Below are positions 1-64,000 of a stretch of 64,000 bases of DNA, piece by piece. The translations under genes were made by a program, and so were the position numbers. Each line of letters begins with the position of its first letter. Positions within the stretch are counted from its first letter, which is position 1. The DNA lies in contig QHWT01000064.1 of the NCBI GenBank assembly GCA_003222675.1, positions 87,912 to 151,911 on the forward strand, given 5' to 3'. The notes under the pieces are model-generated. The model made no database searches. It was given only the letters and a program-made list of their open reading frames with translations, and had not been told where the DNA came from. The DNA is from Acidobacteriota bacterium (GTDB taxonomy: Bacteria > Acidobacteriota > Vicinamibacteria > Vicinamibacterales > 2-12-FULL-66-21).

Positions 1-1
1 C

Positions 2-2050
2 GCGCTGATCGAGTACTGCGCGGGCGCCGGCGAGGATCTGGTCGCCGGCCGCGTGAACCCGGGCCGTCTTGTCGTCGATCCGCCGGGTGTGATTCGCCGC
101 CTCGCCGCGATTTCTGATGCCGCGCTGACCGACGAAGCCGCGCGTGCACTCGCCATCGAGGGCAAGCGGGTTGCCGACGCGTTCGGCGCGCCGCAGGACA
201 TCGAGTGGACGATCGACGAGGCTGGCGCTCTGTGGTTCGTGCAGGCACGTCCTATCACCGTGCCAGCGCGTGGGCGCAGCGCCGAACGCACGATCCTCTG
301 GTCCAACGCGAACGTCAACGAGAACTTTCCCGATCCGATCAGTCCGCTGCTCTACTCTGTCGCGGCCCCTGGCTACTATCACTACTTCCTGAATCTCGGC
401 CGCGCGTTCGGACTGTCTCGCCGTCGCCTGAACGCGATCCATGAGCCGCTGCGGCACATCATCGGCGTGCACGGCGCGCGGATGTACTACAACCTGACGA
501 GCATCCACACCGTGCTCCGCGCGGCGCCGTGCGGTGAGGCACTGGCTGCCGCCTTCAATCAGTTCGTCGGCGCCAGCCACGTCGCGCCTGACGAGCGTCG
601 TCATCCCGGCTGGCACGATTGGCGTGCGGCGCAGGCGCTGGAGCTCGCGCGCATTGCGGCCTCGGTCGCCTGGCAGTACACGTTCGTCGCACGCCGCGTC
701 GCCGGATTCGAACGAACGGTGGACGAATACGCGCACGCCACGGAACCCTCGACGCTGTCTCGTCTGACGCCCGCGCAGCTGCTCCACCGACTGCGCGGCT
801 TCACGACGATCCGCCGTCATCGGTGGAAGAACGCGTCACTCGCCGACGCCGGGTCAATGGTGTGCTATGCCGCTCTGAAGGCTTATCTCGGCCGCGCGCT
901 CCCGGGTGAAGACCAGGACGCGCTGCACAATACGCTGTTGAAGGCGCTCCCCGGCCTTGTCAGCAGCATGCCGGCGATCGAGTTGTGGAAGCTGTCGCGT
1001 GCGATTCGTGCCGACCGCAATCTCTCGACACTGTTCAGGTCGGACCCGCCTCATACGGTGCTCGCGGAACTGCGGCGCAATCCCGCGTTCACGACGTTTC
1101 AGCGCGCGCGCGATGCGTATCTCGAGAACTGGGGCTTCCGCTGTTCATCGGAGTTGATGCTGACCGTCCCGAGTTTCCAGGAGGACGCGTCAGCCCTCGT
1201 CGCGATTCTGCGGTCGTACGCCGATCACGATGGCGCGTCGCCGGAAGAGCTGCTTGCGCGTCAACAGGCCGAGCGCGTCATCGAGACGAGACGCGTGCTG
1301 CGCCTCGTCGGGTGGCGTCGTGCGCTCGTGCTCCGCGTGCTGCTCCGCTGGACCAAAGCGGCGATCCAGCTGCGGGAACGCGCGCGGCTGAAACAGGCGC
1401 TCCTCTATAGCCGCTTGCGACGCGTTGCCCTCGCCGTTGGTGACGACCTCTGCGGCGCCGGCCGCATTGAACGCCGTGAAGACGTCTTCATGCTGACGAT
1501 GGAGGAACTGGATGCGCTGCTGTCGGGCAGCGCGATGTTTCCCGACGTGCGCATGCTGATCGACATGCGGCGCCGTGCGCATGCGCGTCTCAGCGCGACG
1601 AAGCCTCCCGACACGTTCACTCTCGCGGAAGGCGCATATATCGAGAACACCGAAATTGAATCAATCACGGACGCCACAGGAGGATCCGTTCTGACGGGCA
1701 CGAGCGCGTGCGGCGGGCGGACGACCGGACGCGCGACAGTGCTGTCGGACGTCACGCAGGCGCATCGGTTGCGTGCCGGAGACATTCTCGTCACGCGACA
1801 GACCGATCCCGGCTGGGGACCGATCTTTCCGCTCATCTCCGGCCTCGTGATGGAGCGCGGCGGGATGCTCTCGCACGGCGCGATCATCGCCCGCGAGTTC
1901 GGCATTCCATCAATTGCGGGCGTCGCGGATGCGACCCACCTCATTCCGTCAGGCGCCATCGTCTGCCTCGATGGCGATCGCGGAACGGTGCGAATCGTCG
2001 GGGCAAGCCCGCCTCCGCCGCGGGACGGCTCCGTCGAGGCAGGCCGGTGA
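2..2050 (+). CDS. PEP-utilising enzyme (PEP synthase/PPDK-like), 5' partial
   Basis: The reading frame is open from the first complete codon of the window, so the true start lies upstream. The first visible residues (GEDLVAGRVNPG) fit the end of a pyruvate-phosphate-dikinase ATP-binding domain. The C-terminal 80 or so residues form the mobile phosphohistidine domain, with GGMLSHGAIIAREFGIPS; the His codon at 1873-1875 is the expected phosphate carrier. The long middle part (with NVNENFPDPISP) resembles rifampicin-phosphotransferase-like proteins more than classical PpsA, so the acceptor substrate is not predictable. The stop codon overlaps the next start (GTGA), which places it at the head of the lipid-type gene run that follows. 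Confidence 0.85.
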   Translation, partial: ALIEYCAGAGEDLVAGRVNPGRLVVDPPGVIRRLAAISDAALTDEAARALAIEGKRVADAFGAPQDIEWTIDEAGALWFVQARPITVPARGRSAERTILWSNANVNENFPDPISPLLYSVAAPGYYHYFLNLGRAFGLSRRRLNAIHEPLRHIIGVHGARMYYNLTSIHTVLRAAPCGEALAAAFNQFVGASHVAPDERRHPGWHDWRAAQALELARIAASVAWQYTFVARRVAGFERTVDEYAHATEPSTLSRLTPAQLLHRLRGFTTIRRHRWKNASLADAGSMVCYAALKAYLGRALPGEDQDALHNTLLKALPGLVSSMPAIELWKLSRAIRADRNLSTLFRSDPPHTVLAELRRNPAFTTFQRARDAYLENWGFRCSSELMLTVPSFQEDASALVAILRSYADHDGASPEELLARQQAERVIETRRVLRLVGWRRALVLRVLLRWTKAAIQLRERARLKQALLYSRLRRVALAVGDDLCGAGRIERREDVFMLTMEELDALLSGSAMFPDVRMLIDMRRRAHARLSATKPPDTFTLAEGAYIENTEIESITDATGGSVLTGTSACGGRTTGRATVLSDVTQAHRLRAGDILVTRQTDPGWGPIFPLISGLVMERGGMLSHGAIIAREFGIPSIAGVADATHLIPSGAIVCLDGDRGTVRIVGASPPPPRDGSVEAGR

Positions 2051-2613
2051 GGGCGATGCTCGAGTATGCGCATGAACGCCTCGTGCGCGGCTCAGTGCTC
2101 GCCGCGGCCCTCCTCGTGACCGCGGGCGCGCAAGTCGGACGCGGATCGACCAGTGCGGCGACTGCCCTGGCGGATGTCGTTCTGTCGTTCTGCTTCGTTA
2201 TCTCGTTTCGCATCTGGGACGACGTGATGGATCGCGAGCGCGATCGTGTGCGCCATCCCGAGAGGGTCGTCGTTCGCACGAGATCGATCGGCTCCCTGTC
2301 GCTCGCAGCCTCGTGCATCGCGCTGGCGGGCGCGGGCGCGTTAATGCGCCTTCACGGGGCGGCATCGGTGTTGCTGCTGATCGCCCTCAGCGGTGTGCTG
2401 GCGACGTGGTACGCGCTGCGTGGCGTCCGTTCCGCCGCCGGCGATCGCCTCCTTCTTTTCAAGTACCCAGTCTTCACGCTGGCGTTGATCGTTCCGGCAT
2501 CGCTCACGCCACGTGCGGCGACCAGCGCGCTCGGCGTTTATCTCGCCGCGTGCGCTTACGAGTGGCGGCACGACCGGGAATCTCCCGTGTTCTCGATTGG
2601 AGGTTCGCGATGA
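2047..2613 (+). CDS. UbiA-like membrane prenyltransferase, short form
   Basis: A 188-residue hydrophobic protein with about five membrane segments. Residues 58-66 read DDVMDRERD, close to the NDxxDxxxD first aspartate motif of UbiA-family prenyltransferases, which bind prenyl diphosphate through Mg2+. The family is usually about 290 residues with two such motifs; a clear second motif is missing here, so the protein may be a reduced or divergent member. The GTG start overlaps the upstream stop; an ATG at 2056 is the alternative. It ends in ATGA overlap with the methyltransferase. Membership is inferred from one motif plus topology. Confidence 0.6.
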   Translation: MRAMLEYAHERLVRGSVLAAALLVTAGAQVGRGSTSAATALADVVLSFCFVISFRIWDDVMDRERDRVRHPERVVVRTRSIGSLSLAASCIALAGAGALMRLHGAASVLLLIALSGVLATWYALRGVRSAAGDRLLLFKYPVFTLALIVPASLTPRAATSALGVYLAACAYEWRHDRESPVFSIGGSR

Positions 2614-3566
2614 GCGTGGCATTGTCGACGGCAGCGCCCTCCCTTTTCGAAGATGTCGCCTGTTATGGCTGCGGCCGGCCGGGTGGACGCGCCTTCATCG
2701 ATGCGCAGGACGACCTCACCGGAAAGGCCGGCACCTTTCACTTCGTCATATGCGAGACGTGCGGCCTGGCGTTCCAGAATCCGCGTGTGTCGCTCGATCA
2801 CATCCGCGGCTTCTACGACGATGACTACATCGCGCATCGGAAGACGAACTGGGGCCTGCTGAACGCGGCATTTAATCGCGCGATGAATCAGCTCGATGCC
2901 GCCAAGGACCGGATCGTCTCGCGCTACGTCGGCCTGAACGCCTCCAGCGCGGTGCTCGATGTCGGCTGCGGCGTCGGCACGTTTCTTCAACGTCTGCGGC
3001 AACGCTACGGCGCCGCCGTCACTGGAGTCGACTTCAAGAATCTCGCGTCCTACCCGGCACTGCAGGGTACCGAGTTTCATTGCGGCCTCTTCTACGAGGC
3101 GGCGCTCGCGGATCGCCGGTTCGACCTCGTCACGATGTGGCACTTCCTCGAGCACGACTACGATCCGCTGCATAGCCTGCGCACCGCGCATCGCGTACTG
3201 AAGCGGGGCGGGCACCTCGTCATCGAGGTCCCCCGCCTCGACAGCTTCACCTTCTGGCTGTTCCGCGATCGATGGCCGGGCCTGCAGGCGCCGCAACATA
3301 CGGTCCTCTACGATCGCACGCACCTCCTGCAGTTCATGGAACGCGCGGGTCTGGAGGTCGTGGACTATCTCCCCTACGGAGCGTTCCCCGCGTACTTCTA
3401 CCTGTTCACCGGCACCGCGTTCCTGATGCTGAAAGGCCGCGGGCTGAATCTGAAGCGCGCGATCTATCCGTATTTCCTGGGCCGCGTCCTGATGGCGCCT
3501 GTCCTCGCATTCGAGAAACACCTCAACCTCGCCATGCAGACCGTCGTCTGCCGGAGACCGCAATGA
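2610..3566 (+). CDS. Class I SAM-dependent methyltransferase with N-terminal Cys motifs
   Basis: A 318-residue protein. The N-terminus carries CYGCG and CETCG, two CxxC pairs typical of the zinc-binding head found on many sugar/lipid methyltransferases. The Rossmann SAM motif VLDVGCGVGTF begins near residue 115, followed by VTGVDF and a MWHFLEH post-motif. Start chosen at ATG 2610 because it overlaps the previous stop as ATGA and has a strong GGAGG at 2599-2603; the longer upstream frame is antisense-like and lacks family similarity. It overlaps plsC by ATGA, so it is part of the same operon. The methyl acceptor is unknown. Confidence 0.85.
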   Translation: MSVALSTAAPSLFEDVACYGCGRPGGRAFIDAQDDLTGKAGTFHFVICETCGLAFQNPRVSLDHIRGFYDDDYIAHRKTNWGLLNAAFNRAMNQLDAAKDRIVSRYVGLNASSAVLDVGCGVGTFLQRLRQRYGAAVTGVDFKNLASYPALQGTEFHCGLFYEAALADRRFDLVTMWHFLEHDYDPLHSLRTAHRVLKRGGHLVIEVPRLDSFTFWLFRDRWPGLQAPQHTVLYDRTHLLQFMERAGLEVVDYLPYGAFPAYFYLFTGTAFLMLKGRGLNLKRAIYPYFLGRVLMAPVLAFEKHLNLAMQTVVCRRPQ

Positions 3567-4360
3567 ACGTCGCGGAACCAAATTACAAGGCCCTCTACGC
3601 GGACGACATCAGAGGACGTGAGCCGCGCGTCGTGCGTGCACGCATGCTGGCGATCGCGGCGGGGCTCCTCATGTGCGGGGGCGCGATCGTGCTGCTGCCG
3701 CTCGGCCTCGTCACGTTCTTCCGGGCGCGTCGCCTCTATGCGGCGTGCGCGACGGCGCTCAGTCGCACCGTGCTCTGGCTCTACGGCATCGATCTGCACG
3801 TTCACGGCGCGCCGCCGTGGCCTGCCGGGCAAAATGTCTACGTATCGAATCACACGTCAACGCTCGACGTCTTCATTCTCGTGGCGCTTGGATTGCCGAA
3901 CACCCGGTTTTTTCTCAGCGGCTTCCTTCGCCGCATCGTCCCTCTCGGGATCATCAGCACGATGATGGGGACGTTCTTCACCGTTTCGCAGAGCCGGCCG
4001 GATGAGCGGCGCAAGATCTTCTCGCGCGCCGGGCGGGTGCTGCGGCGGACCGGCGAATCGGTTTACTTGAGCCCTGAAGGCGAGCGCATCACGAACGGGC
4101 AGGTCGGGCACTTCAACAAGGGCGCGTTCCATCTCGCGACGGACCTTCGCGCTCCGATCGTTCCGATGTTCATCTACATCCCGCCGGAGGTCGATCCCAG
4201 ACGCGGCGTCGACGCGAGGCCGGGCACCGTGCACGTCCACGTGATGCCGATCGTGCCAACGCGTGACTGGCTGCTCGGCGATCTCCTGGCGAACACGGAA
4301 CGGGTGCGCGACATGTTCGTTCGCTTTCAGATCGAGCGGGAGTCTCTCGTATGCCTGTGA
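3563..4360 (+). CDS. 1-acyl-glycerol-3-phosphate acyltransferase (PlsC family)
   Basis: A 265-residue PlsC-type O-acyltransferase. The catalytic HX4D motif is NHTSTLD (His97, Asp102) and the glycerol-phosphate-binding block appears as SPEGER instead of the usual FPEGTR, followed by NKGAFHLA. One or two hydrophobic segments near residues 30-50 anchor it to the membrane. It starts in ATGA overlap with the methyltransferase and overlaps the next gene by 10 nt. In the context of an acyl-AMP ligase and a carrier-protein reductase it may acylate a glycerol backbone with a pathway-specific chain rather than serve bulk phospholipid synthesis; that is inference. Confidence 0.88.
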   Translation: MNVAEPNYKALYADDIRGREPRVVRARMLAIAAGLLMCGGAIVLLPLGLVTFFRARRLYAACATALSRTVLWLYGIDLHVHGAPPWPAGQNVYVSNHTSTLDVFILVALGLPNTRFFLSGFLRRIVPLGIISTMMGTFFTVSQSRPDERRKIFSRAGRVLRRTGESVYLSPEGERITNGQVGHFNKGAFHLATDLRAPIVPMFIYIPPEVDPRRGVDARPGTVHVHVMPIVPTRDWLLGDLLANTERVRDMFVRFQIERESLVCL

Positions 4361-6006
4361 CGACGATTCCGGCGATGCTGCGCGCGCGCGCGGCGGCGGA
4401 TGGAAATGCCCGCGCGTATACCTTTCTCGACGATGGCGAGCGCGACGGCGCGCCGCTGACGTGGAACGAGGTCGACCGGCGCGCGGATGCGGTGGCCGCG
4501 GCGATTCTGAACGGCACCGAGCCTGGCGCGCGCGTCGTGATTCTGTGTCCGCCGGGGCTGTCGTTCATACCGGCGTTCTTCGGCGCGTTGCGCGCACGCT
4601 CGATTGCGGTCCCCGCGTATCCGCCCCGGATCGGGCGCACCGGCATCGATCCGAACGATCGCTTGCTTACGCGCCTTCGCGCGATCGTTGCTGACGCCAG
4701 CCCCACGGTGGTACTGGCGACCACGCCGGTCATCGAACGCGCGGAGGCCGCGTTGATGCTCGTCCCGGACCTTGCACCGGCGAAGTGGATAGATGTCGAT
4801 GCCTTGCACGAGTGCTCCGATCCCATCGACGAGCCAATCGATCCATACGACGTGGCGTTCCTGCAGTACACATCAGGGTCGACCGCCGAGCCGCGCGGCG
4901 TCATGGTGACGCACGCCAACCTGCTGCACAATCTGTCGGATGCGCAGGCGCTCGCGGCACACGGTGCGCACAGCGTGTCCGTGTCGTGGCTGCCCGTGAT
5001 TCATGACATGGGTCTGATCCAGGGCGTCCTTCAGCCCGCGTTCAGCGGCTTCCCTGCATGGTTGATGTCGCCCGCCGCCTTCCTGCAGCGCCCTGCCCGC
5101 TGGCTGCACGCGATCTCGCGCACCGGCGCAACGATCAGCGGCGGGCCGAATTTCGCATACGAGCTGTCGGTCCGCCGGATCAGCGTGCAGGAGCGCATCG
5201 GCCTGGAGCTCGGCACATGGCAGCTCGCGTTCAACGGCGCCGAGCCCATCCGTCAATCGACGCTCGACGCGTTCTGCGAGGCGTTCGGCCCGTGCGGGTT
5301 CGCGCCCGGCGCGTTTCGCCCGTCATACGGGCTTGCCGAAGCCACGCTCCTCGTGTCGACGGGAAGAGGCGCGACCGTCGCGTGTGGCTCGCCGGCGGCC
5401 GGCACCGACGTGCGTATCGTCGATCCGCACACCGAGCACGAGTGCGCGCCCGGAACGCCTGGCGAGATCTGGATCGCGGGCCCCGGCGTCGCGGCAGGGT
5501 ACTGGAACCAGCCGGAGGCCACGCGCGCAACATTCGGCGCGCGGATCCCTGGCGATAACGCCGGACCATTTCTGCGCAGCGGCGACATCGGCGTCATCGC
5601 TGACGATGGCCTGCACGTGACGGGCCGGATGAAGGACGTCCTGATCGTGCGAGGCATCAAGCATTTTCCGCAGGACATCGAAGGCACCGTCGAGCGTGCG
5701 TCACCATGGCTTCGGGCGGGCTGCTGTGCGGCGTTCGCCGTCCCCGGCGCAGATGGCGACGATGTCGCGATCGCGGCGGAGCTCGATACGCCGGCGTCGC
5801 TCCCGGGCATCTCTCCAGACGAGCTGATTCTCGATATTCGCGAAGCCGTGGGCGCGGCGCACGGAATCCAGGTGAGCGCGGTCGCGCTCGTCGCGCCTGG
5901 CGCGATCCCGAAAACCACGAGCGGCAAGCTGCAGCGCTTCGCGTGCCGCGAAGGGCTTCTCAGCGGCCGCATGACGCGCCTCTCGTTCTGGGCGGCTGCC
6001 TCGTGA
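4351..6006 (+). CDS. Fatty-acyl-AMP ligase (FAAL/acyl-CoA synthetase-like)
   Basis: A 551-residue ANL-superfamily adenylate-forming enzyme. The P-loop core YTSGSTAEPRGVMVTH starts at Tyr173, SYGLAEATLLVSTG follows at mid-protein, then the GDIG hinge, and TTSGKLQR with the likely adenylation Lys526 near the C-terminus. The order of motifs and the AEATL block match fatty-acyl-AMP ligases that load carrier proteins rather than CoA. The very next gene begins with a carrier domain, which supports that reading. The ATG at 4351 lies inside the 3' end of plsC, and the stop overlaps the next GTG start, so translation is coupled. Confidence 0.85.
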   Translation: MPVTTIPAMLRARAAADGNARAYTFLDDGERDGAPLTWNEVDRRADAVAAAILNGTEPGARVVILCPPGLSFIPAFFGALRARSIAVPAYPPRIGRTGIDPNDRLLTRLRAIVADASPTVVLATTPVIERAEAALMLVPDLAPAKWIDVDALHECSDPIDEPIDPYDVAFLQYTSGSTAEPRGVMVTHANLLHNLSDAQALAAHGAHSVSVSWLPVIHDMGLIQGVLQPAFSGFPAWLMSPAAFLQRPARWLHAISRTGATISGGPNFAYELSVRRISVQERIGLELGTWQLAFNGAEPIRQSTLDAFCEAFGPCGFAPGAFRPSYGLAEATLLVSTGRGATVACGSPAAGTDVRIVDPHTEHECAPGTPGEIWIAGPGVAAGYWNQPEATRATFGARIPGDNAGPFLRSGDIGVIADDGLHVTGRMKDVLIVRGIKHFPQDIEGTVERASPWLRAGCCAAFAVPGADGDDVAIAAELDTPASLPGISPDELILDIREAVGAAHGIQVSAVALVAPGAIPKTTSGKLQRFACREGLLSGRMTRLSFWAAAS

Positions 6007-8705
6007 GTCGCCCGCCTTCGCCGCTTCGCGGCTTCCACCTTCGCGCTTCGCGCTTCGGTGGGCAAGTCGGCGAGGCAGACGCGTCGATCAAAGAATTCTC
6101 ATGGCTTCCGCCATCAGCCGGAAGATCCACAGATCTCGAAGCGCTCGTGATCGCCGTCGTCGCGCAACGGCTGCACTTGCCGCATGTCGATCCGGACGCC
6201 CTGCTCGCGCGGCTCGGTCTCGACTCGCTTCGATGCGTCGAGCTCGCGGCGGACGTGGAGGCCGCGCTCGGGTTGCGCGTACCCTTTGATGCGGTGACCG
6301 AGTACACGACGATCCGTTCGCTGTGCGAAGCCATCGCCACGGATCGTCCTGCGAGCGCGTTCGCTCTCATGCGCGCCGACGCGATGCTGCCGGACGACAT
6401 CCAGCCTCGTGCCGGTCGGACCTTCAGGTCCGCCTTGACTCCGCTGACAAGCGCCGATCACATCCTCCTTACTGGCGCCAGCGGCTTTCTCGGAATCGAG
6501 CTACTGAATCGCCTTCTCGCGCAAACGGACGCGCGGATTACATGCCTCGTGCGTGCAGGCGTCTCGCTCCCGCACGATCCGGCTCGGGTCGAAATCGTCC
6601 GCGGGGATCTCGCGTTCCCGCGAGCCGGCCTGTCCGACGACGACTGGCTGCGGCTCGCCGCGAGCGTCGAGTGCATCTGCCACGCCGGCGCGTCGATCAG
6701 CTGGATCGGCTCGTACGAGGCGCTGCGCCGCGTCAACGTGCTCGGCACGCGCGAACTGCTGCGGCTCGCCTGCGAAGCGAACGCGTCGTTTCATTTCATC
6801 TCGAGCGTCAGCGTCTGCTATACGACGCACCGGCCCGCCGTCGACGAATCGTTGAATCCGCTCACCGCGATCGAGGGTCTGCACTTCGGCTACGCGCAGA
6901 CGAAGGCGGTCGCGGAGTCGCTCGTGCGCGAGGCGGCCGGACGCGGGCTGCACGCCCGCATCTACCGTCCGGCATTGATTACCGGTGACAGCCGCTCCGG
7001 CCGATTCAATCCTGACGACATGCTGACGGCGCTTATCGCTGGCTGCGTGCGCATGAGTGCGGCGCCGGATCTCGATTGGCGGCTGGACGCGCTGCCGGTC
7101 GATACGGTTACGGATTTGATCATCGGTCTCTCCGGCGGACGGGACGCGACGGTCCATCTCGTGCACCCGCGGCCGCGGCACTGGCGCGAATGCGTATTGT
7201 GGATGCGCCTCTATGGCTACGACGTGCCGCTCGTGCCGTATCGCGAATGGACGTCACGTCTGCGCGACGCGGCTGGCGATCATCCTTTGCGCGTGCTTCG
7301 ATCGTTCTTCCTGGACGAGCGTCACGGCGGGCTGACGATTCCAGAACTCCACGAGGAAGGTCGCAAGCCACGTCTGGACGCGACTCGTTCGGCGGCGATC
7401 ATTTCGACGTTGGGCGTGAGCATCCCCCCGCTTGACGCCGCGCTGCTGGACACGTACTTCGCTGCGTTCGTTCGTGACGGCAAGCTGCCGCCGCCGACTG
7501 AGAGCCTTCCGCCTAAGGGCGGAAGCCACATGATTGAAAGGACAGAGGGCGGCACCCATAACCGGATCCCGTGGCTTCCGCCTCCAGGCGGAAGAAACAT
7601 CGCGGAGCAACTTCTTCGCGAAACCCGCCGCGATATCTCCGATCTGACCGTCACTCCGCTTGCGGCGGTCGATAGCGTCATCAGCGAGCTGACCGCCTGG
7701 CGATCGGGCGGCGCAACCGGTCTGTTCGACGTGCGCGCGGACGGCCGCAGGTACGTGCTGAAGGTCAAGCCGCATGCGGACGAGGCCCATGCGGTCGGCC
7801 TGGCGCTTGCCGGCATGTGCGGCAAAGATTTGGCGGATGCCTACGAGAGTCACGGCCGCGGTCTCGGACTGGAGGGAGGGCACGAACGAGAACTGGCGCT
7901 CTATCGCGATGCTGACGTCGTGGCGCGTCGATACATGCCGCATGCCGTCGCGACGCGCGCCGACGAGAGCGCACGGATTTGGGCCGTGCTGCTCGAATAC
8001 ATCAGTGACGCCACGCTCGTGGACACCGTCGATAGACCGGGCGAGTGGACGCGTGAACATATTGACGCCGCAATTGACGGCATGGCCGCGCTCCACGCGG
8101 TGTGGCACGGTCGGATCGATGAGCTGCGGCGACAGCGGTGGATCGGGCAGGTGCGAACGACCGCGCGCATGAAGAGCATGGCGCCGCTCTGGCGCGCTCT
8201 CGCGGACCATGCCTCGCCGATGTTCAGCGCATGGGCGAACAACTCGCCCGCGCTGCAGCATGACCTCATCGACCGGATCGCTGACTGGCGCCCCGCGCTC
8301 GACCGAATGCCGCAGACGCTCATTCACAACGATCTCAATCCGCGCAACCTGTGCCTGCGCCCTCGAGGCGGCCGCTCGATCCTCTGCGCGTTCGACTGGG
8401 AGCTCGCGACGATTGGTGCGCCGGTGCGCGACCTCGCCGAATTCCTGTGCTTCGTGCTACCGCCCGGCGTCGCTCGCGATCGCGTGGACGCAATGATGGA
8501 TCGCCATCTCTGTGCGTTCCGCGCAGGTGCACGCGTGGCGGTCGACCGCGGTGCATGGCGCGCCAGCTTCGGCGCTGCGCTCTGCGAGTTGCTCGTGGAT
8601 CGGCTGTCCGTTTACGCCATGGTCCATCGCGTCAAGCCGCAAACATTCCTGCCGCGCGTCCTTCGCACGTGGCACACGTTATTCGCCATGAGCTGTGAAC
8701 GGTGA
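6003..8705 (+). CDS. Carrier protein - thioester reductase - APH-type kinase fusion
   Basis: A 900-residue three-module protein. Residues about 43-115 are an acyl carrier domain with the phosphopantetheine Ser75 in LGLDSLR. Residues about 150-490 are an NAD(P)-dependent thioester reductase (Rossmann GASGFLG at 158-164, Tyr297/Lys301 in the YxxxK pair). Residues about 535-900 are an aminoglycoside/choline-kinase-like phosphotransferase (HNDLNPRN with His775, Asp777, Asn782, then FDWE). Predicted role: accept an acyl chain from the adjacent ligase, release it reductively as aldehyde or alcohol, and phosphorylate an alcohol. GTG 6003 overlaps the FAAL stop. The reductase-kinase linker (residues 502-531) and part of the first 41 residues are encoded by palindromic genome repeats. 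Confidence 0.88.
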   Translation: MSRPPSPLRGFHLRASRFGGQVGEADASIKEFSWLPPSAGRSTDLEALVIAVVAQRLHLPHVDPDALLARLGLDSLRCVELAADVEAALGLRVPFDAVTEYTTIRSLCEAIATDRPASAFALMRADAMLPDDIQPRAGRTFRSALTPLTSADHILLTGASGFLGIELLNRLLAQTDARITCLVRAGVSLPHDPARVEIVRGDLAFPRAGLSDDDWLRLAASVECICHAGASISWIGSYEALRRVNVLGTRELLRLACEANASFHFISSVSVCYTTHRPAVDESLNPLTAIEGLHFGYAQTKAVAESLVREAAGRGLHARIYRPALITGDSRSGRFNPDDMLTALIAGCVRMSAAPDLDWRLDALPVDTVTDLIIGLSGGRDATVHLVHPRPRHWRECVLWMRLYGYDVPLVPYREWTSRLRDAAGDHPLRVLRSFFLDERHGGLTIPELHEEGRKPRLDATRSAAIISTLGVSIPPLDAALLDTYFAAFVRDGKLPPPTESLPPKGGSHMIERTEGGTHNRIPWLPPPGGRNIAEQLLRETRRDISDLTVTPLAAVDSVISELTAWRSGGATGLFDVRADGRRYVLKVKPHADEAHAVGLALAGMCGKDLADAYESHGRGLGLEGGHERELALYRDADVVARRYMPHAVATRADESARIWAVLLEYISDATLVDTVDRPGEWTREHIDAAIDGMAALHAVWHGRIDELRRQRWIGQVRTTARMKSMAPLWRALADHASPMFSAWANNSPALQHDLIDRIADWRPALDRMPQTLIHNDLNPRNLCLRPRGGRSILCAFDWELATIGAPVRDLAEFLCFVLPPGVARDRVDAMMDRHLCAFRAGARVAVDRGAWRASFGAALCELLVDRLSVYAMVHRVKPQTFLPRVLRTWHTLFAMSCER
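6007..6124. repeat. Palindromic repeats inside the 5' end of the fusion gene
   Basis: Two elements lie in frame between the GTG start and the carrier domain. At 6007-6070 a CGCCCGCCTTCG ... CTTCGGTGGGC imperfect inverted repeat is present. At 6105-6124 a degenerate copy of the CTTCCGCC/GGCGGAAG palindrome occurs. Together they encode a low-complexity stretch with no domain similarity, so an alternative start downstream near 6100 is possible. Confidence 0.6.
7506..7594. repeat. REPIN-like pair of CTTCCGCC palindromes, in frame
   Basis: Two palindromes (7506-7525 and 7575-7594) in opposite orientation, each followed or preceded by the same GCCAC/GTGGC tail, are separated by about 45 bp. The whole 89-bp unit is translated without a stop and forms the linker between the reductase and kinase modules. 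The same arrangement and length occurs at 11279-11368 in non-coding DNA. Confidence 0.8.
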
Positions 8706-8762
8706 GCCGTGAGTCATGAGTCATCAGTCACGTCGAGTCCTGAGCCATGAGCCCTGAGCCCT
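8706..8762. repeat. Period-7 TGAGCCA/TGAGTCA microrepeat
   Basis: Degenerate tandem copies of TGAGYCA/TGAGCCC fill the gap after the fusion gene. The start codon of the next gene (ATG 8747) lies inside the last copies, so its first residues (MSPEPS) are repeat-derived. Confidence 0.65.
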
Positions 8763-9355
8763 CTGCTGCTTTCGATCGCCGCAACCTTCTGACGTACGTA
8801 TCGCTGCTGTGCGGCATCGCCGCGCTCGCGTCGGCGCGCGCCGGCAGCGGGCCGCTCGCGGGTCTCGCCATCGCCATTGCGGTGATCGCCGATACGTTCG
8901 ACGGCCGTTTCGCGCGCCGCTTCGGTGCCGATCCGGACAGGCGCGCGCTCGGTGTCGAGCTCGACAGCCTCGCCGATGCCATCGCCTTCGGCATCGCGCC
9001 TCCATTGTGTGCAGGATTGTTGCTGCAGGTGCCGGCTGGTCCCGGACAGGTGGCCTTGTGGGGCGCAACGTTCGTCTATGCTGCATGCGCGATCACGCGC
9101 CTGGCGTCCTATAACGTTGGCGCGCTGGCCGAACCCTCGACCGGATTCATCGGCGTGCCCGTTCCGGTCGCCGCACTGATCTGGTCTTCGGCCCTGCTCG
9201 TACATCCATCGGCCGCTGCAACCACGATCTTGATCGCCATCACGGCGGCCTCGATGGTTGTGCCGTTGCGCGTACCCAAGCCGACCGGCGTCGGCCTGGG
9301 ACTTTTCGTCGTGTGGCCGCTCGCTGTGGCCATCCTGCACGCCATGGGGATGTAG
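8747..9355 (+). CDS. CDP-alcohol phosphatidyltransferase (PssA-like)
   Basis: A 202-residue membrane protein with about six hydrophobic segments. Residues 49-85 hold the family signature: DTFDGRFARRFG followed by DSLADAIAFGIAP, matching the DGxxAR...G...D...D metal-binding motif; the DSLAD-FG-AP block is typical of the PssA phosphatidylserine-synthase branch. It would exchange CMP of a CDP-(diacyl)glycerol for an alcohol such as serine or inositol. It sits 41 nt after the fusion gene, so it is probably co-transcribed and could add the head group of the lipid made by this locus. The alcohol is not predictable. Confidence 0.85.
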   Translation: MSPEPSAAFDRRNLLTYVSLLCGIAALASARAGSGPLAGLAIAIAVIADTFDGRFARRFGADPDRRALGVELDSLADAIAFGIAPPLCAGLLLQVPAGPGQVALWGATFVYAACAITRLASYNVGALAEPSTGFIGVPVPVAALIWSSALLVHPSAAATTILIAITAASMVVPLRVPKPTGVGLGLFVVWPLAVAILHAMGM

Positions 9356-9411
9356 ACGGTTGTCGCGCGCCGAAGCCCGCCTGAATTGTTCGCGGGCGGA
9401 GACGGGCATCC

Positions 9412-11217
9412 TCAGCTTACAATCTTCCCGGATGCGCCCTTGCCCTTACGCGGTCCCTTGTTGTCACGCGCCGGGAGGTGATCGAGATTCGCCACCTTCC
9501 ATCCCGTCGTGTAAACGAGCTCGGCGATGTGCGCCATCTTCGGGAACTCGATCTTGCTGACCTCGTCGGTCAGGTAGTGATAATCACGGTGGAGACCGGT
9601 CGTATAGAAGATGATCGGAATTCCCTTCAACGCGTAGCTGTAGTGATCGCTGCGCGTGTAGATCGATTCTGGGTCCGAGGGATCGTTCATCTCGTAATCC
9701 ATCTTCATCGGCGTCGGAAGCGACGTGTTCGCATCTTCGTTCAGATTGTGCAGCTCGGTGCTGATCCGATCGGAGCCGACGATGTAGACGGTGTTCGCTT
9801 CTGACGGCTGGTCGCAGCGGTTGCGGCCGATCATGTCGATGTTGAGCTGCGCCGCTACCTTGTCGAGCGGCACTTCCGGGTAATCCGCCATGTAGCGCGA
9901 TCCGAGCAGGCCCGCCTCCTCGCCCGCGTGCCAGACGAACACGACCGAGCGTTTCGGTTTCGGTCCGATCGCGAACGCCTTGGCGATCGCCATCACCACC
10001 ACCGTGCCCGATCCGTCATCGTCGGCGCCGTTGTTGATGATGTCGTCCGCCTTGGGAGTGTCGCGCGTTTGTCCGGTGCAGCCGCCCGGCGGATTGCCCC
10101 CGCCGAATCCGCCGCCACGACCCTGGTCGGCGGGTGTCTGTTCATAGCCCACGTGATCGTAGTGGGCGCCGAACAGCACGTAGCTATCCTTCAGGCTCGG
10201 CTCGCTGCCTTCGACCTCGCCGACGACATTCCGAGTGAGACGTGTCTGGACGATGGTGTAGTCGGCGTCGACCTTGATCGTGATCGACGCGCCATTCAAC
10301 GCGATCGGCGGGAGCGGCTCACCTGCGGCGGCTTTCCCCTTGATGGCCGCATAGTTCAGCCCGGCCGTGCCGAGGATGAACTCGAAGAAATCGTCGCTCG
10401 CGGTGATTTGAGGGGGTACGTCCGTGTCGAGCCGCTGCACGGTCTGGAAATCGCCGAGACTCTGGTTGCCGAAGCCGCCGCGGCCGCCGGCCGGACGCGG
10501 GGCCGCTGCCGATTGGCTGCCCGGAGGAGTAGCATTCGGGGCTGTGGCGGATGCGCTGGTTATCCCGCCGCGTCCACGACCGCCAAACTGCAGGACGGGA
10601 CCGATCGATGCCGCCGCGTGCTCCTGTTCGATCGCGCTGCGCCCGCGCGCCACAAGGAGACGCGTTGCCACACCTTCCGGGCCGCGGCCGAGGTAAATCA
10701 CGATCTTGCCGCTGACGTCTCGCCCCTTGTAATCATCGTGATTGCGCTCGGGAAGACTCAGGCCGTACCCGACAAACTCCGCAGCGCCCGTGACGGTCTG
10801 CTTGCCTCCCTGGTTCTTCGAGAAGGTCACCCCTTCGCCATCCTTGAACGTTTTCGTCTGGCCGTTGACGGCGACCGTGACGCTCGAGTTGCTCTTCGTA
10901 TCGACGCCGAGCACCTTCACGACCTGGAAGTAGCCTCCATCGTCACCTGCCGGCTTGACGCCCCACTCCTTCAGATGATCTGCGATGTAGGCCGCGGCGA
11001 GGCCGAGCCCTTCTTCGTAAACGCGACGCCCTTGCAACTGATCCGATGCGATGTACGACAACCATTCCTTGAGCTCGTCTGGCGTGATGGACGCTGCGCC
11101 GCCGCTCGTGGTCGAACCCACGGCCGCCGACTGCGGCTGCGGCGCGCTCGACGCGTGGACTCCAAGCGACAGCGTCAGCAGTGCCGCGAGAGATGCGCCA
11201 ATCGGGCGAGAAATCAT
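9412..11217 (-). CDS. M28-family zinc aminopeptidase, secreted
   Basis: A 601-residue exported metallopeptidase with a signal peptide ending near HASSA. A PA-type domain precedes the catalytic region. Metal and catalytic residues are readable in order: AHYDHVG (His352), NGADDDGSGT, HAGEEAGLLGS, NIDMIGRN and SDHYSY. A Gly/Ala-rich insertion (about residues 215-255) lies before the catalytic core. A GGAGGA at 11227-11232 supports the ATG at 11217. It is monocistronic as far as seen, converging with the phosphatidyltransferase gene. Role: digestion of extracellular or periplasmic peptides. Confidence 0.9.
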   Translation of the reverse strand: MISRPIGASLAALLTLSLGVHASSAPQPQSAAVGSTTSGGAASITPDELKEWLSYIASDQLQGRRVYEEGLGLAAAYIADHLKEWGVKPAGDDGGYFQVVKVLGVDTKSNSSVTVAVNGQTKTFKDGEGVTFSKNQGGKQTVTGAAEFVGYGLSLPERNHDDYKGRDVSGKIVIYLGRGPEGVATRLLVARGRSAIEQEHAAASIGPVLQFGGRGRGGITSASATAPNATPPGSQSAAAPRPAGGRGGFGNQSLGDFQTVQRLDTDVPPQITASDDFFEFILGTAGLNYAAIKGKAAAGEPLPPIALNGASITIKVDADYTIVQTRLTRNVVGEVEGSEPSLKDSYVLFGAHYDHVGYEQTPADQGRGGGFGGGNPPGGCTGQTRDTPKADDIINNGADDDGSGTVVVMAIAKAFAIGPKPKRSVVFVWHAGEEAGLLGSRYMADYPEVPLDKVAAQLNIDMIGRNRCDQPSEANTVYIVGSDRISTELHNLNEDANTSLPTPMKMDYEMNDPSDPESIYTRSDHYSYALKGIPIIFYTTGLHRDYHYLTDEVSKIEFPKMAHIAELVYTTGWKVANLDHLPARDNKGPRKGKGASGKIVS

Positions 11218-11278
11218 GAATCCAAATCCTCCATGTCAGTCTATTACGCCGGAGGATCTGGAGGCGCTTACGTCTTCC

Positions 11279-11368
11279 CTTCCGCCTGAAGGCGGAAGCC
11301 ACGAGACATGCAGGCGCGAGGCGCGCCGCCACTTTTCAAATCATGTGGCTTCCGCCTTCAGGCGGAAG
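11279..11368. repeat. REPIN-like pair of CTTCCGCC palindromes
   Basis: Two perfect or near-perfect 20-bp palindromes (11279-11298, 11349-11368) in inverted orientation with inward GCCAC/GTGGC tails, total 90 bp. Same architecture as the in-frame copy at 7506-7594. It lies upstream of the M28 gene and overlaps the end of a GNAT remnant. Confidence 0.85.
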
Positions 11369-11510
11369 TGAGTGTGTCCATTTCGATCCAGCACGGGATC
11401 GACGTCAGCATCGTGAAGCCGACCTGCTCGTAGTAGCTCCTGGCGGTAAGACGGCTGTCGAGGTACACCCGCGGGACGCCGAGCCGCCACGCCAGTGTAA
11501 CGCGCGCCGG
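11358..11510 (-). pseudogene. GNAT acetyltransferase C-terminal remnant
   Basis: On the minus strand a frame reads RLGVPRVYLDS, then SYYEQVGF, then PCWIEMD, which fits the last 45 residues of a GNAT acetyltransferase (the YYEQVGF block is the typical beta-bulge/acetyl-CoA end). There is no start or N-terminal half. The frame runs into a GCCGGGTCT palindrome at its 5' side and ends at a TGA provided by the REPIN at 11349-11368, so both boundaries are repeats. Confidence 0.55.
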
Positions 11511-11525
11511 GTCTACAGACCCGGC
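11506..11525. repeat. GCCGGGTCT palindrome (REP-like family 2)
   Basis: Perfect 20-bp palindrome followed by CTAC. Two further copies in this window are at 16012-16031 and 16731-16750. Here it marks the broken 5' edge of the GNAT remnant. Confidence 0.75.
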
Positions 11526-11556
11526 CTACACACAGCCGCCCGGCCTGCAAAGAACA

Positions 11557-14205
11557 TCATTCCGTACGCAGCGATCGCATCGGGTCGATGCGCGCCGCGC
11601 GGCGGGCGGGAAGGCCGTTGGCCATCAGCGCGGTGCCCACGAGCACCGCCGTGACGAATGCCAGCACGGTAACGTCAGCCGGGCTGACGCCGAACAACGC
11701 GTCCGCCAGCAGGCGCGCCACGCCGAGCGAGCCAATGATTCCGCACGCCACCCCCGCGCCGACGACGCTCAATCCACGGCCGGCGACATTTTTCAGAATG
11801 TCCTCGGTGCGCGCACCGAGCGCCACGCGAATACCGATCTCACGCGTGCGCTGGGTCACGAGATACGTCGCAACGCCATATGCGCCGCCGATTGCGAGCA
11901 CGAACGCGAGAAACGCAAACACCGCCAGCATCCACGAGAACGCGGCGCGAAGCGCCAGCGAACGGCGCAGGCTCTCCTCCATCGTGCGGACGCCGAACAC
12001 CGGCAGTTCCGGATCCAGCTGCCGCACCATCTCGCGCATCGTGGCCGCGATCGACTGCGGGTCGACGGTCGTGTGCACTGCCATTGTCAAGGTCGAGCGC
12101 GGGATTGCTGGAAGCGGGAAATAGAGCCCGGGGCGCATGGGCCGCTCGAGGCCATAGTGCTTCACATCGCCGACGACCCCGACGACCGTCATCCACTTGG
12201 CGTCCTTGCCGCGGAACTTGATCCGGCGCCCGACGCCGCTCGCATTCGCGCCCCAGAAGGTGCGCACGAAGCTCTCGTTGACGATGACGACCGGTGGATT
12301 CTTATCGCGGCCATCGGCCTCCTGCAGGAACCGTCCGCTGCGCAGCCTGAGTCCCATCGCTTCGAAGTACCCAGCTGAGGCCACGCGCGTGAGCACCACC
12401 GGATCCTTGCCGTCAGGCGACGGGATTGCCCCGTCCACATCGTAGAAATTCCCCCAGTGGCACCCGAGCGGAGGACAGGTGATCAGTCCCGCCGCGTCGA
12501 CGCCCGGCACCGCGCGCGTCCGCTCGAGCAGCTGATCCCAGAAGGCGACCCATTGCTCTTGCCTGGGCCGCGTCGCCTCTGAAATCGGAACGGAGAATGT
12601 CAGCACGTGATCCGCCCGAAACCCGGGATCGACGTGACGCACGCGGTCGAACGCTTTGATGAGCAGTGTGCCGCACACGAGCAGCATCGCCGCAAGCGCG
12701 AACTCTCCGGCGACGAGAAACCAGAGCGTGCGCCGGCCGCGCGGCGCTCCGGTGCTGCCGTTGGTGGCGTGAACGGCGGAACGCACATCCCCGCCCACCG
12801 CGTGCAGCGCCGGCGCCCATCCAAAGAGAAGGACCGTGAAGACGACAACGGCCAGCGAGAAGACCATGACCCGCGCATCAATCTGGAACGCCGCCCACCG
12901 TGGCAACTCGTCAGGGATCATCCGGACGAGTGCGCCGGTCGCCCACTGGCCGGCCACAAGTCCTATCACGCCGCCGATCGCGGCCAGCACGAGGTTCTCA
13001 ATGAGCAGTTGCTGCATCAGGCGCAAACGACTCGACCCGAGCGCGAGGCGAATGCCCATCTCCTTCCGTCGCGCAAGCGCGCGCGCGAGCATGACCGCCG
13101 CGACGTTCGCGCACGCGATCAGCAGCAGCATCGCGACTGCGCCCGTGACCGTCGAGGCGGCGGTCCGGTAATCGCGCACGAACTGCTCACGCAACGGCTT
13201 TACGAAGGGAGAAACGGTGTGATCCCTGTCGCTCTTGTCCCAAATGGACTGGTGCGAGCGCTGCAGATCCTTGTCCGCGTCACCGGCGGTTACGCCCGGC
13301 TTGAGTCTGCCGATGCCATCTGCGCCGTAGCTCTGATACGGCTGGTTCGGATCCCCCGCCATCGGCACCCACAGTCGGACATCATCGGGAAAAGATGCCG
13401 TGGACGGCACGACACCGACGATCGTGCGCGACGCGCCGTCGAGCCGCAGCGTCTTGCCCACGACGTTGCGGTCGCCGGCGAAGCGTTCCTTCCACAGCGC
13501 CTCGCCGATCACGACGACGGGCGGCCCTTTCGGCTTGTCTTCGTCGGCGGTGAAGCAGCGGCCCAGGATCGGCTGCACGCCGAGCACGCGTGGGAACTCC
13601 CACGTCACCTGTGCGCCGCGGACCCGCTCCGCACCGTTCGCATCCGAGAGGTTGAAGCTGTCGGTCGAGTAGAGCGCGATCGACTCGAACAGCTTCTGCT
13701 GCTCGCGCCAGCGAACGAAGTCCGGATAGTTGATCCCGACGATCTCGAGGTTCCACTTCGGGGCGGTTTCGTTGATGTAGACGAGGCGATCCGGATGCGC
13801 AAACGGAAACGGACGAAGGAACAACCCGTTGACGAGGCTGAACACCGCGACGTTTGCGGCAATGCCGAGCGACAGCATGCAGATGACCAGCGCGGTCGCG
13901 CTCTTCTGGCGTCCGAGCGAGCGCAGCGCGTAGCGGAAATCGGAGCCGACCATGAGCGCGTTCCTTTCCTCGATGGCGATCGTCAAGGGTGTGCCGCGCC
14001 GGGCCCAGCTGGCTGCGCGCGCATGCAGCACATCGGAGGCGCCGTGCATCCAGGTCCGGGCGACGGCCGATGGTCCGATACGCCGGGCTTCGTCGAGCCG
14101 TTCGGCGAAGAGCGCTTCCATCTCGTTGGCGTGCGTGTCGCGGAGGGGCGCCGGAGCCAGCCGCAGCAGCGCGCGATAGAGAGGATGATGTCGACGCGCG
14201 CTCAT
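11557..14205 (-). CDS. ADOP-type ABC transporter permease (MacB/FtsX-like, duplicated)
   Basis: An 882-residue protein of the acidobacterial duplicated orphan permease type. The N-terminal 100 residues are the family-specific soluble head (YRALLRLAPAPLRD...EMEALFAERL). Then two copies of a MacB periplasmic core plus FtsX transmembrane block follow, with conserved TRxREIGIRVALGA and RRKEMGIRLALGSS loops after each half. Such proteins usually lack a neighbouring ATPase; none is adjacent here. The start overlaps the stop of the upstream padR by 4 nt, so both are made from the PadR-controlled promoter. Likely an efflux or envelope-stress permease; the substrate is unknown. Confidence 0.92.
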   Translation of the reverse strand: MSARRHHPLYRALLRLAPAPLRDTHANEMEALFAERLDEARRIGPSAVARTWMHGASDVLHARAASWARRGTPLTIAIEERNALMVGSDFRYALRSLGRQKSATALVICMLSLGIAANVAVFSLVNGLFLRPFPFAHPDRLVYINETAPKWNLEIVGINYPDFVRWREQQKLFESIALYSTDSFNLSDANGAERVRGAQVTWEFPRVLGVQPILGRCFTADEDKPKGPPVVVIGEALWKERFAGDRNVVGKTLRLDGASRTIVGVVPSTASFPDDVRLWVPMAGDPNQPYQSYGADGIGRLKPGVTAGDADKDLQRSHQSIWDKSDRDHTVSPFVKPLREQFVRDYRTAASTVTGAVAMLLLIACANVAAVMLARALARRKEMGIRLALGSSRLRLMQQLLIENLVLAAIGGVIGLVAGQWATGALVRMIPDELPRWAAFQIDARVMVFSLAVVVFTVLLFGWAPALHAVGGDVRSAVHATNGSTGAPRGRRTLWFLVAGEFALAAMLLVCGTLLIKAFDRVRHVDPGFRADHVLTFSVPISEATRPRQEQWVAFWDQLLERTRAVPGVDAAGLITCPPLGCHWGNFYDVDGAIPSPDGKDPVVLTRVASAGYFEAMGLRLRSGRFLQEADGRDKNPPVVIVNESFVRTFWGANASGVGRRIKFRGKDAKWMTVVGVVGDVKHYGLERPMRPGLYFPLPAIPRSTLTMAVHTTVDPQSIAATMREMVRQLDPELPVFGVRTMEESLRRSLALRAAFSWMLAVFAFLAFVLAIGGAYGVATYLVTQRTREIGIRVALGARTEDILKNVAGRGLSVVGAGVACGIIGSLGVARLLADALFGVSPADVTVLAFVTAVLVGTALMANGLPARRAARIDPMRSLRTE

Positions 14206-14540
14206 CGCGCCTCTCCGCTGCGGGGACGAACCCGCGAGCGCGCGAGGCGGGCGACGTGCGACATGTGCTCCGCTTCGGCCGCGAGCGCGTGCCGGCCGGC
14301 GCGCGTCAGCCGGTAGTACCGCCGCCGTTCGCTCTCGTCCGCCGGATGCTCGCTCAGCTCTTCGATCCAGCGCCGATCGCGGAGCTCCTCCAGTGAGCCG
14401 TACAGAGTCGCTGGCCAGAGACGAACGCGGCCGTCGCTGAGCGCCTGCACATCGCGCGCAATCGCGAGCCCGTGGCGGTCCTCGACCGAGAGGGCGAGAA
14501 GAATGTAGAAATGGGAGGCTTTGAGCGCCGCGTCGGCCAT
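14202..14540 (-). CDS. PadR-family transcriptional regulator
   Basis: A 112-residue winged-helix protein. KASHFYILLALSVEDRHG and LWPATLYGSLEELRDRRWI are the PadR recognition-helix region; RRRYYRLTRAGRHAL is the wing. This is the short one-domain form usually paired with ADOP permeases, and the 4-nt overlap with that gene confirms the pair. A palindrome embedded in its own promoter (14553-14581) suggests autorepression. There is no Shine-Dalgarno sequence and only 9 nt between the -10 box and ATG, so the mRNA is nearly leaderless. Confidence 0.93.
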   Translation of the reverse strand: MADAALKASHFYILLALSVEDRHGLAIARDVQALSDGRVRLWPATLYGSLEELRDRRWIEELSEHPADESERRRYYRLTRAGRHALAAEAEHMSHVARLARSRVRPRSGEAR

Positions 14541-14549
14541 CGCGGGCGC

Positions 14550-14581
14550 ATTGTATTGATTTATATAATACCGGTCAATAC
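14550..14581 (-). promoter_or_regulatory. padR-ADOP promoter with PadR-type operator
   Basis: On the minus strand TTGACC (14573-14578) and TACAAT (14550-14555) are separated by exactly 17 bp, a near-consensus sigma-70 promoter. A perfect 7-bp inverted repeat GTATTGA (14553-14559) / TCAATAC (14575-14581) with a 15-bp AT-rich centre covers both boxes. Repression by the encoded PadR is inferred from this overlap. Confidence 0.75.
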
Positions 14582-14599
14582 TGGCCTGGGCGCGTTGGC

Positions 14600-14686
14600 G
14601 ATTGAGTGATTGCGTGACGTGTTCGGCCGCATTCGATCCGACATCACCAGATCACCAAATCAAGGAATCACCAAATCCGCATCACA
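14600..14686. repeat. Inverted GATTTGGT-type microrepeat
   Basis: A short GATTGAGTGATTGCGTGA run is followed by TCACCAGATCACCAAATC and further CACCAAATC copies in opposite sense. This gives an imperfect hairpin between padR and the end of the DinB-like gene. The same vocabulary occurs at 33499-33614. Confidence 0.6.
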
Positions 14687-15122
14687 CCCCAAACTGTCTC
14701 AGATGGTGATCGTAGTGGCGGTAGACGAGGACGCCCCATGCCTGCTCGCTCAGACGGCCGAACACCGGATGCTCAGGCCGGGGACCGTCGGGCGGAGACG
14801 CGATCTGCTCGAGGAGCGCACCGGCGGCGTGCACTTCATGGACCCAGTCACCGGGCACGCGGCCGATCAGTTCTGGTGCGGTGGGCACGCCCTTTCGGAA
14901 CGGCAGGCAGTAGATGATCAACTGCTTCAGCGGAGGATACCGGATCGGCAGGCGCTTCGACGCGACGGGCAGATCGCCGAGCGCCATCCGCGCGCTGTCG
15001 GCGAGATGCGCGACCATCTGCGGCGCGGTCATCCGTCCCCACTGCGCTTTCGATTCCGGCGTGAGCCGCGCGAGCCGCGCGCGGAGATCGTCGCGCGCCG
15101 ACGCTTTCCAGATCGACTTCAT
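14682..15122 (-). CDS. DUF1569/DinB-like protein
   Basis: A 146-residue predicted four-helix protein. WGRMTAPQMVAHLADS near residue 40 and HPVFGRLS...YRHYDHHLRQFGV at the end are hallmarks of DUF1569 in the DinB superfamily, where three histidines form a metal site. The biochemical role is unknown, but thiol-dependent detoxification is typical of the superfamily. Start chosen at 15122 because it overlaps the upstream membrane-protein stop as ATGA; the frame upstream of it belongs to that gene's DNA. Confidence 0.75.
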   Translation of the reverse strand: MKSIWKASARDDLRARLARLTPESKAQWGRMTAPQMVAHLADSARMALGDLPVASKRLPIRYPPLKQLIIYCLPFRKGVPTAPELIGRVPGDWVHEVHAAGALLEQIASPPDGPRPEHPVFGRLSEQAWGVLVYRHYDHHLRQFGV

Positions 15123-15475
15123 ACGTCTCTCCGTGCGAGCGCGCCACCGAGCCACGCGCATGGCGCCATCAACAGCAGCGCCGCGAGCTGAGACCATCGC
15201 GCGCCGTCGCCGGGACGCAGCATCAACGAGACCAGGGCGCCCGCCGCGATCAACAGCGCGATCACGGCCGCGTGGGTCGAGGGGCGGCGTCCCGCGACGT
15301 GCGCGGTCAGGAAGCCCGCAATCAATGCGAACACGCAGCCCCAGACAATGCTGCCGATCTTGAACGCCGCGCTGGACGGCGCGTGCGGCTCCTGCCCCGA
15401 GAGCTGAAACAGCAGCGCCGCGGACCCGGAGAACACGAGGTAGCCCGCCGCGACGGCCCCAATACTGCGCAGCAT
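15119..15475 (-). CDS. Small membrane protein, unknown function
   Basis: A 118-residue protein with about four hydrophobic helices (IGAVAAGYLVFSGSAALLF; IGSIVWGCVFALIAGFL; AAVIALLIAAGAL; LAALLLMAPCAWLGGAL). No catalytic motif is visible. It is translationally coupled (ATGA) to the DinB-like gene. An alternative, longer frame extends further upstream but lacks support. A role as a membrane partner of the DinB-like protein is only suggested by the overlap. Confidence 0.7.
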   Translation of the reverse strand: MLRSIGAVAAGYLVFSGSAALLFQLSGQEPHAPSSAAFKIGSIVWGCVFALIAGFLTAHVAGRRPSTHAAVIALLIAAGALVSLMLRPGDGARWSQLAALLLMAPCAWLGGALARRDV

Positions 15476-15549
15476 GCGCGGGAGAGTGTAACCGAAGAGA
15501 CGTTACGGCGCCGAGCCGCTTTGGCGGCCGCTGACGCCTTACGGGTCGT

Positions 15550-15612
15550 CCGCCTCCGCCCGCGGCAAATCACGGGGGCTACGGCGAGGCCGCCGCTTCG
15601 CGGCGGAGGCGG
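15550..15612. repeat. CCGCCTCCGCC inverted repeat
   Basis: Exact 11-bp arms CCGCCTCCGCC (15550-15560) and GGCGGAGGCGG (15602-15612) enclose a GGGGCTACGGC segment. It shares words with 29205-29258 (GCCGTAGCCCTGGCGGAGGC). It lies just upstream of the GtrA gene. Confidence 0.65.
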
Positions 15613-15636
15613 GAGAGACGAGGGGCTATACCAAGA

Positions 15637-16104
15637 ATGAGGCGCTGGATTGCCTTCAATGCCGTTGGAACGATCGGGTTCGCCCTGCAGCTCCTGGTGC
15701 TGGCTGGACTGATGCGCCTTGGCTTCCACTATCTTGCGGCGACGGTCATGGCCGTGGAAGCGGCGATCCTTCAGAACTTCGTATGGCACGAGCGCTGGAC
15801 GTGGCGCGATCGCAAGGCCGGCGCGGCCCGCGCCGAGCGCCTGTGGCGATTTCACCTGTTGAACGGCGTCGTGTCAGTCCTGGGGAATCTCGCGTTGATG
15901 CGGCTGCTGGTCGGTGAACTCCACGTCGCGCCAATCCTCGCGAACCTCGTGGCCGTACTCATATGCTCAACCGCCAATTTCGCGGTGGGGGATAGCCTTG
16001 TTTGGATGAAAGCCGGGTCTAAAGACCCGGCCTACTGGTCGGACCTCGAACCTCGGACCTCGGACCTCGAACCTCGGATCTCGGCCCTCGGACCTCGGAC
16101 GTAG
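15637..16104 (+). CDS. GtrA-family membrane protein with repeat-derived tail
   Basis: A 155-residue protein. The first about 124 residues form the four-helix GtrA fold (start RRWIAFNAVGTIGFALQ, ending NFAVGDSLVWMK) that serves polyprenyl-phosphate-linked sugar flipping or transfer. After VWMK the frame runs into a GCCGGGTCT palindrome and a CCTCGGA period-7 array, giving a nonsense-like tail of about 31 residues ending ALGPRT. GtrA proteins normally stop at about the VWMK position, so the native stop was probably lost when the repeats arrived. Confidence 0.82.
   Translation: MRRWIAFNAVGTIGFALQLLVLAGLMRLGFHYLAATVMAVEAAILQNFVWHERWTWRDRKAGAARAERLWRFHLLNGVVSVLGNLALMRLLVGELHVAPILANLVAVLICSTANFAVGDSLVWMKAGSKDPAYWSDLEPRTSDLEPRISALGPRT
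16012..16100. repeat. GCCGGGTCT palindrome plus CCTCGGA period-7 array
   Basis: A perfect palindrome at 16012-16031 is followed directly by about eight degenerate copies of CCTCGRA/CCTCGGM (16039-16100). All of it is translated as the C-terminus of the GtrA-like protein. Confidence 0.8.
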
Positions 16105-16131
16105 TACGATGCGACTCGTTCAGGAGGACGC

Positions 16132-16698
16132 ATGCGATTAGTGTTCGTGATGGCGATGTTCTGCATGGCGGCAGCCGGCCTTGCGGCGGCGCAGACTCCA
16201 CCCGCCGCGCCCACGGGACCGGATCTCAAAGTCGGCGACCAGGCCCCTGACTTCACACTGCAAGCCTCGGACGGGAAGACCTACAAACTGTCGGATTTCC
16301 GCGGCAAGCAGGCAGTCGTGCTGGCCTGGTTTCCCAAGGCCTACACGAGCGGCTGCACGATCGAGTGCAAGTCGCTCGCGGAACATGGCGACATGATCAA
16401 GAAGTATGACGTGACGTACTTCATGGCCAGCGTCGATCCGCTGACCGACAACAAGGGGTTCGCGGAACAGCAGCATGCGGATTTCCCGCTGCTCAGCGAT
16501 CCGACGAAAGAAACTGCGGCGGCGTACGGCGTGCTGAACAACCCGAACGGGGTGGCCCGCCGGTGGACGTTCTACATCGGCAAGGACGGCAAAATTCTCG
16601 CAATTGACAAGGCTGTCAAGCCCGCGACCTCCGCCGAGGACATGGCCTCGAAGCTCGGCGAGCTGAAGGTGGATCCCGCGCGGGGGACGCGGCCCTGA
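16132..16698 (+). CDS. Secreted peroxiredoxin (AhpC/TSA, BCP-like)
   Basis: A 188-residue thiol peroxidase with a signal peptide (cleavage near AAAQT). KVGDQAPDFTLQ opens the thioredoxin fold and AYTSGCTIEC contains the peroxidatic Cys plus a second Cys four residues on, the atypical 2-Cys (PrxQ/BCP) arrangement. SVDPLTDNKGFAEQ and AYGVLNNPNG follow as in the family. It would reduce peroxides in the periplasm. It stands alone, with a palindrome 33 nt downstream that may act as terminator. Confidence 0.9.
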   Translation: MRLVFVMAMFCMAAAGLAAAQTPPAAPTGPDLKVGDQAPDFTLQASDGKTYKLSDFRGKQAVVLAWFPKAYTSGCTIECKSLAEHGDMIKKYDVTYFMASVDPLTDNKGFAEQQHADFPLLSDPTKETAAAYGVLNNPNGVARRWTFYIGKDGKILAIDKAVKPATSAEDMASKLGELKVDPARGTRP

Positions 16699-16730
16699 AG
16701 AAATGCGGGTCGAACGATCCGGCTGCCCGG

Positions 16731-16750
16731 GGCGGGTCTAAAGACCCGCC
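16731..16750. repeat. GGCGGGTCT palindrome (REP-like family 2), possible terminator
   Basis: A perfect 20-bp palindrome between the convergent peroxiredoxin and DUF1330 genes. It lacks a T-run, so factor-independent termination is uncertain. Confidence 0.7.
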
Positions 16751-16780
16751 CTGCAATTCCATGCGACTCGCGACTCGCGG

Positions 16781-17068
16781 CTACACGCCCTCGACGACGA
16801 TCATTTCGGTGCGAGAGGTGGCCTGGCGCAGGGCCTTTGCCTCCGCATAGTCCGCGGACGCCCACCACGCCTTGGCGCGCTCGACGTCGGGGAACTCGAC
16901 CATCACGACGCGTTTCGGCGACCATGTGCCCTCGAGCGTTTCCGTTCGGCCGCCACGCACGACGAAGCGGCCGCCGTACTTCGCCAGGCTCGCTGGCACG
17001 AGTCTCTTGTAATCCTCGTACCGGACGGGATCCTTCACGTCTACCTGGACGATGATGTACGCGCTCAT
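16781..17068 (-). CDS. DUF1330-family protein
   Basis: A 95-residue dimeric alpha/beta-barrel-type protein. MSAYIIVQVDVKDPVRYEDY at the start and VVMVEFPDVERAKAWWASADY at mid-protein are the DUF1330 signature; the family has no established enzyme activity. The ATG at 17068 overlaps the stop of the DPP-IV-like gene (ATGA), and this start leaves only the DUF1330 domain. Confidence 0.85.
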   Translation of the reverse strand: MSAYIIVQVDVKDPVRYEDYKRLVPASLAKYGGRFVVRGGRTETLEGTWSPKRVVMVEFPDVERAKAWWASADYAEAKALRQATSRTEMIVVEGV

Positions 17069-19263
17069 CGCCGTCCTTCTTCCGTCTTCCGCCTTCCGTC
17101 CTGCGTGTCGGCATTGATGACGAGGTTCTCGATGAAGAACTCCATCATCCGCTGCTGATTGAGGCCGGAGTGTCCCTGGTCGGGCCCGACCTGCACGTCG
17201 ACGCCCTTCCCCGCCTGCTGCAGCGCCTTGATCAATTGCAGCGAGTTCGACGGGTGCACGTTGTTGTCCGCGGTGCCGTAGTACAGCAGTAGACGACCCT
17301 TCAACTTGTCGGCGTAGGTCATCGCCGCGCCGGCATCGTAGCCCGCCTTGTTTTCCTCGGGAAGCCACATGTAGCGTTCGGTGTAGATCGTGTCGTAGTT
17401 GCGCCAGTCGGTCGGCGGCGACGAAGCGGACGCCGCGGCGAACACGTCCGGATGCCGGAGGATCTGCATCGCGGCGCTGTAACCGCCGTACGACGTCCCG
17501 AAGATCCCGACGCGGTTCCGGTCGAAGTACGGACGATTCCAGAGCGCCTTCACTCCTTCCGCCATGTCGTCCATCTCGGTCTGCCCGAGCTTCAGGTAGA
17601 TGCTGTCGAGCGTGCGCTTGCCCATGCCAGGCACCGCGCGCGAGTCGAGGTTCAACACGAGAAACCCGTACTCGGTTGTCGCGCTCGGAACCGTGAAGCG
17701 CTCGTTTGCGGTGTTGCTCCCCGATGCGGGACCGCCGTAGACGCTGACCAGCACGGGGTACTTCTTCGATGGATCGAACGTCGAGGGAAAGTGAATGAGC
17801 CCGTGCAGGGTTGTCCTGCCGTCGGCCGCAGTGTAAGTGAACATCTCGAGCTTCTTCAGGCCGAGCTGATCGAACTTCGTCAGATCGCTCTTCGCAATCT
17901 CGGCGACGAGGCGGCCGTCGCTGTCCAGGAGACGCGACGAGGGAGGCACATCGTGCGCCTGCGCGACATCGACGAAGGACCGGCCGTCCGGCGACATGTT
18001 GACGGTGTGGTTCAGCGCCGGATCCGTGAGCCGCCTGTCTTCGGTGCCATCGAGGCCGACGCGGTGGAGCTGCAGCTTCAGGAAGTTGTCGCCGTCGCGC
18101 GCCGTGTAGTAGAGGACGTTCTTTGCCTCGTCCACGAGCACGACATTGTCCGCTTCGTACGTGGTGCTCGTCGTGAGCGGCGCGATCAGCCTTCCGCTGA
18201 GATCATAAAGGTAGTAGTTCTTCCAGCCGTTGCGCTGCGACTCCCAGATGAAGCGGGTACCGTCCTTCAGGAACCGGCGCTCGGGGCTGTTCTCGATCCA
18301 CCCGGTCGGCCACTCTTCATGGACAATCGCGCGGCACTTTCCCGTCTCTGGACTGCACGCGGCGAACTCGAGAACGTTCTGCCTGCGATTCGTCCGATTC
18401 AGCAGGATCTGCTTGCCGTCCTGTGACCAGGTGATCCCATACACGTAGTGGCCCACGACGTCGTTGTCGAAGGGCTTGCCGTCCCGCACATCGATCCTTG
18501 TCGACTTCTTCCTGCCGACGTCGTAGACGAACAGATCCACGACTGGATTCGGCTTGCCTGGTTTCGGGTACGCTTCGATATCGAGCGTGTCGTAGACCTC
18601 CGTCTGGTTCATCTGCAGGTAATAGTCCGGCACCTGCTTTTCGTCGAACCGGTAATACGCGAGCTTCTGGCTGTCGGGCGACCACCACATGGCCGTGGGC
18701 TGGTTCAGCTCCTCCCCGTAAACCCAGCTTGCCGTCCCGTACTTGATGCGATCCGCTTCGTTGCCATCCGTCGTGACCGCAGTCGCCGCGGCGGCATCGG
18801 GGCCGCTGAGCCACACGTTGCGATCACGATAGAGCGCCTTCAGCTTTCCGTCGGGGGAATCGGCGCTCTCGAACTGTCGACCGCGCGCCGGCTGTCCCCC
18901 GTTGCCGCGTCCTTGCCCGCCTTGTGCCTGCGCCTGGAACTGCCCCCTGCGGCCGCCGCGGCCCGACCCCTTTTCCTCCGGCGCATCGCCGATGATCGTC
19001 GATTGCCTGGACGCGATGTCGAAGCGATGACGCTTGCCGTCGAACGCGTACTCGAACGACGAGCCGTCTTCCTTCCACTCCGCCACGATCGAGCCGAGCT
19101 TTGCCGCGCCCTGCGTCTGCGCGCTCATCCGCGTGAACTGGTCGTAGCCGGGCATCATCTTCAGGCGATCCTGCGCGCCGACCGGCGCGTGCAGCGCCGC
19201 GAACGCCGCCGCGACCGACAACACCGCGCGAAGCCGCCTGCGTCTGGGACCAAAGACGGTCAT
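17065..19263 (-). CDS. S9 family prolyl peptidase, DPP-IV-like, secreted
   Basis: A 732-residue exported serine peptidase. The signal peptide ends near PVGAQ. An eight-bladed propeller (DPPIV_N) occupies residues about 60-480 and an alpha/beta hydrolase domain the rest. The catalytic triad is visible as Ser591 in GTSYGG, Asp666 in GTADNN and His698 in DQGHSG. A Gly/Gln/Arg-rich insertion is near residues 95-125. Expected activity is release of N-terminal Xaa-Pro dipeptides. The last about 13 residues (after VINAD) come from a GGAAGRC microrepeat and are probably not part of the original protein. Confidence 0.92.
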   Translation of the reverse strand: MTVFGPRRRRLRAVLSVAAAFAALHAPVGAQDRLKMMPGYDQFTRMSAQTQGAAKLGSIVAEWKEDGSSFEYAFDGKRHRFDIASRQSTIIGDAPEEKGSGRGGRRGQFQAQAQGGQGRGNGGQPARGRQFESADSPDGKLKALYRDRNVWLSGPDAAAATAVTTDGNEADRIKYGTASWVYGEELNQPTAMWWSPDSQKLAYYRFDEKQVPDYYLQMNQTEVYDTLDIEAYPKPGKPNPVVDLFVYDVGRKKSTRIDVRDGKPFDNDVVGHYVYGITWSQDGKQILLNRTNRRQNVLEFAACSPETGKCRAIVHEEWPTGWIENSPERRFLKDGTRFIWESQRNGWKNYYLYDLSGRLIAPLTTSTTYEADNVVLVDEAKNVLYYTARDGDNFLKLQLHRVGLDGTEDRRLTDPALNHTVNMSPDGRSFVDVAQAHDVPPSSRLLDSDGRLVAEIAKSDLTKFDQLGLKKLEMFTYTAADGRTTLHGLIHFPSTFDPSKKYPVLVSVYGGPASGSNTANERFTVPSATTEYGFLVLNLDSRAVPGMGKRTLDSIYLKLGQTEMDDMAEGVKALWNRPYFDRNRVGIFGTSYGGYSAAMQILRHPDVFAAASASSPPTDWRNYDTIYTERYMWLPEENKAGYDAGAAMTYADKLKGRLLLYYGTADNNVHPSNSLQLIKALQQAGKGVDVQVGPDQGHSGLNQQRMMEFFIENLVINADTQDGRRKTEEGRR

Positions 19264-19610
19264 GAAATCGATCTCCTATCCATCAGCGAAACCCTTGCAC
19301 TTTGATTCTAATGCGAGCGCACTACAGCGCACGAAGGGAGCGGAGACAACGGATCTCGAAAACGAAGCAACGAAGATAACGAAGACCAACGAACTACCTG
19401 ACGCGGAGGCGCCGAGGCGCGCAGAACCGACGAAATGATTGATGCAGTCGGGGGTGCGCCGCGGCCGGCCGGGAACAGACATTGGCCGGCCCATTGAAGA
19501 TCACGCGGCGCACACTTTGCCTCTGCGCCTAGCGTGAAACTGCATTCTCCGTTGAAGTCCATTGCCTCCGTTGCTTCGTTTCAAGGGTCCGTGTCCTCCG
19601 TACAACTCCG
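19264..19610. repeat. Intergenic inverted-repeat element (GAAGCAACGAAG family)
   Basis: This 347-bp gap contains no gene. A left arm with ACGGATCTCGAAAACGAAGCAACGAAG (about 19351-19390) faces a right arm with CCTCCGTTGCTTCGTTTCAAGGGTCCGTGTCCTCC (about 19566-19600). Inside them GTGCGCCGCG and CGCGGCGCAC form a second inverted pair. The same arms occur at 40793-41197. Confidence 0.7.
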
Positions 19611-21461
19611 TTATCTCTCCTCGACGTGGGCACGGATCTCCTGCACGAACGCGTCACCCAGCTGCTCCGCTTTACGGGCGCCGATGCCGTAGACGCCGCG
19701 CAAGGCGGACAGTGACGTCGGTTTCAACCGCGCCAGCTCGCGGAGCGTCGTATCGTGGAAGATGACGTACGGCGGCACCCCGCGATCGCGCGCGATCTGG
19801 AGGCGCACGCCACGCAGGCGCTCGAAGAGATCGCGATCGACGTCCTGCCACGATTCCGTCTCGACGCGTGAACGCGCAGGCAGTCGATCTGTTGTCGGGC
19901 GCTTCTGCCGCGCGAGCGCCAGGCCCGGCCGCGACGAGGCATCCTTCAAGAGCGCCACCCCATCTTCGGTCAGCGCGAGCACGGGATACGGCTCGTCGGT
20001 CTGGCGCAGCAGCGCTTCAGCGGTGAGCTGCTCGATATAGCCGCGCACTTCGGCGACCGGCGCCGCCCGCAGCAATCCAAACGTCGTCAGCCGGTCGTGT
20101 CCCCGCGCCGACACCTGCTCGCTTTCGCTGCCGCAGAGGACATTGGCCACGTGCGCGGCGCCGAACCGCTGCCCGACGCGCGCAACGCACGACAGAATCT
20201 TTCGCGCGACGACGATCGCGTCGCCAACCGACTCGAGTTCTCCCAGGCAGTAGTCGCAGGCGCCGCACTCCACCCTCGAGTAGTCATCGCCAAAATAGCT
20301 GACGAGATGACGATGGCGGCAACCGACGCCGGCGGCGTAGCGTTCCATGTCGCGCAGCAGCGCGCGCCGCGCATCGGTGAGCTCTCCGCTGCGTTCGAGC
20401 ATGACGCGCCATTTCAGGAAGTCGGCGCCCGAATAAATCAGCACGCACTCCGCTTCCAGCCCATCGCGTCCCGCGCGACCAGACTCCTGCTGGTAATGCT
20501 CGAGCGACTGCGGAGCACCGGCGTGGACCACGAAGCGCACGTCGGAGCGATCGATGCCCATGCCGAACGCGACCGTCGCGACGACCACGTCGGCGTCTTC
20601 ATTCAAGAACGCGTCCTGGTGCCGGTGACGATCGGCATCTTCGAGACCCGCATGATAGGGGCGGGCGCGGATGCCGCTGTCGGCGAGCCACGCTGCGAGC
20701 GCGTCGACTTCGCGCCGCGACGTGCAATAAATGATGCCGGCCTGGCCGCGGTGACGCGCGAGAACGTCCTGCAGCTGCCGCTTGAGGCTGGCGCGCGGCA
20801 GCACGCGGTAGACGAGATTCGGCCGGTCGAACGATCCCACGAGCTCCAGCGGATCGCGGAGCGCGAGCTGCGACATGATGTCGCGCCGGACGCGTGCGGT
20901 CGCGGTCGCGGTGAACGCGTGCAGGCTGACGCCCGGAAAGCGCGCGCGGAGCGCGCCGAGCTGGCGATACTCGGGGCGAAAATCATGACCCCACTGGCTG
21001 ATGCAGTGCGCTTCGTCGATCGCGACGAACGACATCGGCCTGCCCTGAGCTCCGTCGGAGGGGCCCCCGAAAAGCGACAGGAAGCTGTCGCTGCCCTCGC
21101 CAGCCAGACGCTCGGGAGAGACGTAGACCAAGGCGTAGCGTCCTTCGCGGATGCCCGCCGCCGTCGCCGTCTTCGCATCCGCCGACAGCGCGCTGTTGTA
21201 GCACGCGGCCTGGATCCCGTTCGCGACCAGCGTGTCGACCTGGTCCTTCATCAGCGAGATGAGCGGCGAGACGACCAGGCCGACGCCGCCGCCGACGAGT
21301 GCGGGTGCCTGGAAGCAGATCGACTTGCCGCCGCCCGTCGGCAGCACGACGAGCGAGTCGCGGCGCGACAGAATCGCCTCCATCGCATCGCGCTGCAGCG
21401 GACGGAACGAGGTGTAGCCCCAGTAACGAGAGAGAACGTCTTCGAGGGTGATGGTCACCAT
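19611..21461 (-). CDS. recQ: ATP-dependent DNA helicase RecQ
   Basis: A 616-residue superfamily-2 3'-5' helicase. Motif I is PTGGGKS, motif II is IDEAHCISQWGHDFRPEY, motif VI is QESGRAGRDG. A RecQ zinc-binding region (CRHRHLVSYFGD...CGACDYC) follows, then a winged helix and a C-terminal HRDC domain (LFERLRGVRLQIARDRGVPPY). Function is DNA repair and recombination. ATG 21461 is preferred because the RecQ core begins within 10 residues; the frame extends 36 codons further upstream into sequence that is not conserved-looking. Confidence 0.93.
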   Translation of the reverse strand: MVTITLEDVLSRYWGYTSFRPLQRDAMEAILSRRDSLVVLPTGGGKSICFQAPALVGGGVGLVVSPLISLMKDQVDTLVANGIQAACYNSALSADAKTATAAGIREGRYALVYVSPERLAGEGSDSFLSLFGGPSDGAQGRPMSFVAIDEAHCISQWGHDFRPEYRQLGALRARFPGVSLHAFTATATARVRRDIMSQLALRDPLELVGSFDRPNLVYRVLPRASLKRQLQDVLARHRGQAGIIYCTSRREVDALAAWLADSGIRARPYHAGLEDADRHRHQDAFLNEDADVVVATVAFGMGIDRSDVRFVVHAGAPQSLEHYQQESGRAGRDGLEAECVLIYSGADFLKWRVMLERSGELTDARRALLRDMERYAAGVGCRHRHLVSYFGDDYSRVECGACDYCLGELESVGDAIVVARKILSCVARVGQRFGAAHVANVLCGSESEQVSARGHDRLTTFGLLRAAPVAEVRGYIEQLTAEALLRQTDEPYPVLALTEDGVALLKDASSRPGLALARQKRPTTDRLPARSRVETESWQDVDRDLFERLRGVRLQIARDRGVPPYVIFHDTTLRELARLKPTSLSALRGVYGIGARKAEQLGDAFVQEIRAHVEER

Positions 21462-21550
21462 TATCGCATCCATCGCCCGATCGCCGTCACGCATCGCGAT
21501 AACCGTCTCGCTTCCGCCCTTTACGCAACCGTGCGCAACCGCTCGCCCGC

Positions 21551-21655
21551 GACGGATTGAAGGACACACGCGTCGGCATCCTGCGCCAGGCCTACGAACC
21601 GGACACGACGGACGCCGACATCGTCGATATCTTCATGGCGACCGATTCGTCGTAG
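21551..21655 (+). pseudogene. Amidase-like gene fragment
   Basis: A short frame reads DGLKDTRVGILRQAYEPD, close to the DGLKGARIGIPRASFYERV segment of the intact amidase elsewhere in this window (34712-36496). It ends at a TAG supplied by the REP-like element at 21652-21676 and has no upstream catalytic half. It is interpreted as a remnant of an amidase-signature gene; similarity is by eye only. Confidence 0.4.
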
Positions 21656-21676
21656 CGCAGCCTCTTTGGGCTGCTC
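21652..21676. repeat. GTAGCGCAGCC palindrome (REP-like family 3)
   Basis: GTAGCGCAGCC...GGGCTGCTC, the same family as the inverted pair at 27244-27304. It supplies the stop codon of the amidase fragment. Confidence 0.65.
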
Positions 21677-21709
21677 ATGGATAGGCCGGGCAGCCACTAC
21701 AATGACGGC

Positions 21710-21943
21710 GTGCGTCGATCGTTCTCTCGAATAGCCGTGCTCCCCTGCCTTGTCCTGTGCGTGTTCGATGCGGGGAAATCCGAGACCGTGTTCCTGAAGG
21801 AGCCGCTGCCGGTGCTGATCGTCTATTGGACCATCAGCGTTGGCGCCAGCGGCGACGTCCGCTTCGCCCGCGACGTCTACGGGCGGGACGCCGCCGTGAT
21901 GCGTGCGCTCGGCGCCGCGCCCGTTCCCTCGGTTATCCGGTGA
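21710..21943 (+). pseudogene. L,D-transpeptidase (YcbB-like) C-terminal remnant
   Basis: From a GTG at 21710 the frame gives a signal-like stretch (RRSFSRIAVLPCLVLCVF) and then ETVFLKEPLPVLIVYWTISV...DVYGRDAAVMRAL, which fits the last about 50 residues of YcbB-type murein L,D-transpeptidases. The catalytic SHGC region is absent. A TACAAT box (21698-21703) lies 6 nt before the GTG, so a short chimeric protein could still be made. An ATG at 21677 is an alternative start. The end overlaps pnuC (GTGA). Confidence 0.5.
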
Positions 21944-22491
21944 CGCTCGAGATCATCGCCGTCGCCTGCGGCCTGGCCAACGTGTACCTCACGGTGCGAC
22001 AGAACATCTGGTGCTGGCCGGTGGGTGTCGTGATGGTGTCGCTGTATATCTACATCTTCTTTGAAGCGAAGCTGTACTCCGACACGCTGCTCAACGTGTT
22101 CTTCCTCGTCATGCAGTTCTACGGCTGGTATCAGTGGACGCGGGGTCCCGTCGAGCACTCGCGCTCGCTTTCGGCGATCCGCCGTCTGGCGACGCGCGGA
22201 TGGACCTGGACGATCCTCGGCGTCTCTGTCGGCACCACCATCGTCGGCACGGCGATGCACCGCTACACCGATGCCGCGCTTCCCTATCCTGACGCGTTCA
22301 CGACGCTCCTGAGCGTGTTCGCGCAGTTCCTGATGACGAAGAAGTTCCTCCAGAACTGGGTTCTCTGGATCATTGCGGATGTCGTTTACATCGGGGTCTA
22401 CGCCATCAAGGATCTCTACTGGACGTGCGGCCTCTACGTGGTGTTTCTCATTCTGTGCGTGCAGGGATACCGGGAATGGAGCCGCGGATAA
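21940..22491 (+). CDS. pnuC: Nicotinamide riboside transporter PnuC
   Basis: A 183-residue protein with about seven membrane helices. The N-terminal TLEIIAVACGLANVYLTVRQNIWCWPVG and the QFYGWYQW motif are diagnostic for PnuC; a second aromatic cluster (LQNWVLWIIADVVYIGVY) lines the substrate path. It allows entry of nicotinamide riboside, trapped later by phosphorylation (no NadR in the window). The GTG start overlaps the stop of the transpeptidase remnant. Confidence 0.92.
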   Translation: MTLEIIAVACGLANVYLTVRQNIWCWPVGVVMVSLYIYIFFEAKLYSDTLLNVFFLVMQFYGWYQWTRGPVEHSRSLSAIRRLATRGWTWTILGVSVGTTIVGTAMHRYTDAALPYPDAFTTLLSVFAQFLMTKKFLQNWVLWIIADVVYIGVYAIKDLYWTCGLYVVFLILCVQGYREWSRG

Positions 22492-22542
22492 CGGCCGCGT
22501 ATGATGACGCCAACGATGAGCATCCGCACCTGGAGGTCGATG

Positions 22543-22821
22543 ATGGCTCGCATTGCTGTTCGCTACTGCGCGTATTGAATCTCCGGGTTGCACGCCGTCC
22601 GTGTGGCGGCGCGGCTTCGGCGCGAGTTGCAGTCGGAGGTCGAGATGGAGCACGGGCGCTACGGCGAGTTCAAGGTGTTCGTCGACGGCGAGATCGTCGC
22701 TGACGGGGGCGCCATGGCCGCGCTGGGCGTGCTCCCATCAGGGCGAAAGGTGGTCGAGGCTGTGCGCGCAAGGATCGCCAGCAGCCGTGGCAGGCCGCCC
22801 GACCAATCCGGCGCAAGTTGA
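22543..22821 (+). CDS. selW: Selenoprotein W-like (Rdx family) with in-frame Sec TGA
   Basis: From ATG 22543 (GGAGG at 22532-22536, 6-nt spacing) the frame reads MARIAVRYCAY, then TGA at 22576-22578, then continues openly for 80 codons with GEFKVFVDGEIV and LGVLPSGRKVVEAV. This is the complete 92-residue Rdx/SelW pattern, with the TGA exactly at the U of its CxxU redox motif (Cys9, Sec12). A hairpin starts 9 nt after the TGA (see 22587-22607). Read conventionally the gene appears truncated or absent. A nonsense mutation of an ancestral Cys codon is the alternative, given nearby gene remnants. No selA/selB is in the window. Confidence 0.7.
22587..22607 (+). promoter_or_regulatory. Candidate bacterial SECIS hairpin
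   Basis: GTTGCACG (22587-22594) can pair with CGTGTGGC (22600-22607), eight base pairs including three or so G-U pairs, closing a 5-nt loop CCGTC. The loop begins 17 nt after the TGA, within the range for bacterial SECIS elements, and contains a G followed by U. It is hand-folded, not computed. Confidence 0.5.
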
Positions 22822-22852
22822 CTTACCCTCGAGAGCTGTTCTGCGATCTGCC

Positions 22853-23275
22853 ATGACCTGGCGCTCGCGGCGCATCAACGTCAACACTGAGGACGGCGAG
22901 CTGACGCTGCTGAGGGCTCCAGCCGCCGTTGCAATCAGCGCCTTCGTCCTGGGGCTGACGGTCGGCGAGCTGGCGAAAGCGGTGGCCGGCGAACCCTTCG
23001 CGTCCGCGCAGTATTGGCTCGCCATCGCTGTCTGCGCGCCGTTCCTGCTCTCCTCGCGCTGGTTCGGATCGGGGTGGAGCGGTCTCATGCTGCGCGGCTG
23101 GATACTCGTCGCAGCCGCCGCGGGAACGTTGCGAATCATTTACTTCTGCGCGATGTCCTACTCACGCCGGCCGCTCGGGATCTGGATCGTGATCGTCCTG
23201 CTGGATACGGCCGTTGCGGGAGCGTTGTGGCTCGCCATATACGCGCTGTTCAGGAGAATCCGCACGGGGACCTAA
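22853..23275 (+). CDS. Hypothetical membrane protein
   Basis: A 140-residue protein with four predicted membrane helices (AAVAISAFVLGLTVG; YWLAIAVCAPFLL; GWILVAAAAGTL; GIWIVIVLLDTAVAG) and basic loops. No known family is recognised. It starts 31 nt after the SelW-like gene on the same strand, so it may be co-transcribed with it. The start ATG 22853 has only a weak ribosome site; the frame extends further upstream through the SelW gene but that part is not credible. Confidence 0.6.
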   Translation: MTWRSRRINVNTEDGELTLLRAPAAVAISAFVLGLTVGELAKAVAGEPFASAQYWLAIAVCAPFLLSSRWFGSGWSGLMLRGWILVAAAAGTLRIIYFCAMSYSRRPLGIWIVIVLLDTAVAGALWLAIYALFRRIRTGT

Positions 23276-23306
23276 GCACTCTCCCTGCGCCATTCCGAGC
23301 GAGGTC

Positions 23307-23456
23307 ATTCGCGCAACCGATGATGGCATCCGGAACGTTCTTGGACACGCTGTGCTTGTGGGGCACCCGATCGATGCGGTGCGCGTGGAGCTCTATGCCG
23401 ATCCAATGATCAGACCCGCGTGTGGCCCCTGTTTGTCGCCCAGTCAAACCCGCTGA
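23307..23456 (+). pseudogene. Possible alpha-glucan phosphorylase C-terminal fragment
   Basis: The frame contains VLVGHPIDAVRVELYADP, reminiscent of the DVRVELYADP segment near the end of GT35 alpha-glucan phosphorylases. Nothing else of that about 700-residue enzyme is present. It fills most of the gap between two genes pointing toward each other. The assignment rests on one short motif. Confidence 0.3.
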
Positions 23457-23489
23457 TGGCCTATCGAGCCATATGATCCGTGGCGACCA

Positions 23490-25993
<2,504 letters not shown>

Positions 25994-25997
<4 letters not shown>

Positions 25998-26350
25998 GAC
26001 TCGACCGCCTTTCCCGCTGAGGAGTTGTACCGGAACACGATGTCGTTGAGGCGCTCGATGTCGCGCTGGATGAAGTCGGCGCCCTCGTCAAGATCGGCAT
26101 TGTCGAGGCCGTCGCGGACCCCTTCGAGCACGAAGCCGGCCTGTTCGACGTCAACTTTTCCGTCGCTGTTGACGCCGCAGCATTCGCCGCTCGCCGCAAT
26201 GCGATCGAGCGTCGCGGCATACCCGGCGCAAGCGTCCGCTTCCTGCACGGTGCCAATCTCGCGCAGACCGGACGCCATCGCGCGCATCAGCGATGCCGCG
26301 CGGCGGCACGCGTGCCGCTCGTCTTCGGAGATCGTCAGCGTCAGCTCCAT
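25994..26350 (-). CDS. Hypothetical helical protein
   Basis: A 118-residue acidic, largely helical protein (LTISEDERHACRRAASLMRAMASGL; YAATLDRIAA; GVRDGLDNADLDEGADFI). Three Cys are present but no recognised metal motif. It sits between the metallophosphatase (1-nt TAATG overlap) and the propeller phosphoesterase (ATGA overlap), so it is clearly in their operon. Function is unknown. Confidence 0.75.
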
Positions 26351-27240
26351 TATTGCCCTCTCGGATTGATTGATTGCTCACCGCGATCGATCATGCGGTC
26401 GTCGACGTCGACGAATTCCCACCGATACCCCTCCGGCCACAACGTCAGCTTCAGGATCCCGAAGAGATCGAACCGCGCGTAGTCGCTGTTGGGCGTGTCC
26501 TTGCTGCGCCCCTGCAGGCGCCTTCCGCCGGTGCCCACGATGAACTGACGGATGCCGTGCGGATCCGGAATCTGATCCGGCCGCTGCGGCAGGAACCGCT
26601 CGTAATGATGTGCGTGTCCGGCAAGCGCGAGCTCGGCGCGCTCGGCATACAGCTCGTTCCAGAACCATCGCGGCTTCTTCGAATCGCGATGCGCGCCCGA
26701 GCCCCAGCGCGGCCGGTGCCAGAACGCGAGGATCGGACGGTGGCGCCGCGCCGCGAGGTCTTCGCGAAGCCACTGCAGTTGCGGCGAGTGGGCATCCTGC
26801 TCCACTTCACTATTGAGCGAAATCATGTGCCAACCGGCCTCGGGAAGCGGCACACTGTAATAACTGCGGCGTGGCGTACCGGCGCGCGCCTCGCCGAAAT
26901 ACTGGAAGTATGCCGCCGCACCCGCGGTGCGATAGTCGTGGTTCCCCGGACAGGACCACGTGCGTCCGAGGAGATCAGCCTGTCCCCACGACGGCGTGTA
27001 GTGATCTCGGTATTCGTCGGGGCGCCCGCGGTTGTACGCGTTGTCGCCGAGCGCGAGGATCATCGCGCCGGGGTTCAGGGCGATCTGCCGCCGCGCCAGA
27101 TCCGCGGTTGCCGCCGCACCGGGATTCTTCTTCGCCGGACCACACATGTCTCCCACGGCCAGGAGGACTTGTTCCGCCACTCGTTCAGAGATTAACTCGT
27201 TTGGGCCGCGAAGATGGAGTACCCTTAGAGCGCGTTTCAA
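26350..27240 (-). CDS. Calcineurin-like metallophosphoesterase
   Basis: The dinuclear-metal motifs occur in order: GDMCG, LGDNAYNRG, GNHDY, FWHRPRWGSG and GHAHHYER, as in purple-acid-phosphatase-like proteins. The 296-residue form starts at a TTG (27240) that is adjacent to a REP-like element; a GTG at 27180 gives a 276-residue protein that begins just before the first metal motif and is equally plausible. No signal peptide is seen with either start. It heads a three-gene operon with a hypothetical protein and a propeller phosphoesterase. Confidence 0.85.
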   Translation of the reverse strand: MKRALRVLHLRGPNELISERVAEQVLLAVGDMCGPAKKNPGAAATADLARRQIALNPGAMILALGDNAYNRGRPDEYRDHYTPSWGQADLLGRTWSCPGNHDYRTAGAAAYFQYFGEARAGTPRRSYYSVPLPEAGWHMISLNSEVEQDAHSPQLQWLREDLAARRHRPILAFWHRPRWGSGAHRDSKKPRWFWNELYAERAELALAGHAHHYERFLPQRPDQIPDPHGIRQFIVGTGGRRLQGRSKDTPNSDYARFDLFGILKLTLWPEGYRWEFVDVDDRMIDRGEQSINPRGQ

Positions 27241-27243
27241 TCC

Positions 27244-27304
27244 GTAGCGCAGCCCTTCAGGGCTGCTCGGCGGGCCGTCAAGCAGGCCTCAAGGCCTGCG
27301 CTAC
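27244..27304. repeat. Inverted pair of GTAGCGCAG palindromes (family 3)
   Basis: GTAGCGCAGCCC(TTCA)GGGCTGC at the left and CAGGCCTCAAGGCCTGCGCTAC at the right, each palindromic and together forming an outer inverted repeat. It lies between the divergent metallophosphatase and small basic protein genes and may carry part of their promoters. Confidence 0.8.
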
Positions 27305-27318
27305 GCGAGGGGGTACGG

Positions 27319-27543
27319 GTGGCGAAGGCAAAACCAAGTCAGCAGAAGCGTGCGCGGGAACGCGCACGACAGGAGCGGCAGAAGGAAAAGGAACAGCGCC
27401 GCCAGGAATCGAAGGCGCGCAAGGCCGCCTCTGGTCCGCGTCAAGCGGGCGACGAGGATCCTGACATCGCCGGCATCGTCCCCGGACCGCAGAAGCCGTT
27501 GTGGGAAGAGGACGAGGAAACGAAGGAGAACGAGGTCGAGTAG
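27319..27543 (+). CDS. Small highly charged protein
   Basis: A 74-residue protein. Residues 5-40 are an uninterrupted Arg/Lys/Glu/Gln helix (likely coiled), and the C-terminus has DPDIAGIVPGPQ followed by an acidic tail. The GTG start follows a GAGGGGG tract. I recall similar small basic proteins with a DPD-GI-PGPQ end from related genomes, but no function. Nucleic-acid or ribosome binding is conceivable from charge alone. Confidence 0.65.
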   Translation: MAKAKPSQQKRARERARQERQKEKEQRRQESKARKAASGPRQAGDEDPDIAGIVPGPQKPLWEEDEETKENEVE

Positions 27544-27618
27544 GGAGCCCCGACGCACTGCGCGCCGGGACCCTGGGGTTAGCAGGTTGTCGAAAGAAGC
27601 TGATGTCAACGGCGAACG

Positions 27619-27680
27619 CTCAATGCCAAATGCCAGAACTGATGAAAATCAGCATTCGGCATCTGACATTCAGCATGCAG
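27619..27680. repeat. Inverted AATGCC/GGCATT microrepeat hairpin
   Basis: CAATGCCAAATGCCAGAACTGAT and ATCAGCATTCGGCATCTGACATT pair as an imperfect hairpin around AAA. It lies between convergent genes and may work as a bidirectional terminator. Related words occur at 47099-47202 and 51860-51935. Confidence 0.65.
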
Positions 27681-27711
27681 CCTTCGGTTTTTCAGCCGGC
27701 CTGTCCGGCCG

Positions 27712-29124
27712 TCACCGAGTGAACTGGATCGAGCGCACGACCTTCGAAAAGACCGACGAGTAATCACCGTACTCGGCCTGCGGCGCGACGCCAATCATGT
27801 AGAACAGGGTGCCGTCGCGCATCAATGAGGTATACAGGTCGATTCGCTCTTCGCCCCCCGTCACTTCCGAAACATTCGTCAGCGAGGTCCGCAGCGCCTC
27901 CTGCCCGCCCAGCGTGCCACGCGTGCTGTTCGAGGCCCGGCGCAGCTGCGGATTGCCCTGACCAAGTGACTGAATCAACTCGTCGGTCGCCGTCGCCAGG
28001 TCGTGGGTTTCGTTGCGCGAGAGGCCAATCTGGGCCCCATGCGTGAACACGTTCTGTCCGTTGACGTCGCCGTAGGCCCCTTCCGGCGCGAACGTCACAT
28101 CGCTGTTGCCGCCGATCTCGCGCCAGTTCGTCGGCACGCTCACGCGGAACAGGTTGCCTTCGGTGTATGAGGAGAAGCGCGAGTCGGGCCTGGCGACGCG
28201 GTTGGGCGTCGGCCGCACGCCTGTCGTGCCCGTCCCCGTATTCGTGTTCGGATTCCGTCCCCCGCCGCGCGCCGCCTGCTCAGCGGATGGCGCCGGCGGC
28301 AACGTCCGCAGATGCGCCTGCACGTCCGGGAATCCTCGCGTATCGCGCGTTCCCCCTTCGACGCGCAGCGCCCGCGCCTCCTGGTTGATGTAGGCGTAAC
28401 GATCCCCCGGGTTCGGGTGATCGCTCATCCACTGCGGTCCGCCCGGTCCGCTTTCCTGCTCGATAGTCTTGAACACGTTCGCCATGTCGCGCGGATCGTA
28501 ACCGGCGCGCGCCATGATGTGTGTGCCGAGGATGTCGGCCTGCCTCTCGTACTCGCGGCCGAACCGCAGAAAGGCCGTGCCGAGTCCGAACTGCGTGCCC
28601 TGCGCGATCACTGATCCCGTGCGTCCGCCCACGATCGCGCCGAGCACGGCGCCAGCGATCGTCCCGATCTCGTACGGCGTCGCCTTGGTCGCCTGCGCCG
28701 TTCCATGGCGCAGTGCCACGTGGCTCAGCTCGTGCGCCATGACGCCGGCGATCTCCCCTTCGTTGTGCGCCTTCTCCATCATCCCGCGGTTGACGAACAT
28801 CGGTCCGCCAGGGAGCGCGAAGGCATTGATCTCGCGCAGGTTTACTCCCTTGAACGAATACCGGAACTCAGGGTGCTGAAATTCCTGCGGGATGCTGTCG
28901 GCAAGCCGTCGGCCGATGTTGTTGAGGTACGAGTTGACCTCTTCGTCACGCATCACGGGCATTTCGCGCTCGACCTGCTGCGCCGCCTCCTGCCCGAGTT
29001 TCACATCGTCGCCCGGACTGTACTTATTTTTGGGCGCTGTCACCTGTGTCTGCGCGCCGAGCGCGACCGTCAACACTGCCGCGCACGCGGCAGTAAACGT
29101 CACGTTTCGCTTGAAAACACTCAT
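27712..29124 (-). CDS. M48-family zinc metalloprotease, secreted
   Basis: A 470-residue exported protein (signal peptide ending near GAQTQ). HELSH (His131, Glu132, His135) and the later EYERQADILG supply the three zinc ligands typical of M48 periplasmic peptidases of the BepA/LoiP group. The membrane-associating region GTIAGAVLGAIVGGRTG lies between them. A C-terminal domain after residue 320 (LFRVSVPTNWREI) is of unknown type. Likely role is outer-membrane protein quality control. Confidence 0.9.
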   Translation of the reverse strand: MSVFKRNVTFTAACAAVLTVALGAQTQVTAPKNKYSPGDDVKLGQEAAQQVEREMPVMRDEEVNSYLNNIGRRLADSIPQEFQHPEFRYSFKGVNLREINAFALPGGPMFVNRGMMEKAHNEGEIAGVMAHELSHVALRHGTAQATKATPYEIGTIAGAVLGAIVGGRTGSVIAQGTQFGLGTAFLRFGREYERQADILGTHIMARAGYDPRDMANVFKTIEQESGPGGPQWMSDHPNPGDRYAYINQEARALRVEGGTRDTRGFPDVQAHLRTLPPAPSAEQAARGGGRNPNTNTGTGTTGVRPTPNRVARPDSRFSSYTEGNLFRVSVPTNWREIGGNSDVTFAPEGAYGDVNGQNVFTHGAQIGLSRNETHDLATATDELIQSLGQGNPQLRRASNSTRGTLGGQEALRTSLTNVSEVTGGEERIDLYTSLMRDGTLFYMIGVAPQAEYGDYSSVFSKVVRSIQFTR

Positions 29125-29204
29125 CCGTAACCCCTCTCGGGGTCATCCAATGCGGAAATCATGCCGGAGGCAGGCCAGGTCTGAATGTAGGCCAGGTGTT
29201 TCAC

Positions 29205-29258
29205 TTCCGCGCGAAGCGCTTTCCTTCGGCGACCGCCGTAGCCCTGGCGGAGGCTGGT
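29205..29258. repeat. GCCGTAGCCCTGGCGGAGGC repeat
   Basis: A structured GC-rich segment (GCGCGAAGCGCTTTCCTTCGGCG then GCCGTAGCCCTGGCGGAGGC) between the M48 and galK genes. It shares words with 15550-15612. Confidence 0.5.
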
Positions 29259-29275
29259 TAGACCCGGCGTTTCGT

Positions 29276-30358
29276 CTAGGGCACGAGAACCCTTGCCGAC
29301 GCCCGACTCTTGAGGTTGTGGGACTCGACGATAACCCGAGCGGCTTCGGCGCTCTTGGATCGATCAGCAAGCGCCACAACAGATCCACCGAAGCCACCGC
29401 CCGTGAGACGCACGCCGTAGACGCCTTCCACGTGGCGGGCGAGTTCCACGAGCGCGTCGATCGGCGCAATCGAGACCTGGAAGTCATCGCGCATCGAGGC
29501 ATGCGATTCGAGGAACAGTCGGCCAGCCGTGGAGAGGTCGCACGCCTCGAGCGCGCGGACTGTTTCCAGCACGCGCGCGTTCTCCGTCACCACGTGTCGT
29601 GCACGACGATTGAGCGGCTCTGGTAATCCGTTCACGCGATCGAGTTCTTCCCCCGAAACATCGCGCAGCTCCTTCACGTGAAGGAGCGCCGCGGCGCGCG
29701 CGCACTCCTCGCGTCGCACCGCGTACTCGCCGCCCGCATGCCGATGGGTGACACCCGAGTCGATCACGATCAGCGCGGAGGCGGGTGGAAGCGGCACGCG
29801 GGAATAGGTGAGCGACCGCGTATCGAGGAAGAGCGCCGACGTTGTGTCGGCGAGGCTGCACGCCATCTGGTCCATGATGCCTATTGGCGCGCCCACAAAG
29901 TCCGTTTCGACCCGTCTCCCCCGCACTGCCAATGTCACATCGTCCATTTGCAACTGAAAGGCGTCACGGAGCGCGCGGCCGAGAGCGATTTCGAGCGCCG
30001 CGCTGGAGGAGAGCCCGCTTCCAAGCGGGACCGTCGACTCGATGCGCGCATCGAACCCCGCGCGCAACCCCTCGGCCGCGAGCACCCACGTCAACCCCTG
30101 CACGTAATCGACCCAGGCGCCGCGGCGGCGCTCGTCGCCAAGTCGATACTCGATTGGGTCGATGTCGGGAAACTGCGCGCTCCACACGCGGACGAGACGA
30201 TCATCGCGAGGCGCGAGGTCGACAATGGTCCGCCGTGGGATCGCTGCGGGCAGGACGAAGCCGCCGTTGTAATCGGTGTGCTCGCCGATCAGATTCACCC
30301 GTCCGGGCGCTTCACCGTGCGCGGATGGAGAGCGGCGATAGAGTTCTGAGAAGGTCAC
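29276..30358 (-). CDS. galK: Galactokinase
   Basis: A 360-residue GHMP kinase. GRVNLIGEHTDYNGGFVLP is the galactokinase signature, PLGSGLSSSAALE is the ATP loop, MDQMACSLAD follows, and LTGGGFGGSVVAL is the third motif. It phosphorylates galactose to galactose-1-phosphate in the Leloir pathway. Start is a GTG at 30358. No galT/galE lies beside it, so the pathway genes are dispersed or elsewhere. Confidence 0.95.
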   Translation of the reverse strand: MTFSELYRRSPSAHGEAPGRVNLIGEHTDYNGGFVLPAAIPRRTIVDLAPRDDRLVRVWSAQFPDIDPIEYRLGDERRRGAWVDYVQGLTWVLAAEGLRAGFDARIESTVPLGSGLSSSAALEIALGRALRDAFQLQMDDVTLAVRGRRVETDFVGAPIGIMDQMACSLADTTSALFLDTRSLTYSRVPLPPASALIVIDSGVTHRHAGGEYAVRREECARAAALLHVKELRDVSGEELDRVNGLPEPLNRRARHVVTENARVLETVRALEACDLSTAGRLFLESHASMRDDFQVSIAPIDALVELARHVEGVYGVRLTGGGFGGSVVALADRSKSAEAARVIVESHNLKSRASARVLVP

Positions 30359-30379
30359 GCGGCTACATTAGCAGTGTCG

Positions 30380-30650
30380 TGCGGAGAAGACGATCTCTCG
30401 CGGAGTTCGCCGAGAGCCAGAGATCGCCAAGAAGGCTGCCAGCGCATTCGCCGCGCCCGCCTTGCAGCGGGCGTAACGGCCGCGCGAAGCACGGCGGCCA
30501 ATGCGCCAACGCAGCCGTTTCTTTGACTGTCTTCTCCGCACGCGTGTAGCGACAGCTATCCATGCGATCGCGGCTATCATGCGCGGCGGGCATTTTCTCT
30601 GCGTCTCGGCGTTCTCTGCGTGATTCGTACGTGACAAGCGTACTGTCCCC
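30380..30650. repeat. Intergenic inverted element (CTCTGCG family)
   Basis: The 321-bp gap before the amidohydrolase holds no gene. A left part (GGAGAAGACGATCTCTCGCGG...CCGAGAGCCAGAGATCGCC) and a right part (TTCTCTGCGTCTCGGCGTTCTCTGCGTG) are in inverted relation. The right end, CTCTGCGTGATTCGTACGTGACAAGCGTA, recurs almost unchanged at 48385-48414. Confidence 0.6.
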
Positions 30651-30679
30651 TTTTGTCCAGCGTCAGCTAAGATGCGCGC

Positions 30680-31915
30680 ATGAGGGGTATGTTTGTGGCG
30701 CTCATTGCCATGACGTTACTGACGCAAACCAACGCGCCGCCAATCGCCATTCGCTTCGGTCACCTGTGGGACGGGACGCGGCTCGTCGACGACGCGGTGG
30801 TCGTTCTCGAAGGGGACCGGATCAAGAGTGTCGCATTCGGGAGCAGCGAGATTCCGCGCGACGCGGCCGTCACCGATCTGCGGCGCTATACCGCAATCCC
30901 GGGACTCATCGATCTCCATACGCACATGACGTACTACTGGGACCGCAAGGCGGGCATGCGGCCGCTCGGGCAGCGGCGTCGGCCGGCCGTGACGGTATTC
31001 CTGGCGCAGGACAACGCGTTGCGCACGCTCGAGACCGGCGTGACGACCGTGCGGGACCTCGGCGCGTCAGGAGACGCGGACTTCGCAATGCGCGATCTCA
31101 TCGCGATGGGCGCCATGAAGGGACCGCGGATGTTCGTCGCCGGGCAGGGAATCTCCGCGCCGCGTGATGCCGCCGGACCTGATCCCGACGCCATGCGGCG
31201 CGCCGCGGAGGAACGCGTGAAGGCGGGCGCTGATTGGGTGAAGGTGTACGGGTCGCGCGGCAGCTTTGACAGCGTCGAGACCACACAGACGATTACGTTC
31301 GACGAGATGAAGGCCATCGTCGACGCCGCGCATGCGCTCGGTCACAAGGTGGCCATACACTCTTACGGTCCGTCAGGCGTGAAGGACGCGGTCCGCGCCG
31401 GCGCCGACTCGGTCGAGCACGGGATCGATCTCGACGAGGAGACGCTGCAGGACATGGTGAAGCGCGGCACGGTGTGGGTGCCGACGATCGATCACAATCG
31501 CTATTACGTCGACGCGAAGGACGATTACGGCTTCAGGCCCGAGGCGATTCTTCCGCTGCAGAAGTACATCGCGCGCAACCTCGAGTCCACGCAACGCGCC
31601 GTAAGGGCCGGCGTGCGAATCGGCATGGGATCTGACGCGGTATTCTCGATGTTTGGACAGAACACGCGCGAGCTCGAATGGTTCGTCAAGGCGGGGATGA
31701 CGCCCGCGCGGGCGCTCGCGGCGGCCACGACCATCGCCGCCGACCTCCTGGATCAGCGCGAGCGACTCGGCAGAATTGCCCCCGGCTTCGCCGCGGATCT
31801 CGTCGCGATCGAGGGCGCGCCGCTCGAGAACATCGGCGACGTGATCAACGGTGTGCGCTGGGTGATGAAAGACGGCGCGGTGGTCGTCGATCGCAGAGCG
31901 GCCGCCGGGAAATGA
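30680..31915 (+). CDS. Secreted amidohydrolase (imidazolonepropionase-like)
   Basis: A 411-residue protein with a short signal peptide (MRGMFVALIAMTLLTQTNA). The metal-binding HTH (His80, His82 in LIDLHTH), a Lys in ADWVKVYGS, His in KVAIHSYG, SVEHGIDL and the Asp in MGSDAVF follow the amidohydrolase superfamily order. Substrates of this exported class are typically Xaa-Pro dipeptides or cyclic amides, but not determinable here. A TAAGAT box ends 6 nt before the ATG, suggesting a leaderless transcript. Confidence 0.88.
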   Translation: MRGMFVALIAMTLLTQTNAPPIAIRFGHLWDGTRLVDDAVVVLEGDRIKSVAFGSSEIPRDAAVTDLRRYTAIPGLIDLHTHMTYYWDRKAGMRPLGQRRRPAVTVFLAQDNALRTLETGVTTVRDLGASGDADFAMRDLIAMGAMKGPRMFVAGQGISAPRDAAGPDPDAMRRAAEERVKAGADWVKVYGSRGSFDSVETTQTITFDEMKAIVDAAHALGHKVAIHSYGPSGVKDAVRAGADSVEHGIDLDEETLQDMVKRGTVWVPTIDHNRYYVDAKDDYGFRPEAILPLQKYIARNLESTQRAVRAGVRIGMGSDAVFSMFGQNTRELEWFVKAGMTPARALAAATTIAADLLDQRERLGRIAPGFAADLVAIEGAPLENIGDVINGVRWVMKDGAVVVDRRAAAGK

Positions 31916-31928
31916 TCCCTTGCAATCT

Positions 31929-31996
31929 TGTGGCTTCCGGCTTTAGCCGAAGATCGATGCGCAGCCAACGGACGGCCTGAAGGCGGAAGCCACGAG
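31929..31996. repeat. CTTCCG palindrome pair with outward tails
   Basis: GTGGCTTCCGGCTTTAGCCGAAG and GGCCTGAAGGCGGAAGCCAC flank about 25 bp; here the GTGGC tails point outward, opposite to the pairs at 7506 and 11279. It separates convergent genes. Confidence 0.75.
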
Positions 31997-32003
31997 TGTC
32001 GAA

Positions 32004-33401
32004 TTACCGGCGCGCCTCGGGCTTCGTGAACTGCGCCTCGTCGATCGGCGCATTGAGCGTGACGCTGCTGAACTTCTGCGTCGTGACGGAGTTCCACGTC
32101 GCGTAGCGCACCTGGTGCGGCATCTTCACGCCGGACACGTAGCGGTAATCGCTGTAATCGATCTGCTCCTGCAGCTGACCGAGCGCCGTGCGCGTGAACA
32201 CGGTGCGGCGCAGCAGCAGCCCGGTTGCGCGATCGAACTGCAGCTGTTCGGTCACGTTGGCCGCCGGCGATCCGATCAGCACGATTGTCGGGGTCCCGTC
32301 GACCGTTCCGTAGCGCGCGGAGCGCAGATTCATGTACCGCTGCTTCGTGTTGAGGGGCAGGCCGAGATCGGCGAGCCGCGCGATCTGCTGCGCGTTCACA
32401 CCTTCCACTTCCCGAACGCCGTTCGGCATCTGTATCCAGGCGGCCTTGCCGTTGTAGACGCGACTCTGCGTCCCCTGCCGTCCCTCCACGTCGATCCGAT
32501 ACTCGCCCGTCACCTTCTCTTGAACGTTGATCTGCGTGGTCTGCAGATCGCGGCTCGTCGCCGTGCCGCGCATGACGCGCGTCTTCGCCTGCGCGAGCGC
32601 GGCCTGGCCGCCGATCGCCTGCACGTACTTGTCGAGCACTTGATCGACGGACTCCGCCGGCGGCGGCGGCTCTGCCGGTTCCCCCTGGGCGCCGCGTCCG
32701 GCCGGCGCGACAGGCTGCTCACCGCGCGCACCTGGCACACCTGGTGTCCCAGCCGCACCTTGAGCACTCGGCGGACCTTGCGCCGGCGAGCCTTGACCAC
32801 TCGGCGCCCCCGGCGGACCTTGCGGACCAAACCCCGCTCGACCCGGTCCGCCCTGACGCTCGGCCGCGGTGCGCTGAGCGGCCGCCGCTTCGCCCGGCGT
32901 CATCTCCACCGCGAGCACGGTGTTCCGGTCCGGCCGATTATTGCCGTGGTGACACGTCGTGCAGTTGACCTGCAGGCGTCCCTCGAATTGCTGCGTGTTG
33001 ATCGTCTCCACCATTTGCAGCATCTTGCGCGCGGTGTCCTTGGGCTTCTTCTCGTCGCGGTCGAAACCTCCCTGCGGTCCGGTGACGTGGCAGAAATCGC
33101 AGCCAACGCCAAGCGATGCCGCGATGAACTGCATGGTGATCGGAAGCTGGTCGGCGGGCAGGTCCTTGAGGATCTTGATGTTCTTGTAGTACTCAGCGGC
33201 CTTTTCACCCGGGAGCGGCGGGCGCCTGGGTTGCTGCGCCCCTTGCCGCGGTGGTCCCTGGGACGGCAGGGCAGGAGGCTGTCCTGTAGGCGCGGCTCCC
33301 GTAGGCGGTTGCGGCGGTTGCTGCGCGCGCACGCTGAGGCCAATCGCCAGGACGATCGCCGCGGAAACAATGAACAACCGGATCCGATCTCGTCCGATCA
33401 C
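32004..33401 (-). CDS. Dihaem c-type cytochrome with collagen-like linker
   Basis: A 465-residue secreted protein. From GTG 33401 (AAGGA 10 nt upstream) it has a signal peptide (VSAAIVLAIGLSVRAQQ), a Pro/Gln-rich segment, then a haem domain with CDFCH (Cys101, Cys104, His105) and CTTCH (Cys147, Cys150, His151) in the style of photosynthetic reaction-centre cytochrome subunits. A Gly-Pro-Gln-rich linker (about residues 175-250) follows, then a domain resembling lipoprotein-sorting beta folds (YRIDVEGRQGTQSRVYNG). Electron transfer in the periplasm is likely; the partner is unknown. Confidence 0.85.
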   Translation of the reverse strand: MIGRDRIRLFIVSAAIVLAIGLSVRAQQPPQPPTGAAPTGQPPALPSQGPPRQGAQQPRRPPLPGEKAAEYYKNIKILKDLPADQLPITMQFIAASLGVGCDFCHVTGPQGGFDRDEKKPKDTARKMLQMVETINTQQFEGRLQVNCTTCHHGNNRPDRNTVLAVEMTPGEAAAAQRTAAERQGGPGRAGFGPQGPPGAPSGQGSPAQGPPSAQGAAGTPGVPGARGEQPVAPAGRGAQGEPAEPPPPAESVDQVLDKYVQAIGGQAALAQAKTRVMRGTATSRDLQTTQINVQEKVTGEYRIDVEGRQGTQSRVYNGKAAWIQMPNGVREVEGVNAQQIARLADLGLPLNTKQRYMNLRSARYGTVDGTPTIVLIGSPAANVTEQLQFDRATGLLLRRTVFTRTALGQLQEQIDYSDYRYVSGVKMPHQVRYATWNSVTTQKFSSVTLNAPIDEAQFTKPEARR

Positions 33402-33498
33402 TTGAGGTCGTCCTTTCGATAGACGTGGGCAACTATTTAACACCGGATCGAGAGCGCACGATGAAATGGGACTCGTGAAAATTGCGTGGCAGGCTGTG

Positions 33499-33614
33499 TG
33501 ATCAGGTAATTGGGGAATTTGATAATTGGGGAATTTGGTGATTTGGTAATGGTCGGATTGAGCGATGTGTCGGGGCCAATCGCTGCGTTACCAAATCATC
33601 AAATCACCAACTCA
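33499..33614. repeat. Inverted GATTTGGT/ACCAAATC microrepeat hairpin
   Basis: Left arm AATTGGGGAATTTGGTGATTTGGTAAT and right arm TTACCAAATCATCAAATCACCAA enclose a 43-bp loop. It fills the gap between the cytochrome gene and the Gly/Ser/Thr-rich protein gene. Confidence 0.75.
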
Positions 33615-33675
33615 CGAAGTTCGGTGGTTGGAAAGAGGGCGAGTCGCGGGAGGACGAAGCGGCTCGCCCGGCAGC

Positions 33676-34371
33676 TTACCGGTTGCCCCCGCCGGAGCAG
33701 CTGCCCGAAATCTCGCGGACCGACGAGACAGTCAGCGTGCCCGTCAGCCCCTGCGAACTCGCTGTGCTGCCCGCCGTGCCGGCTGTGGTCGACGGCGGAT
33801 TCGTCATCGACGTATCGCCGCCGGTTGCCGACTTGTCGAGCGTGCCGCGAATTTCCACGCGATGGTTCACGTGCTTCTGGAGATCATCGTCTTTCCCCTT
33901 GAGCGTCAGCGCTTCCTTGCCTGACGCCGACGAGGCGTCGCTTGCGCTGGTGCTGCTCGGATTGGTACCGGCGGTGCTGCTCGGATTGGTGCCGGCGGTG
34001 CCGCTGGTTGCGCTCGGGTTCGAACCGGTGGTGCCATAACCACCGGCGGTCGATCCGCTGCTGGATCCGGCGCCCATTGAAACCTCGGTCAGCACGAATC
34101 CGCCGCTGCCGCTCGAGCGGCTGGCGCTGGTGCTGCCTGGGGCTCCAGTCGCGCCTGTGGCCGAACCCGTTGAGCCGGTACCTGATGTTCCCGCGGTGCC
34201 GCCCTTCCACTGGTCCGCGTTCAACAAGCATCCGGTCACCGTGACCTTCTGGCCGCGACTGCTCTGGTCGCGATCGCTCGAACTCTGGCTGCCGGGGGAT
34301 GTGCTCTGGGCGCTTGCGCCAACGGCAATCGCCGTGGCCATAACGGCGCCGACTACGAATTCGCGTCTCAT
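33676..34371 (-). CDS. Secreted Gly/Ser/Thr-rich protein
   Basis: A 231-residue low-complexity protein with a signal peptide (AVMATAIAVGASAQS). Two islands stand out: VTVTGCLL with a single Cys near residue 45, and LTLKGKDDDLQKHVNHRVEIRGTL near residue 160, which looks like a small OB-like beta domain seen in acidobacterial secreted proteins. In between lies a perfect-like 24-bp tandem (GTNPSSTA x2). A CAGGAGG ribosome site precedes the ATG. Function is unknown. Confidence 0.75.
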   Translation of the reverse strand: MRREFVVGAVMATAIAVGASAQSTSPGSQSSSDRDQSSRGQKVTVTGCLLNADQWKGGTAGTSGTGSTGSATGATGAPGSTSASRSSGSGGFVLTEVSMGAGSSSGSTAGGYGTTGSNPSATSGTAGTNPSSTAGTNPSSTSASDASSASGKEALTLKGKDDDLQKHVNHRVEIRGTLDKSATGGDTSMTNPPSTTAGTAGSTASSQGLTGTLTVSSVREISGSCSGGGNR

Positions 34372-34711
34372 CTATGCCTCCTGGTTCTCGTAAGGTCTCT
34401 CTCTAGCGCGCTGCAAACGGATCGCCCGAGGGCGCTCGTCAGGACCCGCGCAAAACAGGCGCATTTTGTGCGTGGGGCGATTCGGATGCGTACGCGGTTT
34501 GTACGCCCAACGAAGGAAATGCAGGTGACATCGCAGAGCTCATCCCATACTGTCGCCGAGCGATCGCATGAGATGCTGAGGCCGCTGCCTGATCGCAATG
34601 CCGATTCGAATTGTTCAGCTCGTCAGCACGACCAGGGACCTCGCAACCCTCAGCACTCATGCTGGCCGTACTAAGGCAGCTTGAGCCATACGTCATGCGC
34701 CGTGAGCCAAG
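34372..34711. other. Intergenic region, no gene recognised
   Basis: 340 bp between two minus-strand genes. Short frames exist on both strands but none shows a ribosome site, start and plausible product. The part next to 34371 must hold the promoter of the Gly/Ser/Thr-rich protein; no convincing -35/-10 pair was found by eye. Confidence 0.5.
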
Positions 34712-36496
34712 TCACCGAAGTCCAGGCGGCGGTGTGCGTTTCTTCGTTGCCTGCTCGAACGCGTAGGCGAGCCGGAGGAGCGTGGGCTCGCTGCAGGCCA
34801 TGCCGGTGAAGCTGAGACCGAAGGGCTGCGGCTTCGGATTGAATCCCGGAGGAAACGGACTTGCGGGCGGTGGATTCGGGTTCGGAGCCTCCCCCGCCGA
34901 TGCGCGCCCGCGCGTCTCCACGGACGGAGGGGGAATAAACGGCACGTTCGGGACCATTCCGAACGGGACGATGACGGTTGGATATCCGGGGCGCGCGGCG
35001 AGCGCGGAGCCGTTCGCGCCGGGGAACAGCAGCGCGTCGAGATTGTTCGCTTTCATCACTTCGTCGATGCCGTGCGTCCCCCCGAGACGAATGTCCTTCG
35101 CGCGATCTGATTCGTAACGCGCCCGATCCTTTTCCACGTCCATTTCGTCCGAGATATCGAGCTGCGACTGGCCGTATTTGAGCGCGCCGGCCTTCTCGTG
35201 CGCCTTGTTCCATGCGCGCAGCTCGGCGAGCGTCTTGACGGGCGCGGACGGTCCGAGCGACGCGAGCCACGTGTTGAAGTCGCGCTTCATTCCGTACTTC
35301 AGATCGACCGAACAGTTGTCGTCCTTGCCTTTTGCGTTGTCGGTGCCCGAGCAGATTCCCCAGAGCAGAAAATTCTCCTTCGCATCCTTCGCGGTGACGC
35401 TGGGGATGTCGGCGGGATCGAGGACAATCGCGCCCTGTTGCTTCAGTACGGCAAGCGCGTCTTCCATCACCTTCAACTGATCGGGGTTGAGACCGCCGCG
35501 GAGACGTTCCGATCCCGGCACGGTGACGCGCTCGTAAAATGACGCGCGCGGTATTCCAATGCGGGCCCCCTTCAGGCCGTCCGCACGAAGGTACTGCGTG
35601 TAGTCGCGACCTGGAGGCGCGGTGCACGCGCGCGTGGCGGGATCGTTCGGATCGGGGGGGCCGCCCATCGCGCCGAGCATGATCGCCGCGTCCGTGACCC
35701 ATTTCGCCATCGGTCCCGGCGTGTCCTGGTCGGCCGTGATCGGAATCACGCCGTAACGGCTGATGCGTCCCACCGTCGGCTTCACCGCCGCCAGCATGTT
35801 CTGGTTGGACGGACTGAGAATCGATCCCGATGTCTCGGTCCCGACGTTTGCACTCCAGAAGTTCGCGGATGTGCCGATGCCGGAGCTCGACCCGCCCGTG
35901 CCCATCGCGGGACGGCCATCGAACGTCGCGTCGCGCGGATCGCGGCGCGGATCGTAAGGGTTCATCCCGTAGCCCTTGAGCGAGTTGTAATTGCCCGGCA
36001 TGTTGCTCGATACCCAATTGGCCAGTTCCGTGAGCCCCGTCTTCGCGATGATGATTGCTCCCGCGTCGCGCAGGTTCTTCGCGAGCGTCGCCTCGTACGG
36101 CGGCACGAACCCGTCGAAGGCCAGTGCGCCGCCGGTCGTGGGCATGTTCGTCGTGTGGATGTTGTCCTTCAGCGCGACCGGTATTCCGTGCAGCGGCCCG
36201 CGGACGTATCCCTGCGCGCGCTCGCGGTCGCGTTCGTCCGCCTCTTTCAACGCGTCGGGGTTGATCGTAATCGCTGCGTTCAGCTTGTCCTCGTACAGCG
36301 CGATGCGCGTGAGGTATTGCTGGACGATATCGTGCGAGGTGACGCGTCCTGCCTTCATGGCTGCCTGCATCTCGGGCATGCTCGACTCGAAGATGCTGAA
36401 GGTCGACGCGGGGTTCGGCCGCGATTGCTGTGGTCGGCGCTCAATCGCAGGGACGGTGAGCGCGAGGAGCAGCAACGCGGGCGCGATCTGTTTCAT
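34712..36496 (-). CDS. Amidase signature family protein, secreted
   Basis: A 594-residue amidase. After a signal peptide (IAPALLLLALTVPA), the catalytic Lys is in VALKDNIHTTNMPTTGG and the cis-Ser/Ser pair in GTGGSSSGIG...GTETSGSILSPS. It hydrolyses an amide or related bond; the substrate is open. ATG 36496 overlaps the alpha/beta-hydrolase stop (ATGA) and leaves a clean signal peptide; the longer frame upstream is out of the family. It is last in a three-gene minus-strand operon. Confidence 0.9.
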   Translation of the reverse strand: MKQIAPALLLLALTVPAIERRPQQSRPNPASTFSIFESSMPEMQAAMKAGRVTSHDIVQQYLTRIALYEDKLNAAITINPDALKEADERDRERAQGYVRGPLHGIPVALKDNIHTTNMPTTGGALAFDGFVPPYEATLAKNLRDAGAIIIAKTGLTELANWVSSNMPGNYNSLKGYGMNPYDPRRDPRDATFDGRPAMGTGGSSSGIGTSANFWSANVGTETSGSILSPSNQNMLAAVKPTVGRISRYGVIPITADQDTPGPMAKWVTDAAIMLGAMGGPPDPNDPATRACTAPPGRDYTQYLRADGLKGARIGIPRASFYERVTVPGSERLRGGLNPDQLKVMEDALAVLKQQGAIVLDPADIPSVTAKDAKENFLLWGICSGTDNAKGKDDNCSVDLKYGMKRDFNTWLASLGPSAPVKTLAELRAWNKAHEKAGALKYGQSQLDISDEMDVEKDRARYESDRAKDIRLGGTHGIDEVMKANNLDALLFPGANGSALAARPGYPTVIVPFGMVPNVPFIPPPSVETRGRASAGEAPNPNPPPASPFPPGFNPKPQPFGLSFTGMACSEPTLLRLAYAFEQATKKRTPPPGLR

Positions 36497-37428
36497 GGCG
36501 TTGATGGTGGTGACGTGTCGTGACGCCGGATGAACCACGTGATGGTTCGAACGAGCTCGCCCTGGCATTTCTCGAGGTGCGCGGCGTGGTCCGCGCCAGG
36601 CAGGATCACCCACGCCTTGTCCGCCGCGCCAAAGCGCGCGAACAACTTCGTTTGTACCGACATCGGCGCCTGCGGGTCGCGTTCCCCGGTAAGGAGCAGG
36701 GACGGCACGATCAGCTTCGCCGGCACGAACGCGTTGAATTGCTGCTCGTCACGCCAGTCGGCATAGACCGGATCGGCGCGCAGCGCGGCGCGCACGAAGG
36801 CGTCGATCGTCGCGCCCGACACGGCGTCAGGGGTGATGAAGTCGGAGAGGGCGGCATCGGTCGTGTTGCGCTTTCGCGGCGGCGCCGCGGGCGCCTCGAC
36901 CGAGGCCACGCGCAGATCCGGATCGAGGCCGAACCCAAGCAGCACGAGTCCGGCGAATTTCTCCGGCGCGCGCTGCGCCGCGAGCGCCGCGACCATTGCA
37001 CCGCGCGATAGACCGAGCACGTAAACGGGACGTCCGGCGCTGTGCGCGGGGCCGCGCAGCCACTCGATGACCGCGAGCACATCGGCCACGGCGCGATCCG
37101 GCGTCAGCCATCCGCTTGCGTCGCGTGGGGTCCCGCCATATCCGCGCAGATCGACTGCGTACACGTCGAGACCGGTGGCGGCCAGCGCGTCCATGAACGA
37201 CCGGTCGGGCCCGACCTGGAGATCGAAGTTCGGCAGGCTGCTCCACGTGCGGCCGTGCACCAGCAGAATTGCCGCGCGCGGCTGCGCGGCCCGCTTCTGC
37301 CACACGGCGAGCTTGTGGCCGTCGACGTCGACGTCGTGACGGATCGGCGGCGCCGCGGCTGCAGGGGCGGCGAGCAGGAGCAGCGCCACCAACGCACCCG
37401 CCGACGTCCGACAACCGCCAACCGTCAT
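36493..37428 (-). CDS. Alpha/beta hydrolase, secreted
   Basis: A 311-residue protein with signal peptide (GALVALLLLAAPAAAAP). ILLVHGRTWS forms the oxyanion region, GLSRGAM is the nucleophile elbow, GERDPQAP contains the Asp, and GADHAAHLEK the His. This is the standard serine-hydrolase triad; no specific family was recognised. It starts 3 nt after the spermidine-synthase-like gene ends and overlaps the amidase start. Confidence 0.87.
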   Translation of the reverse strand: MTVGGCRTSAGALVALLLLAAPAAAAPPIRHDVDVDGHKLAVWQKRAAQPRAAILLVHGRTWSSLPNFDLQVGPDRSFMDALAATGLDVYAVDLRGYGGTPRDASGWLTPDRAVADVLAVIEWLRGPAHSAGRPVYVLGLSRGAMVAALAAQRAPEKFAGLVLLGFGLDPDLRVASVEAPAAPPRKRNTTDAALSDFITPDAVSGATIDAFVRAALRADPVYADWRDEQQFNAFVPAKLIVPSLLLTGERDPQAPMSVQTKLFARFGAADKAWVILPGADHAAHLEKCQGELVRTITWFIRRHDTSPPSTP

Positions 37429-37431
37429 CCG

Positions 37432-39861
37432 CTATCGTCCTTGTTCCCGCCGGATGCCCTGACGGAGGGCCTCCATCGTGCCGGGAGACGCGATGAAGAG
37501 ATTGTCCGGGAAACGCCCCGCATACGCGAGCATGTTCGAGTAGATGACGTCGCTCTGATAGAGATTGAAGCCGAGCCCCGCAAGGAACTGCAGGCGGAGG
37601 TTCCGATCGCGGTTGATGGACGCATCCTTCAGCCACGGCGCGAGATCGTTCGCCGTGCCCGCAAACGTGGAGAAGAGATCGACCGCCGAGTTCATGCCGA
37701 TCTCGCGCAGCGACTGCACCACCGGCGCGTACTCGGGACGCTGCAGCCTCTGCTGGACCGCGTCCACGTCGATCTTCGTCGGGTCGACTTGTCCGAGCAG
37801 CACGAGATCGTACCCGGCGCCGTTGTTCGTGTTGCCCCAGACGATGCCGTTCGGGAAGGCCTCGAAGAACGTCGCAATTTCGCTCTTCACCGCCTCGGTG
37901 TTGCTCTCATAGAGCTGCACGAAGAGCGTGACGGCGCCGCCACGATTCAGGTGCGCCTTCGCGATGTCGAAGAACTCGCGGGTGTAGAGCATGGCGGCGC
38001 CTTTGACCCACGGGTCCAGCGGATCCGACGTAATCGCGTCGAACTTCTCTCTCGTCGTCAACAGAAAGTGCCGCGCATCGTCGACGAGAATGTGGACTTT
38101 CGGATTGTCGACGACCCTGAAATTCTGATCGCCAAAATATTTGGAGACGACGCTTGGAACGAGCGGCTCGATTTCAGCGATGGTTTCGTGTTCGACGCCG
38201 GGGTCGATTGAGACGGCGCCCGCCGTCACACCGGCGCCGCAGCCTATGACCAGCACTTTTGTCGACTGCGTCGGAATCAGCGTCGTCATATGACCGAGCA
38301 TCCGCTGGAGGCGCATGTCCTGCGGCTCGCTGGACGCCTGGACTTTCCCGGCGTTGTGATAATTGAGCACGCCGCCCGGGAGACGCGAAACCGCGACGGT
38401 CGCATTCCAACCCTCGCCCATATAGATGACGTCCGCCGATCCGATGCGCGTGGCGGCGTAGCGGCCGTATGCCGCCAGAATGCCGGGCACTGGATGGACG
38501 GTTCGCGAGAGGAGACCTGCGCCTGCCGCGGCCGCAACGATCACGAGCGTGCGCGCGAAGGCGGCCTGGCCTTTACCTGGGACCTCCTCGGCGACGCCCG
38601 TCGACAGCACGAGCAGGCCCGACAGTGCGCTCACGAGAATCAATGCCTGCTGTGCGTGCTGGCTGCCAAGCCATACAACGAGCAGCAGGCTGCCCAGCAC
38701 CGATCCGACAATCGCACCCACCGTGTTGGCGGCGTAGACACCGCCAACGAGGCGCGCGGGATCCTGTCCCCGCGACGCCACTGCTGCAAGCGCCAGCGGA
38801 AAGCTCGCGCCCCAGAGGATCGCGCCCGGCAGCACCGCCCAGAGACAGCGCACGAAATCGAGCTGGAAGTTGTACCAGGGGTCGGTCGAGATCGCAGGAT
38901 TGATCGGCCAGTACGGCAGCGATTGAGTCAGCATGAACGCGGTCCACGCGACAGCGCCGCAGAGCAGCATCTGACACCAGCCGAGCGCCACCCGCGGTCT
39001 CGCGGTGCTGCGGCCGAGCGCCGATCCGATGCTGCTGCCGATGCCGAGCCCGAAGAGGAACACCGCCAGGATCAGCGAGAAGGAGTAGACCGTTGCGCCG
39101 AACAACAGCGACAACAACCGCGTCCAGATCACTTCGGCCGCGAGCGCCGTCATGCCCGAGAGCGCGATCGCAACGTAGACGGCCCATGCGCCGGGAACCC
39201 GCGCCGAGGGTCCGACATCGCGATCGCTCTCGAGTTGTTCGACCATCGGGGTGCGGCTCGCGATCAGCATCGCGATCGCCGCAACGCTGATGTTCAGCGC
39301 CACCGCCACGTATGTGGCGAACGCAAGGTCGTGCACCCGCAGCAGGTAGAACCCCGCGAGCAGGCTGCCGAGCACGCCGCCGGCGATGTTGCCGCCGTAG
39401 AAGAATCCGAGCCACGACACTCCCTCGGGCGTCGACTCGACCCAGCGCGAAATAGCCGGCAGCGTCGCGCCCATCAGGAGCGTTGGCGGCAGGAGGCAGA
39501 TTCCAGCCGTCAGGCCACGCAGCAGGATGCCGCCGATCCCGGTGCCGCCGAGCGACGTATATGCGCTATTGAGGAGCGGCATGCCGAAGAGCACCAGCAC
39601 GCCGATGATGCCGATGCCAATCTCGAGAAACGCATACATGCGCAGCGGATGCTGCTCGCGCGCGGCTGCGACACGCGGCAGCAGCAGGCTGCCGAGGCAC
39701 ATACCGCCCATGAACGTGCCGAGCAGCACTCCCATGGACACGGCGGAGGACCCGATGACGAGCTGGAGCAGTTGAAACCAGACGACTTCGTAGATGAGCG
39801 CGGCACAACCGCTGCCGACAAACAGCAGGAGCAGGCCGGGCAGGAACCGGCGCGGGGTCAT
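37432..39861 (-). CDS. Membrane-fused spermidine synthase-like protein
   Basis: An 809-residue protein. The first about 480 residues form about 13 membrane helices of the fused transporter/synthase type (CAALIYEVVWFQLLQLVIGSS start). The C-terminal part is a spermidine-synthase-like Rossmann domain (IGCGAGVTAGAVS, IAEIEPLVPS, DARHFLLTT, ITSDPLDPWVKGAAMLYT). The proton-abstraction and aminopropyl sites are not clearly conserved, so true polyamine synthesis is uncertain. ATG 39861 is preferred for its AAGGTGA site; 39885 and 39927 are alternatives. Confidence 0.88.
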   Translation of the reverse strand: MTPRRFLPGLLLLFVGSGCAALIYEVVWFQLLQLVIGSSAVSMGVLLGTFMGGMCLGSLLLPRVAAAREQHPLRMYAFLEIGIGIIGVLVLFGMPLLNSAYTSLGGTGIGGILLRGLTAGICLLPPTLLMGATLPAISRWVESTPEGVSWLGFFYGGNIAGGVLGSLLAGFYLLRVHDLAFATYVAVALNISVAAIAMLIASRTPMVEQLESDRDVGPSARVPGAWAVYVAIALSGMTALAAEVIWTRLLSLLFGATVYSFSLILAVFLFGLGIGSSIGSALGRSTARPRVALGWCQMLLCGAVAWTAFMLTQSLPYWPINPAISTDPWYNFQLDFVRCLWAVLPGAILWGASFPLALAAVASRGQDPARLVGGVYAANTVGAIVGSVLGSLLLVVWLGSQHAQQALILVSALSGLLVLSTGVAEEVPGKGQAAFARTLVIVAAAAGAGLLSRTVHPVPGILAAYGRYAATRIGSADVIYMGEGWNATVAVSRLPGGVLNYHNAGKVQASSEPQDMRLQRMLGHMTTLIPTQSTKVLVIGCGAGVTAGAVSIDPGVEHETIAEIEPLVPSVVSKYFGDQNFRVVDNPKVHILVDDARHFLLTTREKFDAITSDPLDPWVKGAAMLYTREFFDIAKAHLNRGGAVTLFVQLYESNTEAVKSEIATFFEAFPNGIVWGNTNNGAGYDLVLLGQVDPTKIDVDAVQQRLQRPEYAPVVQSLREIGMNSAVDLFSTFAGTANDLAPWLKDASINRDRNLRLQFLAGLGFNLYQSDVIYSNMLAYAGRFPDNLFIASPGTMEALRQGIRREQGR

Positions 39862-39928
39862 CAAGTCACCTTCGACGAAGTCCATCGATCGCGCTTCAGG
39901 GTTCAGACGGCAGTGTCGCTTTACCAAC

Positions 39929-39957
39929 TCTCGTGGCTTCCGCCTTCAGGCCGGAAG
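39929..39957. repeat. Single CTTCCGCC palindrome
   Basis: CTCGTGGCTTCCGCCTTCAGGCCGGAAG, one arm of the family-1 pair without its partner, in the divergent gap between the spermidine-synthase-like gene and the ABC ATPase. Confidence 0.75.
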
Positions 39958-40076
39958 TCTTGACCACAGAAGAGGATGCGTATCGTACTACATACTTCCT
40001 TCACGCCGGATTCGTCCGCTTGGCAGTTCCCAACGTCCCGTCGCCCGCGTCCGTCCAATACCTTCGGAGGAACCTG

Positions 40077-40760
40077 ATGGCCTGGTGGAAACGCAGCAAG
40101 CCCGAAAGGACAGCAGCCGATCCGAACATGCCCCTCATTCGTCTCGAGGGCATCACGAAGATCTTCAAGGGTGACGCCGACGAAGAGACGCGCGCGCTGG
40201 ACGAGGTGACGCTCGATATCGAGCGGGGCCAGTACGTCTCGGTCTCGGGGCCGTCGGGTTGCGGCAAGTCGACGTTCCTTTCAATGCTGGCGCTGCTCGA
40301 TGCGCCGACCAAGGGCCGCTATACGTTCAACGGCCGCCGCGTCGACCAGCTCTCGCCTGCGGAAAAGGCGCGAGTGCGCAACGTCGAGATCGGGCTCATC
40401 TTTCAGAGCTTCAACCTGATTGGCGACATGACGGTGTACGAGAACGTCGAGTATCCGCTCACCCTGCGCGGCGTGACCGGAGAGGAACGGAAGGCGCGCG
40501 TCGACGCCGCGCTCGGCCGCGTGGGCCTCGGGCCGCGCGCGAAACAGCGGCCGGGATCGTTGTCCGGCGGCCACCAGCAGCTCGTCGCGATCGCGCGCGC
40601 CATCGCGGGACGCCCGCCGATCGTGCTGGCGGACGAGCCCACCGGCAATCTGGATTCGAAGAGCGGCGAAGCGGTGATGGAGATGCTGCGCGAGCTGAAC
40701 GCCGCGGGGGCGACCGTCTGCCTCGCGAATGGCCGCGTGGTCGCGCAGCCGGTCAGTTGA
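40077..40760 (+). CDS. ABC transporter ATPase (MacB/LolD type) lacking the H-loop
   Basis: A 227-residue ATPase with Walker A GPSGCGKST, Q-loop FQSFNLIGD, signature LSGGHQQLVA (Gln and Arg of the consensus replaced by His and Leu) and Walker B IVLADEPTGNLD. After ATVCL the frame jumps to ANGRVV; the about 20 residues that carry the switch histidine (VTHDPRYA... in homologues) are missing, consistent with an in-frame deletion. GGAGG at 40066-40070 supports the ATG. No permease follows; instead a repeat cluster does. It may be non-functional. Confidence 0.82.
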   Translation: MAWWKRSKPERTAADPNMPLIRLEGITKIFKGDADEETRALDEVTLDIERGQYVSVSGPSGCGKSTFLSMLALLDAPTKGRYTFNGRRVDQLSPAEKARVRNVEIGLIFQSFNLIGDMTVYENVEYPLTLRGVTGEERKARVDAALGRVGLGPRAKQRPGSLSGGHQQLVAIARAIAGRPPIVLADEPTGNLDSKSGEAVMEMLRELNAAGATVCLANGRVVAQPVS

Positions 40761-41212
40761 CGGTGACATGTGACCGGCGGCAAACGGAGACAGACGAAGG
40801 ACACGGATCTCACCAACGAAGCAACGAAGGTAACGAAGTTCAACGAAGAGAGTACGCGTGTCCACCTACGATTCACGCGTGAGGCGCGGAGGCGCGGAGG
40901 CACCGAGCGCACGCCACGGTCAGTCACGAAGGCATGGACTGCAAGAAGACCGTGAAGCGCTTCGCCGCGCATGACCACGACGGTCGTGCCGCGCTTCGCG
41001 CGGTTGAACGGACGTGAGATCTGAAAAAACAAGCGGCGCTGCACCTTTCCGCTGCTTGTGTTTTTCAGATCTCACGTCCGTCCAGACACCGGCCGAAGGC
41101 CGGCGCACGACCGTCTTCCGATGCGCGTCGATCGTCAGCTTCGTTCATCTTCGGTAGCTTCGTTGCTTCGTTTGCGGGTCCGTGTCCTTCGGAACCGCCG
41201 TGGTCGCCTCCG

Positions 41213-41330
41213 TCATCGCGGCAGGGCGGCTTCTATCGCTTTCAGCTCCTTCAGCAGATCATCGAAGCGCTTGATTGCTTCCTGGCCGACTTTCGGTCCG
41301 CACCGCCGACCATTCGCTGGATCTTCTGCA
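41213..41330 (-). pseudogene. Duplicated 3' end of the BNR/VPS10 gene, copy 1
   Basis: On the minus strand this ends in KVGQEAIKRFDDLLKELKAI and the same stop context as the parent gene at 42035. About 118 bp are copied, preceded by unrelated sequence, so it cannot encode a functional protein. Confidence 0.85.
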
Positions 41331-41787
41331 GTGACGGGAGCACACGGAGGAAGACGAAGACGGGAGGAGCCGAAGAACTCGACGGCAACGGATTTCAAAC
41401 ACGCAACGGAGGGAACGGACGTCAACGAAGCTGCTTCGGCCGCGCATGATACGACGGTCGTGCCGCGCTGCGCGCGGTTGGAGGGACGTGAGATCTGACA
41501 AACACAAGCGGCGCTGCACCTTTCCGCCGCTTGCGTTTTCAGATCTCACGTCCGTCCAGACGCCGGCCGAAGGCCGGCCCACGACCGTCTTCCGATGCGC
41601 GTCGATCGCAGGTGTCTGCGACGACGTTCTCGGCGCTTTTGCGCCTCAGCGTCCTCGGTCCACGTCGCGCGCTCTTCGGTCATTCGTGATCCGTGTTGAC
41701 CCGTGGCGAGTCAGCTTCGTTCGTCTTCGGTAGCTTCGTTGCTTCGTTTGCGGGTCCGTGTCCTTCGGAACAGCCGTGGTCGCCTTC

Positions 41788-41866
41788 GTCATCGCGGCAG
41801 GGGCGGCTTCTGTCGGCCTTCAGCTCCTTCAGCAGATCATCGAAGCGCTTGATCGCTTCCCGGCCG
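41788..41866 (-). pseudogene. Duplicated 3' end of the BNR/VPS10 gene, copy 2
   Basis: A shorter, more diverged copy of about 79 bp of the same gene end, with an extra G that shifts the frame. The 85 bp beyond the stop is also shared by all three copies. Confidence 0.75.
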
Positions 41867-42034
41867 CCTTTCCGCCGCTTGCGTTTTCAGATCGCACGTC
41901 CGTCCAGACGCCGGCCGAAGGCCGGCGCACGACCGTCTTCCGATGCGCGTCGATCGTCAGCTTCGTTCATCTTCGGTAGCTTCGTTGCTTCGTTTGCGGG
42001 TCCGTGTCCTTCGGAACAGCCGTGGTCGCCTCCG

Positions 42035-45000
42035 TCATCGCGGCAGGGCGGCTTCTATCGCTTTCAGCTCCTTCAGCAGATCATCGAAGCGCTTGATTGC
42101 TTCCTGGCCGACCTTCTGGTCCGCACTGCCGACCATTCGCTGGATGTTCTGAAGCTGATCGATCAGCATCGGCTCTGGGTAGGCGCCCCCTGCGGATACG
42201 ACGCGTGCCCAGAGGCCTTGCAGCGGATCGCTGTATCGCGCCGACTCCGGCGACTCGCCGATGCCGGGAGCGGACGGGGGCGCCACCCCCTTCTGCTGCA
42301 TGGCCTGCTGGATGCGGCCGCGAAGCCCGTTCGCCCGCGCGATCGCATCACGCACTCTCAGCAGGAACTGTTCCTGGGCGACGAGGTCCGCCTGCGTCAC
42401 GCCGTCTGTCGTGACGCGAGGATCGACCTTGATCGTGAATGCTTTCGACTGGTTCACCGCGCCACTCGTCAAACGCACGGCGTAGCGGCCCGGCGCCACC
42501 ATCGGTCCGTTGCCATTCCAGCGATAGTCCCACTCGAAGCGGTTGTGGCCAGGCCGCGTCGTCAGCGGCCGCCCGACGGCGCGGCCACGCCCGCCGGCCG
42601 GTTGCGGCAACTCGGGTTCTTCCTGCTCCGTTGACGATGTTTCTCGCGCGTCCGCCGCCGCCTTGCCGCTGCCGCGACCGCTCGGTCCGACTCCTCCGCC
42701 GTCGCCAGCGGAACGAACCGTGCGGACCACCATACCCGCCGCGTTGACGATCTCGATCGTGAGATCACCGGCAAATCCCTGCGGCAGCACATAATCGATC
42801 GTCGCTGCGACGGGTGGATATTGCGGTACGCCACTCCCGCCGCGTCCGCGCGCGGCGTAGCGATACCGAATGGTGTCTCGAGGTTGCAATAGGATCCCGC
42901 ATTCCGAGTCTGCTCAGCCCCGAGCTGCTGCAGCGGCGACACGTCGTCCATGATCCAGAACGAGCGCCCCATGGTCGAGATGACGAGATCCTTGCGGTGC
43001 ACACGGATGTCGGTGACCGGCGTGGCCGGCAGGTTCTGCTGCAGCGATTGCCAGTGCCTGCCGTTGTCGAACGACACGAACGCACCGAACTCCGTGCCCG
43101 CATACAGCAGCCCCGCCCGATCGGGATCTTCGCGGACGACCCGTGTCGGGAAGTCGTTCGGGATGCCGTTGGTGCCATCGGTGAGCCGCCTCCATGTTTC
43201 ACCGTAGTCGGTAGTCGTGTAGATATACGGCTGCAGATCGTGCTCGCGCAGGTAGCGATACACCGCGATGTACGCGGAGCCCTTGCGACGGGGCGAGTCC
43301 TCGATGTTCTGCACGCGTCCGCCAGCCGGAAGATCTTTCGGCGTCACGCGTTTCCACGTGCGTCCGTTGTCGCGCGTCACGCTGACGGGCCCGTCGTTCG
43401 CGCCCACCCAGATCACGCCCGGCTCGAGGCGCGACTCCACCATGGAATAGATCGATGAATACACTTCCTCACCCGTGATGTCGCGCGTGATGGGCCGGCC
43501 GGGCACCACCTGTAAATCCGGTTCGTGCGCCGTGAGGTCCGGACTGATCACCTGCCACGTCGCGCCATCGTCGACCGATCGATGCAGGACGTGCGACGCC
43601 TGGTAGATCACACCCGGGTTATGCGGCGAGAGATAGATGACGGTCGAGCGCGGAAAGCGGTACTGGATGTGGTTCGGGTCCTGTCCGTAACGGTTCTGCG
43701 GATAAATCCACGTGCCCTGCGATTGACCCGAGAGCGCGCTGTAACGCTCGACCTCGCCCTTGCAGGCGCCCCAGATGACGGTGCCGTCAGGACGCGGCCA
43801 GATACCGCCTGTCTCGCAGCCGGAGGCCTGCGTCCAGGCCTGCGCGGGATTGTCCCAGCCCCACGAGTACGGCGGAACGCTCGATACGACGAACGTCGTG
43901 TTGTCCTGCTGCGGGCCGTAGAGGCGGTAGGGATACTGATCGTCGACCGAGACCATGTAGATCTCCGCGGTCGGCTGATTCAGGATCGACGACCACGAGC
44001 GCCCGCCGTCCATCGTCACCGTTGCGCCGCCGTCGTTGCACTGGATCGCGATGTTCGGACTATCGGGATTGAACCAGATGCCGTGCATGTCGCCGTGCGG
44101 CGCCTGCACCGTCTGGAATGTGCGGCCGCCGTCCGTCGACTTGAAGAGGCTGAGCGCATTGACCCAGACTTCTTCCGCGTTCTTCGGGTTCACGTCGACG
44201 TAGTTGAAATAGAACGGACGCGATCGGAGGATGTCCGCGGGATTCACGTTGCGCCACGACGCGCCGCTGTCGTCGGATCGGTAGAGGCCGCCTTCGCGAG
44301 CCGGCGCCTCGATCATGGCGTAGACAGTTCGAGGCTGGCTCCTTGCGATGTCGATGTCGATCTTGCCGATCAAGTTCTGCGGAAGACCATTCGCCAGGTG
44401 CGTCCAGTGCTCCCCGCCATCAGTCGACTTGTAGATGCCCCCTTCACTCGCGGGACCGCCGCTGATGATGTCCCAGCCTTTACGGAAACCTTTGTACATG
44501 CCCGCGTAGATCTCGTCGGGGTTCGACATGTTGATCGCGAGGGCGCGGCCGCCGGTCTCGTTGTTGACGAAGAGCACTTTGCGCCAGATCGTGCCGCCAT
44601 CCGTGGTCTTGAAGATGCCGCGCTCCTGGTTCGGCCCGAACGGCGATCCAAGTCAGTCCCGCGAACCTCCACGTGCGTCCCGCGTCGATGGATTTGTACA
44701 CGCCGCGGCCGATGATCACGTTGCTGCGGATCGCGGCGCTGCCGGTGCCGACGTAGATGACGTCGGGATTGGATTCCGACACGTCGATCGATCCGATCGA
44801 GCCGTCAGCGATTTGTCCGTCGCTGATGGGTGTCCAGCGCTCGCCGCACGTATCGGTCTTGAACACGCCGCCGCCGGTGCTGCCCATATAGAAGGTGCAG
44901 GGCTGGCTGCGCACGCCCGCAACGGCCGTCACGCGTCCGCCGCGCGTCGGGCCGACGTTCCTCCACCGCAGGTCCTGGTAATCCCGCGGATCGACAATCG

Positions 45001-45109
45001 TGTTTGCACTGCGACCGATCGTGTCCTGCGCGGGCGATGCGGAGTCCCGCGTGTTCACGACGACGGAAACGCAGAGCGCGAGAGCGGCGAACGGAGTTCC
45101 GACGCGCAT
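42035..45109 (-). pseudogene. BNR/VPS10 (sortilin-like) secreted protein, disrupted twice
   Basis: Together three frames make one about 1000-residue BNR-repeat protein: 45109-about 44645 (signal peptide, then GPTRGGRVTAVAG and GVYKSIDAGRTWRFAGL), about 44640-42895 (PFGPNQERGIFKTTDGG through SFWIMDDVSPLQQLG), and about 42893-42035 (DTIRYRYAARG to the stop). At the first junction about 25 conserved residues after WRFAGL are missing as well as the frame being changed; the second is a 1-nt loss near GGGATCC. Asp-box repeats such as STDGGEHW and SVDDGATW are abundant. The native role (secreted peptidase-like or sialidase-like propeller) is not known. Confidence 0.85.
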
Positions 45110-45118
45110 ATCCGACGG

Positions 45119-45124
45119 AGTATA
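45119..45124 (-). promoter_or_regulatory. -10 box (TATACT) of the BNR/VPS10 gene
   Basis: TATACT on the minus strand ends 9 nt before ATG 45109; no Shine-Dalgarno sequence fits in between. No clear -35 was seen. Confidence 0.45.
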
Positions 45125-45201
45125 TCGGGTCCGAAGTGTAGCCGCGGACCGCCCGATCACCGGTTTGCGTCATCGGTGGCGCAGGCGTAGCATGACGCGT
45201 C

Positions 45202-45633
45202 ATGACGCGGGACGACATTCTGTCTGTCCTGGAACGGCAGAGCGCCGCGTGGGCCGCCCGCGATCCGGCGGCGCTCGCGAGCACCTACGCGCCGCACGCA
45301 ACCGTGACGAGCCCGACCGGCGGCGTGCTCGAGGGTCCCGAGGAAATCGAGCGGATCTACCGAAAGTGGTTCCAGGCGTTCCCCGACCTCCGGTTCCACG
45401 CTGAGGACGTGCTGATCGACGGCGACCGCGTGGTGCAGATCGCGCGGGTGAGCGGTACCCACGCGGGCGAATTCTTCGGAGTGGCGGCGACCGGCCGGAA
45501 AGTGGATGTCGTCTGCGCGATCCTCCTGACCCTCTCCGACGGCCGAATCACGCACGAGCGCCGGATTCTCGATTTCACAGGGGTGCTCGTGCAGGTCGGC
45601 GTGCTCAAGGCAAAGCCGGCGGGCGGCCTCTAG
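45202..45633 (+). CDS. SnoaL-like (NTF2 fold) protein
   Basis: A 143-residue protein: RQSAAWAARDPAALASTYAPHATVTSP is the SnoaL/NTF2 entry helix and strand, FPDLRFHAEDVLIDGDRVV and GRKVDVVCAILLTLSDGRITHERRILDF complete the cone fold. Such proteins are ester cyclases, isomerases or binding proteins; no catalytic assignment is possible. It is divergent from the BNR/VPS10 pseudogene and is followed by a good intrinsic terminator. Confidence 0.85.
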   Translation: MTRDDILSVLERQSAAWAARDPAALASTYAPHATVTSPTGGVLEGPEEIERIYRKWFQAFPDLRFHAEDVLIDGDRVVQIARVSGTHAGEFFGVAATGRKVDVVCAILLTLSDGRITHERRILDFTGVLVQVGVLKAKPAGGL

Positions 45634-45686
45634 TCCCCAGCGGGATTGGCCACGGACATCGGCTTTTCGACAACCTGCCAGGCGTT

Positions 45687-45733
45687 CGGGCACGGAAACG
45701 GAAAAGAGTTTCGTGTTTCGCGCCCGGCTTTTT
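45687..45733 (+). terminator. Intrinsic terminator after the SnoaL-like gene
   Basis: CGGGC-ACGGAAAC-GGAAA pairs with TTTC-GTTTCG-GCCCG around a short loop and is followed by GCTTTTT (45727-45733). It is one of the few classical terminators in the window. Confidence 0.7.
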
Positions 45734-45817
45734 GACGGGCCCTGCCGTCAAATTAGGTGTTGCGCCCGCACCCGGCGGGAATGCATATTGCTCACATCCC
45801 CATTTCTTTTGAGGCCC

Positions 45818-46426
45818 ATGCGACCCGCGACAGCTCTCGGTCTATTCGCAATGGCGCTGGCGCAGCCGCTCCCGGCGCGCGCACAGCCGGCCACCTGGGC
45901 GATCGACGCCGGCCATTCGGCCGCGCAGTTCGCTGTCCGGCACATGATCGTCTCGAATGTCAAAGGGCAATTCGACGGTCCGACCGGAACGGTCACGTTC
46001 GATCCCGCAAACATCCCGGGCACGCTGCGCGTCGACGCGTCGATCGACGCGCGCACGATCAACACACGCAATGACGACCGCGACAAGGATCTGCGGAGCG
46101 ACCTGTTCTTCGACGTTGACCGCTTTCCCCGGATCACCTTCAAGTCGAAACACGCGGAAGGGGCGGCGGGACGGTTCAAGGTGACCGGCGACCTCACCAT
46201 GCACGGCGTTACGAAGGAAGTCGTACTCGACGTGGAGGGGCCCACGCCGGAGATCAAGGACATCTGGGGCAACGCCCGCGTCGGCGCAACGGCGTCAACA
46301 GTTCTCGATCGCCGCGACTTTGGTCTGCTTTACAGCCGCATTCTTGAAGGCGGCGGCGCCGTGGTCGGCAACGACGTCACGATTTCGATCGATCTGGAAC
46401 TCACACGTCAACCCGCGAAGGAGTAG
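45818..46426 (+). CDS. YceI-family periplasmic protein
   Basis: A 202-residue protein with signal peptide ending near ARAQP. WAIDAGHSAAQFAVRHMIVSNVKGQF is the YceI lipocalin-like entry, followed by SIDARTINTRNDDRDKDLRSDLFFDV and VTGDLTMHGVTKEV. The family binds isoprenoids or amphiphiles. GAGG lies 4 nt before ATG 45818. A TPR protein follows 3 nt after the stop. Confidence 0.92.
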   Translation: MRPATALGLFAMALAQPLPARAQPATWAIDAGHSAAQFAVRHMIVSNVKGQFDGPTGTVTFDPANIPGTLRVDASIDARTINTRNDDRDKDLRSDLFFDVDRFPRITFKSKHAEGAAGRFKVTGDLTMHGVTKEVVLDVEGPTPEIKDIWGNARVGATASTVLDRRDFGLLYSRILEGGGAVVGNDVTISIDLELTRQPAKE

Positions 46427-46429
46427 CTG

Positions 46430-47077
46430 ATGAACGGCATATGGAAAACCGGCGTGCTGCTGGCCGCCGCTGTGGCGATCTCGCCTCTCAACCTCGGCGC
46501 GAGCGGCCGATCGGTACGGTCCGGCTCCGCCATGCGGGAGATGACGCCGGAGGAGATGGCGCGCGACGCGTATAACAGCGGCATCGGACACAAGGACAAA
46601 GGGCTCAGGGCCGAGAAGAGCGATCCAAAAAAGGCGAAGGTCGAGTACGAGAAGGCCCTGAAAGATTTCAAGCACGCCACCGAGCTGGTGCCGAACATGT
46701 TCCAGGCATATAACGGAATGGGGTTCGCGTACCGCAAGAGCGGCGACTACGAGAAGGCGCTCGAGATGTACGGCACGGCGCTGCAGATGGCGCCAGGTTT
46801 CCCCGACGCGATCGAGTACCGCGGCGAAGCGTTTCTGGCGCTCAATCGCGTTGACGACGCGAAGCAGGCTTACATGGAGCTGTTCGCCAGCGATCGCAAG
46901 CAGGCTGATATCTTGATGAAGGCGATGGGCGACTGGGTGACGCAGCGAAAGGCGGAGCCGGCCGGCGTCGATCCCGCGGCCCTGACCGCGTTCGAGGGCT
47001 GGATGAAGGAGCGCGGTGCGCTCGCCGGCCAGACCGTCAGCATGGGGCTGACGCCCGTGCACACGGCCTGGCAGTAG
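46430..47077 (+). CDS. Secreted TPR protein
   Basis: A 215-residue protein with signal peptide (GVLLAAAVAISPLNLGASG). Three TPR-like helical pairs are visible (YEKALKDFKHATELVPN; AYNGMGFAYRKSGDYEKALEMY; AIEYRGEAFLALNRVDDAKQAY). TPRs mediate protein contacts; the partner is unknown, although co-transcription with the YceI gene is likely from the 3-nt gap. Confidence 0.85.
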   Translation: MNGIWKTGVLLAAAVAISPLNLGASGRSVRSGSAMREMTPEEMARDAYNSGIGHKDKGLRAEKSDPKKAKVEYEKALKDFKHATELVPNMFQAYNGMGFAYRKSGDYEKALEMYGTALQMAPGFPDAIEYRGEAFLALNRVDDAKQAYMELFASDRKQADILMKAMGDWVTQRKAEPAGVDPAALTAFEGWMKERGALAGQTVSMGLTPVHTAWQ

Positions 47078-47098
47078 GGCCGGCGCTCGCGCGCTCGC

Positions 47099-47202
47099 AA
47101 TGCTCAATGCCGACTGCCCAATGCTGAATGCTGAATGAGAGTCACGGTCCTCGTCGTCGCACTCGTGTTCGTATTCAGCATTCGGCATTCAGCCTTCGGC
47201 AT
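47099..47202. repeat. Inverted CTGAATG/CATTCAG microrepeat
   Basis: Left arm CAATGCTGAATGCTGAATGAG and right arm TATTCAGCATTCGGCATTCAG enclose 37 bp. The right arm is translated as part of the signal peptide of the following cytochrome c peroxidase. Confidence 0.75.
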
Positions 47203-48223
47203 CGACTCGTTTCATTGGAGCCTTCCCCGCGGCCTTCCAGTGCCGCGTGTGCCCGCCGACAATTCCATCAGCCAGCCGAAGATCGAGCTCGGACGGCGGC
47301 TGTTCTACGACAAGCGGCTGTCGGGCAACGGCTCGTATTCGTGCGCGTCATGCCATCAGCAGGCGTTTGCGTTCACTGACGGTCTTGCGCGCGCCGTCGG
47401 ATCCACCGGCGCCGAGCACGCGCGCAGCACGATGACGCTGACCAACGTGGCCTACAACGTGACGTACGGGTGGGCGGACTCGGGTCTCCGCACGCTCGAA
47501 GCGCAGATGCTCGTGCCGATGTTGAACGAGCATCCGATTGAAATGGGCCTGAAGGGACACGAGGCGCGGATCGTCGCGCGCTTCTCGTCGGACCGCGCGA
47601 GCGTGGCCGCGTTCGGCGCCGCGTTCCCGCGCGAGCCTGCGCCCGTGTCGCTGCAGAACATCGTGAAGTCGATCGCATCGTTCGAGCGCACGCTGGTCTC
47701 AGCCGACTCGCCGTTCGATCGATATCTGTACCGCGACGACAAGAATGCGATGAGCGCCGCGGCACTGCGCGGCAAGGATCTGTTCTTCTCGGAGACGCTT
47801 GGCTGCAGCGAGTGCCACGCATCGTTCAACCTCTCGGGCCCCGTCACGTTCGAGCGGGCCACGCGGGTCGAACCGCTGTTCCACAATACGGGCCTTTACA
47901 ACGTGAACGGGCGCGGGGCGTACCCGCGGACCGACCGCGGACTGATGGATCGCACGCACAACGCGGCGGACATGGGACGCTTCCGCGCGCCGACGCTGCG
48001 CAACGTCGCCGTCACCGCTCCGTACATGCACGACGGCAGCATCGAGACGCTCCAGGCGGCGATCGACCACTACGCGCGCGGCGGCGTCACGAGCCCATTG
48101 AAGAGCAAGCGCATCAAGGGATTTCCCATCACGCCGGAGCAGCGCAGGGATCTCGTCGCGTTTCTCGAGAGCCTCACCGACAAATCATTTCTGACGAATC
48201 CGGCGTTCGGCCCGGTGCGATAG
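47135..48223 (+). CDS. Dihaem cytochrome c peroxidase (MauG/CcpA type)
   Basis: A 362-residue periplasmic protein. Haem sites are CASCH (Cys70, Cys73, His74) and CSECH (Cys224, Cys227, His228), spaced as in bacterial dihaem peroxidases. PKIELGRRLFYDKRLSGNG and FRAPTLRNVAVTAPYMHDG are conserved blocks. It would reduce peroxide or oxidise a protein substrate. The signal peptide contains residues FSIRHSAFGI that are encoded by an intergenic microrepeat arm, so the secretion signal has been partly overwritten or borrowed. Confidence 0.9.
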   Translation: MRVTVLVVALVFVFSIRHSAFGIDSFHWSLPRGLPVPRVPADNSISQPKIELGRRLFYDKRLSGNGSYSCASCHQQAFAFTDGLARAVGSTGAEHARSTMTLTNVAYNVTYGWADSGLRTLEAQMLVPMLNEHPIEMGLKGHEARIVARFSSDRASVAAFGAAFPREPAPVSLQNIVKSIASFERTLVSADSPFDRYLYRDDKNAMSAAALRGKDLFFSETLGCSECHASFNLSGPVTFERATRVEPLFHNTGLYNVNGRGAYPRTDRGLMDRTHNAADMGRFRAPTLRNVAVTAPYMHDGSIETLQAAIDHYARGGVTSPLKSKRIKGFPITPEQRRDLVAFLESLTDKSFLTNPAFGPVR

Positions 48224-48277
48224 CTCGTTCGATTGAACCGGCTGCTGCTGCGCCAGATCTTGTGTAACTGCAGTGGC

Positions 48278-48415
48278 GTACCACGAACGTACTCACGCGG
48301 AGCCCGCCGAGGTCGCACAGACCGTCAACTGGTATCCGCGTCGTCAGGACGTTGAGGAAAGAGCGGCTCCGCGTGCTCCGCGACCTCTGCGTGAAGTCGT
48401 ACGTGACAAGCATAT
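48278..48415. repeat. Inverted CTCTGCG-family element
   Basis: CGTACTCACGCGGAGCCCGCCGAGGTCGCACAG and CTCCGCGACCTCTGCGTGAAGTCGTACGTGACAAG form the arms. The right end matches 30616-30645. It lies between the peroxidase and threonine dehydratase genes. Confidence 0.65.
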
Positions 48416-48460
48416 TGCGTCTCGATGTTGACGTGCGACGAGCGCCTGACCCCGTTTCGT

Positions 48461-48466
48461 TATACT
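48461..48466 (+). promoter_or_regulatory. -10 box (TATACT) of the threonine dehydratase gene
   Basis: TATACT ends 7 nt before ATG 48474, leaving no room for a Shine-Dalgarno sequence; a leaderless transcript is expected. The -35 is unclear. Confidence 0.5.
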
Positions 48467-48473
48467 CGCGCGC

Positions 48474-49436
48474 ATGCTCCCGCTGACGCGATCGGATTTC
48501 GAACAGGCACGCGCGCGCATGGGCGAGTACGTGTACCACACGCCGCTGCTGACCTCGAGGCTGCTGAGCGAGCACACCGGGTTCGATGTCCGTCTCAAGG
48601 CAGAGATGTTCCAGCGCGGCGGCTCGTACAAGATTCGCGGACCGATGAACAAGTTCTCTTATCTGACGGATGCTCAGAAACGACGCGGCGTCGTCTGCTC
48701 CTCCGCCGGCAACCATGCGCAAGGCGTCGCGCTCGCCGCCGCGCACTACGGAATCAAGGCAATCGTCGTCATGGCGGAGAACGCCACGCCGTCAAAGATC
48801 GCGGCGACGCGTGCGTACGGCGCCGAGGTCATGCTCCACGGCACCATCTGGGACGAGGCGAATGAGAAGGCGCGACAGCTCGTCGAAGAGCGCGGCTACA
48901 CCTATATCCATCCGTTCGACGACGAGGAGCTGATAACGGGACAGGGCACGCTCGGCCTGGAGATTTATGAGGACTGGCCCGAAGTGGAGGTCGCGGTCGT
49001 GCCGATCGGCGGCGGCGGACTCATCTCCGGCGTCACGCTCGCACTCAAGAGCTGCAACCCGGCTATCAAAGTCATTGGCGTCGAGTCCTCGGGCGCTCCC
49101 GGCATGACACGCAGTGTGCGCGAAGGGCGCCTGCTCACGCTCGATCGCGTGGACTGCATCATCGACGGCCTGCGCGTGAAACGCGTCGGCGAAAAAACCT
49201 ACGACATCGTCCGGCAGCATGTGGACGATCTCGTCACGCTGCCGGACGAACAGATCTTCGACGCGGTCATCTGGATCATGTCGCACCTGAAGGTTGTCGC
49301 GGAGGGTGCGGCGGCGGCGCCTGTGGCGGCCCTCCTCCACGACCTCGTCCGCGCACCGCGAGGTGCAAAGGTTGTCTGTGTCCTGAGTGGCGGCAACATC
49401 AATCTCGAGCAGCTGAAGGGTCTGAAGTGGAACTAG
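48474..49436 (+). CDS. Threonine/serine ammonia-lyase (PLP-dependent)
   Basis: A 320-residue type-II PLP enzyme. GGSYKIRG holds the Schiff-base Lys53, SSAGNHAQG the phosphate/carboxylate loop, and VPIGGGGLISG the glycine loop. It deaminates threonine to 2-oxobutyrate. The C-terminal regulatory ACT-like domain of biosynthetic IlvA is absent, so this is the short (TdcB-like) form. Confidence 0.93.
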   Translation: MLPLTRSDFEQARARMGEYVYHTPLLTSRLLSEHTGFDVRLKAEMFQRGGSYKIRGPMNKFSYLTDAQKRRGVVCSSAGNHAQGVALAAAHYGIKAIVVMAENATPSKIAATRAYGAEVMLHGTIWDEANEKARQLVEERGYTYIHPFDDEELITGQGTLGLEIYEDWPEVEVAVVPIGGGGLISGVTLALKSCNPAIKVIGVESSGAPGMTRSVREGRLLTLDRVDCIIDGLRVKRVGEKTYDIVRQHVDDLVTLPDEQIFDAVIWIMSHLKVVAEGAAAAPVAALLHDLVRAPRGAKVVCVLSGGNINLEQLKGLKWN

Positions 49437-49491
49437 GGCCACAGCACAGGACCACAGAAGAACACAGAACAACACAGACAGCGACACCCCT

Positions 49492-50280
49492 TCAATACAA
49501 CACGGCCGCCTCCCCCTTGTCGGCGATCAAGCGCCGCACGCGCGCCACGATTCGATCGCGGCGCTCGAGCACGGCTTTGATTTCATAGGGCGTCAGGTAC
49601 CGCTGCGCCACGCTCGTCAGCGACGCGAGCGTCAGTGCCTCGAGCGCCTCGAGCAGCTTGCGATCGCAGCGCGTGATCTCCCCGTCGCGAATCGCCGAGG
49701 AGAGACGGAACGCGCGTGTGTAGTCGATCATGCAGATCTGCCACTCGGGGGTGATGAGCACGTTCCCGAGATTGCGATCCGTATCGTCCACCAGCTCGGT
49801 GAATACACGCAGCGTCTGCATCTGGCGGTTCCAGCGTTCCGAGTCAGGGGGCTCGCGCTTCTTCTTCAGCCGCTCGGCTTCATCCATGAGCGTGTCAACC
49901 CACCAGCTGAGCGCGCCCGACGATCCAGCCCATTTTCGTTCGACGGTCACAGGCATCATCTCGCCGATGCCAATGAGCTCCGCGATCTGAAACGCGGCGA
50001 CGTTATAGCGCCACGAGTCGACGAAGTTGTACTCGCGCCGGCCGCTGCCGAACTCCTGCACCGACTTCTGCTCGTCGACCCTCTGGAATGCGGCGTCATG
50101 CGTGACGCGTCCGTCCGACAACGTGAGACGGACCGGGGCCGTGATCCCCTTGCTGATGGATCGCGACCGTACAATTGGCGCTTTTTGGAGGAACACTGCC
50201 ATCTCGGCGCGGGTGAGCGGCGGCGCCGCGGGCGTTGCCTGGGCAATCGCCGCGGCAAGAACCAGAGAGAGCCACGTCAT
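49492..50280 (-). CDS. Exported kinase-fold protein (HipA/FAM20-like)
   Basis: A 262-residue protein with a signal peptide (WLSLVLAAAIAQA). Kinase-like features: TLSDGRVTHDAAFQRVDE near residue 55, VERKWAGSSGALSWWVD near 113, a catalytic-loop-like DRNLGN (Asp168, Asn173), and MIDYTRAF as a DFG-like metal site. This arrangement is reminiscent of the atypical kinases HipA and FAM20C, which phosphorylate proteins or proteoglycans; a secreted bacterial member would be unusual. The assignment is by motif only. Confidence 0.55.
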   Translation of the reverse strand: MTWLSLVLAAAIAQATPAAPPLTRAEMAVFLQKAPIVRSRSISKGITAPVRLTLSDGRVTHDAAFQRVDEQKSVQEFGSGRREYNFVDSWRYNVAAFQIAELIGIGEMMPVTVERKWAGSSGALSWWVDTLMDEAERLKKKREPPDSERWNRQMQTLRVFTELVDDTDRNLGNVLITPEWQICMIDYTRAFRLSSAIRDGEITRCDRKLLEALEALTLASLTSVAQRYLTPYEIKAVLERRDRIVARVRRLIADKGEAAVLY

Positions 50281-50413
50281 GGAGCACCTCCGGGCGCGCG
50301 CGACGTTTCTCAGTGCTCGCGGGGCGCCATCCCCGCCTCGCTCTCGCTCGACGCTGTCGCTTCAGGCCCCGATCACTCCGTCGCCTCGCGCGGGCCGCGG
50401 CCACGCGTCCGCG

Positions 50414-50860
50414 CTACTTGAACAGATCGTCGAACGCCTTTTTGGCCCCCGATGCGCTATCGGGGGATACGGAGGATTTCGTTTCGCGTTCCACCGTGGT
50501 GCGCGGCTCGAAATAGGTGCACTCGTTACGCGCATCCTTTGGCGAAACGCGCGCGGCGATCGGCCGCTGGCATTCGAACGCGGCGGCGCTATCGAAATGG
50601 GCGCACTGCGCGCAGCTGTGCAGGTCGGCCTGGCATTTTGAGCACTGGCTCGTCGGGCCCCAGGCGGCCGCGATGGTGAGCTCCGTTCCGCACCGCGCGC
50701 ACTTCAGCACTTCGCGGAAGCCGGGCATGTTGAAGGTCTTCGGCTGAACGGGCGGCTGCCCGCGCGGCGCGTACTCCTTCTTCTGTTCCGGCCTCTGCTC
50801 CGGCCGCCGCTCGCGCGGCTCGTCCTGGTACCCTCGCTGCCGATATTTCCGCTCAGACAT
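50414..50860 (-). CDS. Zinc-ribbon protein with charged N-terminus
   Basis: A 148-residue protein. After a basic Arg/Gln/Glu-rich stretch (about residues 5-40), four CxxC-like pairs occur: CARCG, CSKC, CAQC and a later pair of single Cys. This suggests one or two zinc ribbons. Start at 50860 avoids the upstream hydrophobic frame that has no support. Function is unknown; RNA or DNA binding is a guess. Confidence 0.7.
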   Translation of the reverse strand: MSERKYRQRGYQDEPRERRPEQRPEQKKEYAPRGQPPVQPKTFNMPGFREVLKCARCGTELTIAAAWGPTSQCSKCQADLHSCAQCAHFDSAAAFECQRPIAARVSPKDARNECTYFEPRTTVERETKSSVSPDSASGAKKAFDDLFK

Positions 50861-51032
50861 GACAAAAGGACCCTGAACCTCGAACCAGAAGCTATAGAAC
50901 CCTTGAAACCTTCGAGACGCTTCTATGAGTGCGCCGAGTATAGCCGGATTTAGGACGATTTTCCCAGGCTGTGGCGCCGTTTCAAGGAACGCGTTACCCT
51001 GACTGGCCGTATATCGCCATAGGGAGAGAGCC

Positions 51033-51836
51033 ATGAACCGTATGGTCACGCGCCATCTGCTGCCCGCGCTGGTGCTGCCGCTTCTGCTCGCCAGCGCCGG
51101 CTGCGACATCGTCACCGCCGAGTTCCGCTCGGAGGAAACAGCCGAGTGGCGGAAGTCCTACCCGCTCGACGCGTCGGGGCGCGTCGAGATCAGCAACATC
51201 AACGGCAAGATTGACGTGCAGCCCGCCGATGGCAACACCCTGCAGGTCGTCGCTATCAAGAAGGCAAAGGGCCCGTCGCCCGAGGCCGCGAAGGCCGCGC
51301 TCGAACGCATTCAGATCGTTGACGATGCGTCCGCAGGACACGTGCGGATCGAGACGAAGGTCGGGCGTGCGGACGGAGGCATGTTCAACCGCGGCGGACT
51401 CCAGGTTGAATACCGCGTGCGCGTGCCGGCGGGCGCCGAGGTCAAAGTCGAAACGGTCAATGGCGGGATCGAGGTGACCGGCCTCAAGGGACGGGTCAAC
51501 GCCGAGACGACCAACGGCGGCGTTCAGGCGCGCGACATCGCGGGCACGCTCGTCGCGAGCACGACCAACGGCGGCCTCGACATCGATCTCGCGCAGATGC
51601 CGGAAGGCGGCGTGAAGCTGGAGTGCACGAACGGCGGCATCCGGGTACGGCTGCCGCGCGAGGCGAAGGCCACGATCTCGGCGCGCATCAGCAACGGCGG
51701 CATCAATGCCGACGGGCTCGCTATCGAAACGATCGGCGATCAGTCGCGGCGCCGCCTCGAAGGACGGTTGAACGGCGGCGGCCCGCGCCTCGAGATCGAA
51801 GGCACCAACGGCGGCATTACGCTGAACGGGCGCTAA
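51033..51836 (+). CDS. DUF4097-type lipoprotein with NGG repeats
   Basis: A 267-residue lipoprotein: lipobox LLASAGC. Residues about 50-265 are a right-handed beta-helix with repeats marked by TVNGGIEV, TTNGGVQA, TTNGGLDI, CTNGGIRV, ISNGGINA and GTNGGITL, the DUF4097 pattern. These are surface or periplasmic adhesin-like or stress-response proteins. GGGAGAG before the ATG is the ribosome site. Confidence 0.9.
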   Translation: MNRMVTRHLLPALVLPLLLASAGCDIVTAEFRSEETAEWRKSYPLDASGRVEISNINGKIDVQPADGNTLQVVAIKKAKGPSPEAAKAALERIQIVDDASAGHVRIETKVGRADGGMFNRGGLQVEYRVRVPAGAEVKVETVNGGIEVTGLKGRVNAETTNGGVQARDIAGTLVASTTNGGLDIDLAQMPEGGVKLECTNGGIRVRLPREAKATISARISNGGINADGLAIETIGDQSRRRLEGRLNGGGPRLEIEGTNGGITLNGR

Positions 51837-51841
51837 GAGCG

Positions 51842-51857
51842 CTGTCGAAAACGACAG
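51842..51857 (+). terminator. Hairpin after the DUF4097 gene
   Basis: CTGTCG-AAAA-CGACAG is a perfect 6-bp stem with a 4-nt loop 5 nt after the stop. It has no T-run, so it may terminate weakly or protect the mRNA end. Confidence 0.45.
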
Positions 51858-51859
51858 TC

Positions 51860-51935
51860 TCAATGTTGAATGTTCAATTGCAATTCAATTCAAATTCAAT
51901 TGATCCGATCGGTGTTGGCCATTGAGCATTGAGCT
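51860..51935. repeat. CAATGTTGAATG / CATTGAGCATTGAG microrepeats
   Basis: AT-rich period-7/8 words in both orientations with a CAATT-rich centre, between the convergent DUF4097 and topoisomerase genes. Confidence 0.6.
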
Positions 51936-52984
51936 TACCGGCGTCTGAGCAAGGTGAGGACGGCGGTCTCGGCCCGCGTCAGCTTTCCCACTGCTCTGAT
52001 GCCGCGGCCCGCGCGACGCTTGATCGATCCGTCCAGGTACGCATCGATCACCGCAGGGTGGACGTAACTCTTGCGGCAGACGGCTCTTGTGTTTCCGAGC
52101 TGCCTGGCCACTTCCTCGATGCAGCGGCTGATCACCTTCTTCGCTTTAGACTCCGACTCCGCTGCCTCGCATTCGAGCAACCGCTTCAAGGCCTCGACCG
52201 TGCCGCACCAGGTCCGGAAATCCTTCGACGTGAAATCCTCTCCGGTGATCTCCTTCAGGTACTCGTTCACGTCGCCTGATCCGATATCCACGATCCTGCC
52301 ATTGTCATCGCGATACTGAAACAGTTCCTGTCCGCGCAGCTCCTGGCATTTCTTGACGATTGGCGCGAGCTTGCGATCGTTGAATTCGAATTTGTGCCGG
52401 ATCCCGCTCTTGCCGCGGAAGACGAACTCGACTTTCGATCCGTTCACCTTCACGTGTTTGTCGAGCATCGTCGTCAGGCCGAACGATTGATTGTCGCGCG
52501 CGTACTCCTCGTTCCCGACGCGAATCAGCGTTTTCTCGAGGAGCGTGACGATCGTGGCGAGCACCTTGCGGCGCTGAAGTCCACTGCGTCGCAGGTCCGC
52601 TTCGATGCGACGACGGATCGCCGGCAGCGCCCGGCCGAATTCGAGCAGACGTCCGTACTTCGTCTCGTCGCGCACCTCGCGCCAGCGTTCGTGATAGCGA
52701 TACTGTTTCCGCCCGCGGGCATCATGTCCGGTGGCCTGCAGGTGACCCAGAGGATCCGGTGAAATCCAGACGTCGGTCCAGGCGGGTGGAATGACGAGGG
52801 CGCGGATGCGCTCGAGATCCGTGCGCGCGGTCACCGGCTTTCCATTTGGCCGGAGGAACCGAAAGCCCTTGCCGCTCTTCACGCGCCGGATACCTGGTTT
52901 GGTGTCGGTGCTGTAGTGCAGCCGGGCGGCGCGGGCGGACGCGACGCGGTCCTTCACGGCCTGATCCTTCAGCGTGCGACGCAT
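51935..52984 (-). CDS. DNA topoisomerase IB
   Basis: A 349-residue poxvirus-type topoisomerase. The N-terminal domain (GFRFLRPNGKPV...IPPAWTDVWISP) and the catalytic block (RIGNEEYARDNQSFGLTTM-like, KSGIRHKF, DFTSKDFRTW, and CRKSYVHP with Tyr307) are all present. It relaxes supercoils through a 3'-phosphotyrosine intermediate. It is divergent from a zinc-ribbon gene 47 bp away. Confidence 0.95.
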   Translation of the reverse strand: MRRTLKDQAVKDRVASARAARLHYSTDTKPGIRRVKSGKGFRFLRPNGKPVTARTDLERIRALVIPPAWTDVWISPDPLGHLQATGHDARGRKQYRYHERWREVRDETKYGRLLEFGRALPAIRRRIEADLRRSGLQRRKVLATIVTLLEKTLIRVGNEEYARDNQSFGLTTMLDKHVKVNGSKVEFVFRGKSGIRHKFEFNDRKLAPIVKKCQELRGQELFQYRDDNGRIVDIGSGDVNEYLKEITGEDFTSKDFRTWCGTVEALKRLLECEAAESESKAKKVISRCIEEVARQLGNTRAVCRKSYVHPAVIDAYLDGSIKRRAGRGIRAVGKLTRAETAVLTLLRRR

Positions 52985-53031
52985 GACCTCGGCTGTGGTA
53001 ACATGACCGGACTCCCCAAGAGGTTACCGGT

Positions 53032-53274
53032 ATGAAGTGTCCGCGGTGTGCCTCCGCGCGGGTCTACCCGTCCCGTCTGCGCGGCAGCCTCGAGCGGCTG
53101 CGTCAGAAGCTGACCGATCATCAGCCATACCGCTGCCACGAGTGCGGCTGGCGGCGCTGGCGTGAAGTGGAATTCCTCGACCGCAATCCCGACGTGCATC
53201 CGGAGGATCTGCGGACCGGCCGCGGGCCTGCGCCGGTGACGCCTTCCGACGTCGATCAACTCGATCCCGCGTAG
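53032..53274 (+). CDS. Small zinc-ribbon protein
   Basis: An 80-residue protein. CPRC at residues 3-6 and CHEC at about residues 35-38 form a single zinc ribbon; between them lies a basic helix (LERLRQKLTDHQPY). The C-terminus is acidic and Pro-rich. Related small proteins are often found but uncharacterised. Confidence 0.75.
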   Translation: MKCPRCASARVYPSRLRGSLERLRQKLTDHQPYRCHECGWRRWREVEFLDRNPDVHPEDLRTGRGPAPVTPSDVDQLDPA

Positions 53275-53335
53275 CGCGCCGCCGAGCATACGCCCGAGCG
53301 TGTGCAAGGCGCGCGCCGCCATGTGGGACGTCCCG

Positions 53336-53800
53336 CTACGGATCCACCTCGAGTTTTGGATCGTACGTTTTCCCGCCCACCACGCTGACGTTGTATTCGT
53401 ACGTGTGGTTGTATGCAGCCCCTGTCTTGATGGTCAGCGCGCCTGACTGCGCCGGAGAGTTGGCATTATCGTCGGGCGCCGACACCGCATACGGCGGCCG
53501 CTGGTCGAAAACGTTTTCGGCGTCGTCGCCTTCCTTTTTCGGGCTGATCGTGATCGTGCGTTGGGCGCCGCACGTGTTGATGACCTCCCACACGAACTTG
53601 TCGCCGCGGCGAACACGTCCCGGGACCTTAGGGAAGACAGCTTCACATTCACTGCCGCCCTTGGGATGGAGGACGATGAGCATGCTTCGAGTCACAGGGC
53701 CCGGAACCGGACCACCTCCGCCTTTCTTGATGGCCAGCCCGATGAGCAGTCCCACGATGATGCCAACAGCAACCGAGATCGCCAGCGGCCCTGCCTTCAT
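53336..53800 (-). CDS. Membrane-anchored hypothetical protein
   Basis: A 154-residue protein. One N-terminal helix (ISVAVGIIVGLLIGLAIKK) is followed by a beta-rich domain with RGDKFVWEVINTCGAQRTITISP, reminiscent of a cupredoxin-like fold without clear copper ligands. Its start overlaps the stop of the upstream kinase gene (ATGA), so it is a likely partner of that kinase. Function is unknown. Confidence 0.75.
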   Translation of the reverse strand: MKAGPLAISVAVGIIVGLLIGLAIKKGGGGPVPGPVTRSMLIVLHPKGGSECEAVFPKVPGRVRRGDKFVWEVINTCGAQRTITISPKKEGDDAENVFDQRPPYAVSAPDDNANSPAQSGALTIKTGAAYNHTYEYNVSVVGGKTYDPKLEVDP

Positions 53801-56382
53801 CGATCGCTCCTTTGCGTTTTGTTGCCGTTGAGAAGCGCCTGAAAACGCGTCGAGGAACGAAGCGTGCCTAGATCCTGATCAACCTTGAGCAGCGCACGGC
53901 TGTAGCCCACGGCAACAGCCTTCTCGAGCGCACCCAACGCATCATCGCGCCGCCCTGCGATCGCGAGCACGAGCGCCCGTTGGTATTGCACGTCCGGATC
54001 ATCAGGCGCGAGTGCCGTCGCGTGAGCGATGTCCGTACGGGCGTTCTCCGTGCGCCCCAGGCGCGCCTGGCACGTCGCACGCACCGCTAACGACCCGGCG
54101 TCGTTTGGATCGACACCGAGGTCTATATCGAACAGATCGACGGCCTTCTGGTACTCGCGTCGCGCTTCGGCGTCGCGGCCGAGATGCCTAAGGGCATCGG
54201 CCAGATTCCAATGTGTGGTGGCATTTCCGGGCCGCGCTGCGATAGCGCTCTGATAGGCGGACACGGCATCCTGAAATCGTGCCTGAATGTAGTAGATGTA
54301 CGCGACGCTCGAATACGTACCAAAGCTTCCGCCGCGCGCTACCGCTGTCTCGAAATCGCGCGTGGCCGATGTCAGGTCCCCCGCGCTGGTATGCACGTTT
54401 CCAAGCAGCTGGTATCCAATTGCTGAATCGGGCTGCAGTTCGATGACTGTTTTGAACGCCTGCTCCGCCTCGGTGAGCCGACCCGCGCGCCAGAGCACCA
54501 GTCCCTTCGCACGATGAGATTCCCAATAGTCCGGACGGAGTCTGATCGCTTCGTTGAACTCTCTTACAGCTTCGTCGATGCGACTACGCTTGGCGTAGAT
54601 CTCGCCAAGTTTGCGATGAGCCGCATCGTTCGACGGTTGCAGGTCCAGCACGCGGAGCAATTCGGTAATCGCTTCGTCCGCATGGCCACTTCCGCTATAA
54701 ACGCTCGCCAGCGTGTATCCGACATCCGGATCACGGGCGTCGAGCCGCTTCGCCTGCTCGGTCGTGTCGATCGCGCGGCGCGCCCACGTCGCGTCTTTCG
54801 TTTGCCCGTACTTCCGCCAGTACGCACTCCCCAACCCGGCATATCCGAGCGCGAACGACGGATCTATCCGGACTGATTCCTCGAACGCGGCAATCGCCGG
54901 ATCAATCGGCTCCGGGCCCGGCTTGTCGAGGTAGTCACGACCGCGCCAGTATTCGGCCAGCGCGCGGACGTTGCTCGTCGGGTCCCGCGCGAGTCGCTGC
55001 TCGGTGGCCAACGAGAGCGTCCCGACTATCTGTTTGGTCAGCTGCTCGGCAATGCGCCGTTGCAGTGCAAAGACGTTCTCGAACGAATCGTCGTAGATGG
55101 CGCCGCTGATGATGCGGCCGCCGTCGGCGCTCAGTAGATTGATCGTGACGTGAATCTGCGTGGAGACCTGCTGCACCCCGCCCGTGACGAGATATGTCGC
55201 ACCCAGGGCACGCGACAACTTCGAAATGTCGAGTTTCCGGCTCAATGCGTCGTGGATTTCCGACCGCGACACGACCGCGAGACCGTTGACGGTTGCGAGC
55301 TTCGTGCTCATGGTTTCCGCGAATCCCGCGCCGACATATTCGAGGTTGGGATCGCTGCTGATGTTCTGCAGCGGCAGCACCGCGATGACAGGAAGCGCCG
55401 AGGCGTTGGACGGAGACGCCCTGTTCGTGCGCCAGCGCCACACGATTGGCGTGCCAAGCGCAACGAGCAGCAACAGACAGACAATCGCGACCGCTAATCG
55501 CGACACGCGCCGATTCCTCGTCGCCGGCGTCCCGTCGGCCACAGTCGTTTGGTCATGCACCGCGGCCGTCGCGTGCTCGAGCGCGTGGCGCAGATCGGAT
55601 GCAGACGCAAACCGATCGCGCGGCTCCCGTTCCATGGCGCGCGCGACGAGGTCGCAGATCTCTTGCGGCACTGCCGCAGTCACCGTCGCAAGGTTCGGCA
55701 CCGGCGCGAGGATCGCGCTCAGGCCGCGCCCGCGTTCGTCGAGCGATCCCCAGGGAGGCTTGCCCGATAACAGCTGATAAAGGATCGCACCCGCGCTGTA
55801 GACATCGCTCCGCGCGTCTGCGCGATGCCCGAGTAGCTGCTCCGGCGCGACGTAGCCCGGCGTCCCGAGAATCTGGCCCGGACTGGTGAGCGGTCCCGCC
55901 GCGGAATCGACGTCCGTGAGTCTGGCAAGGCCGAAGTCCAGCACCTTCACGTGGCCGTCGGGCGTGATCATGACGTTGCCCGGCTTGAGATCGCGGTGAA
56001 CGATCCCGGCGGCGTGGGCGGCTTCGAGCGCCTGCGCGATTTCAACGCCGATCGCGAGCGCGCGTTCGAGCGGAACGGGTCCACGCGACAGGACGGCCGC
56101 CAGACTCTCCCCCTCCACGTGCTCCATGACGATGAACGGACGCCCGTTCGATTCGAGCACGTCATAGACGCCGGCGATGTTGGGATGGTTCAAGCGCGCG
56201 GCAGCGCGCGCTTCACGGTGCAGGCGCGCTCGCGCATTCGGGGCTTCGAGCCAGGCGTCGGACGGCGATTTGAGTGCCACACGACGGCCGAGCCGGTCGT
56301 CTTCCGCAAGGTAAACATCTCCCATGCCTCCGGCGCCGAGCTTGCTCAGCACGCGGTACGGCCCGACCGACTGGCCTTTCAC
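53797..56382 (-). CDS. Ser/Thr protein kinase with TolB-like and TPR domains
   Basis: An 861-residue membrane protein. Kinase domain 1-280: GAGGMGDVYLA, VALK, HRDLKPGNVM, DFGLARL and the APE-like APEQLLG. One membrane helix near 300 (LAVAIVCLLLLVALGTPIVW). Then a TolB/FlgO-like domain (IAVLPLQNISSD...YLVTGGVQ), and from about 500 to the end some eight to nine TPRs. Typical of Acidobacteriota one-component signalling. The small membrane protein downstream overlaps it by 4 nt. Confidence 0.93.
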   Translation of the reverse strand: MKGQSVGPYRVLSKLGAGGMGDVYLAEDDRLGRRVALKSPSDAWLEAPNARARLHREARAAARLNHPNIAGVYDVLESNGRPFIVMEHVEGESLAAVLSRGPVPLERALAIGVEIAQALEAAHAAGIVHRDLKPGNVMITPDGHVKVLDFGLARLTDVDSAAGPLTSPGQILGTPGYVAPEQLLGHRADARSDVYSAGAILYQLLSGKPPWGSLDERGRGLSAILAPVPNLATVTAAVPQEICDLVARAMEREPRDRFASASDLRHALEHATAAVHDQTTVADGTPATRNRRVSRLAVAIVCLLLLVALGTPIVWRWRTNRASPSNASALPVIAVLPLQNISSDPNLEYVGAGFAETMSTKLATVNGLAVVSRSEIHDALSRKLDISKLSRALGATYLVTGGVQQVSTQIHVTINLLSADGGRIISGAIYDDSFENVFALQRRIAEQLTKQIVGTLSLATEQRLARDPTSNVRALAEYWRGRDYLDKPGPEPIDPAIAAFEESVRIDPSFALGYAGLGSAYWRKYGQTKDATWARRAIDTTEQAKRLDARDPDVGYTLASVYSGSGHADEAITELLRVLDLQPSNDAAHRKLGEIYAKRSRIDEAVREFNEAIRLRPDYWESHRAKGLVLWRAGRLTEAEQAFKTVIELQPDSAIGYQLLGNVHTSAGDLTSATRDFETAVARGGSFGTYSSVAYIYYIQARFQDAVSAYQSAIAARPGNATTHWNLADALRHLGRDAEARREYQKAVDLFDIDLGVDPNDAGSLAVRATCQARLGRTENARTDIAHATALAPDDPDVQYQRALVLAIAGRRDDALGALEKAVAVGYSRALLKVDQDLGTLRSSTRFQALLNGNKTQRSDR

Positions 56383-56424
56383 GCGACCTCCCTGGGGCTT
56401 GGGAAAGTTCGACAGAGAATACCG

Positions 56425-57465
56425 TTACCGCAAGCGCGGCGTCCAGTTGGCATCGAAAGCCGTGCCGAGGATGAGCTGCAGGACCGCATCGTAGCTCTCG
56501 ATCCCTTCCGTCACCCGGTTGGCTTTGAGGTAGCGGTCGTAGGTCTCGCGCGCGGCCACGCGGACGATGCGGGAGGTGGCTTCGTAGCGTGCGGCGATGG
56601 CCGCGAGATCCTCGCGTGGGCCGGCTTCGAGCGCCCCGAACGCCGCGCGTCTCTGCGCGGGTGCCAGCGCTCCCGCTGAATGGCCGAAGAGCGCGAGCCA
56701 ACCGCTGTACTGCGCGCGCTCGTTGCCGCGTGCGCAGGCAAGCCACGCGATGAAGTTTGCTTCGGACTCGTCCGCGTAGCCTGCCAGGTGTCCCCATTCA
56801 TGCGACAGCACGAACGGCCGCTCGACGTCCAGCAGGTCCGGCGCCAGCATCACTTCGAGCAGGAACGGATCGGTCATGCCCGCGATGGCCGCGCGCCTGA
56901 AGTACGACCCGAGCAGCGTCCGCTTTGGCGTGCCGGTGACGATCGCCCATTGCGATCCGAGTGCGCGCTGCGCGTCGTGAAATGGCGCGACGAGATTGCG
57001 GTCGTCGGGCGGCACGTGGTGCGCCGCGTCGTGCAGGCGATTGAGCTCGTTGGCGGCACGCATCGCGAGATCCGCCGTCGCCGCAGCCGTCACGCGGGCG
57101 CGATCGAACGCCAGCTTGTCCGCCAGCGGGACGCGACGATAGTTCAACCCCCACATCGCGAGAAACGTCAGGTAAACGATCGATCCGAGCATCGCGACAC
57201 GCCAGATCGCGCGCGCACTGCCGCGTATCCAGCCGGCGCGTTGGACCGACCGCACGATGGCGAACAACCCGGCGGTCACGCCAAGAAGGCACACGAGATC
57301 GAATAGCGACCAGTCGATGGCGTTCGAGGCGGCCGTAACCGACCGCTGCAATCGCGAGTACACGCCTTCGGAGTACCAGCGTTCGATCCACCACGCGGGT
57401 ACCGGCAGCAGCGCCGCCGCCATGGCGGCAAGTATCACGAAGAGGCCGAGCGGGCGGCGGATCAT
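56425..57465 (-). CDS. DUF3810-family membrane zinc-metallopeptidase-like protein
   Basis: A 346-residue protein with three N-terminal membrane helices and a zinc-peptidase-like motif HEWGHLAGYADESEANF near residue 220, as in DUF3810. The HExxH is replaced by HEWGH, which still fits HExxH. ATG 57465 overlaps the stop of the NDH-2 gene (ATGA); the longer frame is read from NDH-2 DNA. Confidence 0.88.
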   Translation of the reverse strand: MIRRPLGLFVILAAMAAALLPVPAWWIERWYSEGVYSRLQRSVTAASNAIDWSLFDLVCLLGVTAGLFAIVRSVQRAGWIRGSARAIWRVAMLGSIVYLTFLAMWGLNYRRVPLADKLAFDRARVTAAATADLAMRAANELNRLHDAAHHVPPDDRNLVAPFHDAQRALGSQWAIVTGTPKRTLLGSYFRRAAIAGMTDPFLLEVMLAPDLLDVERPFVLSHEWGHLAGYADESEANFIAWLACARGNERAQYSGWLALFGHSAGALAPAQRRAAFGALEAGPREDLAAIAARYEATSRIVRVAARETYDRYLKANRVTEGIESYDAVLQLILGTAFDANWTPRLR

Positions 57466-58712
57466 TGCGCGCGCGGTTCCGCACCGGTGATCAGCCGTAT
57501 CGCGCGCTGATAGCTGAAATACGCCCACGCCCACTGCACGAAGACGACAATCCGGTTGCGGAAGCCAATGAGCTTGACGAGGTGGATGAACAACCACGCG
57601 AGCCAGCCGAGAAAACCCTTCAACTGCAGCCAGTGCAGATCCGCGACCGCCGATGCACGCCCGATCGTCGCCATGTTGCCGTAATCGCGGTAGTGAAACG
57701 GACGGAGCGGTTGCCCCTCGATCGCGCGCTGAATGTTGTGAGCGGCGTGTGCCCCCATCTGCATCGCGACCTGCGCGACACCCGGAAGCGGACGTCCGCT
57801 GGCGTCGTTGAGCGACGCGAGGTCGCCGATAACGAACACCTCGGGATGTCCGGGAATCGTGAGATCGGGATTCACCAGCACGCGCCCCGCGCGATCGATG
57901 GGCGCGCCCAGCGTTCTGCCAAGCGGCGACGCCGCAACGCCCGCCGCCCACAGGATGGTGGCCGCGCGCAGCTGCCAGCCCGCCGCCTCGACGAGGCCAG
58001 GCGCGACCCGCGTCACGATCGTGCCGGTGCGCACCTGGACGCCAAGCCGCTCCAGATCGTGCTGCGCCGCCTTGCGGAGCGGTTCAGGGAAACTGGCCAG
58101 CACCGATCCTCCGCCTTCGATCAGCACAATCGTGGCGGAGCCCGGATCGAAATGACGGAAGTCGCGCGCGAGCGACTGCCTGGCGATCTCGGCGAGCGCA
58201 CCGGCGAGCTCGACGCCGGTCGGCCCGGCGCCGACGATCGCAAATGTGAGGAGCGCCTGTCGCTCGACAGGATCCTTCTCGCGCTCCGCGCGCTCGAAGG
58301 CGAGCAGCACGCGCCGTCGAATCTCGAGCGCATCCTCGAGCGTCTTGAGCCCCGGCGCATTCCGCTGCCAGTCGTCGTGCCCGAAGTACGCGTGCGTCGA
58401 TCCGGCAGCCACGATTAAAAACTCGTAGCCGATCTCATCGTCATCGCTGAAGTGAACGACGCGGCGTGACGGGTCGATGCGATCGACGTGTCCGAGGAGC
58501 ACCTCGATATTGGGCTCGCGCCGCAGGATCCACCGGATCGGCGACGCGATGTCGCCGGGCGACAACGCCGCCATGGCGACTTGGTACAAGAGCGGCTGAA
58601 ATACGTGGTGGTTGCGACGATCGATGACGGTCACGTCCACGGGCTGTCGCCGAAACGCGCGCGCGGCGTACAGGCCCCCGAAGCCGCCCCCGACGATGAC
58701 GACATGCGGCAT
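57462..58712 (-). CDS. ndh: Type II NADH dehydrogenase-like flavoprotein (NDH-2)
   Basis: A 416-residue FAD enzyme. The first dinucleotide motif is VIVGGGFGGLYAAR, the second AIVGAGPTGVELAGALAE, and VFVIGDLASLND is the FAD-closing ATG motif. The C-terminal hydrophobic helices (FLGWLAWLFIHLVKLIGF) fix it to the membrane. It passes electrons from NADH to quinone without proton pumping. ATG 58712 is chosen because TACAGT lies 8 nt upstream; a TTG at 58721 is the alternative. Confidence 0.9.
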   Translation of the reverse strand: MPHVVIVGGGFGGLYAARAFRRQPVDVTVIDRRNHHVFQPLLYQVAMAALSPGDIASPIRWILRREPNIEVLLGHVDRIDPSRRVVHFSDDDEIGYEFLIVAAGSTHAYFGHDDWQRNAPGLKTLEDALEIRRRVLLAFERAEREKDPVERQALLTFAIVGAGPTGVELAGALAEIARQSLARDFRHFDPGSATIVLIEGGGSVLASFPEPLRKAAQHDLERLGVQVRTGTIVTRVAPGLVEAAGWQLRAATILWAAGVAASPLGRTLGAPIDRAGRVLVNPDLTIPGHPEVFVIGDLASLNDASGRPLPGVAQVAMQMGAHAAHNIQRAIEGQPLRPFHYRDYGNMATIGRASAVADLHWLQLKGFLGWLAWLFIHLVKLIGFRNRIVVFVQWAWAYFSYQRAIRLITGAEPRAQ

Positions 58713-58760
58713 CCGTCTCAACTGTATGTCATTGGAATGTTGATTGCACTTCAGCTTCGT

Positions 58761-58914
58761 TGCGGGGTGCGGGGCGCGGGGCGCGGGGTGCGGGGCGCGG
58801 GGCGCGGGGCGCGGGGTGCGGGGTGCGGGGCGCAGGGTGCGGGGTGCGGGGTGCGGGGCGCGGGGCGCGGGGCGCGGGGCATTCCTCTGCGTGGCTTCCG
58901 CCTTCAGGCGGAAG
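58761..58914. repeat. GGGGCGC period-7 array and adjoining CTTCCGCC palindrome
   Basis: About 17 copies of GGGGYGC (58761-58880) followed 14 bp later by GTGGCTTCCGCCTTCAGGCGGAAG (58891-58914). A frame through the array reads GARGAG-type low complexity and is not a gene. It lies between divergent genes. Confidence 0.9.
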
Positions 58915-58935
58915 AATTTTCAGCAGGACGAACAA

Positions 58936-59190
58936 ATGGCAACCACGGATCGACTGGTGCGGTGGGGCGGAGCGAAGCTGTCGCGCCGCATGGTGCGGGC
59001 GGCCCCCTGGGTGGGAACGGCGATCGCGTTGGTGACGATTGGCGCCACGATGAAGCGCAAGGGGTTTTTCCGCGGCGCGCTCGATACCGGCCTCAATGCG
59101 ATCCCGTTCGTCGGGGCGACGAAGACCGCGATCGAACTCGCGCGCGGGCGCGATTTCCTCGCAGATCGCCAGGCTATCCCGCGCCGATGA
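58936..59190 (+). CDS. Small conserved-type hypothetical protein
   Basis: An 84-residue protein with one hydrophobic helix (APWVGTAIALVTIGAT) and a C-terminal block (LNAIPFVGATKTAIELARGRDF) that I recall from other small proteins of unknown role. ATG 58936 lies just after the repeat array; the 3' end overlaps the CHAT gene by 17 bp on the opposite strand. Confidence 0.6.
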   Translation: MATTDRLVRWGGAKLSRRMVRAAPWVGTAIALVTIGATMKRKGFFRGALDTGLNAIPFVGATKTAIELARGRDFLADRQAIPRR

Positions 59191-62035
59191 AGCGGAGGCC
59201 GGCCCACGCCGACGGGGCGCGCCCGATTCCGCGCGTGATCGCGATCGCTGCGCCCCAGGCCTCGATCGGTGTGAGGCGGGGGATGTGCGCCAACCAGTCG
59301 TACATCTCGACCATGACATCGGCCTGATCGAATCCGTCCGGCGGCCATCTTCCCAGTACCAGCGACGGCACACCGGCGGCCGCGGCGGCCCAGGCGAGCG
59401 GATCCATCGCGGCGCCGGCGCCCGCCGCGCCAAACGACCCAGCGTCCGGCAGCACCATCAGCTGCGCATGGCCGGCGCTCGCGAACCATTCGCGCACTTC
59501 CCACCGGCCGTCTGTCGAGGGCCTCGACTCGCCGTCGGCGAGCAGCACGGCGGAAAAGAGCGGGCTCGCGGCCGTGACGTGCAGCGGCGCTGCCAGATGA
59601 ATCAGATCCGCGGATTCGACAGCGGCGCGGACCACCGCTTCCGTCGCGTCACGGCCCGAGGAGGTGCGCGCGCGCGATTCATAGATCCCGGCGAACGTGC
59701 GCGTCTCGTCGATGGCATTCGCGGCATCGGGCGGGGTCCACCCCGGCAGCGTCAATTCGAGGCGGGCGCGGCGCGCTGGCGATAATTCCGGACCCGCGAC
59801 CGCGGCAAACGCGCCCGATTCAGCTGGTGAGAGAGCGGCCTGCTGAATCCACGTGGCGAACGATGTCGCATAGGTGACGCTCGCAAATGCCGCGAGGTCC
59901 GAGCCGGCGACCGTGAGCGCCTCGAACGGCACCTTCCACAGGAGATCATCGGGAAGCACCACGATCCGATCGCGATCCGCGAGACGATTGGAAACCGGCG
60001 CGAGCACTGCGGCCGCGAGCGGCGCCGATCGCGCGGTCCACTCGTCCACGTCACGAAGCGCGGCGGGCTCCAGCGCTTTGGCGAGGGAAGCGGCGAACTC
60101 GCGGCGCTTGAACGGCACAATCGTGGACGATACGTCGACGCCCGTGTCGGTGCGGCTGATTGCGAGGATCAAAAGGCGATCCAGAGATGCGATGTACTCG
60201 AGGGCGATCGCGTGCGCGTCGGGCAGCAGCCCTCGGACGTCTTCCGCGCGCGGCGCAGGATCGAGGCCGCGCCACCGCCGCAGCGCAGGCAGACGCGCGT
60301 AGACGGCGGCCTGCTGCTCCCGTCGCGCGGATGTGAGCGAGGCACGCTGTCGCTCGAGGCGTGCGAGCCGCGCCGGATCCGGCTTCGGCATCGCGCGCTC
60401 CGCGCGAACCTGCGCCCGGGCGGAAATGAGATCACGCGCCGCCTGCTGTTCCGCCTGCTGTTCTTCCGCCGTCATTCCGCGGAAGATGTCGCGCTCCGCG
60501 GCGGCCAGCGCGAGCCGCCGCAGGTGGGCGCGCCGCTGCTCCTCAGCGGCGAGGGCGCCGGCGGCGTCGCCGCGTGCGGCGAGTGTGAATGCGAGGCCGG
60601 CCCACGCGCTGTCGCTCTCGTCGAGCTCGGCGCGGACATCCGCGCTGAGCGGCGCCTCGACGGCAAGCCGCTCGATCGACACCATCGCCTCGTTGAATGC
60701 ACGCTGCGCCTCGTCCAGCCGCGAGAGAGCGTCAAGCGATTCCCCTTCCCGCACCGCCCCACGCCATTGCAGATCGTCGCTTCGCGCCTTTTCGGCGAGG
60801 CGCCGGACGCGGCGGGCGCTCTCGAGGGCCGACTTGGAATCTCCCGCAGCCGACTGCGCGAGCGACAGCCCCAGCCAGGCGCGAGCCGAGTCCTCGGCGC
60901 GTCCGGCGCGATCGAACGCGTCGATGGCCGTTCGATATGCCGACATCGCTTCGCTGAACTTCTCGCGCGCCGCCTGGCTGAACCCCAAGCCCACCCATGC
61001 ACGGGCGACCTCCTCCGGCTGCCTGACCTGTTCGAATCGCGCACGGCTCTCCGAGTACGCGTCGAATGCCGCGTCGAACTGGCCGGCGACGAGTTCGGTC
61101 AAGCCAAGGTTGCTCAGAAGGCGTCCGGCGGCGGCCATATCTCCGGTTGCGTCGGCCAGACGGCGCGCTTCCTGGAACGACGCCCGAGCCTGGTCGACGT
61201 TGCGAAGCCGATAGTGCAGCTCGCCGATGCTCTCGAGCGCGCTCGCAACGTTTCCGCGGACGCTTCTGGAGCGCGCATCCGCAAGCACTTCACCGTACGC
61301 GCCGAGCGCGGACGCGAGATCTCCCTGCGCGGCGAACACCCGTCCGAGCCCGCTGCGCGCGAGCGCCACGCCGTTGAGGTCCGCTGCGGATGTCAGCAGA
61401 CCGATTGCGCGACGATAGTCGTCCGCTGCGGCATCGTAATCCGCCTGCAGATATTGCACGTTGCCGATGCTGACGAGTGTCGACCCGGTTGCGGCGTCAT
61501 TCCTGATCGCCTGGTAGATCGTCAGCGCCTCGCGATAGGACGCCAGCGCAGGCGTGTAGTCGGCGCGTGAGTACGCGACCGTTGCGAGACCGACAATCGA
61601 CGCGGCGGTCGCGTCCCGATCGTCCATCGCGCGCGCGAGCGCGAGGCGTTCCTGGTAGGCCTGCTCCGCCGCGTCGAACTCGTGCAGAAAGTAATGACTG
61701 TTGCCAAGTTCCTGGAGCGTGTCGCTTTCACCACCGCGATCGCCCGCCGCGCGGGCGACGTCGAGCGCGGTCTGGTACAGCTCGAGCGCCGCGCGGAACC
61801 GCTTCGCGAACGCGGCCTGGCTGGCGCGTGCCGCGATGAGATACCTGAGTGCCGTCGTCACGAGCGACGGATTCTCGGCGAGCAGGCGCGCGCGATCTTC
61901 GGCTCGCGCGGCGATGAGCGTTTCGGCGAATTCCGCGATAGCCTGTGCGCGCGACGAGGCCTGCGGCGTCGGTGGACTGGGCGCAACCTGCGCCTGACCG
62001 GCCACCAGGCACAACAGGGTCAACGCACGAATCAT
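59174..62035 (-). CDS. TPR protein with CHAT-like domain lacking the active Cys
   Basis: A 953-residue secreted protein (signal peptide ending near AGQAQ). Residues about 80-500 contain at least ten TPRs (for example YSRADYTPALASYREALTIY). The last about 330 residues have the CHAT caspase-like outline: LIHLAAPLHV holds the first His, but the usual SACETG strand reads VLPDAGSFGAAG, so the catalytic Cys is absent. It may act as a binding or pseudo-peptidase. ATG 62035 overlaps the tonB stop (ATGA). Confidence 0.85.
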   Translation of the reverse strand: MIRALTLLCLVAGQAQVAPSPPTPQASSRAQAIAEFAETLIAARAEDRARLLAENPSLVTTALRYLIAARASQAAFAKRFRAALELYQTALDVARAAGDRGGESDTLQELGNSHYFLHEFDAAEQAYQERLALARAMDDRDATAASIVGLATVAYSRADYTPALASYREALTIYQAIRNDAATGSTLVSIGNVQYLQADYDAAADDYRRAIGLLTSAADLNGVALARSGLGRVFAAQGDLASALGAYGEVLADARSRSVRGNVASALESIGELHYRLRNVDQARASFQEARRLADATGDMAAAGRLLSNLGLTELVAGQFDAAFDAYSESRARFEQVRQPEEVARAWVGLGFSQAAREKFSEAMSAYRTAIDAFDRAGRAEDSARAWLGLSLAQSAAGDSKSALESARRVRRLAEKARSDDLQWRGAVREGESLDALSRLDEAQRAFNEAMVSIERLAVEAPLSADVRAELDESDSAWAGLAFTLAARGDAAGALAAEEQRRAHLRRLALAAAERDIFRGMTAEEQQAEQQAARDLISARAQVRAERAMPKPDPARLARLERQRASLTSARREQQAAVYARLPALRRWRGLDPAPRAEDVRGLLPDAHAIALEYIASLDRLLILAISRTDTGVDVSSTIVPFKRREFAASLAKALEPAALRDVDEWTARSAPLAAAVLAPVSNRLADRDRIVVLPDDLLWKVPFEALTVAGSDLAAFASVTYATSFATWIQQAALSPAESGAFAAVAGPELSPARRARLELTLPGWTPPDAANAIDETRTFAGIYESRARTSSGRDATEAVVRAAVESADLIHLAAPLHVTAASPLFSAVLLADGESRPSTDGRWEVREWFASAGHAQLMVLPDAGSFGAAGAGAAMDPLAWAAAAAGVPSLVLGRWPPDGFDQADVMVEMYDWLAHIPRLTPIEAWGAAIAITRGIGRAPSAWAGLRFIGAG

Positions 62036-62703
62036 TGCTGCAGTTTGAACGTGATCGTAATAGTCATCAACACTTCGACCGGCTGCCCGTGCAGCGTGCT
62101 CGGCGAGTACTGCCACTGGCGCACGGCATCGATCGCCGCCTGGTCGAGCAGCGGCGAAGACTGCGTCACGCGCACGCGGCCGACGCGTCCGCTGCGGTCC
62201 AGCACCGCTTCGAGGATCACGGTGCCTTCCACGCGCGCCGACCGCGCGATGTCGGGATACACGGGGCGCACGTCGACAAGCTTTCTCGGCGCCACGAGCA
62301 ACTCACCCGCGCGGACTGGTCCTGTCGGTCGAGGCGGCGGCGGTGGCTGTGGAAGGTCGATCGATTTCCGAGCGTCGCCAAGCCCACCGGTGTCCATCGG
62401 CGGTCCAGGGATGTCGAACGGATCCGCGATCGCCAGCGGTGCGATAGCGCGGTCGATTTCCGGAACAATAGCCGCCGGCGCAACAGTCGGCGCAACCGAC
62501 CGCGCGGGGCTCGGCGGAACGCGGCTCGTGGCGGTGGACGGCGGCGGTGCGGGAGGCGGCGGTATCGCGGCGGCATGTATGTACGGCGGCAAAGGGGAGG
62601 CCGGGACCGACAGTACAACCGGCGCCGCAAGCGGGACGATGAACAGCAGTACGAGCGCTGCGAGGTGTACCGCGATCGAGACCGGCAGACTTCTCGCGAA
62701 CAT
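62032..62703 (-). CDS. Energy transducer TonB
   Basis: A 223-residue protein with an N-terminal membrane helix (SIAVHLAALVLLFIVPLAA), a long Pro/Ala-rich periplasmic linker (about residues 45-140) and the TonB C-terminal domain (YPDIARSARVEGTVILEAVL...AIDAVRQWQYSP). It couples the proton gradient to outer-membrane receptors. It is followed, with ATGA overlap, by the CHAT/TPR gene, which suggests the latter works in the same envelope system. Confidence 0.9.
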   Translation of the reverse strand: MFARSLPVSIAVHLAALVLLFIVPLAAPVVLSVPASPLPPYIHAAAIPPPPAPPPSTATSRVPPSPARSVAPTVAPAAIVPEIDRAIAPLAIADPFDIPGPPMDTGGLGDARKSIDLPQPPPPPRPTGPVRAGELLVAPRKLVDVRPVYPDIARSARVEGTVILEAVLDRSGRVGRVRVTQSSPLLDQAAIDAVRQWQYSPSTLHGQPVEVLMTITITFKLQQ

Positions 62704-62789
62704 GGGAGAACTCCTCTCCGGAGCGGCCCTTCTCCCATCGTTAGACACCGGGCGCGTGGTGCGGTTCCCCCTGGCGAGTCCTCGGTGCG

Positions 62790-63326
62790 CTAGGGTAGCG
62801 CCCTGCCGACGAGCAGCAGCGGACCGAGGATGAACAAGGAGACGCAGATGTAAATGATGAAGGCGATGAGGCAGACGATGATCGCGCGGCCGATGTTCGA
62901 GTAATCGAGCACCTCGCGCACGGCGATGACTCCAATCACGAGCATCCAGATGCTGATCACGAACGAGATCAGCGGTCCAAGAAACGGGATGATCGCCAGC
63001 ACTTTGAACACGCCGGGCGCCGCCGAAAATCCAATCACCCGGAACGCCTGGCTGAAGTCCGCTTTCGTCGTCGGCTCCGGCATCACCTTGGTGCCGATCA
63101 GGACCACCAGAATCGACCAGATGGCATAGCCGATGAGGGAGACCACCAGCGCCATGAACGCGCCAGTAATGCTCGAACGGAAGATGTTGCCAATCAGCGC
63201 TGCGACGCCGGCGATCACGATGACCGTGACCGCCTGCCCCATTGCGTTGGGATCCGCCTCGATTTCCTGGAACGTCTTCACGTCCGCTTTCATCGCTCCG
63301 ACCATGCGCTCCGTCAGATTCGCCAT
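62790..63326 (-). CDS. YIP1-family membrane protein
   Basis: A 178-residue protein with five membrane helices and the YIP1-type pattern (FQEIEADPNAMGQA head, then VIVIAGVAALIGNIF, FRVIGFSAAPGVFKVL, VISIWMLVIGVIAV). The family is widespread but functionally vague in bacteria. It is 86 nt upstream of tonB on the same strand. Confidence 0.8.
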   Translation of the reverse strand: MANLTERMVGAMKADVKTFQEIEADPNAMGQAVTVIVIAGVAALIGNIFRSSITGAFMALVVSLIGYAIWSILVVLIGTKVMPEPTTKADFSQAFRVIGFSAAPGVFKVLAIIPFLGPLISFVISIWMLVIGVIAVREVLDYSNIGRAIIVCLIAFIIYICVSLFILGPLLLVGRALP

Positions 63327-63459
63327 ACCGTCCTCCTGCCGCCAAGGCTCAGGCCACCGAGGTGCAGCCCGCGGCGGCGTCAGTGTAACTCAGGCTTACG
63401 GCGTTATCTCGTGTAACCGCTGGCATCGCGGTTGCTGCTCGGTGCGCAGGAGGCACCGC

Positions 63460-63717
63460 ATGGATCGTTCTGACGAGCGCAAGGACAACCCCGCCGGTGA
63501 CGTGCTCGGACTCGGCGGCAGCGTCGGCGGCAGCGACACGATTGAACCCCCCGCCCGGACGGTCGACGAAGACCAGCAGCGTCGGCGTAAGCGCATGAGC
63601 GAAGGCGCGGACGAAGTGACGCCGGGCGGGATCGAGAAGAGCGGCGGCGTCCACCATGGCGCCGGCGCGACGGGCATCGACATGGGCGCTGGAGGTGAAG
63701 GCACCGACATCGAGTAG
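63460..63717 (+). CDS. Small Gly-rich hydrophilic protein
   Basis: An 85-residue protein, strongly polar, with LGLGGSVGGSD and GGVHHGAGATGIDMGAGGEGT. AGGAGG at 63449-63454 gives an excellent ribosome site for ATG 63460. No membrane segment or Cys is present. It may be a desiccation- or stress-related disordered protein; that is inference. Confidence 0.7.
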   Translation: MDRSDERKDNPAGDVLGLGGSVGGSDTIEPPARTVDEDQQRRRKRMSEGADEVTPGGIEKSGGVHHGAGATGIDMGAGGEGTDIE

Positions 63718-63795
63718 CGCCGCTCAGCACGAGGTCGGACAGCCCGCGGCCGGTCCTTTGCCTTGTGCGGACTCCGGGTAAGCCGGCCGCGCGGC

Positions 63796-63801
63796 TATAA
63801 T
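63796..63801 (+). promoter_or_regulatory. -10 box (TATAAT) of the molybdopterin oxidoreductase gene
   Basis: A perfect TATAAT ends 6 nt before ATG 63808, implying a leaderless mRNA. The -35 region (about 63773-63778) does not match consensus. Confidence 0.6.
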
Positions 63802-63807
63802 CGCTCC

Positions 63808-64000
63808 ATGCCGCGCACCGCGCCGTCCGACTCATGGGGTCACTCCACGATCCGCACCGCCTGTCCACTGGACTGTCCTGACGCCTGCACACTGGACGTG
63901 ACCGTGGAGAACGGCCGTGTGCTGAAGATCGACGGCGGGGACGCGAACCCGGCGACCCGCCATTTCATCTGCGCCAAGGTGCGCCGCTTCGGCGAGCGCG
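63808..64000 (+). CDS. Molybdopterin oxidoreductase N-terminus, 3' partial
   Basis: The last 193 bp encode MPRTAPSDSWG then ACPLDCPDAC and later FICAKVRRFG, the [4Fe-4S] Cys pattern that opens formate-dehydrogenase/DMSO-reductase-type molybdoenzymes. Continues beyond the window. No Tat signal is visible, so a cytoplasmic enzyme is likely. Confidence 0.85.
   Translation, partial: MPRTAPSDSWGHSTIRTACPLDCPDACTLDVTVENGRVLKIDGGDANPATRHFICAKVRRFGER

Follow-up and report, generated by a model that had tools for sequence, protein, structure and literature searches.

A SelW-like selenoprotein gene with a conserved in-frame UGA and a bacterial SECIS in an Acidobacteriota genome

Bacterial SelW-like selenoproteins with a CxxU motif have been known since 2005-2006 (PMC1088965, PMC1794560). 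In the Sargasso Sea set they are the most abundant selenoprotein family (PMC1088965), and they are listed both in a bacterial survey (PMC1794560) and in a current review (PMC13188914). Thirty-five SelW-like genes are counted in one survey (PMC5029168). That SelW genes are missed by annotation has already been noted for the Epsilonproteobacteria (PMC4607533). The published model of the bacterial SECIS (bSECIS) has a loop of 3-9 nt with a G (then G/U) at loop position 1-2, and the loop lies 16-37 nt from the UGA (PMC13188914).

The bacterial SelW-like selenoproteins (PF10262) agree with the gene described here in size, in the thioredoxin-like fold, in a CxxU motif with selenocysteine (Sec) at the second position, and in a TGA followed by a bSECIS with a G in the apical loop. 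The eukaryotic SECIS, in contrast, is found in the 3' UTR and not in the coding region. The usual bacterial type reads CxxUNYxPRA, whereas the present gene belongs to a subclade with CA(Y/F)U(I/V)SGLHAVRVAA. The subclade also differs from the usual type in a DGGAxAxLGVLPSGR segment near the C-terminus, and it does not reach the cut-offs of the strict NCBI SelW models.

Here we describe this gene in a window of 64,000 nucleotides (the whole stretch of DNA that was analysed) from an Acidobacteriota genome. It is almost certainly a genuine bacterial SelW-like (Rdx) selenoprotein gene, in which Sec would be placed at codon 12 by SelB and the product most likely is a CxxU oxidoreductase. The coordinates of the gene and of its neighbours are collected in the table.

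Table. Positions of the selenoprotein gene, its signals and the adjacent frames in the window
Feature	Position	Strand	Basis
selW-like (Rdx family) selenoprotein gene, 92 aa, CxxU	22543..22821	+	Pfam Rdx, same-frame relatives, SelW fold
Sec codon UGA, codon 12, CAYU	22576..22578	+	TGA in 47/47 motif genes; Cys in four distant relatives
bSECIS apical stem-loop, 7 pairs, loop CGUGU	22593..22611	+	folding, covariation, synonymous reshuffles
Shine-Dalgarno GGAGG, 6 nt before the ATG at 22543	22532..22536	+	sequence
pnuC-type nicotinamide transporter, upstream neighbour	21940..22491	+	Pfam NMN_transporter, 173.5 bits over 22009-22491
open frame, 140 aa, without Pfam match, outside the system	22853..23275	+	frame listing and Pfam scan

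The frame had been proposed in an earlier note made from the sequence, and on re-reading its coordinates, the placement of the TGA at the CxxU site and the Shine-Dalgarno upstream of the ATG all hold. The frame is interrupted once and closes with a second TGA at 22819-22821, so that the 92 residues include the Sec; another in-frame ATG is found at 22540. The read-through product begins MARIAVRYCAYUISGLHAVRVAARLRRELQSEVEMEHGRYGEFKVFVDGEIVADGG. Close relatives end after about 80 residues, and the C-terminal tail of the window protein (22783-22818) is about 12 residues longer. The gap to the upstream pnuC-type gene is 51 bp, and from this arrangement the two genes are possibly co-transcribed. A search of the window for a second selenoprotein (UGA, redox motif and hairpin) returned eight other frames, none of them gene-like. 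Ordinary gene callers would miss the selW-like gene, and it is probably unannotated at present.

The read-through product aligns with the SelW/Rdx family and has its TGA at the redox site, and the family fit seen by the earlier note is borne out by profile and by fold. With Pfam Rdx (PF10262) it reaches 26.0 bits, over a cut-off of 22.6. It stays below the cut-offs of TIGR02174 (15.1 bits, cut-off 34.2) and NF041051 (30.5 bits, cut-off 88), and is therefore filed in the wider Rdx family and not in these narrow NCBI SelT/SelW/SelH subfamilies. A PF10262 profile search of the gene's own genome gave no match and so missed the selW-like gene, whose score is presumably reduced by the stop codon; protein and alignment queries recovered it.

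An AlphaFold2 model (pLDDT 82, built from only four aligned sequences with Sec entered as Cys) has a thioredoxin-like fold and places CAYU at residues 9-12, between a strand (4-8) and a helix (13-29). Among solved structures the best Foldseek matches to the model are 2oka, 3dex, 2fa8, 2obk and 2p0g, followed by mouse SelW (2npb) and then by thioredoxins. The first five, all bacterial Rdx proteins, share the fold (E ~1e-5, TM ~0.65-0.7) at 21-30% identity to the window protein, and their depositors label them as SelW-related or putative Se-binding. Mouse SelW, which carries the CxxU motif as the window protein does, also shares the family fold but is a weaker structural match (TM ~0.54). Polyubiquitin, returned by phmmer against the PDB, was rejected as an artefact, because weak repeat matches had been summed and no single stretch passes.

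Searches of the order and the phylum for relatives yielded 47 distinct SelW-type genes that have the motif, counting that of the window. The second redox position is TGA in every one of them (47/47) and TGT or TGC in none. Four more distant homologues without a stop have Cys at the equivalent position (YCTQC), and this is the expected Sec/Cys pairing. These four (L090, L091, L092 and L093) are distant Rdx proteins of the same order that read YCTQCRW; at least one genome bearing a Cys-type Rdx protein (G046) also has selB.

An ordinary Rdx gene hit by a chance nonsense mutation at its redox codon would equally show a single in-frame stop, and the patchy presence of the gene in the family could be read in the same way. 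The earlier note had allowed for such decay because remnants lie nearby. The relatives, however, are intact. Within the close clade, whose five genes are 70-86% identical, the sequence after the TGA has dN of 0.10-0.22 against dS of 0.72-1.75, with dN/dS of 0.10-0.22, and the changes fall mostly at third positions. The low dN relative to dS is evidence of purifying selection downstream of the TGA, and decay is rejected. With the same TGA in all of the motif genes, a bSECIS kept beyond the needs of the protein and a complete Sec machinery in the genome, the pseudogene reading is the least credible of the alternatives, with a probability close to nil.

The UGA might instead be read as another residue, by tryptophan insertion or near-cognate suppression, or might be a stop under regulation, with a short peptide as the product. 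Non-Sec read-through of UGA does exist in bacteria. Against this, UGA is also the ordinary terminal stop of the window gene and of its relatives, the internal UGA falls where distant relatives have the Cys of YCTQC, a SECIS follows it, and a tRNA-Sec is encoded in the genome. We consider such a decoding very improbable and retain Sec as the residue at codon 12.

The hairpin was described in the earlier note as an 8-bp stem beginning 9 nt after the TGA. The hairpin is real and its loop contains GU as described, but the stem has 7 bp (22593-22599 paired with 22605-22611) and begins 15 nt after the TGA. Suboptimal folds of the window sequence allow a lower stem extension from ~7-8 nt after the TGA, which may be what had been seen. 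The second base of the loop is an invariant G, followed by U/G. Scored with hand-written rules in place of bSECISearch, the element satisfies the published model: the loop is 5 nt long, has G at position 2 and then U, and starts 22 nt after the UGA. An Rfam scan of the window gave no match, and at the gathering score no Rfam family includes this SECIS.

Taken from the window alone, the hairpin could be a by-product of the GC-rich codons that specify the conserved VAA/RVAA helix. Under a loose bSECIS rule a stem of at least 7 bp follows 76 of the 1617 TGAs in the window (~5%), and 4% of synonymous reshuffles of the window sequence reach 7 pairs together with the loop rule. For this sequence, moreover, the minimum-energy fold is a different one, ~0.1 kcal/mol more stable than the bSECIS fold. 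Because bSECIS-like hairpins are common in GC-rich DNA, the hairpin of the window by itself was discounted and only comparative evidence was counted.

In an alignment of 18 genes pairing amounts to 95%, the covariation score is reached by 0 of 500 shuffles, and every slid version of the stem scores lower. Compensatory two-sided changes occur in these genes at two pairs, 15-33 and 21-27. In 41 genes an average of 6.51 of the 7 pairs is observed, as opposed to 4.82 (sd 0.14) in 2000 reshuffles that keep the protein, and the loop is GU or GG in 41/41 genes, as opposed to a maximum of 19 among the same reshuffles. As an approximation, the codon usage of this window stood in for that of every genome in these comparisons, and the genes share ancestry; the figures are therefore not a strict probability. 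Pairing and loop both lie beyond the synonymous reshuffles, all 2000 of them, so that the nucleotides are constrained beyond what the protein needs. A hairpin produced by codon choice is accordingly given hardly any weight, and the element is taken as a bSECIS, supported by covariation as well as by the constraint on synonymous sites. In four distant SelW-type genes (L012, L020, L076 and L088) the hairpin is off the register of the other 41, apparently a few nucleotides farther from the UGA.

The host assembly (7.16 Mb, 99.9% complete, 3.9% contamination) encodes the full set of factors for Sec, and the absence of selB and selC, which would have spoken against the gene, is not found. All four genes are present: selA (539 bits), selB (335 bits, full-length, 638 aa), selC, a tRNA-Sec with the anticodon UCA (tca) (61.4 bits), and selD (344 bits). 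The SelB protein is 76% identical to that of a same-genus genome, and the machinery is therefore most likely native to the lineage rather than a contaminant. SelD has its own in-frame TGA at a CAGU motif in MKKLTDFAACAGUASK (L040, G000:C36:78330-79259), which makes it a second, independent selenoprotein candidate in the same genome.

Sequence evidence establishes the gene with its conserved UGA, the SECIS and the Sec machinery. In the proposed mechanism, SelB with Sec-tRNA-Sec would recognise the hairpin, which spans nt 15-33 downstream of the UGA, and Sec would be inserted at codon 12. The resulting protein would be thioredoxin-like, and strand 1 and helix 1 would flank its redox centre, Cys9-x-x-Sec12. 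Judging by motif and fold, its role is most likely that of a small thiol/selenol oxidoreductase. We infer the insertion of Sec in the cell, along with a redox partner and a substrate.

The gene has a scattered distribution. A SelW-type match occurs in 45 of 162 genomes of the order. Within the window's own family the gene is found only in this genome and in one other (G003), and a same-genus genome (88% complete) is without it. In the tree the subclade of the window gene is split from the usual CxxUNYxPRA type with support of 100/99. Further members of this distinct subclade (L005, L006, L007, L008, L010, L071 and L073, most with CA(Y/F)U(I/V)S) are patchy over acidobacterial families; L005 comes from the closest relative that has a name, an Acidobacteria gp6 metagenome-assembled genome, which gives the phylum of the host. 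The copy in G380, a genome of a different family, has 82% identity to the window gene but 74% to the copy in G277, which belongs to the same family as G380, and the gene neighbours differ among the subclade loci compared. Together with the patchiness these observations hint at horizontal transfer of the subclade, a question that proteins of 80 residues cannot settle. A speculative reading, which we think rather unlikely, makes the CA(Y/F)U(I/V)SGLHAVRVAA subclade an undescribed selenoprotein subfamily in its own right, with a function unlike that of ordinary SelW and spread horizontally among acidobacterial lineages.

SelW selenoproteins are already on record for bacteria, and the window gene is a new member of that family. 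With it the Acidobacteriota, to which selenoprotein surveys have given little coverage, gain one firmly supported case; in the literature searched, one paper names this phylum together with SelW. Its relatives, dozens of SelW genes that share a conserved SECIS, are a possible training set for selenoprotein finders. With selB above the cut-off in 50 of the 60 relatives searched, and with SelW-type genes distributed through the order as given above, the use of selenocysteine looks common in this lineage.
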